Positions 1-64,000 of a stretch of 64,000 bases of DNA are shown one piece after another (position 1 is the stretch's first letter; each line of letters begins with the position of its first letter). The DNA is taken from contig BLSF01000009.1 in NCBI GenBank assembly GCA_012862575.1, positions 434,001 through 498,000 of the forward strand, in the 5' to 3' direction. The stretch is from Parietichytrium sp. I65-24A. Its lineage: Eukaryota; Sar; Bigyra; Thraustochytrida; Thraustochytriidae. The notes under the pieces are model-generated. The model was not told the DNA's origin and searched no databases. It saw nothing but the letters and a program-made list of their open reading frames with translations. A program made the translations under genes and the position numbers.

Positions 1-2001
1 TAAACAAACCCAATTGGAAGTTGGGGTGGGTTGCAAGAAGATTCGTTGAATTGAGGAACGCTTCACGTGAAGAACAACGTTTGTTCGCCAACGGTCACAT
101 CTTCGCGCTGTAGCCCTGTCCTGACATTTGGCGTAAAGGACGTACTCACAGTCGCCATCGTTCCTGCATTTGCTCGTTGCTGCAAGAGCGATTATCACTG
201 ATGGCATCATGATGGTGAGGCATGGCGCGGGCAACACAGGCAACACACGGCAAAAGAGGCACTGACTGGTGGTACTGTACTAGTGCTCGTCCTGTAATAT
301 GCAGCAAGACGCACACATCCAAACACACTTCGCTTTGCCAGCTCCGAGCTCCAACTCGTGACCATTTTCTCCGTGGTGCGGAGTAGCGTTTCGGAGTGTC
401 GTTCAATTCCCAATCGCTGCACTGAGAGAAGATTGCAAATCACATTCACAGTCACAATCACAGCCGGTGTCGTGCTGCCAAGGCTCACAAGTCTCACAAG
501 GCTCCCAAGATCAATCGTTGCGCTGCAAAAAGCACTATCTATCCATATTCTTCAGCACGAACAAGTTTCAAGCAGTCGCAAGGAAACGCCCGTCTAAACT
601 TATTGCTGTTGAGCCAAGCGCAATCGTGGTCTACTAGTACCGCTTGGCAGTGAATCAACCTCCTTCTTGACTGAGGTCTCCTGCACATCAGTTTTTTAAA
701 GTAAACTTAGTTTCTCTCCTCCCATCATCTCCCCATACGGTACTTTGGTGCGCTGACGGAGACGTTTCTTGTCCACTTTGCCGATGACGAAACAAACACA
801 AGTCACCGGAGAATAGACTTTGCGGAAGTTTCCAAATCTCCATTATGTTTTCCATTCCTTTTCGCAGTCAATGAAATTGAGAGCAACAAGTGAATGCCAG
901 AGTCATGCTGACAGAATGGGAAGCTGAAGACTTTTCATTTTTCCACAATTTCCCCTCTCACCCAAACGTTCTTCTCAGCCGCCCGCCGCTGTCGACCGAC
1001 TGATTTGTAAACCTCCATCACGCAAAACGATAAACACCCCAATCGGCCAATCGTCAAGAGGCCGTCCGCACAAATGTGACATCCGCTGAAGACCGCGGGT
1101 GCTATTGTCATCTAGTCAACGTGCCTAGCCCTCCGGCAGATGAGCGTTAAACCGAAAAGAACGAACGGAAAGCTCCCCGCAGTCCTACGTCGTTGCTACT
1201 TTCCGTCGCTAACATCGCAGCATATTGCCTTCCATGCACTACCTCAAATGCTTAACCGACCGCTACCTCCTCACAACCTACTGCCCGGCATAGCTCAATC
1301 CATAATCCCCTCTCAGCTCGCATTACACAAACGCCCTGTACCCCTCCCCTACCTCTTACACTAGTGGTTACCAGTCATCGAGACACGCTCGCACGCTACC
1401 GGTAACCCCACACGCTACGACCTTCCTACCCGCCGCTACCACCCTCCCCTACCCCTCCGAATAACCCCCTTGCTGGCACCCCGGACGCCTAGCGTAAAGC
1501 GTAGGAAGACGTAGAAGGCGAGCCCTGTTCAGACGAGAAACCCGTTCTCAATCAATACAGAGAGAGCACTGAGAGAGAGAGAGAGACAGAGAGAGACAGA
1601 GAGAAGGAGAGCAAGCACCAGTCAGTCAGTCAGTCAGTGAGAGAGAGACAGAGACAGAGAGAGAGAGAGCGTTGGCTGAGCAGAGCGCGAGGAGAGCGTC
1701 GCAGGAGCTTGTGCTTGCGTGCGTGTGTGTGCGTGCGTGTGTGTGTATCCGGCGTGTCTTGCGAGAGAGAGAGAGCGAGAGAGCGAGAGAGGGAGCGAGT
1801 ATCTTGCCGTTGCAAGTGGAACGGTTGCCCGCCTTTGGTACTGGGCGTGTAGTCGACTCTGCCGGTCAGCTGCAAGCGAGCCAAAGAGCGCGCGCAAGAG
1901 AGAGCGTGCGTGAGAGGGAGCGGGAGAAGGAGAGAGAAAGAGAGAGAGAGAGCTGGGGAGCGACCGTGTGGGAGAATTGACGTCGGAGAAGAGCAGGCAA
2001 G
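1..2001. other. Intergenic region upstream of the repeat-protein gene
   Basis: I see no supportable gene in this 2 kb. Open frames are short, overlap on both strands and lack protein-like composition. A pyrimidine-rich stretch runs from about 1240 to 1470. A 12-bp perfect palindrome containing CACGTG lies at 61-72, and TACCGGTA lies at 1397-1404. The last 450 bp are GA/GT-rich and are listed separately. The region probably holds the promoter and 5' leader of the gene starting at 2002. Confidence 0.6.
1558..1953 (+). repeat. GA-, CAGT- and GT-rich simple-repeat leader
   Basis: Runs of (GA)n occur at about 1558-1612, 1638-1671, 1762-1796 and 1914-1953. They are interrupted by a CAGT tetranucleotide run near 1619-1638 and a GT-rich run at 1715-1748. 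The block ends about 50 bp before the start codon at 2002, so it is probably transcribed leader or core promoter. Several other genes here have similar GA or CT tracts just upstream. Confidence 0.85.
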
Positions 2002-4125
2002 ATGATGCATCAGCAGCAGCAGAATGTCAAATTGCAGGTGGAGCCGGCAAATTTGCTGACCGAGCGCAAGCCTGGCACCCCGACAAAGCGCCAGAGCGGG
2101 AACGCGAACTGGGGAGAGGAGAATCAGACCGCTGCAGGGAATCTCATGCCATCATTGGCCGCAAGCAAGCCACAGAAACGCTCCAACGGAATTCTTGCAA
2201 GTAAAGTAGACAAAAAGACCTCCGGCTCACGCGCGTCTTCCAAACTCAGCGTCAAGAACGAAATTTATTCCGAGGCCAAGAACGGGGACAAGGCTCTCGA
2301 GACTGCCCATAAAAGCGCGTGCCCACTCGGCACTTGTATTCCAACATGTCGCGATGAATTGCACCCGGTCCAGCTTCCAAAGAAACTTCAAAAGCGTCTT
2401 GAGGATTTGCAGGTCACCCATCACGCAACTCGCGAGAAGCTCGAACAGAAGGAGGCCACTGCTGCCGTCCGCAGGCAGGCTCGCTTGGACGATCTTGTAG
2501 AAAAGCAGCGTGGGCACTCCAAGCATGTACAGGAGCTTAAGACTGCGAAGACCACGACTTCTCGCTTTGAGAGTGTTCCTGAATATTTGCCAACTAACCT
2601 CAAAAAGCGGCTCGAGAACTATCGCGTTCCAACACCTGGCACAATTCTTCGCAACGAAAAGATCGTTGCGGGGCGCAGGGAACTCATCGTGGAGGCCAAG
2701 TCTCAGGCAGCCAAGACCCACCTTGCTCACGTCAAGCAGATTCAGCAGACAAAGTCTGAGTTTAGCTCCAATGAGATTGATTTCAGCGGCGCTGCAACCA
2801 AGATTCAGCTCCCAAAGCGGTTGTCCAAACGGCTCGATTCTCTCAAGCCAAAGTGGACCAAGGCCAGTATCCTCAAGAAGGAATCTTCTGCACAGAAGAA
2901 GCGCCAGCAGATGCTTCAAGCTGCTGTCAAGAAGGCTCGCGCACACACCAAAATTGTCTCGGATCGCGCTGCAGCGAAGGGAATGCAAGCGCGATTTGAG
3001 GAGGAGTCTTTGCCAACCTTCCTTCCAGCCAACTTGAAGGCCCGCTTGGCTCAGTTCAAGCGCCCAACCGTCGAGACCATTATGCGCAAGGAAAAGCAAG
3101 CCGCTTTGCGCAAGGCTCTGCATGACCAAACCACCGTGTTCAACGCCAAGTGGCAATCTCACAAAGTCTCTGCCGTGTCCGAGTTGAAAAAGTCTTTTGC
3201 AGACAACATGATTCTACGCACGTCCAACGTCTTTGCGGAGGAGAAGCCCATCGAGCTCCCAGCTCGCTTGCAGGAGCGCCTTAAGGAGATCAATTCCAAG
3301 AAGAAGCAGGCTAGCGCCATTCTCGAAAAGGAGGACAACGCTGCAACTGTTCGCGCAAACAAGCTGGAAGGCGTGGTGGCCATCTGCTCTGAACATAATG
3401 GCAAAGTTGACAAGCTTCGCACTGCCAAGCTATTTGAGCCACGATTCAGCAATAATGCTCCACAGTCGTTTCTCCCAGAGTCCCTTAAGGACCGCCTTGC
3501 CACCATCAAGAGGCGGACACCAGACGCGATCATGCGTAAGAACGAACTCGCTTTCCAGCGCGCCAAACTTCACGCCATGTCAAAGGGGAGCCTCGCGCAC
3601 CAGCACAACCAGTCTGTCTCTTCCGCACAGAGCCTCAAGCAGCAGATGGTCTCTAACGGCATTGACCTGGTGAGCGCACCCCCAACGGCTGTCGCCCTGC
3701 CAAAGCGTTTGCAGAAGCGCGCAGAAGCGCTCAAGCCATCGTGGACCCCCGAGTCGATCGCAGAAAAGATGAAAATGGCCACCGAGTGCCGCAGCCAAAT
3801 TTTGACTGCGCGCTCCGAGCGAGCGAAGGTTCACAGTTCTCTGAAAATCTCCAAGGGTGACAAGGAGCCCTCTTTCGTCGCCCGCTACGATGAGCCAGCT
3901 GAGTTTCTGCCAAAGCGCCTCAAGGAGAACTTGAGCGGGGTGACCCGCCGAACGCCTGATGCAATCTTGCGTCGATTGGAGGAGGCCACTAAGCGGCGAG
4001 ATGCAAAAGTCGAGGAAATCAAACAGAGAGCACAGAACCAAATTGCTCGTATTGACCAAGCCAAGACAAGGAAAGCATCTCTTCCCGTGACCGACAGCGA
4101 TGTGAACGTCAGTCTCTCGGAGTAA
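2002..4125 (+). CDS. Unknown protein of eight alternating ~73-residue repeats
   Basis: This 707-residue intronless protein belongs to no family I recognise. After a low-complexity N-terminus (residues 1-122, with a short Gln run), eight repeats begin at residues 123, 195, 268, 340, 417, 490, 565 and 635. They alternate between two types. Type A opens with a form of LPKRLQKRL. Type B opens with Y/F-LP-x2-L-K-x-R-L and is usually followed by TP-x-A-I-M/L-R. A-repeats 1, 3, 5 and 7 end in an RF or RY motif just before the next LP. Each repeat continues as a charged, probably helical Lys/Arg/Glu-rich segment. The A+B pair recurs every 145-149 residues. The protein is very basic. A structural or cytoskeleton/nucleic-acid-binding role is only a guess. 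The ATG at 2002 is followed at once by a second ATG at 2005. Confidence 0.85.
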   Translation: MMHQQQQNVKLQVEPANLLTERKPGTPTKRQSGNANWGEENQTAAGNLMPSLAASKPQKRSNGILASKVDKKTSGSRASSKLSVKNEIYSEAKNGDKALETAHKSACPLGTCIPTCRDELHPVQLPKKLQKRLEDLQVTHHATREKLEQKEATAAVRRQARLDDLVEKQRGHSKHVQELKTAKTTTSRFESVPEYLPTNLKKRLENYRVPTPGTILRNEKIVAGRRELIVEAKSQAAKTHLAHVKQIQQTKSEFSSNEIDFSGAATKIQLPKRLSKRLDSLKPKWTKASILKKESSAQKKRQQMLQAAVKKARAHTKIVSDRAAAKGMQARFEEESLPTFLPANLKARLAQFKRPTVETIMRKEKQAALRKALHDQTTVFNAKWQSHKVSAVSELKKSFADNMILRTSNVFAEEKPIELPARLQERLKEINSKKKQASAILEKEDNAATVRANKLEGVVAICSEHNGKVDKLRTAKLFEPRFSNNAPQSFLPESLKDRLATIKRRTPDAIMRKNELAFQRAKLHAMSKGSLAHQHNQSVSSAQSLKQQMVSNGIDLVSAPPTAVALPKRLQKRAEALKPSWTPESIAEKMKMATECRSQILTARSERAKVHSSLKISKGDKEPSFVARYDEPAEFLPKRLKENLSGVTRRTPDAILRRLEEATKRRDAKVEEIKQRAQNQIARIDQAKTRKASLPVTDSDVNVSLSE

Positions 4126-4931
4126 AAGCTTACGCGCACCGTTCTTAGAAGGGTACAGATGTAGCTTGATGTTCCCCCCTTCGTGTCTTCAACCTGAAGT
4201 ACCTCACAACCCGTCGAATCACCCCTACCCCAGCCTATCGTCTGAAATGATGTGTCTTTGAGGATAAATACACTTGCAAATATAGAGTTCACCAGCAGCA
4301 GTCAGGGAGGTGGATGCTCGTGCGAAGAATGCAAGCTTTAGCAAATTATACGATTGGGAGAATGCTTGGGCTTTTGCTGATTCGAAGCATGGGTATGTGC
4401 TTCCTGCCAACGCCCTTCTTTATGAAGTCGAGGTTCGCTGGCCAATTTACACAAATCAAACGACCGAGAAAACGAGATGCGCAACAGAAAAAGAAAAAAA
4501 AAAAAAAAAGAATCTCGAGAACAATTCAAGGGAGGAACCCGAGCGCACAGTTCCTTCTCACCAAAGATAAAAAATTACATATATGCTGAGGCGGCTTAGC
4601 TGATGCAAATGAGCAAAGCTGATTGCTTGCAAATTTTGTGAAGCTAGCCACTTTCTGCAAGAAATATCATTCTCATCCAAAATATAATTTACATTTACAA
4701 CGACCCGGCCCAGTCTCCTTCTTTCCCTGACCGTTACATCGCACCAGCTCATGCCATTTGTTATCTGTTGAAATGTCACAAGTGACCTGTATAGGCCTTT
4801 GCGAACTTGAAGAAGCAAAAGAAAACTGTTTGGGATTGGAAAATGGGAAAAGAAGAGGGCAATTGTGTAGTGCAACTCTACGTACACACCAGATTGGTCA
4901 GAAGAGAAAACTGAAGACATATCAACACTAC
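4126..4931. other. Convergent intergenic region with poly(A) run
   Basis: This is the 3' space between the repeat-protein gene and the convergent carbamoyl-phosphate synthetase gene. It contains a run of about 16 A at 4494-4509. Short open frames on both strands look random. I see no gene. Confidence 0.6.
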
Positions 4932-7900
4932 TTATTTGCTGGCAGCAGCGCTTCGCTCCATCTCGTAGTAGTCCTTGAGCGGTAGTGCTTCGAGGTTGAG
5001 TTTGCCCTCGTCGTGAAGGCCGTACGCACGAGCCAACATCGATCCGACCTGGAGGTTGGTCACAAGTGGGATACCAAAGTCCGCAGCAGCACGTCGGACC
5101 CTGTAGTTCACTTCTGTGCGCTGCGACAAGTTGTTCGCGAACATGAAGACCTGATCGATTTCGCCGCTCAAAACGGTCTCTTCAAGAGATGGGGTCATTC
5201 CGGACTCCTCCCAGTGAAGCTGGGTGACTGGAATTCCGATGGACTCAATGTAGCGGGCAGTCTTCTCTGTGGCGTAGAGCTTGTAGCCGTGACTGTGAAG
5301 GGTCTCCAATGACTCCTTGAAGTCTGGCTGAAGGCGCTCCTGGATGGACACAAGAATGCTCTTGTTCTTTGGGATGGTGATCTGCAGCGTGGAAAGCATG
5401 GACTTGAGGAATGCTTCCTCGGAGGACTTTCCGTAGCAAGCTACTTCTCCAGTCGAAGCCATCTCTACTCCAAGAGTTGGGTCTGCCCCGGTAAGGCGCT
5501 TGAAGGAAAACATTGGAACCTTGCAGCCGACGTACGAGTCAGGGTATGGGCCCTTGCCGTCAAGTCCGAGATCCTTCTCTTTCAAAAACTCAGGCTCGCC
5601 TTCTCCCACCATGATTTGCGTGGCCGCTTCGATGAAATCAGCACCAACGGTCTTGGAAGAGAATGGGAAGGAACGGGACGCACGCAAGTTGGCTTCAATG
5701 ATACGCACACGGCCATCCTCGCTTGCAATGAGCTGCATGTTGAATGGCCCAGTGATCTCGAATGCCTGTGCAATCTTGCGAGCAATTTCGCGGCACTTGG
5801 CTTCGATCTCAGCGTTCAAGTTTTGTGGTGGCATAAGCAAGGTGGCATCTCCAGAGTGCACACCAGCGTTCTCGATATGTTCCGCAATGGTATGTGCGAC
5901 AACCTTGCCGTTGTTGGCAACGCAGTCCATGTCGATTTCCTTGGCGTTCTCAATGTACTTGCTGAGAACGACTGGATGTTCCTTCGAAACTTCTCCTGCA
6001 AGTTCAAGGTTTCGCGCGAGCTCGCCGGCGGTGTAGGCGACATTCATTGCTGCTCCGGACAAGACGTAGCTAGGCCTGCAGAGCACAGGGTAGCCTACAC
6101 GGTCTGCAAAGTTGAAAGCCTCCTCAGCAGAGGTGAGTTTGCTCCACTCTGGCTGATCAATACCATTCGCGTCAACCATGGCAGAGAACTTGTCACGATC
6201 CTCAGCGTTGTCAATCATGATCGGGCTGGTGCCGGCCACCTTGACGCCATTCTTATGCAATGGAAGCGCAAGGTTGTTTGGAATCTGACCTCCCACTGAA
6301 ACAATCGCCTGCTCGCATCCCTCGAGCTCATAAATATCGAGGATGCGCTCCATGCTCAGTTCCTCAAAGTAGAGGCGATCACACTCGTCATAGTCGGTGG
6401 ACACAGTTTCTGGGTTGTAGTTGACCATCACAGACTTCTTGCCAAGCTTGCGGAGGGTGCGGATGGCCGACACGGAGCACCAGTCAAACTCGACGGAGCT
6501 TCCAATACGGTACACTCCGCTTCCAATGACCATGGTTCCATTGTCATTGAAGTCAAGATCATGGCAGTCTCCGTTGTAGGTGGTGTACAGGTAATTAGTC
6601 TCACAAGGGGACTCTCCTGCGACTGTGTCAACTTGCTTCACGTAAGGGATAATTCCCATCTTCTTCCTCAAGTCGCGGACAGAAATCTCGTCAGCGCCAA
6701 GCCTTCTTGCAATCTGCCTGTCAGAAAAGCCACTCTTCTTGAGCTGGAGCATAAGGGTGGAGTTGAGCTCGCTGATGCCCGTGGTGGTGCGGAGGATGTT
6801 GTCGAGCTGGTGCATACGGTAAAGCTTGGACAAGAACCATTTGTCGATCTTGGTGTGTTCGTGGATCTTGTCAACGTTCCATCCCAGCGTTCCCATTGCG
6901 TAAGCGATTGCGTACGGACGAAAGTCCGATGGCTTTTCGAGCTCCTCGATAAGGTCGTCCAGATTATTTGGCGCTTTGTAGATACTAGAGTGCTCTTCGT
7001 AGCCGAAGATTGATCCGTCAGTCATACGCATAGCCTTTTGGAAGCTTTCCTCAAAGTTGCGACCAATGGCCATGACCTCTCCGACTGACTTCATGGACGA
7101 ACCAATCTTACGGGTGACGCGGTCAAACTTGGTCAAATCCCAGCGAGGAATCTTGGTGACGATGTAGTCCAAAGATGGCTCGAAGCATGCGGTGGTGCGC
7201 TTGGTGACCTGGTTTACGATGTCAGGTAGCTGGATTCCAAGAGACAGCTTTGCAGCAACAAATGCAAGAGGGTACCCAGTCGCCTTGGATGCGAGGGCAC
7301 TCGAGCGGGACAAACGTGGATTGATCTCGATGATGCAGTAGTTGTCCGAGTGTGGGTCCAAAGCGTACTGGATGTTGCACTCTCCAATGATCTTCATGTG
7401 ACGAATCACCTTGATGGCAGTGTCGCGCAGCATCTGGTAGTCGTTGTTGGAAAGAGTTTGCGATGGCGCGATGACAATGGAGTCTCCGGTATGAATTCCG
7501 AGTGGATCAAAGTTCTCCATGTTACATACAGTGATGCAGTTGTCAGCAGCGTCACGAACAACTTCGTATTCAACCTCTTTCCACCCGAGCAGAGACTTCT
7601 CGACGAGAATCTGAGGGCTGGACGCGAATGCTTTGCGAGCCATTTGTTTAAGGGTTGGCTCGTCTTTGCAGATGCCGGATCCCAAGCCTCCGAGGGCAAA
7701 GGCGGATCGGATCATGCATGGGTATCCTACCTTGCGGGCAGCCTCTACTGCTTCCTGAATGGTGTCCACTGCAAAACTAGGGGCAAGCTTCTCGTTAATC
7801 TCGTTGAGCTTTGCGGAGAAAATTCCGCGATCCTCAGATGCAATGATGGACTCCACTGAGGTTCCGAGCACCTTTACGTTGTGCTTGTCCAGAATTCCTT

Positions 7901-9527
7901 TCTCGTAGAGCTCCACGCCGATGTTTAGCGCTGTCTGGCCTCCCATAGAGAGAATGAGACCGTCTGGCTTCTCGCGCTTGATAACATCCTCAACCATGTC
8001 ACAAGTCACAGGCAAGAAGTACACGACATCTGCCTGGTTGTCGCCCTCCAAGTTGGTCTGCACGGAGGCGATGTTTGGATTCATAAGAATGGTCTGCAAG
8101 CCTTCCTCCTTGAGTGACTTGATTGCTTGGTTTCCAGAGTAGTCAAACTCTCCTGCCTGTCCGATGGAAAGACCACCAGAGCCAAGTACGAGGACCTTCT
8201 TCACCTCGACGCGGGTATTTGGCACCTTGCGCTTCTCAAACAAAGAGCCGACACTGTGCTTGCCCTCCTTGATGAGCTCAACAAAGTCGTCGAAGAGGAA
8301 CTCAGTGTCGGTTGGGCCACCGCGAGCTTCTGGGTGAAATTGTGCCGTAAAGTATGGCTTGGTTTTGTGCATGATACCTTCGTTGGTGCCATCGTTCTTG
8401 TTGACGAACAATGGAGTCCAGTCCGGCGAGAGGGACTCCGTGTCAATGGCATATCCGTGGTTCTGCGGGGTGATGTAGCATTGCCCAGTCACGAGGTTGA
8501 GAACGGGCTGGTTTGCGCCGCGATTTCCGAACCTCATCTTGTAAGTCTTTGCGCCCGCCGCCAACGCGGTAAGCTGGTTTCCCATGCAAATGCCAAAGAT
8601 GGGCTTGTCATATCCGGACTGGAGCACGTCCTTGAGGTTTGCGATAGTGTCTGAAGCCATGATTGGGTCTCCAGGACCGTTGGAGAGAAAGAGACCGTCA
8701 TAGTTGTTGACCTCCTTCGCGAATGGATGGTTGTAGGGCACTAAAGTCAGCTCAACTCCGCGCTTGACCAAGTTACGGATGATGTTGTACTTGATACCAC
8801 AGTCTACCGAGATGACCTTGATTGGGTTGCCCGCACCGTAGACCTTTGGCTCCTTGATGGAAACTTCTGCGATGAGGTTGCGGGCGTTGACATCAACGAA
8901 AGGTAGCTCTTCGTAGCCAGGTGGCATGAAGCTCGGCAAGAACTCAATCTTTGCTTTCATACTTCCAAAGTCGCGAATCTTCTTTGTCAGAAGACGGGTG
9001 TCAATTCCGTAAAGACCTGGAATCTGCTCATTCTTGAGCCAGTTGGAAAGAGACTGCGCGCTCTCCCAGTTGCTCCAGTGGTGGCTGTAATCGGACACGA
9101 TAAGGCCGCTAGCATGAATCCGGTCGCTCTCAAAATACTTGGACAAGCCGTACTGGTCCACCTCGCCGGTGGAAGGAACTCCATAGTTGCCCACGAGCGG
9201 GTAGGTGGAGACCAAGATCTGGCCTTTGTAGGAAGGATCCGTCATGCTCTCGGGGTACCCAACCATGCCGGTCTGGAACACAATTTCTCCAGCGACGCTC
9301 TCTTCGTACCCAAAGCTCGTTCCGGTGAATCTGGTTCCATCTTCGAGAATCAGCTGGGCAGTTCGATGTCCATGCGAGCCCATCGAGGCCCCCACAAAGG
9401 CTTGCGGGCTGGCGCGCTTGTAAAGATCTTTGTTGAGGTTGCTCAGCCATTTCTTCTGCAGCAACACAGTCTGTTGGCTTCCAACGGATTGCTTGCGGGC
9501 AAGCCCGCTTCTTCCAATTCGGAACAT
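4932..9527 (-). CDS. CPS: Mitochondrial glutamine-dependent carbamoyl-phosphate synthetase (CPS II/III type)
   Basis: This 1531-residue intronless protein makes carbamoyl phosphate from glutamine, bicarbonate and two ATP. Residues 1-40 are rich in Arg/Lys/Ser without acids, a likely mitochondrial presequence. The small-subunit region (about 55-215) is followed by a class I glutaminase with an intact triad, C314 in FGICMGNQL and H398/E400 in AQFHPEA. It should therefore use glutamine, unlike ammonia-only CPS I. From about 442 comes the large subunit, starting LGSGGLSIGQAGEFDYSG, with two ATP-grasp halves and a C-terminal MGS-like allosteric domain (about 1390-1500). No aspartate transcarbamylase or dihydroorotase is fused. 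Mitochondrial targeting suggests an arginine/urea-cycle role, as for CPS III or the diatom mitochondrial enzyme; a pyrimidine role cannot be excluded. The next gene upstream (12924, divergent) is also in arginine synthesis. Confidence 0.95.
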   Translation of the reverse strand: MFRIGRSGLARKQSVGSQQTVLLQKKWLSNLNKDLYKRASPQAFVGASMGSHGHRTAQLILEDGTRFTGTSFGYEESVAGEIVFQTGMVGYPESMTDPSYKGQILVSTYPLVGNYGVPSTGEVDQYGLSKYFESDRIHASGLIVSDYSHHWSNWESAQSLSNWLKNEQIPGLYGIDTRLLTKKIRDFGSMKAKIEFLPSFMPPGYEELPFVDVNARNLIAEVSIKEPKVYGAGNPIKVISVDCGIKYNIIRNLVKRGVELTLVPYNHPFAKEVNNYDGLFLSNGPGDPIMASDTIANLKDVLQSGYDKPIFGICMGNQLTALAAGAKTYKMRFGNRGANQPVLNLVTGQCYITPQNHGYAIDTESLSPDWTPLFVNKNDGTNEGIMHKTKPYFTAQFHPEARGGPTDTEFLFDDFVELIKEGKHSVGSLFEKRKVPNTRVEVKKVLVLGSGGLSIGQAGEFDYSGNQAIKSLKEEGLQTILMNPNIASVQTNLEGDNQADVVYFLPVTCDMVEDVIKREKPDGLILSMGGQTALNIGVELYEKGILDKHNVKVLGTSVESIIASEDRGIFSAKLNEINEKLAPSFAVDTIQEAVEAARKVGYPCMIRSAFALGGLGSGICKDEPTLKQMARKAFASSPQILVEKSLLGWKEVEYEVVRDAADNCITVCNMENFDPLGIHTGDSIVIAPSQTLSNNDYQMLRDTAIKVIRHMKIIGECNIQYALDPHSDNYCIIEINPRLSRSSALASKATGYPLAFVAAKLSLGIQLPDIVNQVTKRTTACFEPSLDYIVTKIPRWDLTKFDRVTRKIGSSMKSVGEVMAIGRNFEESFQKAMRMTDGSIFGYEEHSSIYKAPNNLDDLIEELEKPSDFRPYAIAYAMGTLGWNVDKIHEHTKIDKWFLSKLYRMHQLDNILRTTTGISELNSTLMLQLKKSGFSDRQIARRLGADEISVRDLRKKMGIIPYVKQVDTVAGESPCETNYLYTTYNGDCHDLDFNDNGTMVIGSGVYRIGSSVEFDWCSVSAIRTLRKLGKKSVMVNYNPETVSTDYDECDRLYFEELSMERILDIYELEGCEQAIVSVGGQIPNNLALPLHKNGVKVAGTSPIMIDNAEDRDKFSAMVDANGIDQPEWSKLTSAEEAFNFADRVGYPVLCRPSYVLSGAAMNVAYTAGELARNLELAGEVSKEHPVVLSKYIENAKEIDMDCVANNGKVVAHTIAEHIENAGVHSGDATLLMPPQNLNAEIEAKCREIARKIAQAFEITGPFNMQLIASEDGRVRIIEANLRASRSFPFSSKTVGADFIEAATQIMVGEGEPEFLKEKDLGLDGKGPYPDSYVGCKVPMFSFKRLTGADPTLGVEMASTGEVACYGKSSEEAFLKSMLSTLQITIPKNKSILVSIQERLQPDFKESLETLHSHGYKLYATEKTARYIESIGIPVTQLHWEESGMTPSLEETVLSGEIDQVFMFANNLSQRTEVNYRVRRAAADFGIPLVTNLQVGSMLARAYGLHDEGKLNLEALPLKDYYEMERSAAASK

Positions 9528-10027
9528 TTCGGTTCCGAAAGTTCACAGAGGACACAGTGCAACAGTGTTTCCGACGGGAAACGACTTGAGGCAGCAAACG
9601 CAGTCAAAACTGGGCGAACCTCGACACCAGCGTTTTCGCAGCCCAGCCCGGGTGAACAGCGGTCGTTCACGCGCTCGGGTGGCTCACCTGCGTGTCGCTG
9701 TGCCCGCTCTCCTTTCGTGGATTGAACGGGTGGTATCAATGGGCGAGTGAGAGAGAGAGAGTGAGTGAGTGCAACTGCAGAGTGAGACGTCGACAAACGC
9801 TGCCTGCGTAGTGTTCTCACCTTCTCTCTCTCTGTCTGTCTTTTTTCTCCCTCTCTCTATTTGCTCCCACTCTCTGTTCTCTCCTGTGCTGATTTGATAG
9901 TTCTCCACCTTGCACTCAAGACTAGCCAAGGCTATTCAATCGAAACTGTTTTTTAGTTCTCCCTCTGTCTTGCAATCAGAGACACTGTCAGTGAACAACA
10001 GCAACGACCGTCCACAAGTGCGACAAA

Positions 10028-10050
10028 GCAGACAGACAGACAGACAGACA
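10028..10050. repeat. GACA tetranucleotide microsatellite
   Basis: About five and a half tandem copies of the unit GACA lie in the CPS / ARG5,6 intergenic region. Confidence 0.85.
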
Positions 10051-10255
10051 TGAACAGGCCCCCTGACTTTCAAAGACAACCAATGCCTGAGAATCTGAGA
10101 CTAATGGCGACGCCGTGACTATGACCAGCCCAACGCTTCATTCATTCATTCACTCACTCATTTCTTTTCCTTTCTTTCTTTCGCGTTTTGACAAATGAAT
10201 CCAGTGATATCCAATGAACTTGAAGGTGGATTGACGAACAGTTAGCTGCAGCAAA

Positions 10256-10295
10256 AAAAGAAGGAAAGAAAGAAAGAAAGACAGACAGACAGACC
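10256..10295. repeat. AAAG / ACAG tetranucleotide microsatellite
   Basis: A run of AAAG units passes directly into ACAG units. It is a compound microsatellite in the same long intergenic region. Confidence 0.8.
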
Positions 10296-11611
10296 GAGCT
10301 CAATAAAATCTCGTTACGCACAGGCGTAATGCGACCGTTAGGATCCACGACGGACACCATCGCCACCATTCTCTAATATTCGCTCTTATTGTAGGCTCCC
10401 CTAGACTGCGGTTGAGAGTGGCACTATGTAACTGCGTTGCGATCACAGTAGCAACTCAGACGATTGAAGGCGAATCAATTCACAAGGTGAGAACGGTGAG
10501 AGAGGACAGGAACGAGAGCTTGAGAGGTTTGTGAGGCATTCTTCGCCACTAAAGTACTATTGCAAGTAGTACTGCTCCGAATTTCATCTGATTCTGAAAT
10601 TCGAAGGACTCGGGGCACACGCACACCTACGGGAAAAGTTGACACTGTGAGAAGTGAGGAAGTATCTTTGGAGCTGCGTGTGTGGAGCTCCTATAGCTGA
10701 AGTCTAACGTAACTGCTAAACACTCGCGTCCGTCTGAGCGCCATACTAGTCCCCTCCTAACCATTCCACTAGAGTATTGCTTCATTATAGTGAAAACTGG
10801 CTAAAGTGCGTTGGTGATGATGCACCATGGCGAGAGGACTTGATGAAGAAGAACGAAATGGGTTCATAACGGGAGACATAGCGAGGTGCGTAGGTTAGAT
10901 TTCGTAGACATTTATTCTCTGCGACGCCAGTGTGCGTTTTTCTAGCGGCCAAAATGCCAATGACATTGGGGTCAAGGTACATTTCGCAGTGCAGAAAGTT
11001 CAGAGACACAACTCAGAATCAGAAATTCAGATTTCAGGATTCGCAGAACAGATGCTTTGATCAAGAGGGAAATGCAGAGCCCTGACACAGACACTGTGAA
11101 TTCCCGAGTGACAGGAGGAACATCGAGCTAAACATTTGAATGGCGGCCCACTCGGCGCACTCGCTGTGGACGGATGTTCATCCACGTGTCCATCCACACA
11201 ACTCGACAAGCATGAGTATCAGCGCCGGGCGATGGGAGCACAGCACGAAAGGCAGAAGAAAAAAAAGGAAAAGAGGAGGAGAGCGATGGAAGGATCAGCT
11301 TCCTCATCCCAAGTTGACAAGATTGACAAGGTTGAGTGTGCGCAGATGTGGCATGCACTTTGAGCGAGCATTCCGAACGCCACAACGCGCAATAGTCTCC
11401 CATGGGAATTCCTTTACGAACCGACAAGGCCAGTCGCCCACGTCGCCCATCGAGCATCACTCTCGCCGAGGGTGAGTGAGTCAGTGAGTGAGTCCTCAGT
11501 CCTCACAGTCAGTTCACGCTTCTGGGAATGCAACGCTTGGCTGGCTCTTCGCACCGTCTCGGAGCTCTCATGACCGCTGCAGGCGCGGAGGGACCCTCCC
11601 AATTCTCAATG

Positions 11612-11653
11612 CAGAATTCAGAATTCAGAATTCAGAATTCAGAATTCAGAATT
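11612..11653. repeat. Six tandem copies of the 7-mer CAGAATT
   Basis: Six perfect copies (42 bp) of CAGAATT sit in tandem, so EcoRI-type GAATTC sites recur every 7 bp. Single or double copies of the same motif, in either orientation, appear in other intergenic regions (for example near 19687, 32507, 32601 and 55262). Confidence 0.9.
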
Positions 11654-12923
11654 GAGAAAACAGTGCTCCTTCCAATTGTTTCTAACGACATGAAGGCAAT
11701 CTAATTTCTAAATTCTACATTTCTTCTCATTTTCGTTTGTGACGTAATTTTGATGAATGGTTGGCTCGGAAGCGGTGACGCGTTTTGTGTGCTTCCTTTT
11801 TAGAAACAAGTGTAAAATCAACAACCAAGTTCAACTTCTCAACTTCAAGTTGGTAGTCTCTACAACGGTAAATTTCGGAAGAGTAGAAAAGGCACGCCTC
11901 TGATAAAAAACGAAAGGTCTGCCGCTTCAGGTACTAGCTAGCTGCATTGCGGTCAACTGGCGATGGTCAGTTGGTGTTGAGAAGCTGGTTTTCATTGTCG
12001 AAATGGTCGGTTCCGCATTATTGATAGGTAGAGGAAACCATCGTCGATCACAAGAGCCGTGGCTGGAGTTCAGAAAAACGTGTTCAGACAGCGCGCGTTG
12101 CACCTCGGACCAGCGGTAGAACTCCGCACTCTTGGTTCCAAGCGAAACTATGCGAAACCATGCGAAACCGGTTGACGAACGCATGTTCACTCTGACTAAT
12201 TTGGAGTAATCTCAGACAGTGAGTTAGATGCGAGCATGGGGGGAGGTGGGTTCCCTAACCGCAAGTCTTGCTGGGGCCGGATAGGCCGGATGTTGCAAAG
12301 CAGTTAGACCCTTGCCTACAGTGCCCCACCGCTATGGCAGGGTCTACCTATGACTACCACTGCTCGCTATCGTTTCGCTTTTGCTGGAACTATAGGAAAT
12401 GTGTAAACGCTTCTAACAGTGGGAACTAGCGTCCATTGTGTGGTGACTTCAATTTGAGCGAGACAATGTTCGATCGATAACTTGGACAGTCAGTTCGAAA
12501 CCCGAGCCTGTGAGATCCCGGAGATTTGGTCCTTGGCAGTCTTCGTGACTTCGTGTCTTCGTGTCTTCGTCTGAAAAGCTGAAGCTGCTCCTAGTCTCAG
12601 AGATTCTCAGAGGCTCGAGCAGCAGCAAGCGGCTCGAACGTAAAGAAGAAGTAGAAGAGGTAGACCATGGTAGACCCAAGTGAACGAGTCATGAGGAGCC
12701 AAGCATTTAGTGTAGCGAGAAGAGTTGGCAGAGACCTAGCGCTTTTGGAGCTGCAGAGCGTCTTTGGAGGGCGAAGACCCCCTGAAAGTGCACTTGTTAC
12801 TCTTTCAACTCGATTGAAAGGGAACGCTCAGAGCTGTGTTCAAGCAGGGACAAGCGAGCGGTACTAAGGCACCGGGTACCGCGGAAGGAGGGAACAGGAA
12901 GGCAGAGCGGCAAATCAGACGAC

Positions 12924-14897
12924 ATGGCCCCGCTACTTGTGCGCGCCGCAAGGTTCTTGGCGCCTCACACCGTCAAGGGTCGAACTTTCGCTACCAAGGT
13001 GCAAAGCGCGTTCGGGTCGCAAGCAGAAAAGTTTGTGGAAAAGTACCAGGCGAACAAGTCGCCTGCTTTCGCGGTAATCAAAGTTGGCGGAGATGTGGTC
13101 GAGTACGAGCTCGAGCAGCTTGCGGAGACTTGCAAGGCTCTACAGGATTTGAACTTGTCTTCGGTGGTCATCCATGGAGGTGGTCCACAGATGAACGACG
13201 AGCTCAAGAGACAGGGCGTCGAGCCAACATACATCCGCGGCTCTCGCGTCACTGACGCTCCGACTCTTGCAATTGCAGAGCGCATCTTCAAAGAGCTCAA
13301 CGGCCGTGTCGTGGACGCCTTCACAAAGGCGGGCATCAAAAGCAAGGGTCTCTCCAGCGGCATCTTCCAGGCCGAGATTGAGCAACCAGAGATGGGCTTC
13401 GTCGGGGACGTCAAAGAAGTCAACGCCGGGCCAGTCCTTGAAGCTCTTTCGAACGGCCAAGTTCCAGTCCTTACGTCTTTGGGCTTTTCGAAAGAAGGCC
13501 AAACCCTCAATGTCAATGCCGACGTGGCTGCAAAGGAACTCGTGCTCAAGCTGCAACCTATGCGCGTGCTATTTGCATCTTCCAAGAATGGTTGGGTCGA
13601 CGATGATACTAAAAAAATTGTGCCTTTGATTGAGATGGAGAAAGACTACTTGCGTCTCGCTTCGTTGGACTACACCGGCCGCCAAGGAACGCTTCTCAAA
13701 CTGAACGAGATCAAGGTAATTCTAGATGGCATCCCCAAATCTAGCTCTGTGACCATCTGTGGCGCTTCTGATATGCTCAAAGCGCTGTTCACAGAAGAGG
13801 GTTCGGGCACCCTCTTGTGCGAGAGCAAGTCCGCCCTTGGCTCTGGATCGCCTGCTGTCCACGTCGCCCCTAAAAAGGACGAGAAGCTAAACGTGGGCCT
13901 CCTTGGTGCACGTGGCTTCGTAGGCGGAGAGTTCATGGAGTTGCTGTGCCGTCACCCAAATATGAAGCTCACAGTCGCGAGCTCTCGCGCGCTCGCCGGC
14001 CAAAAGGTGCAGGACGTGTTCAAGCTTAGCGACGAGAAGGCCGCTACGGCGCTTGCCCCTGGTGTCGAGTTCCGCGCTGTCGAGCCGGATGACTTCGCCA
14101 CCGACGAGGCCTCGCAAGATGTGGACGTGTGGGTCCTCGCACTCCCGAACGGCCTAGCTCCCCGCTTTGTCGAGAAGCTCGATAAACTCAAGAAGAGGTC
14201 CGTGATGATCGATCTTGGAGCTGACTACCGCTTTGATAGTTCTTGGGTGTACGGACTCCCTGAGCGCCATGGTGCCCGCGAAACACTTCGTGGTGCGACC
14301 CGCATCTCCAACCCAGGCTGCTATGCGACTGGCCTTCAGACTGCTCTCATGCCAATCTTGCAACCTATGAAAGACTCCCCACTCGCCCTCAAGCAAGGAA
14401 CCGTTCCTGCAACTTTTGGCATCTCTGGGTACTCCGGCGCTGGAACGACCCCTTCGGACAAGAACGACCCAAAGATGCTCAAAGACAACATCCTCCCGTA
14501 CTCTCTTGTTAATCATATGCACGAGCGCGAGTGTACCCGCCACTTGGGAATGCAAGTTGCTTTTATGCCTCATGTAGCTCAGTGGTTCCAAGGTATTCAC
14601 CTCACAACCACTTGCTACCTTGCCAACCCAGTCAGCGCTGAGACTGTATTGGCAGAGTTCGAGCGATACTATGCAGGCGAGAATCTCGTCAGGGTTTCTG
14701 CGGCAGCCCCAACCGTCCAGTCCAACATGTACAAACACCACGTCTCGGTTGGCGGCTTCACCGTTGATCCAAAAACTGGTCGACTGGTCATCATCTCTAC
14801 CATCGACAACTTGTTGAAGGGCGCTGCATCTCAGGCTATGCAAAACCTCAACATTGCGCTCGGCTTTGAGGAGTTCAAATCCATTCCTATGGAGTAG
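12924..14897 (+). CDS. ARG5,6: Fused N-acetylglutamate kinase / N-acetyl-gamma-glutamyl-phosphate reductase, mitochondrial
   Basis: This 657-residue bifunctional protein catalyses steps 2 and 3 of arginine (ornithine) synthesis. Residues 1-30 (Ala/Arg/Lys-rich, no acids before E35) look like a mitochondrial presequence. The kinase (about 45-302) has KVGGDVV at 53-59, VVIHGGGPQM at 81-90 and the NVNADVAAKE substrate/nucleotide region near 196-205. The reductase (about 322-657) has a Rossmann start GLLGARGFVGGE and catalytic C466 in SNPGCYATG. Only about 18 residues link the two. Fungal ARG5,6 proteins carry an additional ~150-residue acetyltransferase-like (DUF619) domain between the modules, and that is absent here. 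Fungal precursors are cleaved into two enzymes in the matrix; whether this one is cannot be read from sequence. Confidence 0.95.
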   Translation: MAPLLVRAARFLAPHTVKGRTFATKVQSAFGSQAEKFVEKYQANKSPAFAVIKVGGDVVEYELEQLAETCKALQDLNLSSVVIHGGGPQMNDELKRQGVEPTYIRGSRVTDAPTLAIAERIFKELNGRVVDAFTKAGIKSKGLSSGIFQAEIEQPEMGFVGDVKEVNAGPVLEALSNGQVPVLTSLGFSKEGQTLNVNADVAAKELVLKLQPMRVLFASSKNGWVDDDTKKIVPLIEMEKDYLRLASLDYTGRQGTLLKLNEIKVILDGIPKSSSVTICGASDMLKALFTEEGSGTLLCESKSALGSGSPAVHVAPKKDEKLNVGLLGARGFVGGEFMELLCRHPNMKLTVASSRALAGQKVQDVFKLSDEKAATALAPGVEFRAVEPDDFATDEASQDVDVWVLALPNGLAPRFVEKLDKLKKRSVMIDLGADYRFDSSWVYGLPERHGARETLRGATRISNPGCYATGLQTALMPILQPMKDSPLALKQGTVPATFGISGYSGAGTTPSDKNDPKMLKDNILPYSLVNHMHERECTRHLGMQVAFMPHVAQWFQGIHLTTTCYLANPVSAETVLAEFERYYAGENLVRVSAAAPTVQSNMYKHHVSVGGFTVDPKTGRLVIISTIDNLLKGAASQAMQNLNIALGFEEFKSIPME

Positions 14898-15282
14898 GGG
14901 CTTCAATCTTGATTCACGATTGTCCGAATCCACGAAATCGTTTATCGCCTCGCTGCTGCTGCAATCCTTGGGAACTGCTGGTGATAAAAACATTTTCTGA
15001 TTCTGTTCTAAACCCCAAGATTCAAACTCTAAAGCTAGCACCTTTGCCTCCCTTTCCCCGTTTGTTTCCGCTGCATTGTCGGTTTTCTGTGTACATCTGC
15101 AAGCCTTTTCTCTTGCGCGATCAATCATATAGAGCCCGCCTATCTGCTACTACGTGGGCATACGCCCTTATCAGGAGGATTCCGCCCACGCTCGCTCGCA
15201 CGCACGCACACGATAACAACGAAGAGAGAGTCCTCGCTCTCCGCAAGAGTGCAAGGGCGCCCCTACTGCATCCCACCGGGGC

Positions 15283-15318
<36 letters not shown>

Positions 15319-15514
15319 GCTGTCTGTGCGTGTCTGAGCGCGCAATCGACAAAAGCTCGCCTCACCTTGTGCGCCAAAACTTCACTTCTCGGCTAGGCGA
15401 TCGTTGCTCCGTTCACTCCGTTCTTTCGTTTGCTCGTCGAGTATCCAGTCCCCTGCGGCAGCAGGAGCAAGAGCATTGGCAGCGCGGGAGCCGCACGCCG
15501 GAGCGCGGCTGGCC
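14898..15514. other. Intergenic region / 5' leader of the USP gene
   Basis: This contains the 3' end of the arginine gene and the leader of the deubiquitinase gene, including a (CT)14 tract at 15287-15314. The first 111 bp after 15404 are open in the USP frame and could be translated if the upstream ATG is used. No separate gene is seen. Confidence 0.55.
15287..15314 (+). repeat. (CT)14 microsatellite in USP leader
   Basis: Fourteen CT dinucleotides lie about 90 bp upstream of the first in-frame ATG (15404) and 200 bp upstream of the preferred ATG (15515). Confidence 0.9.
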
Positions 15515-18229
15515 ATGGGCGACAAGTCTTCCGGGGGCGAGCGGCCTCGGGAAGACACTGTCGGCGGGAGAGACACGAAAGGCACGAGAGACGCTAAATG
15601 CGATAAAGACGGAGAACGGGCGCTGGACCCTGCGCTCGGGACCGTGGACCTTGACGGCGCGCTAGCGGGGCAGGTGCGCGTTTGGCAAGGGCAACTGTCG
15701 TGGGTGCCATCCATCGCCGTGGGACTGGCGAATCTGGGGAACACGTGCTACCTGAACGCAACGGCGCAGGCGCTGTTTCACTGCAGACCGCTGGTGGCTT
15801 TCTTCTCGTTCAACTGGCCAAGCACCGCGCCACAGGAGTATGTGGTGGTGGACTCGAATAGGAACAGACTGACGTCGGACTTTGCCGAGCTGGTGCGCAG
15901 TGTGTGGCAGTCTGGAGTCAGCAGCCAGCGAATTGCTGGAGCACCAGGCGCAGGGCCACAACGCTTTAACAAATATGTAAACCCGATCGCTCTAGTAAAA
16001 GGCGTCATCCGAGCCGTCCCTGCTTTTTCAGAAAACGGGCAGCAGGACGCGCAAGAGACGCTCGTGTATCTACTCAATTGCCTGCACGACGAGCTAGCAG
16101 TGGCGATTCCGCCGGAAAACCACCCTGCTCGACGAATATTGACGATTCTTTCGAACGAGCAAAGGCAGTGGACCTTGCGGGCCAAGATGATGGGAGGTTG
16201 TGCTAACTCTCAATCTTCACCTTTGCAGGGACTTCCTCCCGTTCCTCCCAGCGGCCAAAGTGCAGAGTATTCGACTGGCCAAAAGGGGAGGAGAAAGAGC
16301 CGCATTCGCACCGCAAAGTTTCGATTGCGCACCAGATCCAACTCGAGTAAAGGCTCTCGACCCCCTGCGATAAGTCTCTCTAGCGACCTGGACCCAAACG
16401 ACGATGACGGCGTATCGTCATGCTCCCCTTCCCCGACTCCGCCACTCCCCATGCACTCCGGCCTGGGGAGGGATGACCCAAAATCTGCAAATGGAGAAGA
16501 AGATCTCTTTGAAGCCGATGACGCGGACTACGAGGATGGTGGGCCAAGTAGCGCGAGAGATGGTGAGATGGCACAATCTGGTCGCAAAGACTCTGTTTCC
16601 CAGCGGCAGCAGCAACAGCAATCCGAACCCGAGCAATCATTTCGCCAACTTTCTGCCCCATACATGCAAAGCATTATATCGGACTGTTTTCTCACTCTCC
16701 TGGTGCAGACCGTTACTTGCAAACGGTGCAGTTACAAGAGTTTTACGCTGGAGGAATTTCTCGAGATCTCATTAGCGCTTCCTTCCAAAGTGCAGATTAA
16801 AGAGTTACGCAGGCTTGCGGAAGAGGAGGCGAATCAAGCTGCTGCTGTCTCCAGCCAACCGAATCTTGGTGTAAGCCAGACACCAATGACCCGAGAGCGA
16901 GCTGGGTCGGGCTCCTCATTTTTTTCATCGGCGTTCAAGACCTTCAAGTCCATGGTGGGTTTGGACAGCTCGTCGCTTAGTCTGCGAGAATGCTTGCTTG
17001 CTTTCTTTGTGCCCGAACAACTTGTCGGCGAAGATCAATACCACTGTGAAAAGTGCAATTCTAAGCAAGATGCGGAAAAGTCGCACTCATTTGCTCATCT
17101 TCCCGAGATCTTATCCTTGAACCTCAAGAGATTCAACAACAGCAGTGGTATGTCATGGTCATCGCTAAATTCGTCGAAAAATAGCACGCCTGTAACATAC
17201 CCGTTAGTAGACCTTGATTTGACCGAGTTCTTCTACCAGGGCTCCGAGCTTCCTGACGACGCGCGTTATGCCCCCTCGGAGAGACACCTTTACGACCTGT
17301 TCGCTGTGGTTAAGCATACCGGAGGGATCAACAACGGGCACTATATTGGGTTGTGTAAGAACCCTGAAAGTGAGCGGTGGTACGAGTACGATGATGACTT
17401 GTGCACCGAAGTGGATGAATCTGCAGTTCAGACCACGGATGCGTACATCTTGTTCTACCGTAAAAAACCTACTTTTGAACACGAAAGGAGGAAACGGCTC
17501 CTGGCCGCGGCTTTGCGCGAGCAAAAGTCCTTAATCAATCAACTGGAAGAGCGTAAACAGCCCCTGGAGGACGCCATTGATCATTATATTTCAACCTACT
17601 GGACTTTGAAGTGGGATACTGTGGTGGAACCCGGTGTCTGCGGGGCATTTGATCTCGCATGTGAGCATGGGAAAATAGTACCCGTGGTACAGCGCGACCT
17701 GCAGCATCGCCTATTCCGGGTGTCCGAGGGGGTGTACAAAACGATTGAGGCAAATTATGGCTGCGGTAGTCCAATTCGTGAAATAGTAATTTGCCCACAA
17801 TGCTCCGCGAAGCAAAACGAGATGGAGAAATTGCGTGAGGAGGAGCAAAACGCTATCGCAGAGTTGACAAGGGAAAGCAAATCCAAGTCATTCTTGATTC
17901 ATAAAACCTGGGTAAAGAATTGGATGGGGTTTGTGAAAAACAACAGCCACAAGTGCGGGAGGGGAACATGGCTTGGAACGCTACCGCCGGGCCCCATAAC
18001 AAACGATCAGCTGCTTGAGAAGGATGGAGTCACTCCCAAGAAAAGCCGGAAAAGAGACATTGATTATATTGCTGTGTCACAAAATGTGTGGGAATTTTTT
18101 TTGGAGCGCTATGGAGGAGGTCCTGCGCTTTATTCCCCAGCACAGGAACTTTATGCACTTCAGCCCATCCCTCGGCGTCCCTTGGATCCTGGGCAGCTTT
18201 CTATGAAATCTTCAGAAGAGGATCTGTAG
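15404..18229 (+). CDS. Ubiquitin-specific protease with C-terminal DUSP domain (USP20/33/48-like)
   Basis: The long frame encodes 941 residues from ATG 15404. A better-context ATG at 15515 gives 904 residues starting MGDKSSGG, and I prefer it because the first 37 residues are Ala/Arg-rich leader-like sequence. The USP Cys box GLANLGNTCYLN has nucleophile C115 (long numbering). The His box is HTGGINNGHYIG, followed by WYEYDDD. Zinc-binding pairs TCKRC and YHCEKC mark the fingers. A disordered Ser/Asp-rich insert (about 275-415) lies between the Cys box and the fingers. The last ~230 residues, including CEHGKIVP, KTWVKNWMGFV, PGPITNDQLL and WEFFLERYGGGP, look like a DUSP domain. USP20/33 have an N-terminal ZnF-UBP, absent here, so a USP48-like or lineage-specific arrangement is possible. 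Substrates are unknown. Confidence 0.88.
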   Translation: MLRSLRSFVCSSSIQSPAAAGARALAAREPHAGARLAMGDKSSGGERPREDTVGGRDTKGTRDAKCDKDGERALDPALGTVDLDGALAGQVRVWQGQLSWVPSIAVGLANLGNTCYLNATAQALFHCRPLVAFFSFNWPSTAPQEYVVVDSNRNRLTSDFAELVRSVWQSGVSSQRIAGAPGAGPQRFNKYVNPIALVKGVIRAVPAFSENGQQDAQETLVYLLNCLHDELAVAIPPENHPARRILTILSNEQRQWTLRAKMMGGCANSQSSPLQGLPPVPPSGQSAEYSTGQKGRRKSRIRTAKFRLRTRSNSSKGSRPPAISLSSDLDPNDDDGVSSCSPSPTPPLPMHSGLGRDDPKSANGEEDLFEADDADYEDGGPSSARDGEMAQSGRKDSVSQRQQQQQSEPEQSFRQLSAPYMQSIISDCFLTLLVQTVTCKRCSYKSFTLEEFLEISLALPSKVQIKELRRLAEEEANQAAAVSSQPNLGVSQTPMTRERAGSGSSFFSSAFKTFKSMVGLDSSSLSLRECLLAFFVPEQLVGEDQYHCEKCNSKQDAEKSHSFAHLPEILSLNLKRFNNSSGMSWSSLNSSKNSTPVTYPLVDLDLTEFFYQGSELPDDARYAPSERHLYDLFAVVKHTGGINNGHYIGLCKNPESERWYEYDDDLCTEVDESAVQTTDAYILFYRKKPTFEHERRKRLLAAALREQKSLINQLEERKQPLEDAIDHYISTYWTLKWDTVVEPGVCGAFDLACEHGKIVPVVQRDLQHRLFRVSEGVYKTIEANYGCGSPIREIVICPQCSAKQNEMEKLREEEQNAIAELTRESKSKSFLIHKTWVKNWMGFVKNNSHKCGRGTWLGTLPPGPITNDQLLEKDGVTPKKSRKRDIDYIAVSQNVWEFFLERYGGGPALYSPAQELYALQPIPRRPLDPGQLSMKSSEEDL

Positions 18230-18685
18230 TTGTAAAAATTGAGTAACCCCCCTTTGAAATGCAAAGCACGCTTTTTCGAGCTTGGCTTTAGGCTGAAAAA
18301 AAAAAGGTGCTCTATGTGCTTTCTCTGTTTCTTCGGCCTCTCTGGTTATTCTTCAGTAGATACCTATTTGCCAGGCAAATTTGTCCGAGCCAGAATAAAA
18401 AATTATTTACATCGCCGAATTTGGGGCTCCACAACATTGCTCCCGCATTTGTTCCGAATTTTATCGGCTAGCTCCCCGCATGAAAGTCTTCATTAGGTCT
18501 GCAAGTGAGCTCACGTGTGGACCACCGCAAGACAGAAAAAAATCAAAGATGATAAACCAATTTTATGCAATAGCTTATAGCTTTCAATCTGTCACACATT
18601 TCAAATGCAGATTACCTCTGCCCCGCCTCTGATCACCGTCGCAGTCCGCTTCTCCGTGTTTGCTTTGTCCTGAAAGAGGAGCGCG
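18230..18685. other. Convergent intergenic region
   Basis: This is the 3' space between the USP gene and the bS6m gene. It is AT-richer than its surroundings. No gene, repeat or structured signal is evident. Confidence 0.5.
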
Positions 18686-19024
18686 TTAGTTGACCCTATC
18701 ACTGTACTTGATGCGAGGCAGCGTTTCTCTGGCCTTCAGTGTGGTATGCCTCAGAAGACGCTCGTCGTTTCTCAGCTCGGCCGTGAGTTTTTCCAGCGTC
18801 TGTGGATGCGAAAAAAACTCGAAGGTGACCATATGGGTCTTGTCGTATCTAGTCGGGTCACCCTTGGTGTGGAATTCGTACGCCATCTCCCTCAGCCCGT
18901 TGTTCTTTACGTCGCGAACTATGCAGCCGTTCTCTAGCATCGTATTTACGTACTTTTTCACGAACGAGAGCAGGTGCTTCTCTGCCGCCTTCGGCTTGAG
19001 CGAGCACATAAGCACGTAAGCCAT
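18686..19024 (-). CDS. MRPS6: Mitochondrial small-subunit ribosomal protein bS6m
   Basis: This 112-residue protein starts MAYVLMCSLKPKAAEK. The GCIVRDVKNNGLREMAYEF segment matches the family pattern GxIVRDxxNxGxRxxxY, and a second half FEFFSHPQTLEKLTAEL follows. It is a primary 16S-type rRNA-binding protein of the mitoribosomal small subunit. The start is set at the ATG at 19022-19024; upstream in-frame sequence lacks an ATG. There is no long presequence, as is common for bS6m. It ends RIKYSDRVN before a stop. The next 25 nt downstream resemble a tiny intron, but I rejected that (see rejected list). Confidence 0.88.
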   Translation of the reverse strand: MAYVLMCSLKPKAAEKHLLSFVKKYVNTMLENGCIVRDVKNNGLREMAYEFHTKGDPTRYDKTHMVTFEFFSHPQTLEKLTAELRNDERLLRHTTLKARETLPRIKYSDRVN

Positions 19025-19439
19025 TCTGCGATTCTCTCCGCACTCTACCGATAACACACTCCTAATATCGCGCGTCTAGCTCTCTTTCGCAAAGTCTTGC
19101 ACGCCACGCGCGTCTCCTACTTGTCCCTTGTCCCCTATCCGCTATCCACTGCCTCGTCTCTTGTTTCTTTCCTTCGCGCTCTACGCACTCCGCATATCTC
19201 CGCATCCACTACGCACCAGTGCCACCACTCCTCCCTCCTCTACCACCTCTAACAACGTCTATCAACATCTACCACTGTCATCGACACCCGAGGCAAATCA
19301 AGGTCTCGTGATGTCGCGTGACGTGCATTCGGGGGATGTAACGGATGATACACGTCACAGGGAGGCCTATGTAACTCATGTGACTCGAGCCACCAGGTGT
19401 GGTGAGGAAGAATTCGCTATTCATCGCTTTTGGTTGTTT

Positions 19440-19449
19440 GTACCGGTAC
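19440..19449. promoter_or_regulatory. GTACCGGTAC palindrome, upstream of bS6m and the 20113 gene
   Basis: Perfect 10-bp palindrome in a divergent intergenic region. One of four perfect copies in the window, all upstream of genes. Confidence 0.5.
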
Positions 19450-19740
19450 AGACGTCTCTAGTAGGGACTAGAAGCGGTTGTTTGGCAGGGGTAGGTACTA
19501 TCTACACTACCCTCTGTACTCGCTCAGGAGTCAGTACCTTAACACTCTAGCTAGTAGAGTGCGTGCCAGTACGGTAGAGTAGTCCTTTGGCTGATAGTGA
19601 GCACCGATACTGAGTAAGTTACTCTAGAACGTACTCCTTTGATCAATCGATCGATTTGACTGGGATGGAACATACATGTTACTAAACTGAATTCTGAACT
19701 GAAAAAAACTGTGAAACCGCAGAAAAGTAGGGAGGGCCAC

Positions 19741-20016
19741 ATGGGATGCGGGAAAGTTACAGGTTACAGGGTTCAGGATACAGGATCGAAAACGCCGTAC
19801 AAGAGAGTGCACGAACACACGCGGGGCGTACCGGAACACCGCGTCACGATAGACGACCTTGGGCTTGCCTTTCCGTTGCACAAGTTGGAGCGGGAACAAT
19901 CGGGCATACTATCAGGACGCCGGAAGGGTCTGAGCCCCTTTTACACTGAAAGGGGGGGTGTTCATGTCTGCGAAGGTGGCGCAGATATCTGTTCGAGCAG
20001 AGCGTCACCTTCATAA
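19741..20016 (+). CDS. Doubtful small ORF with MGCGK N-terminus
   Basis: An ATG at 19741 opens 91 codons starting MGCGKVTGYR, a pattern compatible with N-myristoylation plus palmitoylation. A GTAAGT donor at 19614 and a plausible acceptor just upstream could form a 5'-UTR intron. Against it, the opposite strand is also open over much of this stretch, composition is not clearly protein-like, and I recognise no family. It could be chance. Confidence 0.22.
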   Translation: MGCGKVTGYRVQDTGSKTPYKRVHEHTRGVPEHRVTIDDLGLAFPLHKLEREQSGILSGRRKGLSPFYTERGGVHVCEGGADICSSRASPS

Positions 20017-20112
20017 GCTTCTTCTGAGCGTTTTGGGACATTATCGGCGGGCCTGGATTTCAATCGTACTCGCCCAACGTCCCTAATTTAAGTATTTGGA
20101 AAACGTTAGACT

Positions 20113-21123
20113 ATGAATTTTTCGCGTACTGGGGGCTTCGCCATTGCTGTGGAAGATCTTGATACGCTTACTGTCGAGCGCGCGCTCAGAGTTGCCAAAG
20201 CATGCGCTACTTCGGCTGCACTGGAGTCCTTTGAAGGTTGTGAGCAATATGAACTCGAGTGCAGAATTTCAGCTCTCTCGTTGCGCACGCTCCTTGGGAT
20301 GATTTACACACATGGCTTGAGCAAACTACGCCCGATTCTGCTTCGAGTTGCTTGCGACATGGCTGAAGTGCGTTGCGAAATGGTTGATGTCGCCAGGAGT
20401 GCTGGCCTGGGTGTTTACGTGACCGAAAGCAACATTGTGCATTTCGTGTCTGGAATCTCGAGGGCATTGGCTCAGATTGACCGAGGGGAGAGGGACCTGC
20501 GCATTCCAAGAATTGTTGCAGTAGAGGCCATGGCTGACGTTCCGCCGCCACCGCCTCCACGTCCGCCCTCCCTCTTTGCTGAATATTGTGCTGAGCAAAT
20601 GTTTCAGGGGAATGAAGCAACTCGCAATTCGGCAAAGTCTCAACAAAGTCAGCAGAGTGGCTTGAGGAGAAGCGCGCCCAGCCCAGGTTACAACGAAAAT
20701 GAAAATTCCTCCAACTTGCCACACAGACCACTTGACTCCTCCAGAAAGGGGTTTCTGCGGTCCAAGGCTGTCGCGACACACACACACAAGGCAACGAAGA
20801 AGCTTTTCCGTCCGGAGGTGTCTTGGGAGCAACAGCTACGCTCTGGGAAGGAGGGGAGGTCAACTTCTCGACAAAAGAAAAGGTCGCTGAGCGCGCCTCG
20901 AGAAAATGTAACATTGGATGTATCCTTTCTATCCCAAGGCACGAACGACAGGGAATCGAGTAGGTACACAGACTTTGGCGATGGCAGCTTCGGGGGGAGG
21001 CCTGCTTCGAGACTGTCTAGCTCGCCTACAGGGACACTGTCGCCGGCATCCCTTCGCAGGAAGAAGGCAATTGCGTATGGAAACTTTTACTCTGCAAGGT
21101 ACGCGGCATCACAGCACTTCTGA
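20113..21123 (+). CDS. Unknown 336-residue protein with proline tract
   Basis: I do not recognise this protein. Residues 1-135 look folded and helical (for example RVAKACATSAALESFEG, HGLSKLRPILLRVACDMAE). A proline tract (VPPPPPPRPP, about 143-153) separates this from a Ser/Arg/Lys-rich, probably disordered C-terminal half with basic clusters. The last residues (YGNFYSARYAASQHF) regain aromatic content. The ATG at 20113 gives an intronless frame. The gene converges with the PIERCE-like gene, with 130 bp between stops. A scaffold or cytoskeletal adaptor role would be guesswork. Confidence 0.7.
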   Translation: MNFSRTGGFAIAVEDLDTLTVERALRVAKACATSAALESFEGCEQYELECRISALSLRTLLGMIYTHGLSKLRPILLRVACDMAEVRCEMVDVARSAGLGVYVTESNIVHFVSGISRALAQIDRGERDLRIPRIVAVEAMADVPPPPPPRPPSLFAEYCAEQMFQGNEATRNSAKSQQSQQSGLRRSAPSPGYNENENSSNLPHRPLDSSRKGFLRSKAVATHTHKATKKLFRPEVSWEQQLRSGKEGRSTSRQKKRSLSAPRENVTLDVSFLSQGTNDRESSRYTDFGDGSFGGRPASRLSSSPTGTLSPASLRRKKAIAYGNFYSARYAASQHF

Positions 21124-21190
21124 CATGACTTTGGCACACTTGTCCTGAGACCGGGACGCAACATTTCAATGAAAAGTATCCGGGGACCAA

Positions 21191-21226
21191 TGAATACGAA
21201 TACGAACATGAATATGAATATGAATA
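21191..21226. repeat. GAATAC/GAATAT hexamer repeat
   Basis: Six imperfect tandem copies of a GAATAY-like hexamer lie between the convergent stops of the 336-aa gene and the PIERCE-like gene. The repeat ends in AATAAA, so it may overlap the polyadenylation region. Confidence 0.7.
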
Positions 21227-21253
21227 AATTGGATTGAAATACTGGATGACTCG

Positions 21254-21775
21254 CTAGTCGAGGTATCGGTTCTTGGCAATTGTTGTGTTCAAGCCACAAT
21301 CGCGCTGCATACCAGCTTGGAATGTTTTTGTGAATTCATTGGAGTTTGGAAAGATTTGGCCGCCGAACATTGGCCGTTTGGCGCCGATTTCGTTGGCGCT
21401 CGTCGAGTAAATTTGATGCTCGACTTTCCGTTCGTGGCGAAAGTCGTTGTATGGCAACTTGATGGCGGTGCCTCTGGGCACAGCCTTAACCGGATCAGTT
21501 TGCGGAGGAAGAACATGTTTCGCCCTGGTGACTGCTTGCAATTCATCAACAGCGTTGCACAAGCTGTTCTTCTCGAATCCGAAGGATCCGTACGCCTGGC
21601 TTGCGGACTGATAAAAGCTCTTGCGAAACTCCCTGTCTTCCTCAGAGAGATCAAACCTCGTCATTGCTCTTTCGATCGCCTTCGAAGGGGCCTTCTCGAG
21701 CTCCTGTTGACCCGACCTCCATCCGTACACAGCGTTTGAAGTGCTATAGAAAGCTCCGCTCATTTTGGGATCCAT
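21254..21775 (-). CDS. PIERCE-type ciliary microtubule inner protein homologue
   Basis: This 173-residue protein starts MDPKMSGAFYSTSNAVYG; upstream in-frame sequence to 21898 has no ATG. Its C-terminal part (IYSTSANEIG, then IFPNSNEFTKTFQAGM) resembles human PIERCE1/2, whose conserved core reads YRTSNQAYG...FYPNSNKFSQQLAAGGM. PIERCE proteins sit inside the A-tubule of doublet microtubules and are needed for outer dynein arm docking and ciliary beating. A related Y-S-T-S-N-x2-Y-G motif also occurs at residues 10-18, and YQSASQAYGSFG in the middle, so the motif may be repeated three times. The gene implies a motile flagellated stage. The assignment rests on short motifs. Confidence 0.68.
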   Translation of the reverse strand: MDPKMSGAFYSTSNAVYGWRSGQQELEKAPSKAIERAMTRFDLSEEDREFRKSFYQSASQAYGSFGFEKNSLCNAVDELQAVTRAKHVLPPQTDPVKAVPRGTAIKLPYNDFRHERKVEHQIYSTSANEIGAKRPMFGGQIFPNSNEFTKTFQAGMQRDCGLNTTIAKNRYLD

Positions 21776-22553
21776 CCTTCGCCTCGCTTCGTCCGTATAC
21801 CGTATGTTGTCTGCCTTGCGTCCTTGTCTGCCTCTCTGGCCCCGCCACTCCACTGGAGAACAGCACTCCTGCGCGCGCGCCTTGCTCTTCTTGTACAAGC
21901 CCGGAGATGTTGTACTCGTCCCGATTTGTGGTGTATACTTGTGAGCACTGAAAACGAATCAATCAGTGAATTGGCAAACTTAGACCAAACGCACAGCTGC
22001 TATGCACAGCTGACTTTCCCTGGTAGGGGTCCGTGTTCAACCTTTCTGCTGGCGAATTCGGTCGGCTGCCGCATCACACTGACCACCGGATATATTTGCC
22101 AGATGATATCACGAGGGTACTACCTGGGGACTTAGACATTTCCAAGTGAGTGAACTTTAGGTCTCCCAATTCCTTCTTTCTTGTTCGTCGCTTCGCGATA
22201 ACGCAGCTAGACCATTTCAGTAGGTTAGGCTAGGTAACAGACTCTAGTCAACATTCAAAAATTTGAGTACAAGTGGGTACAGCCGAACTATAGAGAACAG
22301 AGAATCCGTACTGTCAGTAGGTAGCAGTGGTAGAGCGCATTTGAAAAACGGGGCTTGGCAGACTTGGCAGACAAGACTATAAATCAATACCTTTGCGGGT
22401 CTCCAGAGACTGCAGTGAGAGTGAGGTTTCGGGCATCAGCGGGAGGTGGTATCGCAGTTCGGAGAGCGACAGATAGGAATCGCGCGAGCGCGGGCGACGA
22501 TTGAGCGGCATCGCAGAGCTGGTAGCGACTGAAAGTCTACAATCGAAGCAAAT
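21776..22553. other. Divergent promoter region, PIERCE-like / ASF1
   Basis: This 778-bp region holds the promoters of two divergent genes. In-frame but ATG-less sequence extends the PIERCE-like frame to about 21898 and is probably leader. No repeats or genes stand out. Confidence 0.5.
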
Positions 22554-23396
22554 ATGGCGCTGGTGAACGTGACAGACATCAAGGTGGTGGATAATCCGAG
22601 CAAGTTCCTAGACCCGTTCAAGTTTGAGATCACCTTTGAATGCGTCAAGGAGCTGTCCTCCGACTTGGAGTGGAAGCTGACGTACGTGGGCTCCGCAGAG
22701 AGCGAAGAGCGCGACCAGGAGTTGGACTCTGTTCTGGTCGGCCCAGTCACGGTTGGCGTGAACAGGTTTCTCTTCGAAACACCTCCTCCAGACCATACCA
22801 AGATCCCCAAGCAGGACCTTCTTGGAGTAACTGTGTGCCTTATTTCATCGTTGTACAAAGGAAAAGAGTATATTCGGATCGGCTACTACGTCAACAACGA
22901 GTACGATGACCCTGACGCACAGCAAATGATGAACACGGCGGACGAAGGAATGGATATTGACGAGAGCGATGACGAGGAGGACCAGGAGGACCGCGAGGAC
23001 CGAGAGGAAGAAGAGGAAGAGGACGAGGAAGACCTGGAAAAAAGCGATGGAGAAGTGGACGGCGAGGCTGGGGAGGACGATGAGGACAACGAGGACGTTT
23101 CCGAGGAAAAGAGTGCCAAGCCAAAGAAAGAGTCAAGCTCCAGCTCCTCTATGCAAACAGAGTCTGCAGCAAAGGAGGAGCCATCAGAAAAGAAGGCTGC
23201 TCCTCAAGCTGATGCAGGCAAACCAGGCAACGAATCCGCAGAATCGAATGAAGACCTAGACATGTCAGAGGACCAGGAGGTGGCTGAAAGGCCTGCCACA
23301 ATCGAGCTTCCGCCAAATTTCACGGTAGAGAAGATCAAGCGCCACATTCTTGATGACAAGCCAAGACTGACAAGGTTTGCGATAGATTGGGAATAA
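22554..23396 (+). CDS. ASF1: Histone chaperone ASF1 with acidic insert inside the core domain
   Basis: ASF1 binds the H3-H4 dimer and hands it to CAF-1 or HIRA during nucleosome assembly. Residues 1-117 follow the canonical core closely: LDPFKFEITFEC, DLEWKLTYVGSAESEERDQ, LDSVLVGPV, GVTVCLISSLYKGKEYIRIG and YYVNNEY. In other ASF1 proteins the chain then runs within ~20 residues into the last core segment (NILxxxPRVTRFxINW). Here about 130 residues (118-250) intervene. They are Asp/Glu-rich to about 190 and Lys/Ser/Glu-rich afterwards. The core then finishes as HILDDKPRLTRFAIDWE, which is also the protein's end. Yeast ASF1 has its acidic tail after the core, so the tail appears to have moved inside. 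The reading frame is continuous and the insert is coding in character, not an intron. Total length is 280. Confidence 0.93.
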   Translation: MALVNVTDIKVVDNPSKFLDPFKFEITFECVKELSSDLEWKLTYVGSAESEERDQELDSVLVGPVTVGVNRFLFETPPPDHTKIPKQDLLGVTVCLISSLYKGKEYIRIGYYVNNEYDDPDAQQMMNTADEGMDIDESDDEEDQEDREDREEEEEEDEEDLEKSDGEVDGEAGEDDEDNEDVSEEKSAKPKKESSSSSSMQTESAAKEEPSEKKAAPQADAGKPGNESAESNEDLDMSEDQEVAERPATIELPPNFTVEKIKRHILDDKPRLTRFAIDWE

Positions 23397-24150
23397 ATGG
23401 TACTTACGGAATTGTAGTGGGCACAAGGAGTTGCTGGGCAGATTTTAAAAATACACTGTGGACAAAACTAAAATTTTCTTCTCTCGTTAATTATGTATGT
23501 ACAAGGCCCTCTTTGCTTCTCCAACGAATGAGAAAACTGGTTCTTACAATTTGTCTGGGCCATTGTTGACATGGGCGACGACGCGGTAGCCACAGTGAAA
23601 AGTTGTTTTAATCACAATAATATATTATTAACAAAAATATTCTGAAGAAGGGGACGGTGGAGCAACCCCATACAACCTTCGTGAGCAGTAACGTTGCGCG
23701 GAAGTAATTGCAGCAGGAAAGGTCATGATTTATCAGTACAAGTTGATGCGGGTGGACTCACCTCATGTGTCAACGGCAAGCAAGTCTACCTCAAGAAATA
23801 GCGGAAAGGCGAGATCTCGAGATATCCAAGCTCCTACACCAACCGAGATTACTTCTCCCAGAGACGAGCAACCACTCAATACCAATCGCGACAGGAGGAC
23901 CAGCCGGCAAACTAATTTCAACTAGATCTCTCTTTCCCCCCGTAGGCATGATTTCTGCGTTTGAATGTGAAGTAGTCATGTTTTGAATTCACTCAAAAAT
24001 CATGCCCCAAGATTAAAACACAATCAAGGCAGCAGACTAGAAATGGCATTTTAAGCAGAGTGTGAGAAAACTTCTGGTTTCAGGAGACAGGCATAATGTA
24101 ACATTCCCTCCGTTCTGGAAGCTCGTTCTCCTCTCGGCGATTCAGATTCT
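23397..24150. other. Convergent intergenic region
   Basis: This is the 3' space between ASF1 and the XRCC3-like gene. It is AT-rich with short A/T runs. An open frame at 23725-23925 is Ser/Thr/Arg-rich and unconvincing. No gene is called. Confidence 0.5.
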
Positions 24151-24993
24151 CTAAATCTGCACAAAATTCAGAGCCCGCCGCGCCGCGCGAACTTCGCGCC
24201 GGGACCCACTGCAGACCCCCCATTGGCATATATGATAGCGAATAGAGCACTCGGGCAACGTTGGAGAAAAGCACACTCTCAGAGTTCTTGAACGCCCTTG
24301 TTTCGTATTCTCTGATTCGACAACGTCTCCTGAATCGAATCCCAAAAAAACTCTCGTGTTGATGCAATTAGCCCACGACAATCCCAAGGCAGCTTTGGCG
24401 TGCTCCTGGCCCGCTGTGACTTGATTTACCACCAAAAATGCACAGTTGTAGCGAGCCTGGAGTTGGCGAATCGAAGCCGACATTCTCGAAAACATATTGC
24501 TCCGGTCTACTAATCGAGTCTGCTCATTCGAGAACTCTGGCCTGAACGCTGCCGCGATTGAGTCGATCACCACCATTTTAACTCTGCCGCGAAGAGCGCA
24601 AAGTATCCTAGGTATGTCCTCGCACACGACTCGAGTAAGCTCTGCCGCCCCGAACACTTCCCGTACGAGAATCTGGTCAAGCAACCTACTCGACTGTGAC
24701 TCTGCGAATGCTCTTTCTCCGCAGCACCTCGAGTCCCCCTCTGCCATGTCACGCAGCCTTTTGGTTGGCGCCCTACCCTCTGTGCATAGGTACACGGCGA
24801 CACTCTCGCTGTCCCCAGCGACGCTCTCGAGGACACACTGCAATACTAGCTGCGTTTTGCCCGCGCCTGCCTCCCCGCAAACCTCTGTGACCCCTTGGGC
24901 GGGAAGCCCACCGCCCAACTGACGCCGGAGGTGCGGGCAACCAACGCGCGCAACCTTGCACGGGGCCAAGTCTGACGCTCGCCGCAGGTGCAT
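24151..24993 (-). CDS. XRCC3: RAD51-paralogue ATPase, XRCC3-like
   Basis: This 280-residue RecA-fold protein for homologous recombination starts at the first in-frame ATG (MHLRRASDLAPC). Walker A is GEAGAGKTQ (40-48), VYLCTEG follows at 68-74, and Walker B is VKMVVIDSIAA (138-148), then FLVVNQVT. The C-terminal run ALGLSWANCINTRVFL matches the XRCC3/RAD51 LG-W-N pattern better than RAD51C or XRCC2. In animals XRCC3 pairs with RAD51C to stabilise RAD51 filaments and resolve junctions. Only about 40 residues precede Walker A, against ~100 in human XRCC3. Either the N-terminal domain is reduced, or an upstream exon is missed. A CT-rich tract lies 110 bp upstream of the ATG. Confidence 0.82.
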   Translation of the reverse strand: MHLRRASDLAPCKVARVGCPHLRRQLGGGLPAQGVTEVCGEAGAGKTQLVLQCVLESVAGDSESVAVYLCTEGRAPTKRLRDMAEGDSRCCGERAFAESQSSRLLDQILVREVFGAAELTRVVCEDIPRILCALRGRVKMVVIDSIAAAFRPEFSNEQTRLVDRSNMFSRMSASIRQLQARYNCAFLVVNQVTAGQEHAKAALGLSWANCINTRVFLGFDSGDVVESENTKQGRSRTLRVCFSPTLPECSIRYHICQWGVCSGSRREVRAARRALNFVQI

Positions 24994-26343
24994 CTTTGCC
25001 AGCTGCTCACCAACAGATTGGCACAACTTCCGTGGGCTATAGCTAGATGTCCTTACTCTCCGAGCGCATCGGCGCTCTTGCCCGTCTCAGAAGCACCGGG
25101 GACCACTCTCTCTCCTCTCTCTCTCCTCTCTCTCCTCTCCTCTCGTCTTGACTTTCCGAGTCTCTTCGTCTACGAGCGGCTCGCAATCTCGGCAAGGCAG
25201 TGTTTGTCAATCAAAAGGGCGTTTGAAAAACAAGACGCCATTGGTTCGGTTCTTTCAATGGGTATCCTGCCATAGTGGTCATAATGGACATAGTGGGGTT
25301 TCATGGGTGGGGTACCAGTACCAATACTAGTAACAGAACTGATAAGCTATCAATGTCTATAGCTACTATAGGGTATCTTCTCTGGTTTCACGAATAATTG
25401 GTGTTCCACACGGAGCCAGGCTGCGCGAGGGCCTCCGGGAGATCATGGGGACCACGCCTCATCATGAAATGGGCTCCTGGCATAGAAGACTTGCCGCGAT
25501 TGTGTGTAGTTTGGTTTACGACTTGGACAAGAAGAGGTTCCGTTTGGGGCAATTTCTTTTTTTGAGTCGACTAAAGAAGCACCTACTCCGGCTTTTTGCC
25601 ATGAATGCATGAATGAATGAATGAGGAAAGCCCAACTTCTGTACTCTATCAAGTCAGGGGCGATGGCAGGCAAATTCTCTCAAATTCCGGCAATTGCGCT
25701 CGGAAATGTTTTTCACAGCAGCGTGTGTGCATCAAATGGCCCTGCATGCACAATGGCGAACTTTAAGGCATGTGGCAGCACCCAGCCGACTCTGTGCACA
25801 CGCACCTGCTTCTTTCTCTCCTGGCAAATCGTTGACACGACACGATCTAACAAATCGTTGACACGACGGCCCACCGTGCGCCGACTCCGCTCTCGCACCC
25901 CAGTGCTTGGAGTAGAAGAACAGGAACAGGAGCTCACAGTCAGTCCGGCGAATCTCGACTGCAATTGCAATTTGGTGAGTAAGATCCGTTGACGATGTGG
26001 TTTCCGTTTCTAGTGTTTTGTCTATGCGACCCTATCGAGCGCGGAGTGGTGGTAGGGACAGAGCGAGGGTAAAGAGCCCTGAGGGAAGATTGAGTGACTG
26101 TGAGAGGAAAGCTTTTGGGTCGCGCCGGCCGACAGAAGAGGACGGCCCAGTACAAAAGAAACAAGTAGACAAGTAGCAAAGCGAAGGCCGCGAGGAGAAG
26201 AAGACACAGAAATCCAACTTGAGAAGAACCTCGTCAAAAAGCATTCTCTCATCTCGCCGGCAAGTGGTGAGACTGCGGAGCTGCTGTCAAGTTCATTTCG
26301 GGGGACACGCTGCGTGGGGTAGTCAGCAACGACACGGGGCGAG
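24994..26343. other. Divergent intergenic region, XRCC3-like / coiled-coil gene
   Basis: This 1.35-kb region holds two promoters. It contains a CT/CTCC-rich tract at 25106-25144, a GTACCAGTACC cluster near 25310 and a short AATG repeat near 25607-25622. No convincing gene is seen. A GTGAGT near 25974 might be a 5'-UTR donor for the downstream gene. Confidence 0.5.
25106..25144 (-). repeat. CT/CTCC-rich tract upstream of XRCC3-like gene
   Basis: The CTCTCTCC-type tract reads as GA-rich on the XRCC3 coding strand, about 110 bp upstream of its ATG. It resembles the GA leader of the gene at 2002. Confidence 0.8.
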
Positions 26344-27660
26344 ATGGGTGAACGCACTTCGTGGCTCTCCAAGGAGGCCAAGGTAAATGGTCTGTTTGCT
26401 GCCCATCTTCCGAGGCGGCGCAAGAGCAAGATCATGCCGCAATCGCACATTCAGCAGAAGAGCGGGATGGAAGGCGAGCTCGAAGCGTATAAGAATGTGC
26501 TGAATGAGGAGTCCAAGATGAAGGACAAGCTGATGGAGAGCCTCTCAAAGAGGTGCAGCGAGGCGGAGGCAAAGGTGGAAGAACTCTTGCTTGAGAAGGC
26601 GCGTCTTGAGCGGGACTTGGCAAGCGTGAAATATTCGCTCCAACAGAGGGACGACTCAGATCAAGATGCAACCCAGGCCAAGGAGACCGCAGAACTAGCT
26701 CTTGAGCAGGCGCAACAGGAGAAAGAGAGGGCGCTACAGCTCGAGGAGCATCTGCGTCAGGTGACAGCGCAACTCCATGATGTTCGCAATGCGTTGTCCC
26801 ACCAGATCGCTGAGCGCGATCGTGTATTGCACCAGTTGGAGCACTCTTTACAGGCCAAATCTCAGGAGCTTGACCAGCTCCACCAAAAATATTTGCACGA
26901 ATCAAGTGAATGGAAAGTCCAGAACGCGCAAATCCAGAGTACGTTGCGAGGACAGGAAACCCTTCAAGACCACTGCGACGACCTCGCAAGCCAGAATGAG
27001 GCACTCATGAAGAAGATGCAGGCAATGATGGAGGAGAATAAACAACTCAAACTTTCGAATGCGCAAATGTCGCACAAGTTGGAGCACGGCGAAGCTTCAT
27101 TGGAGAGCTCCAAGCGGAAAGCTGACGCCAACGCCGACCGTGTAAAAGAGCAAGACAAGATGCTCAAGGAAGCAGAGCAACAGCACGAAGAAGCAGAGGC
27201 AAAGGCTGCGCGTCTCGCGGACCAGCTCAAAACTAGTAACAAGAAAGCCGTATTTCTCGCAAAGAAGACCGAGGCAATTCAAACTAAGCTTGACGAGAAG
27301 GAGAGCGAAGTCAGCGTTCTTAAAGAGAAGCTCGATGACGCGATGAAGAAGTATCGCATGGTTAAGGAAAGGCTTGACTACTTCAAGAATTCCGCAGCTC
27401 AGGCGCCTCTTGGCTGCGCTGCTGGAGAGCTCAACAACAACAATGAGGAAGAAGATCCATCCGGAAACGCTCCAAACGTGATTCCTGGCATGCAGCGCAG
27501 GGGATTGCCGGGCTTCACATCCCGGAAAACGTCCACCAGCTGTGGCAGTGCTCAACCTGGCCAGGAGCGATACGAGACTCACACCAGGGCTGCGAGTGAG
27601 CGCCTACCAGACCCAGCGCTTGCTGCAGACAGCGGCGCACCAGACTGGATGAAATTTTGA
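26344..27660 (+). CDS. Long coiled-coil protein, unknown
   Basis: This 438-residue protein is dominated by a continuous heptad-rich coiled coil (about residues 40-350), with strings of Glu, Gln, Lys and Leu and no globular domain I can name. The N-terminus carries a basic cluster (LPRRRKSK, 23-30) and the C-terminal ~85 residues are disordered, ending APDWMKF. Such proteins act as tethers, golgins or basal-body/centrosome scaffolds. Nothing visible decides among them. The start ATG at 26344 lies ahead of a long open frame without introns. Confidence 0.8.
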   Translation: MGERTSWLSKEAKVNGLFAAHLPRRRKSKIMPQSHIQQKSGMEGELEAYKNVLNEESKMKDKLMESLSKRCSEAEAKVEELLLEKARLERDLASVKYSLQQRDDSDQDATQAKETAELALEQAQQEKERALQLEEHLRQVTAQLHDVRNALSHQIAERDRVLHQLEHSLQAKSQELDQLHQKYLHESSEWKVQNAQIQSTLRGQETLQDHCDDLASQNEALMKKMQAMMEENKQLKLSNAQMSHKLEHGEASLESSKRKADANADRVKEQDKMLKEAEQQHEEAEAKAARLADQLKTSNKKAVFLAKKTEAIQTKLDEKESEVSVLKEKLDDAMKKYRMVKERLDYFKNSAAQAPLGCAAGELNNNNEEEDPSGNAPNVIPGMQRRGLPGFTSRKTSTSCGSAQPGQERYETHTRAASERLPDPALAADSGAPDWMKF

Positions 27661-28029
27661 GCAGGGAAGCCGTTTCTTGAACGCTCTCTTCCTTGGGCAT
27701 CTCTTTTTCGAAATTGAACACCATCAACTGATCTATAGCTTATTCCTCTTTTCTGCGTTGCCAACGTCCTCCATGATTTGTCAAAGCGAGAGGCATCGTG
27801 ACTAGACCCGTCAGCCAATGCTAGAATAAGTATTTCGTACGTGTACAGTACCGTACTACGTTTCAATCAATTCAAAAAAGAAGGATGAAGAAGGGGTCGG
27901 ACAACGCAAGTCTGCACGTCAGTCTCAGTCTCAGTCTCCGTCAACCTCGGTACGGCCGGTGCAAGTGCAGTGTTGCCGGGCGAGCGTGAGGCACGATCCG
28001 TGCTGTGTTCTCAACTGACTTTCGTGACC
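27661..28029. other. Short intergenic region
   Basis: This 369-bp region runs between the coiled-coil gene and the MaoC-like gene in the same direction. It holds a TACGTGTACAGTACCGTACTACG-like cluster of GTAC half-sites near 27838-27860 and repeats of CAGTCT near 27920-27940. No gene. Confidence 0.5.
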
Positions 28030-28614
28030 ATGAAGCGAATCAATGTTCTACAGCGACACCTTGGAGGGACCCCGAACCTTGGGGAAACAGCCCCCGGGGT
28101 GCAAGCCAGTTGTTGCAAGTCTGAAACTGCACAGGACGCCATCCCTTGCGCAGGGTCGCATGCTTTGCCTTTTGAGGAGTGGAAAGTTGGTCAAACGCTG
28201 TACACGAAAAGACGCACGGTGAATAGTGAAGACATTGTACACTTTACCCAGATGACCGGATACTCTGCTGAAAACTTGTTCGGTGACCTCGAGTATCTCA
28301 AACACACAGCAGGCCACGATAGGCGTCTTGCCCCTGGGCTTTTGACTGCTTCCATCGCCGACGCGCTGATCGTTGGATCAGGAATTCTTGAAGGCTACGC
28401 AATCGCTCTCGTGGGTATCAATAATCTGAGAGCCAAAGCTCCGGTATATGCTGGGGATACAATTCAAGTGCATTTGAAAGTTACTGCAGCCAAGCCAAGC
28501 AAGTCGAAGCAAGACAGAGGTGTGGTGACAACACATCAACGCGTGGTCAACCAAAAAGGAGAAGTTGTGTTGGAGTATGAAGTTTCTCGTATGCTCAGAC
28601 GATCTTCAAGCTGA
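28030..28614 (+). CDS. MaoC-like hot-dog acyl-CoA dehydratase family protein
   Basis: This 194-residue protein starts at MKRINVLQRHLGG; earlier in-frame codons lack an ATG. The first ~45 residues may be a mitochondrial leader. A single MaoC hot-dog domain follows (about 50-185): GQTLYTKRRTVNSEDIVHF, the helix GLLTASIADALIVGSG, and AKAPVYAGDTIQVHLKV, typical of the fold. Classical (R)-enoyl-CoA hydratases have a GDxNPxHxD catalytic loop. Here the equivalent loop reads TGYSAENLFGDLEYLKH, so the canonical Asp and His are not in place. It could act on a different acyl-CoA with displaced residues, or be a non-catalytic thioester-binding protein. Confidence 0.75.
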   Translation: MKRINVLQRHLGGTPNLGETAPGVQASCCKSETAQDAIPCAGSHALPFEEWKVGQTLYTKRRTVNSEDIVHFTQMTGYSAENLFGDLEYLKHTAGHDRRLAPGLLTASIADALIVGSGILEGYAIALVGINNLRAKAPVYAGDTIQVHLKVTAAKPSKSKQDRGVVTTHQRVVNQKGEVVLEYEVSRMLRRSSS

Positions 28615-28926
28615 GTGTTGACTGGATCAAGACAAGATACTGCTGGATGAAAATGGCACCTTTTAAAAAATCTCGAAAGCGGAGTTGCAGGCAGTTCGCC
28701 CGAAGGACATATGTTTTTGTAATTTAGCGAGTCATTGAAATTGTTTGAAAATGAACCCACTGTTTCAGGCAGCCGGAGAGAGTTCTTGTTTTTCGGAATG
28801 TCGATATACACTTAGTGATATTTTCCTTCTTCAAGATGCTTTTTTGCTAGACACAATTTTACGGATTCGCTCGTCGAGATTTCTCGAGAGCATCAGTTGG
28901 TAGCAGATCAGACAAACAAGCTACTC
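28615..28926. other. Convergent 3' region
   Basis: This 312-bp region lies between the stops of the MaoC-like and GNPTAB-like genes. It is AT-rich with no gene or repeat. Confidence 0.5.
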
Positions 28927-31900
28927 CTACTCAACATGCCTGCGACCTTTTCGGCTTTGTTCCTCTTGTGCAACATCTTCGCTCGCAGTGTTCTCGGCCA
29001 CGTCAGACTCATAGTCATCTTCTTCATCTACGCCGCTTGGCCAGCAGACCACAAGTAGAATGAGAGCCCCCATGAGAGCATATAATCCACGGCTGTAGAG
29101 CTTGTACGTATTGACATACTCCTGGTACTCCGACAAATACAAAAATCGGTTTCGCCGGTCAATCGGGAGCTCGAATTGTGAGGGCAGCGGATACAGGGCT
29201 TCCTGAAAGTCCGAATAAGCTCGTAAAACTTCATCTCTAGGATTGTGCATGTTGTCGTTGACGCAGATAAACTTTGGTTTCCTGGCGCGTATAGAATCCA
29301 GTCGTGATGTTGACTCTGCCAAGTTGTCTGTAATCATTTCAAAAGCAATTGGATACTTGTCGTCGCGTTCGGCGAAGATTGTGCTCCCCCCGCGTTTTGG
29401 AAGATGTTGGCGTATCGCTGCGCGTGTCATATTGCATGCGAAGATCTCTTGCTCACTGAAAAGAAATGTCTTCCCATTCCTGGGCTTAACTTGCTCCCCA
29501 CTTTCACGCTTGCGGCCCTCATGGCCTTGCAAGCAGTCTATCAAAGCAATGAGCTTAGACATAACCGTCTCAGGGTTCGCCCCAGTACCAGCTTCCATGG
29601 CTGCCAGAGTGCGGAGCTCATTTAGTGATATAGAACCGTCTCTGTTTGTGTCTAATTCTTCACGGAAAAACTTTTCTGGGGACATACTGGGCTCCTCGGA
29701 GGTATGTACGAGCCAGTACATGTATGAGAAGGCAAATTGAAAATCATTAGCAGCTCGGAAGCGATGGCTCGAGGTCACGTCGAATTCATTGGGAAACGCA
29801 TCGTGCAGTTTCTCAAGCTCACCCAATTGGATGAAATGAGGCATGTGAGCGATAACCTTTCTCTCGGCTTTTCCAAAGCGCTTGTGAAATGCTTTGTTCA
29901 CCTCAAGCAAGGAACTTCCAAAAGCATCCAACAGATCACGCCGGTTCGTTTGGCTCACGTTTTGAGCTCCAGCCTCGTCATGGGTCCTCCCAGGGTCAAC
30001 ATTGTCGTAAAGGGTACCCGATCTGAGAGTAAGATTGGAGAGAATTTCCGTTTCGTTCAAACTCCTGTGGAAGCTATTAACCGCCTGCGTAAAGCTAGAG
30101 CGAAATTCCGCCAATTTTTCGGCTTGCAAGGCCTTTAGCTCTTTCCGTCTTCTTTCGAGTCGGCGTCTTCTGCTCTCCGAGTTTGCGACCGAAATTTCTC
30201 TCTTTGAGACATCTTGAGCAAGCGTCCGTTGATGGCTCTGCCCGATAAAATTTGAGGGAATCTCAAGTGCAGCAGTCAAACTTAGTTGGATCCAGCTGCC
30301 GTTGCTCAATTCTATCTCAACGTCCACAGTTTCTGGCTCTTTGCTACTAGGAATCTCACTCCATTCCCACGTTTCCAGAGGCTGGACGTTCTTTATACAA
30401 GAAACCTCGTATGTCACGGAGGTTTGAGGTGTGATGCCAGCCCGGAGCTGGTAGGTTGTCTTGGTGTTCGCAAAGCGATTCGATTGTGTAACTCCTCCAC
30501 ATTGGCTTCCCCGGACAATACAAATTGCTTGTGCTTCTTCTAGTGTATTGAAGGACTCGCAGAGAGTATCCTTCGGGCAGCCAGGCAAGTAGGTGTCTTC
30601 AATGCAAGTCCAATTTGCTTTTGCGGCTTTAACGTAATCGGATAACGGCGGGCCACCCCATTGTATATACTCCTGCTCGTGGCCCATCGGATTGCCAAAA
30701 ACAAGACTCAAGAATTGCAACGCGGAGTTGAAGCTAGCTCGGATGATGATTCTGGGGTCCCGCACCTTTACGCTTGCCACCGAAGCATCAATGCTAGTTG
30801 TCACGTCAGATATATTAAAACCAACCGCTCTGGACCCGAACGGCAGGAACACGCTACGAACATTTTCACGCCGCTCTGGAAAAACGCAATCTTGGCCAAG
30901 CTTGCTTGAGCACTCCGCCGTCGAAGCAAGGTGCACATAGGGATACTCTGAGCTCGGCAGGCCATCTCGATTGATGCAGTCCCCGCCATCGAAGCCACAT
31001 TGAGGATTGTTGCAGTCGCGGTCGCAATACAGGTCGGTTAGGTATCGAACGATGCACTTGCCGTTGCAATCTGGGAATACCGCATCCTGGCCCTGATCAG
31101 AGTCAAAGCCTCTATCATATTCACCAGACGGCTCCCGATCTTTTTTATCATGCCGGTCACCAGCACAGTCACCCAAGTCGAAATCGCATTCCGTCACATT
31201 ACAAGCAGAGTCGCAGAAGCCATCGCCAAGCCATGTCGACACGCAGCCCTCAATGCACGAAGGTAGATGCCAAGCGAGGTATATCTTCTGCCCTGCTTGA
31301 GGACTGTAAAAATCGGAAGGCCACGTTTTTCTTCCAAGCATCACGTCATCGTTGAAGTATATAAAGTGTTCCGAAAGACCATCAATGCGGTGAATGTTTG
31401 CTTCGATTGCCGGTGAGCTAAAGGTAGGGAGGTGCGACAAGTTCGCAAAAATTTCTGTGTGGGGGACTAAGCGAATGCGGTCGTTCGTGAGATCCAGCCA
31501 AGATGGGATTTGATCGTCTGTGACGATGAAAATTTTCCGTACCCAAGGAGCGTATTTTTCGATGGAGCGAAGCGAGTACCTAAGCTCACTGCTATCACGA
31601 TACCTGTTTTCAGTGCGCGATTCATCTCCTACCTGCGCATTTCCACCAGTGTCCTCATCCTCATCCTCTTCGTCATCGTTGTTGTCATCAGGCTCCGCCT
31701 CCTTCTCGTCCTCGATCTCGAGCTCTTTGTATGAGTCTGCCTCATAGTGCTCCAGATCCTCGCTGTCAAAGCTGAGCTCGTCGGGTGAACCTCGACCTGT
31801 AGAGTACACGCTACCATCCGGTGAGTCTCCTGCCAAGTCCGCACGAAGATTTCTTTCGGCCGACTCGTACCTTTGCTTGACGAGGCCAATCTCCTGATCC

Positions 31901-32442
31901 AAGTCTTCATTTAATTCGCTAGGCCAGCCTCCTTCGCTATCCTCATTAAATTTCTGCAGCTCGGCATCCAACTTTTCCAGTTCCTCGCGAAGCGTTCTCA
32001 ATTTGTTGATAGTGGACGCGTTCATGAAAGTATTGCCAGAATCGAGTCCAAAATTTACCTCACTGTCGCCGTCACCGTCACCGTCGGTCGAAGGTGCTCG
32101 CTCTTTTGCCGCCTCAAACGTCTGGCTCAGATATATTTGCCGTTTCGCGAGCCAGACAGGGTCAGACCCGTTCACCCAAGTATAGACGACATCGACAGGG
32201 GGTACACAGTGAAGCTCCGGGAATGGCCGCCCAGCGATATTGTCGACTGAGTCCTGAAGCTGACACGCGTGTGTGGCCACAGACGATCGAGGCAGGTACT
32301 TTAGCGCAAGTAGCGTCACGAAAGCAAAAACCTGCAGCACAGCCACAGACACACAGCAGAGTGTTTTCTCTCTGCTGGAAGGTCTATTGACAGCGTCCAG
32401 CGCAAGCTTCTCAATCGCCTTCGCGACATTTCTGAAGCTCAT
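28927..32442 (-). CDS. GNPTAB: GNPTAB-like stealth-family N-acetylglucosamine-1-phosphotransferase with Notch repeats
   Basis: This 1171-residue Golgi membrane protein starts MSFRNVAKAIEKL; the frame upstream lacks an ATG. An N-terminal signal-anchor (about 27-48) is followed by stealth region CR1 (VDVVYTWVNGSDPVW), a ~180-residue acidic spacer, and CR2 (SSELRYSLRSIEKYAPWVRKI, HFIYFNDDVMLG). Two Lin-12/Notch repeats follow (CVSTWLGDGFCDSACN and its partner beginning CIVRYLTDLYCDRDC). CR3 is near DVTSSHRFRAANDFQFAFSY, then an EF-hand (DTNRDGSISLNEL), CR4, and a C-terminal membrane span (LYALMGALILLVVCWP). This is the full animal GNPTAB order. The animal enzyme tags lysosomal hydrolases with GlcNAc-1-phosphate to make mannose-6-phosphate. 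The activity is inferred here and the acceptor is unknown. Confidence 0.92.
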   Translation of the reverse strand: MSFRNVAKAIEKLALDAVNRPSSREKTLCCVSVAVLQVFAFVTLLALKYLPRSSVATHACQLQDSVDNIAGRPFPELHCVPPVDVVYTWVNGSDPVWLAKRQIYLSQTFEAAKERAPSTDGDGDGDSEVNFGLDSGNTFMNASTINKLRTLREELEKLDAELQKFNEDSEGGWPSELNEDLDQEIGLVKQRYESAERNLRADLAGDSPDGSVYSTGRGSPDELSFDSEDLEHYEADSYKELEIEDEKEAEPDDNNDDEEDEDEDTGGNAQVGDESRTENRYRDSSELRYSLRSIEKYAPWVRKIFIVTDDQIPSWLDLTNDRIRLVPHTEIFANLSHLPTFSSPAIEANIHRIDGLSEHFIYFNDDVMLGRKTWPSDFYSPQAGQKIYLAWHLPSCIEGCVSTWLGDGFCDSACNVTECDFDLGDCAGDRHDKKDREPSGEYDRGFDSDQGQDAVFPDCNGKCIVRYLTDLYCDRDCNNPQCGFDGGDCINRDGLPSSEYPYVHLASTAECSSKLGQDCVFPERRENVRSVFLPFGSRAVGFNISDVTTSIDASVASVKVRDPRIIIRASFNSALQFLSLVFGNPMGHEQEYIQWGGPPLSDYVKAAKANWTCIEDTYLPGCPKDTLCESFNTLEEAQAICIVRGSQCGGVTQSNRFANTKTTYQLRAGITPQTSVTYEVSCIKNVQPLETWEWSEIPSSKEPETVDVEIELSNGSWIQLSLTAALEIPSNFIGQSHQRTLAQDVSKREISVANSESRRRRLERRRKELKALQAEKLAEFRSSFTQAVNSFHRSLNETEILSNLTLRSGTLYDNVDPGRTHDEAGAQNVSQTNRRDLLDAFGSSLLEVNKAFHKRFGKAERKVIAHMPHFIQLGELEKLHDAFPNEFDVTSSHRFRAANDFQFAFSYMYWLVHTSEEPSMSPEKFFREELDTNRDGSISLNELRTLAAMEAGTGANPETVMSKLIALIDCLQGHEGRKRESGEQVKPRNGKTFLFSEQEIFACNMTRAAIRQHLPKRGGSTIFAERDDKYPIAFEMITDNLAESTSRLDSIRARKPKFICVNDNMHNPRDEVLRAYSDFQEALYPLPSQFELPIDRRNRFLYLSEYQEYVNTYKLYSRGLYALMGALILLVVCWPSGVDEEDDYESDVAENTASEDVAQEEQSRKGRRHVE

Positions 32443-32543
32443 CGTGCGCACCTTCGCTCGCACCTTCGCTCAGCGACTGCGCCAATGATAGATCTGAGTT
32501 CTGTTGTTCTGAATTCTGAATTCTGGAGAGATACAATCCACCA

Positions 32544-32553
32544 GTACCGGTAC
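32544..32553. promoter_or_regulatory. GTACCGGTAC palindrome, upstream of the GNPTAB-like gene
   Basis: Perfect 10-bp palindrome 102 bp upstream of the ATG at 32442, followed at once by TAGTACT. Confidence 0.5.
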
Positions 32554-33288
32554 TAGTACTCCGTATCCAAAACAAAACTTCCCACGCCAGAAAAACATCT
32601 ATTCAGAATTTTAGTGGTAAGTTTTTCCATTTCTGGACAAAAGAACAAGCGAAACTCGAGCCGAAAATATTCACGGGTTGTTCAGACCGCACTAGCGAAC
32701 GAGCAGGAGAATGACCGCGAGAGCATCGACCAACTTGTTTGGCGAGCGACCCGGCGGTGTTTAGCGATCGCAGTCGACAAGCGAGGTAGGAAATGATGGA
32801 GAACCCGAGACGAAGAGGATGACTGGACGGAGTTTCGGCGCGCGGGGAAGCACCCAAGATCATCCGAGATCCAACAATTTTACGGTTTACTGCTCAATGA
32901 TGAAAAGTTTGCCAAACTATGCTGGGTTAAAGTCCCACTTGCATTCTGCAGGTAGATTTATCATGTGTTATTATGTTGATCTTTGAGAATCGAGAACCCC
33001 ACCATGACCTAGCTGAAGAACTGAGAATACGACAATCGAACTTTGCGTAGGCTGCAAACAAGATGCAAACCAATGTTTCTTGCGATTACTGCTGAGTTCT
33101 GAATTTTGAAGGAGTGGGGTCGTGGAGAGAAGCTTGAGTATCCCATTTCTGCTCTTACCCACATACTCAAGGAGAGCTATGGGCTCGTCACGCAAATACC
33201 GACCGCGTGAAGTGCTTTTCACGAAAGTAGTTGAAGCAGGTGGCTCACTGGACTAACACGACACAATGTGACTCATCTGGACAATGTC

Positions 33289-33300
33289 GGGGGGGGGGGG
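33289..33300 (+). repeat. G12 homopolymer
   Basis: Twelve consecutive G lie in the intergenic region upstream of the GNPTAB-like gene. It is a plausible assembly-error hotspot. Confidence 0.85.
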
Positions 33301-33718
33301 CGCAGAGCGACTAGAGCACGCTGCGCGTGCTTCGCAAGAACCCGTGCACTCTCATAACGTTATACCGGTATCTGGTGAGTTTGGAGAATTTGTCTGATTT
33401 ACTAAATTATTGGATAGATGTTTTTCTGAAGTTGATGAAGAAGGTGAGGAGCCCGAGGCAACAGGGTGCTACGCGAGAAAAGAAACGGTGCTTGCAGCAA
33501 AAACTAATCTTTTCACATTTAAAGAAAAAGTTGCTTTCACATTTGGCAACTATTGTCTCGTTCTTCGCACTGCACTTCCACGAAAGGACTAATGCGCCAC
33601 AACACCCTTGCAACAAAGTCACACTTTCGTGCAAACAATTCTGCCAGATTGAAGCTGGCGAAAGCTTGCGCAGGGGAAGCGACAGTAAAGATCGAGTAAC
33701 CAAGCTCTTCTTTCACTG

Positions 33719-34693
33719 TTAATTCATGACGCGGGCTTTCCCGCGACCAGGACGGGCCGGCTTTGAAAAATTCTGCTGCACGATTTTGCCCTGATTCTCG
33801 TCAGTGGTGTCGTGAAGATTGAGGATATCTTCGACATCCGAAGGATCCCCCAGCTCAAGTTGCTTATCAACATCGATATCCAACTCGGTGAGGTGATGTG
33901 AGAATGTCTGTTTACAAGTGGAATACAGCATCCTGGTACGAATCTTGGTGTTCTCCGGGCAAGAGAAAACAAGGTAGACCTTTCCCGACCCCTGGCGCAA
34001 GAGATAAAACCTTGGCTCATCTTTGGCGATGGTGTCTTTGTTAAGCTTTCTTGGTGAGCCCCCAAGCTTGACGTTCTCCTTGTCAGACACACAGACTTCT
34101 ACAAGGTTGCACGCCTTCTTTTTGAATTCTTCAAGCTTGTCATCCAGATCACTGTAAAAATTGAAAGGTACTAGGCCCATCGCATTCGCCCTGGCTTCAG
34201 ACGGCGGCGCCATTTGAGCCACTTCTTCTTTCGCTAATATTTCCTCTTCGGTAAGCGGAACATCGTCGAAATTGCGGCGCACGGTGCCACGGATTGTATC
34301 CATGTCCAGTTCTGAGACAGCGGTAATGTGCACGCTGCTGATGAAGTTACTGTGCCCCAAAGCTCGCTTCACATCCTCTTGCCCAGAAGCGTAGAGCATT
34401 CTTGACCTGACCTTGGAGTTGTCGGGAACAAAGGCAATCAAAACCCAACCATTTCGCTCTGATTCGGGTGTGAGGCAAAACAGTACGAAGCATGCCGCAG
34501 AGCCCTCCAAAGCCCCCTCTTTCATCGCCTCCAGATCACGTTCCACGTCGCCGCCAATGTCGCCTTGATCGACAAGGCAGATATTCACATCCTGGAGCTC
34601 TGCCTTGATCCACCTGGTTGGGGAGCTGGACTTCCCAGCTTTGACAAAAGCTTTCGAGAGCTCCTCTGAAACTTTAAGGTTTGCTCGAGCCAT
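33719..34693 (-). CDS. TWF1: Twinfilin (two ADF-H domains)
   Basis: This 324-residue protein carries two ADF/cofilin-homology domains (about 1-140 and 170-305), joined by an acidic linker around LTEEEILAKEE. Each domain has the ADF pattern of a central hydrophobic strand followed by KVRSRMLYAS (domain 1) or KIRTRMLYST (domain 2), the actin-binding long-helix start. A basic C-terminal tail (KPARPGRGKARVMN) corresponds to the capping-protein/PIP2-binding tail of twinfilins. Twinfilin sequesters ADP-actin monomers and, with capping protein, controls barbed-end turnover in the cytoplasm. Start MARANLKVSEEL fits family N-termini. Confidence 0.9.
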   Translation of the reverse strand: MARANLKVSEELSKAFVKAGKSSSPTRWIKAELQDVNICLVDQGDIGGDVERDLEAMKEGALEGSAACFVLFCLTPESERNGWVLIAFVPDNSKVRSRMLYASGQEDVKRALGHSNFISSVHITAVSELDMDTIRGTVRRNFDDVPLTEEEILAKEEVAQMAPPSEARANAMGLVPFNFYSDLDDKLEEFKKKACNLVEVCVSDKENVKLGGSPRKLNKDTIAKDEPRFYLLRQGSGKVYLVFSCPENTKIRTRMLYSTCKQTFSHHLTELDIDVDKQLELGDPSDVEDILNLHDTTDENQGKIVQQNFSKPARPGRGKARVMN

Positions 34694-35189
34694 CTTCTTC
34701 TCCCAGATTTAAGAGGCTGCAAGAGCGCGTTGGAGTTGTAGGCACGACAAAGTGAAGCGGAAGTTCGCTTTGCTTTGCTCTGTTTCTGCTTTCGTTCTCG
34801 CTCTGTCGTTGGTTGTTCTTTTCTGAGGACACTCAGAAAACGCTTCTTTCTCTATCCACCTCCCTCGCCCAGCGTAGACAGTGTAGAGATGTGTAGAGAA
34901 GATCTGCACACGTGTGGTACTACTACTTCGTTAAACAGACACTACCTAGCTATCATCCCTATTAGCTGATAGTAGTCTTCACAACAAAGTGAGGTTGGTT
35001 GATCTCATTGTGAACACAACGGAGTTCCGTCGATGTGGAAAGTTTTGGATGTGAACGGCACAAGGACAAAATCTTTCAAGAAAATCTACAGCGATAAAAA
35101 GTCAATTCTCGATTACCAGAGGGATACACGAATGATTTTCACTGGCCTTAAAAGCACGGTTTGCCGAATCACTAGGTATTTCACAGAGT
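34694..35189. other. Intergenic region
   Basis: This 496-bp region is the upstream side of twinfilin and the 3' side of the SLC35B-like gene. CTAGCT and TGATAGTAG motifs occur near 34945-34975. No gene. Confidence 0.5.
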
Positions 35190-36281
35190 CTAAACGGAAT
35201 CTTCTTCCTTAGTCTTGACCGGTTTGTAAGCGCTCTTGGCCTTCTTCATCCACACAGTGATAAGGATGGATCCGGTGAAGAGAAGACCGCCAAAAACGTG
35301 CATGCGAGACACTGGCTTGCTGATAAGGATGAAGGAGAGAACGATGGAACCAACTTTACGAAAGCTCTTGACAATCTCAGCCTCTGTGGCTCCAATGTAG
35401 CGAATGAGGACGAGAATGCAGATGGAGCTGCAATATCCGAGAACGGAAAACATGGCGGTCCACGTGACGACTTCTGGTCGCACAAGAGCGTACTGCACAG
35501 ATGGCCAGAGTTGGCCACTGTGAATCAGAAGCCCGAAAGACCAAACGCTCCCGAAAAAGCTTGCATACATCATCACCTCAGCTTGTGAGCATTTTCTTTG
35601 CTTGAAGAAGCGTTTCTCTTCGAAGTTTGAGGTGACAGCGTCCAAGAAGACACTCAAGGTAAGCAAAAGCACTCCGATGATGTTGAACTTGGCAGAGACT
35701 TGAGAGTCTCCCATGGTGAAGACGACAATTCCTGACACCAAAACAAGGGCGCTAATGTACTCCACTATGGTGTAGCGCTTGCCCTGCATGACTACCCCCA
35801 TGATCATGACTGGAATTACTTTCGAGCTCTTCAAGATGAGGCGGAGGACATAGCTTGAATAGGCAAGGGCCATGTTGGTGCACGCGATCGAGCCGTACGT
35901 GCAGGTTGAAAGAATTGCGTATTCGTGCATCATCGCACGTGGCTTAATGGCTCTGCGGACGCGCTCGATGTTGCGCGTGAGAAAACTTCCACTGCCATTA
36001 ACGCCCAAATCGTCCACGTTAGTCGTAAGAACCAGCTCCACGAAACCGCACAGGGCAAAGAACACCACAGTGAGAAAGCTCACAAAGTCGTAATACTTGA
36101 ATTCGTCCAAGGTGAACACGCGCTCTTGGAGGTAGGCAAATGTGAGAGACGAGGAGATGGTCAGGGCAGTCAGAACTGCGATGGCCTGATTCTTGGAAAG
36201 GAACGAGAAGTCCAAGCCGAAGATGCCGATGCCGTGGGAGTATGGCCCCTCCGCCTTCACGATAAACTTTTCTGCACTCAT
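35190..36281 (-). CDS. SLC35B-family nucleotide-sugar / PAPS transporter
   Basis: This 363-residue protein has about ten hydrophobic spans, the drug/metabolite transporter fold. Diagnostic stretches are the KSSKVIPVMIMGVV helix with QGKRYT (SLC35B hallmark), a long hydrophobic helix then FEEKRFFKQRKCSQ, and GATEAEIVKSFRKVGSIVLSF. SLC35B2/B3 import the sulfate donor PAPS into the Golgi, B1 is an ER ATP/ADP or UDP-sugar carrier, and B4 carries UDP-sugars. KSSKVIPVMI points to the B2/B3 group. The C-terminus is cytosolic and Lys-rich (SAYKPVKTKEEDSV) without a clear KKxx ER signal, so Golgi residence is more likely. It may supply sulfation of secreted polysaccharide. Confidence 0.85.
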   Translation of the reverse strand: MSAEKFIVKAEGPYSHGIGIFGLDFSFLSKNQAIAVLTALTISSSLTFAYLQERVFTLDEFKYYDFVSFLTVVFFALCGFVELVLTTNVDDLGVNGSGSFLTRNIERVRRAIKPRAMMHEYAILSTCTYGSIACTNMALAYSSYVLRLILKSSKVIPVMIMGVVMQGKRYTIVEYISALVLVSGIVVFTMGDSQVSAKFNIIGVLLLTLSVFLDAVTSNFEEKRFFKQRKCSQAEVMMYASFFGSVWSFGLLIHSGQLWPSVQYALVRPEVVTWTAMFSVLGYCSSICILVLIRYIGATEAEIVKSFRKVGSIVLSFILISKPVSRMHVFGGLLFTGSILITVWMKKAKSAYKPVKTKEEDSV

Positions 36282-37855
36282 GTTGCTCGAAAGTCGCGTT
36301 GCTTCTGGTTTGCTTGCTTCTGAACCCTTCGATGAGCGCGTACAGCTCGACGTTCTGGGTCTGTCTGGAAACGGACCGTCTCCACTGCCTGACTCACTGT
36401 CTCCTCACTGTCTCCTCCGCCTTTCAATCGTGTCCTGCTAAAAGTCTAGCCAGTAGATTAGGAGCCCTTATAAGATACGGCAATGTACCCCGTACTTGCC
36501 GTACTCACAGTCAGTACCATGGCTAAACACGTTTCCCTTGGCCGACTCCAACATCTGCATCTCAACGTTAGCTCTAGCTCTAGCTAGAGATAGTACCTCT
36601 ATATAGCAGACTATTCAAATCTTCACTGTGATAATGATTATTACGGTACCCCAAGGTACGAGTCCACTCTATCTCCACGTTCACTTCAACCGGAACTCTG
36701 TCTCGTGCTTTCATCGCGTGCACAGAGATGCACAGAGGCCATCGCACGAAAGTTGTAATCTTCTCCTCGTCAGGCTGTCAACTTTTGTTGAAAACGCAGT
36801 CAAACCGTTCAAGAGTCTGTCAGTACTACTCCATCAATCAATGAGTACTGAGTACTAAATTCGACTTGGGTCGACTCTGCTGATAGTGGTGCTTACGAAA
36901 GAATATTAGTATTTCATAATGAGAGGAACTAAGACTGATTCAGAGAGTCGACAAGAACCGAAACGAAACCTTCTCTCGTTCTCTGCGCACCAGAGCTACG
37001 AAAACCGAAACACGGGAAATGCGAGCTGAAACCGGCAAGGAAGGGGAGCAGCGGAGAGTGTCCAGCTACGATGGGATTGCAATTGATTCACGACTTCCAG
37101 CACGGCCAATATCTTCTTTCGAAACAAACTAAAGGAGTAATTTGCCGGTGTTGGAAATTGTTGGAATCGTAGAATTCACCAAAAACGTTCATTTCATCAA
37201 CTCTGGAACCCGCACGGCACGGCTAAAGGCCCGTTTGAAAGGCAAACAAACTTTTATCTGCGCATTTCGCGTTTTTGATTCTTTGTCATCCCTTTACGCT
37301 GGGGCGTGGTCATGTCATTCGATACTTGGTTCTAAGACAATGAATCATAATTTCACTCGAACTTGGCGCATGAAAGAATGTTTCGCTGCCTCAGTTCTAT
37401 ACAAACGCCAGTGGGCAAAGGTCGCATGAGGCGCGCATGAGGCGCATTAACCGGGCCTAAGCACTGGCGCGCCATCATTGAAGAGCGCATTTATCGATAT
37501 ATATTTGTTGTTCTTCGTTTGCTTCCTGAAGGTGCAAGGCAACTCTCTCCCTTGACGTTGCTCGTAGTGACGGCATAATCAAAGACATTGAGCAATGGCT
37601 TCATCGATGCATCGCCGAAGCGCTCCTGAATGACGCTCGGGAAACTCTATCAGGTGTTGGAAGCAAGAGAACGCGCTTGGCCATTGCTGGAACCGAAGGT
37701 CGTAGTAATGCCTTAGAATTCTTAGAAGCTCTGATGAAGCACTTTCTGAGTCTGGAGAACTCGAGAAGAATTCTCACACTGAAAATTGCGAGCTGTGCAG
37801 CCTTGGCGAAGCTCCCGCTTGCGAGAGCATTGGCGCCTTTCACGCAAGAGAGAAA
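36282..37855. other. Divergent intergenic region, SLC35B-like / RAB18
   Basis: This 1.57-kb region contains clusters of GTAC and CTAG half-sites (36476-36516, 36566-36600) typical of other upstream regions here. Two ACCGAAAC-like copies lie near 36957-37010. Open frames are short and unconvincing. Confidence 0.5.
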
Positions 37856-38722
37856 ATGTCTTCTGAGCGATATGATCACCTTTTCAAGCTCTTGTTGGTT
37901 GGCGATGAGGCGGTCGGGAAGTCCAGGTAAGTGCGCTTTACTCGTGGAAGCCTGGGAACGTGATCCGTGCAAATTGGCACAAGAAGAGCTGGCTTCGCCG
38001 CCACGTACCAAGGCGCAAACGCACTGACGCTTGCGAAGCTGATAGTAGCGACGGGCCGTTGTTGCGAAAGCCGCAAAGGCGGAGAATCAGATGCAAAGGT
38101 TTGGCGTGGGGGGGCTTGGTTTGTTTGGAAATGACTAACAGAATGGCTCGATTTCTCATATAGTATTCTTTTGAGATTCACGGACAATACCTTCAGCGAC
38201 CAGCAACCCAGTACGATTGGGGTGGATTTTAAAGTCAAAATGCTCCAGATCGCAAGCAAAACGATCAAGATCACAGTTTGGGATACCGCTGGACAGGAGA
38301 GATTTCGGACGCTCACATCCTCTTACTATCGCGGCGCTCAAGGCATCATTCTCACGTATGACGTGACAAGGCGAGAGACATTTGAGCACATCAATCAATG
38401 GCTTGACGAAGTGGATCAGTACACACCGGGCGGGAAAAAAGATGTGGTGCTCGTGCTCTGCGGAAATAAATGCGACCTGGAGGAGGAGCGGAAAGTCTCA
38501 AAGCGGGAGGGCGAAGCGTTCGCAAGGCAACGCGGCATGGTGTTTCTCGAAACCAGTGCTAAGACTAAACTCGGTATCCAGCAAGTGTTCCAGGAGCTTG
38601 TGCAGAAAATTTTGGAGAGCCCTTCTTTGTTGCACAATACCGCCGCCCCAGGCTCGCGTCGCGAGGATGCAAGTGCAGATCTTACTCAAGCTGAAGAAGA
38701 GAATGACGGGTCATGTTGTTGA
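37856..38722 (+). CDS. RAB18: Rab GTPase, RAB18 group (two exons)
   Basis: I join exon 1 (37856-37926) to exon 2 (38164-38722) across a 237-nt intron starting GTAAGT and ending TATAG. The product is 209 residues. Exon 1 gives MSSERYDHLFKLLLVGDEAVGKS with the P-loop (16-23), and the splice completes KSSILLRFTDNTFSD. The switch I region is QPSTIGVDFKVK, with WDTAGQERFRTLT, GNKCD and ETSAKT after it. The TIGVDFKVK and YYRGAQGIILTYDVTRRETF segments match RAB18 / plant RabC. The C-terminus ends in CC for double geranylgeranylation. RAB18 works at ER and lipid-droplet membranes and, in animals, contacts the NRZ-syntaxin 18 tethering machinery. Syntaxin 18 is encoded 4.5 kb away. Confidence 0.92.
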
Positions 38723-39270
38723 TGAATCGGCCGTCGATGGCGACATTGCACATTTCAAAAGGCTGTATGTAAGAAATACAAGGACGCGGGGCAAAGTGTT
38801 GCCGCAAGCTTTTAATGTTGGCGAACAGCATCTCCATGCGCCAAGATTCTGGCTCAGAGCGGGTCCAGTGTTATACATGAATTTAATAAAACGAAAAAGT
38901 AACGAAACCTTCCGACCCAGAGTAATGAGCGAAGCAAGCGGTGTCAGCGAACTACAGTGCTAAGACAAAAATTGTGTAAGTACACGACTGTTTTTTGTTT
39001 TTCCATTTGCCTATGACTATATGAATTCCCTTGTCTGGTTTGAGATTGTTCCAATAGCGCCCCATTCTATCTCGCGCGAAAGGCTGATTGTTTGGAGACG
39101 ATATTTTGCATGTATGTGTGTCGCTCTTTTTCAAGATCTCTTGCGCTGCCCGAGCAAATTCTTCTGCGATACTTAACCAGGAGGTTTCGAGCTCGAGGTG
39201 TGTGTGTGATGCGTTACCCAACTCGCCAATGGGCACTCAACACTTGGTATCGAGGAAGAGATGCGCTGGT
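38723..39270. other. Convergent intergenic region
   Basis: This 548-bp region is the 3' space of RAB18 and NDUFA11. AATAAAA occurs near 38885. A long open frame overlapping RAB18 is a shadow. No gene. Confidence 0.5.
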
Positions 39271-39882
39271 TTATTCACTTTGTTCAACCCGTTTCCCAAA
39301 GCCCATCCCCACGAGGTTCTGGCCATGAAAGCGCTCTGCCTCGCCAGAGTAGTCATAGATAAAAGTTACAATCCCAGCAGCAGCACCAAATGTCAAGCCC
39401 GCCAGTGGACTACCGCGGAGCACCGCAACCATAGCACCGGACGCAATACCACCTGCGAGATTACCTTCCCATTTCTTTTGGCCCATAAAACCGTTCGCCA
39501 AGCACTCTCCCGCAGCGAAGGAAGCGCCAATTGCTCCGAGGGTCCCCTAGAGAAAAAGCACGTCAATCATGTTCGTCCGAAGCTTGCATTTTATAATTGA
39601 CCTAAAAAAAAAAACGATCACCAACTTACTCCGCGCTTAAATACACTTGCGAAAGCCTGCTTTGTAGAAATGTCTGGAAGAACCACGGAGCTAGGCGATC
39701 TCCACGCGAGCTCCACAGAACCAGCTAGAAAACCAACTCCGCATCCTGCTACCTTCGTAGTGGTGAAACGCCAGGTTAGACTTGTCCACAGCGACTTTCC
39801 GTTCGTCTCGCGCGGGTGTTCAACTTACGGTTGCGTAGATGGTGCGCGTGACACAGTCCAGGTCCTCGATGCTGCCCCCCAT
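39271..39882 (-). CDS. NDUFA11: Complex I subunit NDUFA11/B14.7-like, Tim17 family (three exons)
   Basis: Exons 39829-39882, 39630-39752 and 39271-39546 (minus strand) join through introns of 76 and 83 nt, both starting GTAAGTTG. The product is 150 residues. Exon 1 begins MGGSIEDLDCVTRTIYAT, exon 2 begins VAGCGVGFLAGSVELAW, and exon 3 continues TLGAIGASFAAGECLANG, then GNLAGGIASGAMVAVLRG. This is the Tim17/22/23 fold with about four small-residue-rich membrane helices. The length and the GNLAGG...G...RG pattern fit the accessory complex I subunit NDUFA11 (plant B14.7), which sits in the inner mitochondrial membrane and stabilises the membrane arm. A TIM22-type translocase subunit is the main alternative. 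All joins keep frame. Confidence 0.8.
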
Positions 39883-40949
39883 TGTTCCTTCTCGCGCTCT
39901 TCTCGCACGCAACTCGCTCGTGTGGTCGCAGCTGGGGACCACCGCGACCTTTCAGTTAGGGTGCGAGCTCCTTGTTCGCTAATGGTTGCACTAGCTGTTG
40001 GGTAAAACTCACACTTTAGTAAATTGTATGAATGATTCCATACAAGGTGTGATATGGTTCCTAGTGGCACTGTGACTAGTCTCCGAAAGAAGTACGGTTT
40101 CCTATGCACCAGCTACCGGAGTTTGGAAGAATTAGTACATTGATTGATTGAGATAAGCGCAACAAACAAAATCAGCCAGTTTGGGATAAAGTATAAGAGA
40201 CGTACGAGAACTCGTATCCGTGAAAGTAGCCGAGTGAATATATGTTGCTACCGAATAGGGACTTTTACCAGCTCCTCACCATCAATAGTAGCCTTAGCTA
40301 GGGGCTAGCTCCTCAGTTCTTCTTCTTGAAGCAGCTGGGATCACCATTCTAATTGCTACTCACTCCCTACCATCGCTACCCCAATTGCTTCCCGACGCTA
40401 CTCCTCGCCTTAAAAAGCCTCCATAAGTTAGGGAGGCTCACGAACTTTGTTAAGAAGTGTTACCGGTGTCCGAACCTCTGTCGAGGACGTCCTCGCAAAT
40501 TTTGCGCCCGCGCATCCTCGCGCAGAGCTCAAACGAAGCAGGACGCTGATCTTTTTTCGGCCGACGCTTCGCTTGCACTGACTGACCTGAAGCTGACCTC
40601 ACGCGTTTGTCAGTCCTTCAGATCCTCGGTCCCTCAGTGTGCGCGCGCGGGAGTGGAGAGACGGGGAGGGCGGACGAGAGGCAGGTCACCTCGGCAAGGG
40701 AGACGTTAGTGAGGGAAAGCCGCCTCGGAGTCATACATAGTAAACATCGCACACAAAAAGCAGAACACGTTCTGCGTTGTCTCTGTGTGACTGGGCAACG
40801 AGAGCTGTCGACAGACTCTTCAGTGTGCAGTGAGTGGCTCAGGCTGCCGCTCCCTGGGGTGTTCGGCTCGAAGGCAAGGTGCGCGCTGCAGATCGAACTT
40901 CGGCGGGCCGGCCTGCATCGTTTCAGGCCCAGCCCGCCTCAAGCTAGTG
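39883..40949. other. Divergent intergenic region, NDUFA11 / LRR-PP2C
   Basis: This 1.07-kb region holds two promoters. CTAG-rich motifs lie near 40290-40310. The PP2C frame is open upstream to about 40830 but has no ATG there. No separate gene. Confidence 0.5.
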
Positions 40950-42887
40950 ATGGGAGCGTGTTGCTCTAGTGGTACTTCCGCCTCTGGCGAAGCCACGAAC
41001 GACGAGTGCCGCGCTGTTTTGAACGTGTACAACCAAGTGGTCGATAAATTCAAAGCAAATGGGGACTATCCGCAGGATGTGGACGAGGAGATGCGCGACA
41101 GAATCTCCACCGCAATAGAGCGTGCCGAGGGAAAACAGCAGCCGGCACTGGATCTTTGTTTCGATAACTTCTCCCTCGGGGATCGTGGCTCGCTCGTTCT
41201 CGCTGAGCTTTTGTTGAAAGCATGCGGGGTGCGGTCCATCTCTGCCGCTCACACAGGCGTTACATTCAAAGCCGCTACAGAGATCGGCCGGGGCCTCCGT
41301 TCCAACATGAGTCTCGTTTCCCTGAACCTCTCAGGGAACTCGCTCGGGGAGAAAGGTGTCCGAGGCATGCTGAAATATATAAGCACGAACAGAACTCTCA
41401 CTGAGCTCAACCTGAGTGAGACTGGGCTGGATGAAGAGTGCGCCTGTCTCATCACGAACAGGATATTCCTTGCCGCAAATAACAGTTTGCGTGTTCTAGA
41501 TCTCTCCAATAACGGTCTCAATGACCGGTGTCTGGAAGGGTTCGCCCGCTCGCTTCCTTGCCATCACCAGCTCATTAAAGTGGAGGTTGAAGGGAACGGT
41601 GGCCCTTCGCCGCCCCTGAAGCCGATCCCTGCAATAGGTGGTCGAGCTTCTCTGCGGAGAAACACACATGACCAGGTGGAGTCCGGAGGAGTCTCGAACG
41701 AAATGGAGGAAGGTATCCCGGCCCCAGAATGTAATTATTTGCCAGCTGCAGAGAGTCGAAGGCGAATCACTCAGACTCTCGAGCGCAATCAAATTGTATT
41801 GGATATTGTCAACAGTATTGTAGAAAATGTATGGGAGAGACCACGACGCGGAAATTCCCGGGCAAGGAGACATAGTGGAAGTAATGCAAATCGCGGAGCC
41901 AGCCAGAGCGAGGTTGATGTTACGATGAAAGAGGGTGAGGCCGAATCGGGTGTAGCTGGGAGTCGTGGCGCCGTACGGTTCAACAGCATCGCAGGTCATT
42001 CCTACTCTTTTGGCCTCGCTGATGCTCGCGGTCGCCGGAAGAAAATGGAAGACGTCATCCTCATCAAGCAAAACTTTAGGGGGACTTGTAATGAGCACCT
42101 ATTTGGGATTTTTGATGGCCACGGTGGTGTCGAATGCGCAAAGTTCGCTCATGCTACTCTTCTTGAGGCTTTGGCCGTCGAGCTCCAAAGCGCCGATCCT
42201 TTCACCACCGCCAAAGATAATAGCGCTGAACAGCAAGTTTCGGCGGATGGGGAGAAGCACAGGCAGACCTGTTCGCGCGAAGCTATCGAGGACTGCTTGA
42301 CGAAAGCTTTTGCTTCAGTGCAAAATTTTTGCACTCACTTTCAAGTCCAGAACGGGTCTTGTGCCCTTGTAAGCTACTTTCGAGATCAGCGCCTCTTCGT
42401 CGCAAGCGTGGGAGACTCTCGTGCTCTATTGATACAAGCTGGGTCCCCTCCCACTGCCACCTGGATGTCCGAGGTGATTTCGCCGCAGATGGCCAGCGAA
42501 AGGGAGCGGATCGAGAGTCAGGGTGGTTTTGTAACCGACAATGGGCGTGTTTGTGGCGTTCTCGCCGTTTCACGGGCCCTGGGCGACATTCAGTATACCC
42601 AAATTATTTCCTCGGTGCCGACTTTAGTCACACATGAGCTTCAGCCACAGGACCAGTGGTTGGTGCTTGGTTGCGATGGGGTTTGGGACGTTTTGGACTG
42701 TGACAATATCATTAGCATCCTCAAGTACGTCACCGACCCGATTCGGGCCGCTCAGAAGATCCGAGATACGGCTTTTGAGATGGGCAGCCGAGACAATATC
42801 AGCGTGGTCTGTATAAGTCTTGCACCAGCAAGTACCAGCAACCACGACGGTCGTGAGGTTGCCTCCCTTGCCGCCTCTGTACATTAG
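40950..42887 (+). CDS. N-myristoylatable LRR-PP2C protein phosphatase
   Basis: This 645-residue Ser/Thr phosphatase has its first in-frame ATG at 40950, giving MGACCSSGTS, a strong N-myristoylation site with adjacent palmitoylatable cysteines. Membrane anchoring is therefore likely. Residues about 65-215 form ribonuclease-inhibitor-type leucine-rich repeats (SLVSLNLSGNSLGEKG, LTELNLSETGLDEEC, LRVLDLSNNGLNDRC). A low-complexity linker (about 215-345) leads to a full PP2C domain (350-625) with RKKMED, FGIFDGHGG (metal Asp), ASVGDSRALL, VSRALGD, LVLGCDGVWD and SRDNISVV. All metal-binding aspartates appear present, so it should be active. LRR-PP2C fusions are known (animal PHLPP, fungal adenylate cyclase), but those are much larger. 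Confidence 0.92.
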   Translation: MGACCSSGTSASGEATNDECRAVLNVYNQVVDKFKANGDYPQDVDEEMRDRISTAIERAEGKQQPALDLCFDNFSLGDRGSLVLAELLLKACGVRSISAAHTGVTFKAATEIGRGLRSNMSLVSLNLSGNSLGEKGVRGMLKYISTNRTLTELNLSETGLDEECACLITNRIFLAANNSLRVLDLSNNGLNDRCLEGFARSLPCHHQLIKVEVEGNGGPSPPLKPIPAIGGRASLRRNTHDQVESGGVSNEMEEGIPAPECNYLPAAESRRRITQTLERNQIVLDIVNSIVENVWERPRRGNSRARRHSGSNANRGASQSEVDVTMKEGEAESGVAGSRGAVRFNSIAGHSYSFGLADARGRRKKMEDVILIKQNFRGTCNEHLFGIFDGHGGVECAKFAHATLLEALAVELQSADPFTTAKDNSAEQQVSADGEKHRQTCSREAIEDCLTKAFASVQNFCTHFQVQNGSCALVSYFRDQRLFVASVGDSRALLIQAGSPPTATWMSEVISPQMASERERIESQGGFVTDNGRVCGVLAVSRALGDIQYTQIISSVPTLVTHELQPQDQWLVLGCDGVWDVLDCDNIISILKYVTDPIRAAQKIRDTAFEMGSRDNISVVCISLAPASTSNHDGREVASLAASVH

Positions 42888-43188
42888 TCTTATCTCCTGT
42901 GCAATAAAATTGTTGTTTGTTTCACACGACTCTTGAGAAATCTTGTTCAGCTTGCTCACGAAGATTGAGCGCGAAAGCCGTCGTTTGCCTGACAAATCGT
43001 GAGCGTTGCTTTTCTAAATATTTGGTGAGGGTTCCACTGTCTGTTTTAGAATCCAATGTTCGAATGAATGTAGAGGGGAAAATGCGCAGCTAGACTCGAA
43101 TTTACTGTTAACGCATGTCATATATCCTCAAAGGTATCGCTAAAAAGTACAGAGAGCATTAACCATTGCAATGCAACAAACTTGGCCA
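42888..43188. other. Convergent 3' region
   Basis: This 301-bp region lies between LRR-PP2C and syntaxin 18. CAATAAAAT at about 42901 is a likely polyadenylation signal. No gene. Confidence 0.5.
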
Positions 43189-44181
43189 CTAATCCATCCA
43201 GTCCATGAAGAGTAACATGCTAGATGCCACCGCAAAGAAGACGATCACATACTTCCGGAAGCTTGAATTGTACTGCTTGGCGCTGATCAACTCATCAACG
43301 GACTTGTCCATAAATTGCGTGCTCTTCTGGATGTCGTTAAACATATGCTCAATGTTTTCGCTCTGCTCCATAAGTTTCTCGCTGAAAATTGCTGCGAGCT
43401 GCGAGAACTCACGCATCTGTTTCTCTGCTAATTTAGCGCCTTGCATTTCTTCGTCTAGTTGCGCTTTCAAGGCGGCCTGTTCAGACTCCAGCATCTGAAT
43501 CGTCTCTGCATCCATGTCCTCGTCACTCTCCCCGTAATAGAAGAGCTCCTCTTCGTCCACAGCGACACTTCTTGCATTTAATTCATTTTCCCCCATTTTC
43601 GAACGAGCCGTGTGGCGTTGCCTGAGACCGGCCCCAAAAATGCTTGCGCCATTTTCGCGCTCCTTCTCTACCAGCCGCTCAATCTCCTCCGTCTCCCCTG
43701 ACGTTGTATGATCTTCATCGTACAGGGCTCGCCGCGAGGAGAGTGCCTGGCGCATTCGTAGGAGTTGTAGTTCACTCGTGAGTTTTGTAAGCGACTGAAG
43801 CTTCTCATACAAACACTGGACCACCGATTGTTTGTGCGCTGCGAGAGAGCACTCTACCGGCGTTCCAAGTGCATGAACCTGATCCCTCCAGTCCTGGATT
43901 GCTTGCTGCTCGTCTCGAATGACCGCTGCCGCTCTGGCATCGAAAGAGTCGCGCTCTTCCTCGGACAGGCCCCTTCCATCGTATCCTGTGAGATCTGTAT
44001 ACGCCTGCACTGCCTTTAAAACAGTTTGCCGAGAAGCCTCCAAGCGGGACCAAATCCCCCGAGTTTGACGCTCGAATTCCGTGCGAGGTGTCAGATGCCC
44101 TTCCACTGCTCGTTTTGAGCCGTCTCTGCCTCCAGAGGACTGCACTCCCGCAGCCGCGCGGAAAGCGGAAGTGCGGTCCAT
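43189..44181 (-). CDS. STX18: Qa-SNARE syntaxin 18 (Ufe1 type)
   Basis: This 330-residue tail-anchored SNARE of the ER has a helical N-terminal domain (about 30-150), an acidic linker (VAVDEEELFYYGESDED), and a SNARE motif at about 245-305 with heptads ending in QSENIEHMFNDIQKSTQFMD. A single C-terminal membrane span (FRKYVIVFFAVASSMLLF) finishes LFMDWMD, very like the LLFLDWYDS end of animal syntaxin 18. The zero-layer residue is Gln (Qa). It mediates fusion of COPI vesicles returning to the ER with Sec20, Use1 and the Dsl1/NRZ tether. The gene is divergent from the next one, with 221 bp between ATGs. Confidence 0.88.
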   Translation of the reverse strand: MDRTSAFRAAAGVQSSGGRDGSKRAVEGHLTPRTEFERQTRGIWSRLEASRQTVLKAVQAYTDLTGYDGRGLSEEERDSFDARAAAVIRDEQQAIQDWRDQVHALGTPVECSLAAHKQSVVQCLYEKLQSLTKLTSELQLLRMRQALSSRRALYDEDHTTSGETEEIERLVEKERENGASIFGAGLRQRHTARSKMGENELNARSVAVDEEELFYYGESDEDMDAETIQMLESEQAALKAQLDEEMQGAKLAEKQMREFSQLAAIFSEKLMEQSENIEHMFNDIQKSTQFMDKSVDELISAKQYNSSFRKYVIVFFAVASSMLLFMDWMD

Positions 44182-44402
44182 CGCTATTTCTCCTTCTCCT
44201 TTGCTCAGTTGAGGGAAAAGCCGAGCGGAGAAAAGCTGGCTTACAAGTCAGTGCCCCGCACCAAAAACCGTGAGTGAGTGCGCCAACCCAGCCCTTACCC
44301 GATGGCCGTATTCAAACCTAAGCTCTTTGGTGGGCTTCTTCGCTTCTTCCCCTCTTCCAAACTTTGAAACTTGCTCTTCCCCCACAGCAAGTCTAGTATA
44401 CC

Positions 44403-44879
44403 ATGGTCCTCGCGCCGCCTTTTCCGTTTCCTCGGCAGTGGGCGGAGGTCCAGGCCCAAGGTGGGAAGTGGTTCGGTGTCAATTGGCTGTCAATAGCTCA
44501 CAGCGAGGAGGGTGAGCGCCCCGTTTCAAGTAGACCTCCACCCGGCTATGACCTTGCTGGTGAAGGAGATATTCAACTCACGGATGAGTGGAAGGAGCGC
44601 CTTGTCAACGCAGCAATAAAGAGAAGGGATCGACAGAAGGGTCAGGAAACAAAACAGCTCAATTCGGAGGACAATGAAACAACCGTAGGAAAGGAGGGCC
44701 TCGCGAGGAGCTCCTCAAAAGTGAAGAAGGCTTCGCCAGGGAATGCGTACGTTAAGTTTCAGGTCGATACCTATGGCGAAAAGATGGCGCAAGCCTTTCA
44801 GCTTCAAGAAGCTGCTCTAGACTATAGGCTCAAATGTGCAAAGTCGTCATCGAGCTCGATCAAGAAGACGGCATCCTGA
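44403..44879 (+). CDS. Unknown 158-residue protein
   Basis: I do not recognise this protein. The N-terminal half has an aromatic-rich patch (RQWAEVQAQGGKWFGVNWL) and a proline segment (RPPPGYD). A helical charged piece follows (LTDEWKERLVNAAIKRR). A Ser/Lys-rich linker leads to a second helical piece (GNAYVKFQVDTYGEKMAQ, then AFQLQEAALDY) and a Ser/Lys tail. Codon use and a good-context ATG (CCATGG) support translation. It shares a short bidirectional promoter with syntaxin 18, which may only reflect gene density. Confidence 0.65.
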   Translation: MVLAPPFPFPRQWAEVQAQGGKWFGVNWLSIAHSEEGERPVSSRPPPGYDLAGEGDIQLTDEWKERLVNAAIKRRDRQKGQETKQLNSEDNETTVGKEGLARSSSKVKKASPGNAYVKFQVDTYGEKMAQAFQLQEAALDYRLKCAKSSSSSIKKTAS

Positions 44880-45074
44880 TCTATACATTAAAAAGATGAG
44901 TATTTGTGTTTTTTGAAATGCAAGACCTTTGAACGGTTACAAAATTGTTGTTGTCAAGCGTCTGAGCGCGCATGGCACTCGAAAGAAGCTGAGGCTAGAG
45001 TACATACAAAGAAACGAACAAACAAGCAACGAGGAAAGATGAGGCGTAAACATCATACAGTTTTGAAATACTTT

Positions 45075-47939
45075 TTACATGTCCAGCTCGCCTTGCACCA
45101 AAGAAGAGCGGCTTCGCAGACGCTTCAGATTACGCGCCATCTGTGCCGAGGCGTGCATGCTAGTTTCAGTTGTTTCTTGAGCGACAATGGACGAAGCAGT
45201 CTCTACACGCCTTAAGAGTCGGCTCTCGGAAGCCAATCTCGATCGAACCTCTGACGGACTTAGCTCAGCCAGGTCAAAATCGTCATCGTACTCGCCGTCG
45301 CTCAAGTCGCCAGAATTTGCGATATGAGAACTCCCGCGTCGCTCTTTGCGAAACATTTCCGCTTCAAAAGAATCTCGGAGGAAAAAGTCTCCAAAAAATC
45401 GGGACAGAAACGAGACCTTTCGTTCTCCACGAGAGTGAACATCGTTGAATTCTCTCGGTGAAAACACTTCGCTGTGATACTCGGGGTCCGGTGATCTCAG
45501 AGTTGAAGATTCTGCGCCGCCCAACGCTCCGGCTCGGCCCCGAAACAGTTTGTTGCGAAAAGGTAACATAGATGTCAGCTGCCAGGGAGACCAGCTGTTC
45601 TGCTTTGGAGCCTCATAGTCTCGACGTTCTTCCTCACCTCGAGCTGGAGACCACGATTCATCTTGGTCCACCCTCCGAGCTCTCGGCCACCTCTTGTCGC
45701 TGTTTGGGGACCGCAGTTTGGCGTTAAATCGCAAAAACTGCATGTCTGACTCCGAAGATTCGCGTGCACGAGGTGTGTCGCCGTCCCAGCTCATTCGCTG
45801 GTCAGGCGGGGTTCCGTTTTCCAGTGAGGCGGAGGGCCTGCGCGCCATTTTGCGCATCTCAAAAGCAGCGTTCTGTGCCTTGAGCACGACTTTGGGCGGA
45901 GGAGCAATAACGCGAAGCACGGTGTCACCAGTTCGTGTATAGCCTGTAGCTTTTGTTGGAGTGAGTAAACTTCCCATCACGGGAAGCTTGAACGGAACGA
46001 AAGGAAGACTCGTGAGTCCATATACAGTTGTGAGCCAATAAAAAGTTGCCCGGAGTTGCCAGTCACGCTGACTTAGGAGCCAGTACGCTAAGAAACCGAG
46101 CAGGAACACAAGGGCCACGGCAATTGTATCCCACCAAAACAAAAGCATGAGTCTCCCACCCCGCCCTAAACGAACTTTGGCACGAAGCGCAGCTTGGCTT
46201 CTGTCATTGCGGCCTTCGTCCAGAAGAAAGGCGTCTTTTGGGTCATTCACTGAATAGCAAGGTTCAGAATGCGGGAGGATAAAGAAAGTGAGCCACACGA
46301 TGAAAATTTGAGCCAGAAAGGTCATTGCGTCGACGAAGTCTCTAACTTTAGGTCCGTCCGTGTCGCACGTTGGTACATCGCGTGTGGCGCACAAATAGTA
46401 CAAGAAAGAGCCTCTGAGAAGATTAAAGCAACCTTGGGAGAAGAACTTGGCAGTTTGAAACCCCACGATAAATTGAGAAAGCTGGTACTCATCTCGCTTA
46501 TCGTGCAGCAAAAATACGAAGAGCCACCAGAGCGTGCCTACCCAAGGAATTAACCCAACCGCCGTTAGAAGCAGATACCATGGATTGCGAACTGAGCGCC
46601 AGAAAGAACGATCGAAAGGGGATAGGGTGTATAACACCCAGGCTCGAACCTGGCTGAATCGGTAGCGGATATTTGAGCGAGACGGGGTCAGAACCTGCCA
46701 AGTCAAAATGGCCATGTCATAAATCATTCGTGGCGTTTTTCGAAGAAAATCTGCCGCATCGTGAGCAAACGAGTTTACTTCCGTCTCCTCAACGGCAAGT
46801 CTGCCCTGTCGCGGCACGCGCTTCCAAAGCGAATGTCGGTGTTTAGGGGTGGATACATAAAGGTCTCGAAACCGAACCTCCACGGTCTCAGAGCCGGACT
46901 CGCCTCTCAAATCCTCGTCCTCGCCGTCTTCATCATCACCGTCTTCATCATCACTTGCATCAGAGTCTCCGTCGTCCTCGCCATCCTCTAAAGCGTTCAA
47001 TATGTCGTCTACCTCGTCGTCTGACTCCTCTGTACTCGTACTAATCGGCTCAGAGTCATCCATATCGATTTCTTCATCTTTTGTAAGCTTATCCAATAGC
47101 TCTATTGAAGCAGGGGCAAACATACCATCTTGAGAATTGGCTATGGCTTGTTCGGAAGAAGACGTCGGGGATTTCAAAGCTTTCAACGCTCGATTTCGCT
47201 GTTTTCGGCGCCGGTGCCGCCTTTTTCTGGCTGCAGCTTCTGCGGCAGCTGCAGCAACAATGGACGCCGATGCGTCGGAGACTATGACGCCATTGGTGCC
47301 AGATCGATAGCTCGAGATGTACTCATTTGTTTTGGTGAAAAGCGCAAGCTTGAGGTCTGGGAGTAGCACGTCAACGAAATCTTCGACAGTACCTTGTATG
47401 GAAAGGGGCATATAAGGGTCCTTCAAAAGGTCCTTAACTTTGTCAGCTACAAAATCCATTTTCCTGTCTAGAAACTCTTCGAAACTGTTCTGAAGTCGGC
47501 CCTGTAACGCAGCACTTTGCTTCCCAACAAAGTCCGCTGCATAGCGAGGCGCAAGGGTGGCCTGGTAGGTGACATTTTGGAGCAGTAGAGCTCCCAGACT
47601 CGCTTTAGTGAGGACGTATTTCACGAGAACAACGTGAGCCGCGACGAAAGTTCTCCACGCATTTCCCTTTTCGTAGATCTTTTTCCAATAGTCTGCGCCA
47701 TCGACTGTGCTGTTTTTGCGAGTTGACCGCCATAGAAGCGTCACGTACAAGAGGAATATCGCATGCCACCATCGAAACTCTGTCCGCCGCACTAGACTAT
47801 GCACCAGAGCTTGGCTGAACCGCTTTCGGTTCGCTGGTGAAGCCAGCCAGCTCCAAACGCCTGTGCTAGCGGATCCGGCCATGCGGAGCACCTTTGCGCC
47901 GACTGGAGCAACGGCGCTGGCAAGATTTCGTCTACCCAT
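45075..47939 (-). CDS. Large multi-pass membrane protein, unknown family
   Basis: This 954-residue intronless protein has no domain I can name. A likely membrane segment lies near residues 55-70 (WWHAIFLLYVTLLW). A helical region (100-220) follows, then Ala-rich and polybasic sequence (KRRHRRRKQRNRA) and a long acidic stretch (about 280-345). The main membrane block (about 440-690) has six or so spans, including WYLLLTAVGLIPWVGTLWWL, then FIVWLTFFILP, and WWDTIAVALVFLLGFLAYWL. It is followed by a conserved-looking PVMGSLLTPTKATGYT. The C-terminal ~260 residues are Ser/Arg-rich, probably cytosolic and phosphorylated, with an acidic patch near LSDGEYDDDFDLAEL. The architecture suggests a channel, transporter or ER-shaping protein, but no signature decides. 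Confidence 0.82.
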   Translation of the reverse strand: MGRRNLASAVAPVGAKVLRMAGSASTGVWSWLASPANRKRFSQALVHSLVRRTEFRWWHAIFLLYVTLLWRSTRKNSTVDGADYWKKIYEKGNAWRTFVAAHVVLVKYVLTKASLGALLLQNVTYQATLAPRYAADFVGKQSAALQGRLQNSFEEFLDRKMDFVADKVKDLLKDPYMPLSIQGTVEDFVDVLLPDLKLALFTKTNEYISSYRSGTNGVIVSDASASIVAAAAAEAAARKRRHRRRKQRNRALKALKSPTSSSEQAIANSQDGMFAPASIELLDKLTKDEEIDMDDSEPISTSTEESDDEVDDILNALEDGEDDGDSDASDDEDGDDEDGEDEDLRGESGSETVEVRFRDLYVSTPKHRHSLWKRVPRQGRLAVEETEVNSFAHDAADFLRKTPRMIYDMAILTWQVLTPSRSNIRYRFSQVRAWVLYTLSPFDRSFWRSVRNPWYLLLTAVGLIPWVGTLWWLFVFLLHDKRDEYQLSQFIVGFQTAKFFSQGCFNLLRGSFLYYLCATRDVPTCDTDGPKVRDFVDAMTFLAQIFIVWLTFFILPHSEPCYSVNDPKDAFLLDEGRNDRSQAALRAKVRLGRGGRLMLLFWWDTIAVALVFLLGFLAYWLLSQRDWQLRATFYWLTTVYGLTSLPFVPFKLPVMGSLLTPTKATGYTRTGDTVLRVIAPPPKVVLKAQNAAFEMRKMARRPSASLENGTPPDQRMSWDGDTPRARESSESDMQFLRFNAKLRSPNSDKRWPRARRVDQDESWSPARGEEERRDYEAPKQNSWSPWQLTSMLPFRNKLFRGRAGALGGAESSTLRSPDPEYHSEVFSPREFNDVHSRGERKVSFLSRFFGDFFLRDSFEAEMFRKERRGSSHIANSGDLSDGEYDDDFDLAELSPSEVRSRLASESRLLRRVETASSIVAQETTETSMHASAQMARNLKRLRSRSSLVQGELDM

Positions 47940-48778
47940 GACTCTGTGCTAGTCGACTGGACATGGAGAGCTCTGCGTGGGCATCAGTTCTCTCGACCAA
48001 ACAACCAACCAAAACCAACCCGAACTTTGAGCTTCCAGGAGGGGCCCACACGTCTTCTTGTCTGCTGGCCGGACCAGAAAATTCGAGCCACCAGCGCGCT
48101 CACTTGCCTCGAGAAATATTGGTTCTGGTTGTCCCGTCTCCCAGGCTTTTGACGGGGTCGCTGGTCACATGCTGATGGCGTGTCACATTCACTCTGACTA
48201 GCTCAACTCGAAAATGATCTTGTGTAAGCTTCTAATCTTCAGCACTATCGCCGGACTATAATAAAAGATAGGTACTCATTATTCACATCAGTAGTACCGT
48301 GAATAGTATTATAACGTGGCTTGGCACGCGACTGTGAGTGTGAGTACACCCTTACTACCACACCATACCACTTCTTTTTCTACTGTTTCAGTAGATGGTA
48401 TGCTACACGCTGCGTTTAGGGAATGAAGTAGTTTGTGTATGGTCCTGCTGGTGACTAACCTTATTGAGAGTGGGTAGGCAATGAAAAGTTTCCGTTTCTG
48501 ATGGGATGGCGGCCGCCGCGGCGGAGCGACCGTCTGTCACGACCTGTCCGCAGAGGCGTCCCGCAGACAAAAGTTTCCTTTGAATCGGAGTGTGGAAGTT
48601 GATCGCTTGCCTGATTTCTGCGCACGGATCCCATTGACGGATTCAGTGGACAGCGCCAAAGGAGCGGAAACAAACACAAACACAAACTCAACTGGGGAGA
48701 GAGTTCGAGCTGGCCGGAGAGCACCTGAACAGTGTTCAAGGAGAGACACGACAAAGCGGACTTTGATCTGCAAGCAAA
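47940..48778. other. Divergent intergenic region, membrane protein / PP1
   Basis: This 839-bp region contains a GGTACT...GTAGTACCG cluster near 48271-48299 among many short CACACC and ACTACC stretches. No gene is called; open frames are short. Confidence 0.5.
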
Positions 48779-49887
48779 ATGCCGCGAAGCCAGATTTTTC
48801 ACGACGACAGCGATGTCACAGCGAATGGTAAGTTCCTTCTGAAGACCCTGGCAATCCGTCCTAGCGTTGCGCAGCTGACTCTGAATATCGAATGTCTGTT
48901 TTTGGGGGGCGGGGGCGGATCGGCGACACAAACTCTTAAGAGTACAATCGCGCAAAACAAATTACCAAGTTGTTGTTAGACTTCAGACTCACTAGTTCTG
49001 GAGATCTTGAAGCCGAGGTGCCGGAGCCAGACTTTACGTGGCTCGTCAATAAAGCAAGCGAAATTATGTTGAGGCAGCCAACCCTCCTTCGTTTGGGAGC
49101 ACCAGTTCAGATTGTTGGCGACATACATGGCCAATACCTCGACTTATTGAGAATATTTGAGGCTGGGGGCTATCCACCACAGGCGTCGTACCTTTTTCTC
49201 GGGGACTATGTGGATCGAGGCAAGAACGGACTGGAGTGCATGGCTTTGCTTCTCTCACTCAAAGTCCAATTCCCAAATCACATATTCTTACTGCGGGGAA
49301 ATCACGAATGCGAGTCTATTAACAGAGTGTATGGCTTCTTTTCAGAATGTAGAAAAAGGTACAACCAAGGATTGTGGGAAACATTTACGTCTTTCTTCGC
49401 AACGCTCCCCATCGCGGCAGTGGTAGGAAATAAAATATTTTGCATTCACGGCGGTCTATCACCAACTCTGGAAAGCCTGAGTCAGATTGAACATTTGGAG
49501 CGACCATTGGCTATTCCCAACAAGGGTATGCTCATCGATTTTCTTTGGAGCGATCCTGATGCAGACGTGCGGGGTTGGGCAGAGTCCGACCGCGGCATAT
49601 CCTACACATTTGGGGCAGATGTCGTCAAGTCATTTCTGAAAAAGCATGGATTTGAACTTCTCGTCCGTGCTCATCAAGTAGTTGAAGCTGGCTACGAACT
49701 ATTCGCAGATCGCCAACTCGTTACGTTATTTAGTGCTCCGAATTATTGCGGCGAGTTTGACAATGCTGGTGCAATTTTGATGGTTAGCGAGGACTTGGAG
49801 TGCTCCTTCAAAGTGTTGTCGCCGAACCTCAAGAATAATTTTGCGTATTCTTACGTTGGAAGACCTGTGACTCCACTACTTGACTGA
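48779..49887 (+). CDS. PPP1C: Protein phosphatase 1 catalytic subunit (two exons)
   Basis: Exon 1 (48779-48827, [16 protein letters not shown]) joins exon 2 (48980-49887) across a 152-nt intron (GTAAGT...TTAG), giving 318 residues in frame. PPP-family signatures are complete: GDIHGQ, GDYVDRG, GNHE, and IHGGLSP. The GDIHGQ and GDYVDRG aspartates and the histidines coordinate the two catalytic metals. The end region [13 protein letters not shown] and [17 protein letters not shown] is PP1-specific rather than PP2A. The N-terminus is unrelated to typical PP1, and the C-terminal tail is very short ([11 protein letters not shown]). It retains a TP site like the regulatory TPPR site of animal PP1. 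Confidence 0.93.
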
Positions 49888-50096
49888 CGTGATCAGTCTC
49901 GATCTGGGAAAGCTGACGCCAAGTAGATGCAAAATCCATGCGTATTCTTTTCTAATACCGTATGGCGAGTTCTGAAACCCCAAAAGTAGTTGTAAGCACG
50001 AAAACACCTGATTTTTGCTTGTTCGGAATGCGCAGTTCCGCTCTGTTCATGTACACCATTAAAGAACTGGACAGCAGTTGGACGCGTACGGGTTTC

Positions 50097-51409
50097 TCAC
50101 AGCTTGTTTTCATTCATGTTCACAGGGTCCATGTCCATGTCATTGCAGAGCCGAGCTTTGCGAATCTTACCAAGAACATTAAATGACCCACACACCACCA
50201 CCGCCCTATTGTTTCCGCCCTCAGCGAAGCAGACCGCTTCATCAAAAGCTGCAAGGGAATCGTCGCAAACCCGAATTTGGACTTCTGGATACCCTAGATT
50301 AGTCAAATGATCGCTCAAGACTCGAGGATCAGCGCTTCTTGCGGTGTTGTCCCCCCCAGTGCAAAAAACACGGTCTACCCCTTGATGATTGCCGACAATC
50401 GCTTCAAGCCCGTGTTTTAAATCCTTATTTGCAGACATCGCAACGACAAAGACAAAAGACTTCTCTGGAAAACGGTTCACGAGCTGCCCCTTTAGTTGAA
50501 GCAACGCGTCAGGATTATGGGCACCGTCAAGGACGACAGGGACTCGATCTGAAGCATTGAACTCTTCAAAACGGCCGATCGGCCGCTGATTCTTCAGAAA
50601 CCGAAGAGGTACAGGTTCGACTTCCAGAGCTTCCAAAACTCCATTCGCAAGCCAACAATTGACAAGATCTAAATCCTCGTCAGTTTCGATCTGGTGAAGA
50701 GACTTAACGTTAGCATTGGCTGCAGCCGATTCCAATACACCTCGCGGCTTCGCGTGCGGGCCAAGTACAACATGAACCCCACTCTTGAATATCCCAGCTT
50801 TGTTCTTAGCTATATCCTCGATTGAATTACCCAGAAAATCCTGATGGTCCAAGGCAATAGACGTGATAACGCATACTCGCGGACTTGGAATAATATTGGT
50901 CGCATCCGTCAGACCCCCAAGTCCGGCTTCTAAAACAACGTAGTCTACATCCCGTTCTTCAAAATATGCGAGGGCAAGTAGGGTCTGTAGCTCAAAGTAA
51001 GTTGGCGCTTCTCCAACGAAAGGCTCCAAAGACTCAATCTTATGTATTAAGTTGCCTGCCTTCTCCTCTGTGATCATGTGTCCATTCACGCGAATACGCT
51101 CCCGATATGTGCCAATGTGCGGGGAGGTAAACACGCCATAGCTCTTTCCTCTGAAAAAGAGTCAGAATCTCGTCCTTTTAAATCTGCTCCAGCGAATTCG
51201 CAAAAGCTCTTGCCCCCGACTTACCTGTGCGCTAGTCCAGCGCAAATCTTGTGGCACACAGTGCCTTTGCCGTTCGTTCCGGCAACGTGAACAAACTTTT
51301 GCACTTGCCCATTTCCAAACAGGCCCAAAGCTTTGCTGTAGGCAGAGATGCGCTCAAGACCTAGCTGAGCGCCTCTTCCACTGGCGTTCGAGCGCAGTAG
51401 CTTGTCCAT
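50097..51409 (-). CDS. FPGS: Folylpolyglutamate / dihydrofolate synthase, FolC family (two exons)
   Basis: Exon 1 (51225-51409) joins exon 2 (50097-51150) across a 74-nt intron (GTAAGT...TTTCAG). The product is 412 residues. Exon 1 carries HVAGTNGKGTVCHKI with the ATP P-loop (44-50). The splice completes GLAHRGKSYGVFTSPHIGTYRERI, the folate loop region. Later motifs are VVLEAGLGGLTDATN, LDHQDFLG with NKAGIFK, VVLDGAHNP and an FVVAMSANKD stretch of the Mur-ligase-like C-terminal domain. The enzyme adds glutamate to folates to retain them. FolC-type enzymes may also make dihydrofolate from dihydropteroate; sequence alone does not settle which activities are present. The starting Met (51409) is the first in-frame. 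Confidence 0.9.
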
Positions 51410-52119
51410 GATGACTCCTTCGGTGCCCAACGCTTGAGGTGTCGCAAGGCAGTCCAACTTTGGAGAGCGCCGAGGTGTCGGAAGTCACAGTGGACTGGCT
51501 GTCTGGTCTGGGAGCTCCGCTTCCTCACAGCCGAAGTGGATGTGATTCTACTACCCACCCACTACCCACTCTCCGCAACTACTTTAGGGAAGGCAGCTCT
51601 AGCGAGGTCAGCCATGGTCAGCCTGCAGCCTGATCTGCTTTTCATCCAACAGTTTAGTAAGTTTAGTATTTAGTATTTTCAAAAGGTTGCTGACTTTGAG
51701 CAGTTGGTGCAGAGCAGCTGCCACTCTGCCCACTATGTTTTCGCTCTACGTTTCGGGCAGCTCGAGAATACGGGTTTTAGGCTCCATGTCAAGGTCGAGC
51801 TTTCGTCGCCGCTCGTGACTCGACTCCAGTTCCAGCGGCATTGGCATTCAAGTACCGGTTCCGGTACCGGTACAGTACTCTAGTATCAGGAAAGAAGAAG
51901 AAGAATAAGAAGTTCCGTTAATCAACGAGCTGGCCGGGCCGGGCCTGGGCCCGGAAAGGATTCGAACACCTTGGAAAACGTGAAGGTCGTGCACGTCAAG
52001 CTGACGTAGGGAGATTCAGGCCCGAGGCTCTCAACAGACGGAAGCGGCTGTCAGTAGTCTTTCGGGCAATAAATACGCGGATGCGCGCTAAACCAGAGGC
52101 GTGCAAGACTTGAGACATC
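51410..52119. other. Divergent intergenic region, FPGS / zinc coiled-coil gene
   Basis: This 710-bp region contains GTACCGGT at 51852-51859 and a perfect GTACCGGTAC at 51864-51873, plus a GGCC/GGGCCC-rich stretch near 51930-51955. No gene. Confidence 0.5.
51864..51873. promoter_or_regulatory. GTACCGGTAC palindrome, between FPGS and the 52120 gene
   Basis: Perfect palindrome preceded by a second half-perfect copy, GTACCGGT at 51852-51859. It lies 247 bp upstream of the ATG at 52120 and about 455 bp upstream of FPGS. Confidence 0.5.
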
Positions 52120-53502
52120 ATGTCGACTCCAGACTCAACCAAGCCGGAGCTGCAAAGCAGTGGTGCACTGCTTGGCAGACGAGTCCCCAAAGGTATTCGC
52201 ACGAGAGAAGCAAGCCCTCGCCAGCAGTTTCATCGCAATGCACAGTCGGACATGAGACGTTGGATCGAGAAGAACCAGAAAAGCTCCCGACCAAAGTCTG
52301 CCGTGCTTCATCGCGCACTGGATGAAAAGCATTGTATGGCAGCAAAATACACTCAAACAGTGCTGAACAAGAGCAATCAATTTTACACGAGGAAGGTGTC
52401 GCGAATTCAAAATGACTTTTTGCAAGAGAGTGAGAAAATAGCGCGTGAATTTGCGGTGTCGGTTTTAGAAAAGAAAAAACTAATTCGAAAGCTTCGAACA
52501 AAGTCGGCTGAAATTCGACATATGGCCATGCAGGTCCAAGGATTACGCAAGGATGTTCAACTCGGCGAAAAAGACGACCATGTGAAAGCTGTGATCGACT
52601 TGAGCGTTAAACAAAACTCTTTGACTGACGAGCTCAACATCCTTCGCAAAGAGCTTAAGCAGCTCAAACTGGAGCGGAAAGGAGTCGACTTCCTGGAGAG
52701 AGAGAGCAAGGTCTTGCATAGGGAAACAGAGGTTGATCAAGAAGAAGAAGAAAACCTCTCCAGAGAGTTGTGTGAAAAGGACGATATTTTGGAAAGGCAC
52801 AATAAACTCCTTAGGTTTCTGCGAAAGCGGATTCCATCGTCGAAATCATACGCTCAGGAAGTAGACCAACACCCTGTTAGCCAGAGCGGCAGTATCGGAG
52901 TTGAACAAGCCCACCACTTGGAAAAGGACATGGTGGTTACCGAGGAAGGGGACACATTTCTTGATTTCGGGGAAGAGTTGAGCGCATCTTGGAGGAATGA
53001 AATGGCGAATGTTGTCAACAAACTTCTTCATGAAGTATCGAAGGCCATGGACACCTATTATTGGATAAAGGACAGCATCAAATGCACACAATGCAGCGCG
53101 GTCCCGACCTATTGTTTTGTCGACAGGAGCTCGGGGTTATACTTTTGTTCGAATTGTATCCGCGCAAAATTTGGAGCGGACAAACGTAGGTATTTTGAGG
53201 ATGATATTTTCGCCTCAATTGTGACGAGGATGGATATGAATGTGCCCTTTGAATCATCTATAGACGCAATTTTGAAGATTTTTCGCGATGATCTTGAGTG
53301 CATTTATGAGTATAGTAACATTGCCCAGCTACGAGCAAGATTCGGTGTGTACGCGAGCCTCCTACATCTTCGTCCGGGAGCCACGTATGGCGGGCAAGAA
53401 TCCGAATCGGCAAGTGAGGACAAAGCGCATAATGCAGCTACGAGAATTGCAAGAATTTGGAAGGAGAAAACGTTTAGAGCCAAACTGAGCCAAAGCAATT
53501 AG
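52120..53502 (+). CDS. Unknown coiled-coil protein with cysteine zinc-binding motif and IQ-like end
   Basis: This 460-residue protein has a basic N-terminal region (1-65), helical and coiled-coil segments (about 95-240), and a globular-looking domain (285-420) containing C322-x2-C325-x6-C332-x10-C343-x2-C346. That spacing resembles a treble-clef or half B-box zinc site (CTQCSAVPTYCF ... YFCSNC). The end, ATRIARIWKEKTFRAKL, resembles an IQ calmodulin-binding motif. Coiled coil plus IQ is common in axonemal and basal-body proteins, but I recognise no family. The ATG at 52120 is in a clean intronless frame, divergent from FPGS and convergent with ethanolamine kinase. Confidence 0.8.
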   Translation: MSTPDSTKPELQSSGALLGRRVPKGIRTREASPRQQFHRNAQSDMRRWIEKNQKSSRPKSAVLHRALDEKHCMAAKYTQTVLNKSNQFYTRKVSRIQNDFLQESEKIAREFAVSVLEKKKLIRKLRTKSAEIRHMAMQVQGLRKDVQLGEKDDHVKAVIDLSVKQNSLTDELNILRKELKQLKLERKGVDFLERESKVLHRETEVDQEEEENLSRELCEKDDILERHNKLLRFLRKRIPSSKSYAQEVDQHPVSQSGSIGVEQAHHLEKDMVVTEEGDTFLDFGEELSASWRNEMANVVNKLLHEVSKAMDTYYWIKDSIKCTQCSAVPTYCFVDRSSGLYFCSNCIRAKFGADKRRYFEDDIFASIVTRMDMNVPFESSIDAILKIFRDDLECIYEYSNIAQLRARFGVYASLLHLRPGATYGGQESESASEDKAHNAATRIARIWKEKTFRAKLSQSN

Positions 53503-53718
53503 CCGTGAGGGCCATTGATGTAAGGCTCCACAAAAGAGTGGTGTGAATGAATGGGTTCAATCAAGTAATATAGATATTTGGGTACAAAAACCACACACTT
53601 AAAATAATCAAATGCGACTCGCTGGGCAAATGACTTGTGCTGGACAAATAGACGTCATAATGGAAATTCCAACGCTGTAGAAGACACTCGTTAGCTAATC
53701 TAGACATGTTTTGGCACG

Positions 53719-55053
53719 TTAATTCTTAGGTTGCCAAGAAATCGCAGAGAGGCGGAGCTTTGCGTATTCGAGATAGTCAAAATCAATAGGTGAGTACATT
53801 TTCTGAATGAGCGCCCAAAAGCCCCACAGAAGATTTGCAGCAAGCCCAAATTTGTTCATCCACCTTACGCAGACGGAAAAGAACTCTTCGTCGAATTTGG
53901 CGTCTGACGAAAGCTTCTCATCAAGCTTCATCATATTAGGTTGGCCTTGTGCTGCGCCCGCTTTGATGTACTGTTGAACAAAGTGCCGCTGCATACCCGC
54001 GGTCGGGTACCAGCGGTCCAGATCGAAGTCGAATCCCGCGTACTCGCAGAAATGATTCCCGAAATCATATCCCCTGTAATTGTATTTTCCATACTCAAAG
54101 TCAATTAGTTGCACCCTATCTTCGCCGTGCACAGAGAGAATGTTCCCTGCGAGCAAGTCGTTGTGGCAAAACACAGGTTCGAAAAGAAATTCCATGGCTT
54201 CTTTCTCCACTGCCGACTCTGCGCTGCTAACGAGATCGCGTCCATGCCCATTTTTCGTGGAGGGGAGCTCGGCTTCGAGCTCGGCGAATGTCGTCCAAAC
54301 TTTGTCCAGGTTCAATTCATCGAGTTTCCTCTGGTCGTGCGGCTTATCCGGGAAGCTCATGCCTTTTGTCATCGACGCAAATTTGTGCACGAACTCCCAT
54401 AAGAAAGGGCTCTTGTTCAATGGCATGTCTAGCTGGTGCATCCTCGCTAACTCGGAAGAAATGAGTCGTGGAAAGTCAATTGGGTCTTTGTCTCCAAGCT
54501 TCGCTGGCTCTAGCGCGGTGGCGTTGAAATAGCCTTCTACGCGGCCATTAGAAAACAAGCCGTGCAACTTTGGACCAAATTGTTTCTCCGAAAGAATGTG
54601 AAAGACCAAGGATTCTTCTACCCTATCAATGATCACTTCCGTGTTTATCCCATAGATTCTGACAAGAGCGGCGCGGCCAGAACTTTCGTCCCTAACAAGA
54701 TACAACTGATTGGTCAGCCCCCCTTGAAGAGTCACAATCTTTACGTCTTCGTCCTTCACGGCATTCCACTCCAGGTCCTCGCCACAGAGCTCTCGCATTA
54801 CGCTTAAAATACCCCTGTTGCGCGACTCCTCATTGGATGAGTCGATCGAAAAGTCGAGGCGTTTGGGCTTCGCATAACCGTCGAGCATGCGCTCGAGCTC
54901 TGCGCTTCGTGAGGGCTCCATTACGTTGTGAGTAGTTTGTGACAGATTTGGTGCGCGGGTGCTTGACTGCCTTCCTCGAAAAGTCAAATGTTTTGTTTCT
55001 TCAGTTTCTTCACAACCTCCACAAGTGTGTGTTGGCAGATACGCTACTGCCAT
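53719..55053 (-). CDS. ETNK1: Ethanolamine kinase
   Basis: This 444-residue kinase performs the first step of the CDP-ethanolamine (Kennedy) pathway, phosphorylating ethanolamine in the cytosol. LQGGLTNQLYLV (109-120) is the nucleotide-binding loop. FCHNDLLAGNIL (295-306) is the Brenner catalytic motif. QLIDFEYGKYNYRGYDFGNHF (315-335) is the choline/ethanolamine-kinase motif with metal-binding Asp. HNDLL with YNYRGYDFGNHFCEYAGF favours ethanolamine over choline kinase, though dual use is possible. Residues 1-44 are variable, and a second in-frame ATG (residue 45, MEPSRSAELERML) may be the true start. Confidence 0.9.
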   Translation of the reverse strand: MAVAYLPTHTCGGCEETEETKHLTFRGRQSSTRAPNLSQTTHNVMEPSRSAELERMLDGYAKPKRLDFSIDSSNEESRNRGILSVMRELCGEDLEWNAVKDEDVKIVTLQGGLTNQLYLVRDESSGRAALVRIYGINTEVIIDRVEESLVFHILSEKQFGPKLHGLFSNGRVEGYFNATALEPAKLGDKDPIDFPRLISSELARMHQLDMPLNKSPFLWEFVHKFASMTKGMSFPDKPHDQRKLDELNLDKVWTTFAELEAELPSTKNGHGRDLVSSAESAVEKEAMEFLFEPVFCHNDLLAGNILSVHGEDRVQLIDFEYGKYNYRGYDFGNHFCEYAGFDFDLDRWYPTAGMQRHFVQQYIKAGAAQGQPNMMKLDEKLSSDAKFDEEFFSVCVRWMNKFGLAANLLWGFWALIQKMYSPIDFDYLEYAKLRLSAISWQPKN

Positions 55054-55745
55054 GTACCAGACTTTACTGGTACCACACCTTAATTTTACTTAGAGGTCAC
55101 CACATACTTTTTATTTTACCAATGACTAGTTTACAATCATCAAGTTCTTTCGCACACAATACTACTCCGCTAACCCCGCTAATGCTCCTGTAGGAGTTGC
55201 CTCAATTCTTTACTATCGCTCGTTTCCGCAGTAAGTTATTATAATGATCAAGAAACCACGAATTCAGAATTTCAGGGCGTCTTCCAGTGCATTCTGTATA
55301 GACTTGTATTGTAATGTACCAAAGCAATTTGAAGGGAAGAAAAGGTGACGAACGGAGTTTTACTTGATAAATAAAACGGGTTTTCTAGCTACTAGAGGTT
55401 CACAAGCCGAGAACAAATATGCGCACATTCCGTGGTACTCAGTATACAGTCCTCGTACCGGTACTCACAACTCACGTTGCGAGGAAAGTTTGCGCAAGTT
55501 GGTCTATTATTGATGACTATGATACAGCGCCAACGCCACACAGTTTTATAGATCTAGTAGTGGGTCACCAATAATTCATTTAAAGCAGTGGAGGGGGCAG
55601 TCTCAGTAATCTTCAATTATTGGCGACGAGCTAATCCATCGCGTCGATCAGGGGTGATTTGTGCGACGGAAGCCGCCCGTGGGAAGGCCGGAGACCGCTG
55701 CTGGAGCTAACCACTCTGTTTGCAAGGGTTTGCTGAGCGTGGTAT
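55054..55745. other. Divergent intergenic region, ETNK / methyltransferase
   Basis: This 692-bp region contains GTACCGGTAC at 55455-55464 and AATTCAGAATTTCAG near 55261-55275. No gene. Confidence 0.5.
55455..55464. promoter_or_regulatory. GTACCGGTAC palindrome, between ETNK and the methyltransferase gene
   Basis: Perfect palindrome 282 bp upstream of the ATG at 55746 and about 400 bp upstream of the ethanolamine kinase ATG. Confidence 0.5.
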
Positions 55746-56819
55746 ATGGACGAGTGCATAAGCTTTGAATCCGCCCAGCGGTCAGACCAAGTTGCGCAAG
55801 ATGGTTGCACAGCCGTGAAAGAGGTTTGCGAGCCTGATCAGTCAAAGCAAGGAAGCGACGACTTCGCCGCTGAGGATGATGACTTTGAGTGGTTTGTTGG
55901 TTTTGACAGTTTCAAGCGTCTCTGGGAGCGTTTTCTCAAGGAGAACGGGTACGCAGTGGGGCAGCTATCTGCACTAGTCGTTGGGTGCGGGACCTCTGGG
56001 CTCTCTGCCTCACTTGTATTGGAGAACTTTTGTTCGTCAGTGTTTTCGGTGGACGTGGTACCTGAACGTGTGGAGTACTTGAGAGCAAAGTATCAAGATG
56101 TTTCAGGTCTGGAGTGGGCAACATGCGATCTGAACAAGCAGCATGAGCTTGATGAACTCATTCACGGTCGTCGTTTTGATCTGATTATAGACAAAGGGAC
56201 CCTGGATGCAATGCTCTGTGATGAGTTCAGCGCTGGGTATTTCGTCACGGCAGAAAATTATTTACGTCCGGGGGGCGCGCTGTTGTGTATCAGCTTGTAC
56301 AAGGAGGACCTTCTTGAAAGACTCTTTGCCAGCTCACGCGAAGGCGGGATACTGACCCGTGAATATGAATTTGGTTGCGAGACGTTCATCGTAAATGACG
56401 TGGAGTGGTCCTCGGCGGTGCTGAAGAATGTTGACAACCCTCTAGGTTTTGATGACTTGGCTCTGGAACCATTTGAGTCGTATCAAGAACATATCAAGAA
56501 CACCCTTCTCTGGTACCATCAGGAGTGTCAGCCTTTGCTGTCGCATGAAAGGAAAGCTGAGCTAAGAGACAAGTTTAAAAAAGCTGCCGGACTCGAATCC
56601 GGGGCTGGTGTGATTCCCCTGAAGGAAGCCTTCACACTCATGTTCACTTTCGAGGAGCGCCAAGATTACCTGTTCTCCGATTTTGTTTTGGACCTGGCCG
56701 AATCCGATCAGACTTGTCTGAGGTCTCATTCTGGCTCTCCGATCCCCTTTGAGGAGAGAGACGAGAAGTCTGGATTAGATGTTGAAGCAGCAATTAGGTT
56801 CTTCATCGAAAACCAATGA
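55746..56819 (+). CDS. Class I methyltransferase, METTL13/EFMT/CSKMT type
   Basis: This 357-residue protein has a seven-beta-strand methyltransferase fold: motif I ALVVGCGTSGLS (76-87), SVDVVPERVEYLR (motif II), and FDLIIDKGTLDAMLC (144-158). The DKGTLDA signature is characteristic of the METTL13/eEF1A-KMT4/citrate-synthase-lysine-methyltransferase group, which modify lysines or N-termini of proteins. PGGALLCISLYKED follows. The first ~45 residues are acidic and unstructured without a presequence, arguing for a cytosolic substrate such as elongation factor 1A. The last ~110 residues have no family I can place. Confidence 0.85.
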   Translation: MDECISFESAQRSDQVAQDGCTAVKEVCEPDQSKQGSDDFAAEDDDFEWFVGFDSFKRLWERFLKENGYAVGQLSALVVGCGTSGLSASLVLENFCSSVFSVDVVPERVEYLRAKYQDVSGLEWATCDLNKQHELDELIHGRRFDLIIDKGTLDAMLCDEFSAGYFVTAENYLRPGGALLCISLYKEDLLERLFASSREGGILTREYEFGCETFIVNDVEWSSAVLKNVDNPLGFDDLALEPFESYQEHIKNTLLWYHQECQPLLSHERKAELRDKFKKAAGLESGAGVIPLKEAFTLMFTFEERQDYLFSDFVLDLAESDQTCLRSHSGSPIPFEERDEKSGLDVEAAIRFFIENQ

Positions 56820-57243
56820 CTTCGGACCTTCAAAGAGTCGACATGCTTGCTTGCCTTTCAAGAATGCTTTACTAGTGTAGAAATCCAAAGGCTGTCCAGT
56901 CCGGAAACTGTCGATTAAGGCTTGCTTTTCTGCACGAGCTGCATCTCGCGAGTCCCCAAAGTCCTCGTCTCTGTGTTTGTAAGTGGCAGTATTAAAAAAT
57001 CACAATGGCAAATTCCAAGACTCTCAAAAACAAAACCAGACAAAAGGAAACAAGTTTCATTTTCATTTTTTATTGACAGTGATAATTTTACAGCTTTTTG
57101 TAAGGGTTGGGCCACACGTATGTTTGCTTACTGGAGGCTTACACACTCTTGTAGAGAGCGCTGAGGTGTGGTGAGAAGTGGCCGCGCTTGTGTGGACCCT
57201 CTTGCAGGTGCGGGCTGGTGTAACGGAGAGCGTTTTGGGCGTG
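56820..57243. other. Intergenic region with probable 5'-UTR intron
   Basis: A GTAAGT donor at 56979 and a CTCTTGCAG acceptor ending at 57207 would make a 229-nt intron in the 5' UTR of the gene starting at 57244. The upstream part contains no in-frame ATG, so only the leader would be affected. Otherwise AT-rich and empty. Confidence 0.45.
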
Positions 57244-58011
57244 ATGTGTCTGGACTGCTTTCAAAGGATTTTAAAGTTGTTTGAGACAGCTAACTCGGAT
57301 GGCACAAAGGAGGACTACAGACCCGTGACGGCTTCAGACTCGGACGTCGAGTTGGGTCACGGAGCTTCTTCAGATGACTGGGAAAACTCAAGTTGGAACG
57401 AGGAGGGGGATGACTCTCCTTCTGCGGCTCGCGGTGCGGACGATAAAAGGCGTGCCGGTTCGGAGGCGTTTTCTGGTGATGAAGGCGAGGAGGATCAGAG
57501 TTGGGGCAACAACGAAAGCGACGAGGAAAGTGATGTGCATGTCGAAATGGCACCCATCGGGCACAAAGCGTCTGCTGTAATATCAACGCCGCCTCGGAAA
57601 TCACTGCCTGACAGAGAAGGCAGTAAGTCTGAATCTGTCGTCCCCAAACTCTCAAGCCCGCCTAGAGCAGCAGCAGAGCAACAGTCTTCGTCACCATCAA
57701 TCGCTGGGTTTGGTCCACCCCCGGGAAGTGTAGGGGTCGAAAAGCAAAAAGAATCACAAGACCAGGTTGACCTATTTTCGAGCTTTGGAATGGACAACTC
57801 TGGAGACATAAAAAACCTAGTGAGTACAAGGAAAATGCAGCATCGGCCTGCCTCTCCCGGAGAGATGAAAGCTGCGGAGTCATCCCCAGCAAGAAGTTTG
57901 CAGGACCTGGCGGAAGAGGTATTGAAAAGCACGGACGATGCGGACGCAGTAGAGGAGTGGCTGCAGGAAGACGACGATGAACTCGATTTGGACTCTTATC
58001 TTGATTCGTAA
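57244..58011 (+). CDS. Acidic tryptophan-motif protein, unknown
   Basis: This 255-residue protein starts MCLDCFQRILKLFE, an amphipathic, Cys-bearing N-terminus that could be palmitoylated. The rest is largely disordered and acidic, with repeated W-in-acid motifs (DDWENSSWNEE, QSWGNNESDEE) and Ser/Pro stretches. It ends with a possible helix (LQDLAEEVLKSTDDADAVEE) and WLQEDDDELDLDSYLDS. The combination of an N-terminal Cys-rich membrane anchor and acidic W motifs vaguely recalls EBAG9/RCAS1, a Golgi-associated protein. I give that low weight. Upstream in-frame sequence to 57178 has no ATG; a 5'-UTR intron is likely (see 56820-57243). Confidence 0.7.
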   Translation: MCLDCFQRILKLFETANSDGTKEDYRPVTASDSDVELGHGASSDDWENSSWNEEGDDSPSAARGADDKRRAGSEAFSGDEGEEDQSWGNNESDEESDVHVEMAPIGHKASAVISTPPRKSLPDREGSKSESVVPKLSSPPRAAAEQQSSSPSIAGFGPPPGSVGVEKQKESQDQVDLFSSFGMDNSGDIKNLVSTRKMQHRPASPGEMKAAESSPARSLQDLAEEVLKSTDDADAVEEWLQEDDDELDLDSYLDS

Positions 58012-58072
58012 CATTCTTTCGACGTTCTGTAAAAAAATCGGAATACTAAGTGTTTTTCTTTGCATTTTTTCT

Positions 58073-58642
58073 CTAGTTGGTTCTGGCTGAGACATCAGAC
58101 TGAAATTCCACGGTCGTTTTTAATCTCGGCAAAATGTCCTCCTCTTGACAGATATTCTTCGGAAGAAAGTACTTCTCTCCTTTTTTCGGAGCTTTAGATC
58201 GATCTGTGAACAATGGGAGGGGAAACTTTGCACTTGGGTTCATTCGCTGCTTAGCCACAGTTAGCCTCCTACGTCTGGCAGAGCAAGGAGTATCATCATG
58301 ACGTAGACTACTTCTTAATTCCGAGAGCGAGATACGTAAAAAGCTAAGGAATAAGAGCCGACTAAAGTAACCTGCAATACCCTGTTCGTTATAGCGAGGG
58401 TTGCTGGGTGTGTTGGTTCTGTTCAAAAGCTGCAGGGCGAGTGCGTGTACACACGGCGAGAGAGGGAAGCTGCTCCGGTGAAGAAAAGAGGGGCGAGGCA
58501 CAATCCCGGTCCCGGCGCAACCATACGTCTCGAGACGAAAAGCTACCGTCTGGACTCGAAACGAATCGGCGGCTTCTAAACGTGCGCAAGGCCCACGGCT
58601 TGTCGTTGGAGGAATTTTCCACCGCAAACAGTTCTCTGACAC
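58073..58642 (-). CDS. Uncertain ORF, possibly the 3' exon of a small gene
   Basis: This frame is open for 189 codons without an ATG at its start. The last ~60 residues (for example MNPSAKFPLPLFTDRSK and KNICQEEDILPRLKTTVEF) look protein-like. Its upstream half is less convincing and another frame is also open there. A spliced model can be drawn: exon 58643-58734 starting MLRFRLGRLRVARIETSAQ (presequence-like), intron 58419-58642, exon 58073-58418, 145 residues in frame. The donor would be GTGTCA, unlike every other intron here, and its ATG would lie 20 bp from the HDAC1 ATG. I hold it as a hypothetical protein only. Confidence 0.3.
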   Translation of the reverse strand: MSENCLRWKIPPTTSRGPCARLEAADSFRVQTVAFRLETYGCAGTGIVPRPSFLHRSSFPLSPCVHALALQLLNRTNTPSNPRYNEQGIAGYFSRLLFLSFLRISLSELRSSLRHDDTPCSARRRRLTVAKQRMNPSAKFPLPLFTDRSKAPKKGEKYFLPKNICQEEDILPRLKTTVEFQSDVSARTN

Positions 58643-58754
58643 CTGTGGCTCTTTAGTGTCCTAGGGAAGGAGTGAATCTGCGCTGACGTTTCGATACGAG
58701 CAACCCGAAGGCGACCCAAGCGAAAGCGTAGCATCACCGGACAAGGCACTCAGG

Positions 58755-60561
58755 ATGTCGTCGAAAAAACGCGTGTCTTACTTTTATGATAGCGAAATAG
58801 GCAATTTCCATTATGGTGAGGGCCATCCGATGAAGCCGCATCGAGTGCGCATGGCTCACCATCTCATCGTCGGTTATGGGCTTTACAAGCACATGGACAC
58901 GTTTCGCCCGCCGCTCATCAAGCCGGCAGAGATCACAAGATTTCATACGGACGATTATGTCAATTTTCTCCGAATGGTGAACCCGGACAACATGAATCAA
59001 TATGTCCGTCAGCTTCAGCGATGTAAGTTTAGGGTTTCCTCTTCGTAGTCTATTGTGTTGAGTTGTTGTTGGTACTGACTGTCTTGTCTCTGATTTAGTT
59101 AACGTCGGTGAGGATTGTCCGGTTTTCGATGATCTCTTTAATTACGTCCGAATCTACACCAGCGGCAGCATTGGCGGCGCGAAACGGCTAAACGCCAGGT
59201 CCTCAGACATCGTCATCAACTGGTCCGGTGGTCTGCATCACGCCAAAAAGTCTGAGGCGTCTGGATTCTGCTACGTAAATGACTGCGTGTTGGGAATTCT
59301 TGAGCTGCTAAAGTACCACCAGAGGGTTCTTTACATTGATATCGACGTCCACCATGGTGACGGTGTTGAGGAAGCTTTGTAAGTTTGCAGAAATCTCTTC
59401 CGCCGTCTTGTATCAATTGCGGTAATCGTGACATAAGTGCCTATTTTTCTAACATCCTCCAACTTTGGGTGATTTTCTCACCTGGTTGCTTCCTCAATGC
59501 AGCTATGCCACAAACCGTGTCATGACTTGCAGCTTCCACAAATATGGAGACTTTTTCCCGCACACCGGCGATTGGAAGGACTATGGTGTTGGCAAGGGTA
59601 AAGGTTACGCCGTAAACTTTCCTTTGCAAGACGGAGTAGACGACGAAACTTTTGTTGGCATCTTTGAGCCAGTGATTGATAAAATCTTTGAAAGGTTCGC
59701 CCCAGAGGCAGTTGTGCTTCAATGCGGTGCTGTAAGTTTTCGCAGAGAAGAAACATGTCAACTACAATTGTGGGATGGATTCTAACCCAATGATACCTCA
59801 GGACTCAATTTCTGGCGACCGCCTAGGATGTTTCAATCTGACGCTTCGAGGACATGCCCAAGCAGTGAAGCATGTAAGTTCTCCAACGGCCACTTTTTTT
59901 CCCTTCATATTGCATTGCATATCCACTCACAAGCCTCGTACACTACGAAATTGACAGGTAAAATCCAAGAACGTTCCAGTGCTGGTCCTTGGTGGAGGCG
60001 GATACACAATGCGCAACGTGGCGCGTTGCTGGACGTATGAGACGGCAGTGCTTTTGGAGAAAGAAGATATCGAAGATCCTGTAAGTCGCCCTTCTGCATT
60101 TGGCAGTAGTTTTGGAACACTCCTTGCGCACCTCTAATTGTTGACTGGAAACCCATGTGATGAATTTTTAAGCTCCCGAGCAACATGTACTATGAATACT
60201 TTGGTCCTGATTATCGCCTGCACATCAACCCTAGCAATATGGCAAACTCGAACTCTCCGGAATACATCTCTGATATCTTGAAGAAGCTCACTGATATCCT
60301 TGACGTAAGTGGCAGGGTCATATGTCCCATGATTCGACCATGACAAGTGCTAATCAAAACCCCTTTGTTCACCTTCAGGAACTGGAAAACGTGCCCGGGC
60401 TACAAGCAACATCTCTCCAGAATGGCGACGATGGCATCAACATAGATGCACCGGTCGATGAAGATATGGAAGACGCAGACAAAAACACGGAAGCAAAAGC
60501 TGCTTTTGAGAAAAGAGTTCATGACGCAGAGTACTTTGATCCTCCAAAGCCAGCACTTTGA
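58755..60561 (+). CDS. HDAC1: Class I histone deacetylase HDAC1/RPD3 (seven exons)
   Basis: Exons 58755-59022, 59099-59378, 59503-59731, 59802-59873, 59958-60080, 60173-60304 and 60379-60561 join in frame to 428 residues. All six introns (70-124 nt) start GTAAGT and end AG. The protein removes acetyl groups from histone tails in Sin3/NuRD-like complexes in the nucleus. Zn and charge-relay motifs are intact: [62 protein letters not shown] and [15 protein letters not shown]. After the catalytic domain comes the conserved [17 protein letters not shown] segment. A short acidic tail ([17 protein letters not shown]) follows. It is much the most intron-rich gene in the window. Confidence 0.96.
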
Positions 60562-61148
60562 GACGGCGCAGAACCCCACTTCTCTCGTACTCCTGAAAGA
60601 GGGAGTTTGGACATTTAATCACAATGAAGGCAATTTCAAACATGCTCTCCCCACGAGTGATATATCTTCTTTTTCCCTCGTTCCCGTCGTTTCACCCCAC
60701 ACTTTTCATGACAGTCACTGTTGCCGTGATCACGATGCGAAGACTGATGCTAGCTAATACCAAAGTGACACAGTGTACGTACGTACACGCACTGGGCCGA
60801 AAGGACATGCTCAAGCACCCCACCATGGCAGGGGTTACAGCTGCTCATTTTCGTTCGCCTCTGCTGATGCTCAAGTTTCTCAAGCAAGCATCTCATGCTC
60901 ATTCTCATGCTCATGTTAGTAAAGTGCACAAAACTGAAGGTTATCTACGGTAGCGGACTCTATCTAGGGATCTGAAGCTAACAATGCACACAACACACAA
61001 GGACACGAACTGCGCCTATTTCTGTTCAGTTCTGTGAAAAGGGGAAAGTTGAACTAGTTGTGAGCGGCCCAGACGCGAGCCATCAGTTAGGTTTTTATTT
61101 TTGTAAACCGTGGGGAATTTGAGCGCCTTGCTTGCTTGGACGGCGAAG
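60562..61148. other. Intergenic region
   Basis: This 587-bp region contains a CTCATGCTCATTCTCATGCTCATG tandem stretch (about 60888-60915) and a CGTACGTACG palindrome near 60778. Open frames here look random. No gene. Confidence 0.5.
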
Positions 61149-62189
61149 ATGGTGTCTCGTGGCGTTGTAAAGCAAACCCTCCCACTGATTCTGGGGGGAG
61201 AGTTGGTAGGTGTTCTCACGAGTGGCTCGAAAAAGAAGTTTTCGATGCCTAGCCTCAACGAAGAACGCGCGGAGAGACTGAGACTTGCGCTCGAGCGACT
61301 TGGCCGCGCCGGTGCGTTTTACTCTGGTATCCACCTTCTCACGAGCAGAGACAACAAAGCTTGGTGGATTTTCTTGTCAGGGGGTTTCCTGCAGTCGTTC
61401 ATCCGCCCCTTCCCGTGGAGCTTGTCATTGTACTTTTGTCTGCGCTCAATGAGCAACTACGCTAGAAGGAACCATTGCATGGCGCACTTGCACCCAGCGG
61501 CAATATTCTTCTCCCACATGCTGCACAACTACCTGTTGACAAATAGGGCAGACTTGGTGGAGCCCAGCTACATCAAATTGTGGCTTCAAGCCATACCAGA
61601 GTATCAGAGACTGGGAGAATTTCTTGCCCATTTCCAGACCACAAAACTCGAGAGATATGTTTCGGACCAGGTGGGGGATGACAGGATTAGCCAGATTCCG
61701 CAAAAATTGCTGGCTTCATTTCGGGTGCAGTTTCCTATGGTTTTCGGGTTATACGCCGTGCCACACCTTGTATTTTACAAGAAGACTCAAAAACGTTATT
61801 TCGGTTGCGCCAAATCTGCTCTAACGTTTTTGATAGGAGAGGCTGTGCGTATTCTTCGTACTTCGGCCGTCCTCGCTATTCTCCCAAGAGTGCTCACTGA
61901 ATTTCCGTGCCTTTACGATAAATGTCTCCGGTTAGTCGGCCGCAACGATGGCGATCTCCCTGCCAAGCGGGCACCATTGTTGCACACCTTGTCCGCGTCG
62001 GTCCTGAGTACTCTTGTTTTCTTGGCAGAGCCTGAACCTCGACTCAACATGATGACAGTGTATACTTGGTGGAGAATAATGGAAGCAGCGCTTCGACCGC
62101 ATATTTTGAAAGAGAAAGAGTCCAATTCTGAGACTCTTGTGAGCTCTTTGTGCATTGGAACAACAGCAATGTTGGCTTCCAAGAGCTGA
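61149..62189 (+). CDS. TMEM135-like multi-pass membrane protein
   Basis: This 346-residue protein starts MVSRGVVKQTLPLILGGEL; the frame upstream lacks an ATG. Hydrophobic segments occur near 5-20, 85-105, 130-150, 200-215, 230-260 and 290-305. The pattern WWIFLSGGFLQSF, then SLSLYFCLRSMSNYARR, resembles the G-x-LAG...R-x2-LALYL-x-R-AL signature of TMEM135 and its fungal relatives. Those proteins act at peroxisomes and mitochondria in lipid metabolism and organelle dynamics. The match is short. The paired arrangement of two similar halves typical of that group is not clear to me. Convergent with MIC19. Confidence 0.5.
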   Translation: MVSRGVVKQTLPLILGGELVGVLTSGSKKKFSMPSLNEERAERLRLALERLGRAGAFYSGIHLLTSRDNKAWWIFLSGGFLQSFIRPFPWSLSLYFCLRSMSNYARRNHCMAHLHPAAIFFSHMLHNYLLTNRADLVEPSYIKLWLQAIPEYQRLGEFLAHFQTTKLERYVSDQVGDDRISQIPQKLLASFRVQFPMVFGLYAVPHLVFYKKTQKRYFGCAKSALTFLIGEAVRILRTSAVLAILPRVLTEFPCLYDKCLRLVGRNDGDLPAKRAPLLHTLSASVLSTLVFLAEPEPRLNMMTVYTWWRIMEAALRPHILKEKESNSETLVSSLCIGTTAMLASKS

Positions 62190-62480
62190 AAGCATGTCCC
62201 TCCCGCATTTCTTACACTGCCGTCGGCTTCACCCATAACCTTGCTCAGTGTTGACCATAGCCTACCGCCTTGACTTCCACCATTAGATTTGGGCACAAGT
62301 TAACATGGGAGGGGGGCCAAGGTGTTTGAAATGCTCTTGATTTTCCGTATCGCCTTTTTGCGACACAAAATTCACCTGAGTACATACAAACGTGAAAATC
62401 ATCTTCTCGACCGCACCTGGTCACTTCGTATATTTCTTCTCATTGTTATAGGAAAAAATAAATAATAGACAAACCTTCGC

Positions 62481-63008
62481 TTAGGCAGTAGTTCCTTGGA
62501 CGCAATGATCGTATGCTTTGATGAAGTTCTCGCACTCAGTCGTCGACAAAGATGAGTCGAGGCATGCAACGCACTCCTCGCGCTCCGATGTGCACCTCGA
62601 GGCAGGCGCTGCTGCACTGTCGCTTCTTTTCTCTAATTGGGAAGCATGCGACAGCGACTGCTCAATTTCGCGAATTACCCTTTCTTCTTCGCGATGCATA
62701 CGCACAAGACTAGCTACTCTCCGTTTTTCCTCCATTTCGGCACTTTTTGCAGCACTTTCTGCCGCGTTAACTTGAGCTATCTGGCTTTGAGCAGGTGACC
62801 CTGAAGCAGACTCTTCAACTGGGGCACCTTGCAAGCTGCGGACTAGCTCTGGCGAGAAAACTACATGGAAGCCTTCCTTCAGGCTTTCGTCGTCATCTTC
62901 CTCCTCGCCGTCCTCTAATTCGTCTTCATCCTCGAACTCATCGTCATCCTCATAGAGGAACTCCTCCTCTGTCTCCTTTGGCTCATCTTGTGACTGCGAG
63001 GAACCCAT
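62481..63008 (-). CDS. MIC19: MICOS subunit MIC19/CHCHD3-like CHCH protein
   Basis: This 175-residue protein starts MGSSQSQDEP, an N-myristoylation consensus as in MIC19. A very acidic stretch (12-42) is followed by VVFSPELVRSLQ, which resembles the conserved FSxxLVxxL element of MIC19/AIM13. A charged helix (90-127) leads to a C-terminal CHCH domain: C139-x9-C149 and C159-x9-C169, separated by nine residues, plus an extra C146. Twin CX9C cysteines form two disulfides after Mia40-dependent import into the intermembrane space. MIC19 links MIC60 to the sorting machinery at crista junctions. The long acidic N-terminal block is unusual for the family. Confidence 0.72.
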   Translation of the reverse strand: MGSSQSQDEPKETEEEFLYEDDDEFEDEDELEDGEEEDDDESLKEGFHVVFSPELVRSLQGAPVEESASGSPAQSQIAQVNAAESAAKSAEMEEKRRVASLVRMHREEERVIREIEQSLSHASQLEKRSDSAAAPASRCTSEREECVACLDSSLSTTECENFIKAYDHCVQGTTA

Positions 63009-63629
63009 CTTGCTGCCTTGTGACCTCGGAGCTCCGTGTATTCCACTCTTGGAGACGCCCCTTTCGAAAGCCTATCTTTCCTGGTCTGCTGCGGGCTCTA
63101 TTCGTGTGTCGTGCTGGGGGTCGGCAGGGTTCACTTTCCTTTGTTTTCCAAGAGCCCTATTGTTTTCCATTGCCCTTAGTCTACTTCGCCGCTTACACTG
63201 CTACACTAGTGGTTCTCGGCTTTGGCTCTTGCCCGAGCAAGTGGAGCCACGAAGTTCAAGCATAAAGAAACCCTATCGGAAGGCGGGGTGTTGCTCAAGC
63301 GCGCGATCGCAACAAGCCAGATTCACAAAGAAAAGAAAACCTAAGGAGAGTTATTTTGCGTGGAGAAAACACGTTACGAACAAGACTTTAAAACTTGAGG
63401 GTTTCGTATACTAATGAAGACACTTGACTTGCATTGAATTGGTTGGCGCCCATCAAATTGTGCAACGTTTGACTGACTGGAACGATTTTAAATCTGAATC
63501 TGTTTCATACAGAGACACTGAGTCGCTGCTCATGCCATCAAACGTCCGTTCACATGCACAAAGTTGGACCCATCGACTGACGTTGCACCCGCTTCCAAAA
63601 AACGCAAATAGAGAGCTTTTCGATGCGGG
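63009..63629. other. Intergenic region between MIC19 and the last small gene
   Basis: This 621-bp region is the upstream side of MIC19 and the 3' side of the gene at 63630. An open frame at 63010-63414 on the plus strand is unconvincing. No repeats. Confidence 0.5.
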
Positions 63630-63932
63630 TCAGGGGGTAAGAGTAGTTGAAACTTTTTCTGACAAAGATGCAATCTTCGCTTTTACTCGAGCGATCTCCT
63701 GAGCGTGCGATGCTCGAGAGCGCTCAACGGCGTCAAAAAAGGTCTGCGTCATGACTCCTGGTCGAAATGAGATCTTCGGTTCAGTTTCCGTGAAAAGCTT
63801 CGGTTCTTCATTATCCTCAAGGTCCCTCAGGTTGCACTCCAACAGCTCAAGTTGTTTTTTTAGGTCCTTTACCTGTTTCTTCCGCAAGAGCAAAGCCTTT
63901 AGAGAGTTTTCGCGCTCCAGGTCTTTTTGCAT
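63630..63932 (-). CDS. Small coiled-coil protein, unknown
   Basis: This 100-residue protein starts MQKDLERENSLKALLLRKKQ; the few in-frame codons before it have no ATG. Residues 1-40 and 73-93 are helical with heptad leucines (KDLKKQLELLECNLRDLEDN; EIARVKAKIASLSEKV). A non-helical core sits between them (KISFRPGVMTQTFFDAVERS). No family recognised. The window ends 70 bp beyond the start, so an additional upstream exon cannot be ruled out. Confidence 0.6.
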   Translation of the reverse strand: MQKDLERENSLKALLLRKKQVKDLKKQLELLECNLRDLEDNEEPKLFTETEPKISFRPGVMTQTFFDAVERSRASHAQEIARVKAKIASLSEKVSTTLTP

Positions 63933-64000
63933 TGCGAGCAATCCGCTTCACTCCCGAGGGTGCTATCCCGAGTGCTTATGTCTCGTGGGCTTTCTGATGT

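Follow-up and report, generated by a model that had tools for sequence, protein, structure and literature searches.

The window analysed here, a stretch of 64,000 nucleotides (C9:434001-498000) in a host genome of 42.5 Mb in 172 contigs, carries on its plus strand a gene for a protein of 707 aa that is largely made of eight tandem repeats, in which two repeat types, A and B, alternate behind a conserved N-terminal block. The features of the gene are:

2002..4125, plus strand: whole 8-repeat ORF (707 aa; single open frame, ATG start, TAA stop at 4123-4125)
2050..2124, plus strand: conserved N-terminal block NLLTERKPGTPTKR...GEEN, with RKPGTPTK and GEEN invariant in 4/4 sequences
2125..2364, plus strand: low-confidence stretch at the place of the first (B-type) repeat of the 14-repeat relatives, placed by alignment
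2365..2577, plus strand: repeat A1, residues 122-192; top Pfam match Stathmin (E 0.00025, below cut-off)
2554..2631, plus strand: A1-to-B1 joint of strand (RF motif), LP helix and strand (predicted strand 185-187, helix 198-206, strand 208-210)
2578..2799, plus strand: repeat B1, residues 193-266
2800..3012, plus strand: repeat A2, residues 267-337
2983..3066, plus strand: A2-to-B2 joint, strand-helix-strand (predicted strand 328-330, helix 343-350, strand 353-355)
3013..3246, plus strand: repeat B2, residues 338-415
3247..3462, plus strand: repeat A3, residues 416-487
3433..3516, plus strand: A3-to-B3 joint, strand-helix-strand (predicted strand 478-480, helix 493-501, strand 503-505)
3463..3687, plus strand: repeat B3, residues 488-562
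3688..3897, plus strand: repeat A4, residues 563-632
3874..3951, plus strand: A4-to-B4 joint, strand-helix-strand (predicted strand 625-627, helix 638-645, strand 648-650)
3898..4104, plus strand: repeat B4, residues 633-701; end of the array, where relatives continue with five further repeats

The N-terminal block contains a TPxK/R motif, which we take to resemble a CDK site. The gene is single-copy within the searched genome: the ORF was the sole match to its own protein in the 42.5 Mb at E 0.001, and searches with the window protein and with the related proteins P0001 and P0004 as queries yielded no second genomic copy, the P0001 query giving one additional weak match (C21:112325-112585, E 0.037). 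Upstream, a GA/GT-rich simple-repeat stretch at window 1557-1990 reaches almost to the start codon. The window holds 15 further ORFs of at least 330 aa, ten of which were scanned for Pfam families; six had one (carbamoyl-phosphate synthase, kinase/semialdehyde dehydrogenase, ubiquitin hydrolase, Stealth/LNR, PP2C and choline kinase) and four had none, and these neighbours give no functional clue to the repeat protein. Two of them are unusual in themselves. The ORF at 12924-14897 encodes a fused enzyme with amino acid kinase and semialdehyde dehydrogenase domains, and the one at 28927-32463 on the minus strand encodes a protein of 1178 aa that has the full set of four Stealth regions plus two LNR (Notch-type) repeats, which we assume to resemble GlcNAc-phosphotransferase alpha/beta.

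Each repeat opens with an LP motif, found at residues 125, 196, 270, 341, 419, 491, 566 and 636, one or two residues inside the repeat starts that a sequence-only reading of this DNA had placed at 123, 195, 268, 340, 417, 490, 565 and 635. The repeat period is 70-78 residues, with about 73 typical, and spacing is 145, 149 and 147 residues from A to A and 145, 150 and 145 from B to B. The A consensus is LPKRLQKRL..L....TaEsILEKEAaAA.RR...L.eRVakAr.HSaKV....AK.TeARFE and the B consensus FLPeRLKkRLasfRRPTpEAILRKE..AA.RR...LEAKv..A..H...V..V.ALKkSF..N; a repeat profile finds eight copies in the gene, as it must, since all eight were used to build it. Mean identity within the window protein was 34.4% for A-A, 31.3% for B-B and 28.8% for A-B pairs, mean alignment score was 78.5 for the same class versus 36.7 for the other class, and the alternating labeling, together with its mirror, topped all 70 possible labelings by alignment score. 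Three relatives, P0001, P0002 and P0003, which share 36-40% identity with the window protein, have 14 repeats each and alternate in the same way, the alternating labeling again scoring highest, here of 3432, in each of them. Identity on its own gave a small gap in these proteins (31.2 vs 27.2, 28.6 vs 27.5 and 35.0 vs 33.6% within versus between classes, or 4.0, 1.0 and 1.5 points, respectively). The strict alternation that the sequence-only reading had described is therefore borne out in all four proteins, as is the higher A-A than A-B identity within the window protein, and the strict alternation of two repeat types supports the proposal that an ancestral A-B pair was duplicated as a unit. 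Its count of four A/B dimers needs amending, since the number of dimers differs in the relatives, which are built as B(AB)6A; because these carry 14 repeats, the four pairs of the window protein represent a short form of an array that is longer elsewhere.

Comparison by position revealed how the two array lengths relate. Repeats 1-8 of the window protein correspond to repeats 2-9 of the relatives, so that the window gene is without their first repeat, at whose place the low-confidence stretch lies, and without their last five. When each window repeat was compared with those of the relatives, the exact positional partner was picked in 19/24 cases and the right class in 24/24; among the three relatives the counts were 30/42 and 42/42, respectively, and the best-scoring partner thus belonged to the same class in 66/66 cross-protein comparisons. 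Positional partners reached a mean score of 125.8 (66 pairs) versus 55.4 for repeats inside one protein (301 pairs). This positional correspondence suggests that the full array probably existed before the lineages diverged, with no homogenisation of its repeats afterwards. No tandem repeat was seen inside the gene at the DNA level, which argues that the repeats are old, and neither decayed flank repeats nor remnants of the missing ones rose above noise in six frames of the 2001 bases upstream (1-2001) or the 806 bases downstream (4126-4931; best E 1.3).

Database searches at E up to 10 returned five relatives, of which the sole one named by organism is a hypothetical protein of Hondaea fermentalgiana, a thraustochytrid; it is among the three 14-repeat proteins, and it suggests that the host, too, is a thraustochytrid or closely related to them. 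Two further groups of proteins carry a related repeat. The first is an ORF of 1039 aa in the same genome, on contig C10 (C10:632652-635768; L005:1153-4272), with 20 repeats that share the long-helix consensus of the window repeats and align to them nearly without gaps (hhalign 93.6%). Unlike the window protein, the C10 protein lacks the LP helix, and its repeats are spaced 47 (12 times), 51 (six times) or 49 residues apart (once). The second half of its array, with spacings of 51, 47, 51, 47, 51, 47, 51, 49 and 51, shows a near-alternation of its own. The second group comprises P0004-P0011, unnamed database proteins of 634-886 aa (sources jgi, lgn and ena; among the matches listed, none bears the eukprot source label), two of which were found by phmmer with the window protein (P0004 at E 3.8e-6, P0005 at E 1.4e-4). 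They have both the LP helix and the long helix, and the hhalign match of 97.8% over 68 columns covers the whole repeat. They differ from the window protein in the GWG and FSV-type linkers between their LP repeats and in spacing, which in the three proteins that were cut into repeats is 74-96 residues, with 173-181 at the N terminus. In addition, all eight end in Cys-X-X-X, a tail that the window protein and its three near relatives do not have and that we take to be CaaX-like, resembling a lipid anchor. Two scans of viral contigs gave 96 and 25 pattern matches, none of which was confirmed as a viral relative.

A structural model of the window protein was predicted with AlphaFold2 from the four sequences (mean pLDDT 64, pTM 0.20; 388/707 residues at 70-90), with pLDDT below 50 at residues 1-84 and 93-122. 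The predicted model has long helices of 37-56 residues, each preceded by a short LP helix, except in repeat A1, where the two are fused into a single helix; it supports the earlier description of each repeat as the pairing of a short LP helix with a long one, and the basic character included in that description is found for the protein as a whole, with a pI of 10.2. All four A-to-B joints are modelled as strand-helix-strand, and all three B-to-A joints (257-270, 401-416 and 554-564) have pLDDT below 50. A joint motif [RKG][FY] is present at 21/22 A-to-B joints versus 0/24 B-to-A joints, a descriptive count, as the motif was defined after the junctions had been inspected; at the sole A-to-B joint scored without it, the motif sits upstream of an insertion. 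As A-to-B joints are sharply unlike B-to-A joints, the A-B pair is the unit of the array, as judged by sequence and, at modest confidence, by predicted structure. Of the regular rod proposed by the sequence-only reading, the rod-like character survives within each pair; because the joints between pairs have pLDDT below 50, the predicted overall shape resembles four A-B rods strung together rather than a single rod. The model of P0004 was weaker (mean pLDDT 55, pTM 0.18) and, unlike that of the window protein, contained no strands.

Whole-protein searches of Pfam, NCBIfam and PDB gave nothing above cut-off (best Pfam match DUF5783, E 0.041), in agreement with the initial view that the protein has no recognised family. 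Profiles of the repeats were more informative. The main profile, made from 41 of the 50 repeats of the four proteins (three of P0002 and six of P0003 were left out), was compared with 177,635 PDB sequences, and the top two matches were stathmin-4 R1 constructs at E 0.0016 and 0.002, followed by PDCD5 at E 0.066. Judged by their letters, each of these two constructs fuses the beginning of stathmin repeat 1 with the final part of repeat 2; other stathmin-4 chains reached E 4.3-5.2. The first 22 profile rows alone again placed stathmin on top (E 0.026), and the same rows reversed found no stathmin in PDB (best E 0.8). Joining the 22 rows with 18 of the 20 C10 repeats (first and last left out) kept stathmin on top at E 0.0017, and the list of 26 PDB sequences included 21 stathmins, of which two lay at E 0.0017-0.0022 and the other 19 at E 2.9-9.4. 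In the opposite direction, repeat A1 had the Pfam Stathmin profile as its top family (E 0.00025, 21.5 bits), and this was the sole family to match more than one of the 41 repeats, two in total; it matched 4/20 C10 repeats (best E 0.0079) and 0/22 reversed repeats, and other repeats had other weak top families, e.g. Lact-deh-memb at E 0.0035. Used to search the genome, the Stathmin model had its best place in repeat A1 (18.8 bits), tied with a TCP11-type gene, among three places scored, and it found nothing in 14 control genomes. When repeats and a two-sequence stathmin profile were aligned by hhalign, the score was reached by 0/150 column shuffles and 0/86 reversed rotations. The sequence-only reading had named stathmin as its closest analogy and then stated that the motif is not stathmin; with stathmin on top of the PDB profile search and, below cut-off, the best Pfam family of A1, that dismissal does not hold, and the comparison it set aside is the best lead.

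The resemblance nevertheless stops short of family membership. The A1 match lies below the curated Stathmin cut-off (21.5 vs 24.7 bits), covers only positions 79-134 of the 136 in the profile and leaves out the N-terminal capping part that belongs to a stathmin-like domain; none of the four members gave a Stathmin match when searched as a whole protein. On this sequence evidence the window protein is not a member of the stathmin family. For the hhalign comparison, the probability was 5% for the window-family repeats (two-sequence stathmin profile) and 14% for the C10 repeats. The C10 profile alone found no stathmin in PDB and the whole C10 protein had no Pfam Stathmin match; a profile made from repeats of P0004, P0008 and P0011 (24 of the 25 cut; P0005-P0007, P0009 and P0010 contributed none) likewise found no stathmin in PDB, and Pfam Stathmin matched 0/24 of these repeats. 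A vertebrate stathmin model, built from 90 of 120 fetched sequences (130-200 aa) plus two, gave scores of 8 bits or less throughout. It scored the window protein at 7.1 bits versus 4.9 for the best of 20 shuffles and P0001 at 8.0 versus 2.5, P0003 reached 1.4 bits versus a best shuffle of -0.1, and P0002, at 0.9 bits, stayed below its best shuffle of 2.9; among P0004-P0011, three of eight beat their best shuffle and five did not. The TCP11-type gene (PF05794; C30:463612-463791, minus strand, L003) that tied in the genome search has a KLxxAExRR motif in its N-terminal helix and shares the IEDKLRAAETRR motif with the window protein. It differs in having a TCP11 domain, which has no match in the window protein up to E 10, and no array was seen in it; hhalign gave 7.8% with the window family and 48% with the C10 repeats.

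Both the stathmin family (Pfam PF00836; stathmin-4 constructs, PDB 4f6r and 9f07) and the window protein consist of tandem helical repeats, and the long helices have the order S/T-x-E-x-I-x-x-K-x-x-x-A-x-x-R-R in common. The architectures differ: the window repeats have a period of 70-78 residues with an LP helix between the long helices, whereas the tandem repeats of stathmin follow each other at about 51 residues within a single helix. The window protein is also more basic, with a pI of 10.2 vs 8.4 for the single stathmin isoform computed (P0018). We therefore file it as a tandem helical repeat protein that is stathmin-like rather than as a stathmin, and read the resemblance in residue order as real, with either descent or convergence as its cause.

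The long helix itself carries a conserved stripe (K, E, RR, H). Conservation along it has a period of 3.64 (row bootstrap 3.62-3.66), a periodicity that 0/2000 column permutations matched in strength, and hydrophobicity is weakly periodic (power 2.2) with a peak at 3.52, as in heptads. Because the charged stripe follows the period of a straight helix, about 3.6, a binding face is the likelier reading of it, ahead of a heptad core. The conservation period is 3.52-3.58 in the C10 repeats and 3.56-3.62 in the P0004-type repeats, for which a coiled coil is more likely than for the window repeats.

Taken on sequence grounds, the most likely reading, which we put forward tentatively, is that the protein may be a stathmin-like multi-tubulin binder or a microtubule-associated rod, with tubulin as the most likely partner because the long helix resembles the stathmin helix. 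Stathmin binds two curved tubulin dimers. By analogy, each long helix would lie along tubulin by its conserved face, one repeat (about 8 nm if extended, an estimate from about 45 + 10 helical residues at 0.15 nm) would serve one alpha/beta-tubulin dimer, and an A-B pair would span two. Flexible linkers would allow up to eight dimers to be held in a row, repeat number setting the capacity, and the protein would either keep tubulin curved, as stathmin does, or lie along the microtubule. Binding to the microtubule lattice appears no less likely than the sequestering of free tubulin, since the strong basic charge would fit the acidic microtubule surface.

The main rivals to tubulin binding are an unrelated partner and a membrane-linked scaffold. 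According to the former, which is a serious if less than even possibility, the protein is a generic basic helical repeat protein whose likeness to stathmin arose by convergence of charged helices and whose partner is nucleic acid, the ribosome or another filament. Charged helices converge easily, the stathmin scores are weak and depend on the direction of search, the next PDB match, PDCD5, is another helical protein, and fold comparison by Foldseek was uninformative (best match E 1.3, with the model at mean pLDDT 64 and pTM 0.20). Convergence accounts less readily for the loss of the signal in controls that destroy residue order and for the first rank of the repeat gene, among three places scored, when the Stathmin model is run on the genome. 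We consider a membrane-linked or cortical scaffold rather unlikely; the protein would then be a helical string that sets the spacing of other cytoskeletal elements or bundles them, with no tubulin along the helix, and C-terminal lipids would anchor some of the distant relatives. That P0004-P0011 share the repeat, end in Cys-X-X-X in 8/8 cases and are basic (pI 10.2-10.4 in the four computed) is consistent with this scaffold; however, neither the window protein nor any of the three near relatives has the tail, and membrane anchoring is read from the motif itself. Improbable, finally, is an 8- or 16-nm periodic microtubule-inner or axonemal lattice protein of flagella unrelated to stathmin: the estimated length of one extended repeat, roughly 8 nm, would suit it and axonemal doublet entries are five of the seven fold matches listed. 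All seven are at E 1.3 or worse, and the PDB sequence matches of the whole protein and of the repeat profile include no axonemal doublet protein of solved structure.

To our knowledge, stathmin is an animal protein. The titles and abstract openings searched in the literature, mostly outside subscription papers, mentioned neither a protist stathmin nor a named description of the repeat family. The passages available to us from PMC12221091, PMC3789837, PMC12302650 and PMC6251626 do not treat the repeat protein, nor do those from a haptophyte study, which name stathmin merely as an example (PMC6398456). It is a speculative and on balance doubtful extension of the tubulin-binding reading that the arrays of 8, 14 and 20 copies form a thraustochytrid-type superfamily of stathmin-type tubulin-binding helix arrays, in which repeat number would determine the number of dimers held in a row, A/B pairs would be two-dimer units and the helix would predate animals; animal stathmin would then keep just two copies of an older helix. 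Should the arrays bind tubulin, they would be natural multi-dimer binders whose copy number differs between species, the setting of protofilament length by such helices could readily be tested on them, and they would point to a stathmin helix that arose earlier than animals. Otherwise they still constitute an old repeat family without a name, whose history of pairwise duplication is clear. As a separate observation on stathmin sequences, several fish proteins named stathmin 1b or stathmin-like (P0034, P0043, P0045 and others) are 240-241 aa long, compared with 149 aa for the human protein.
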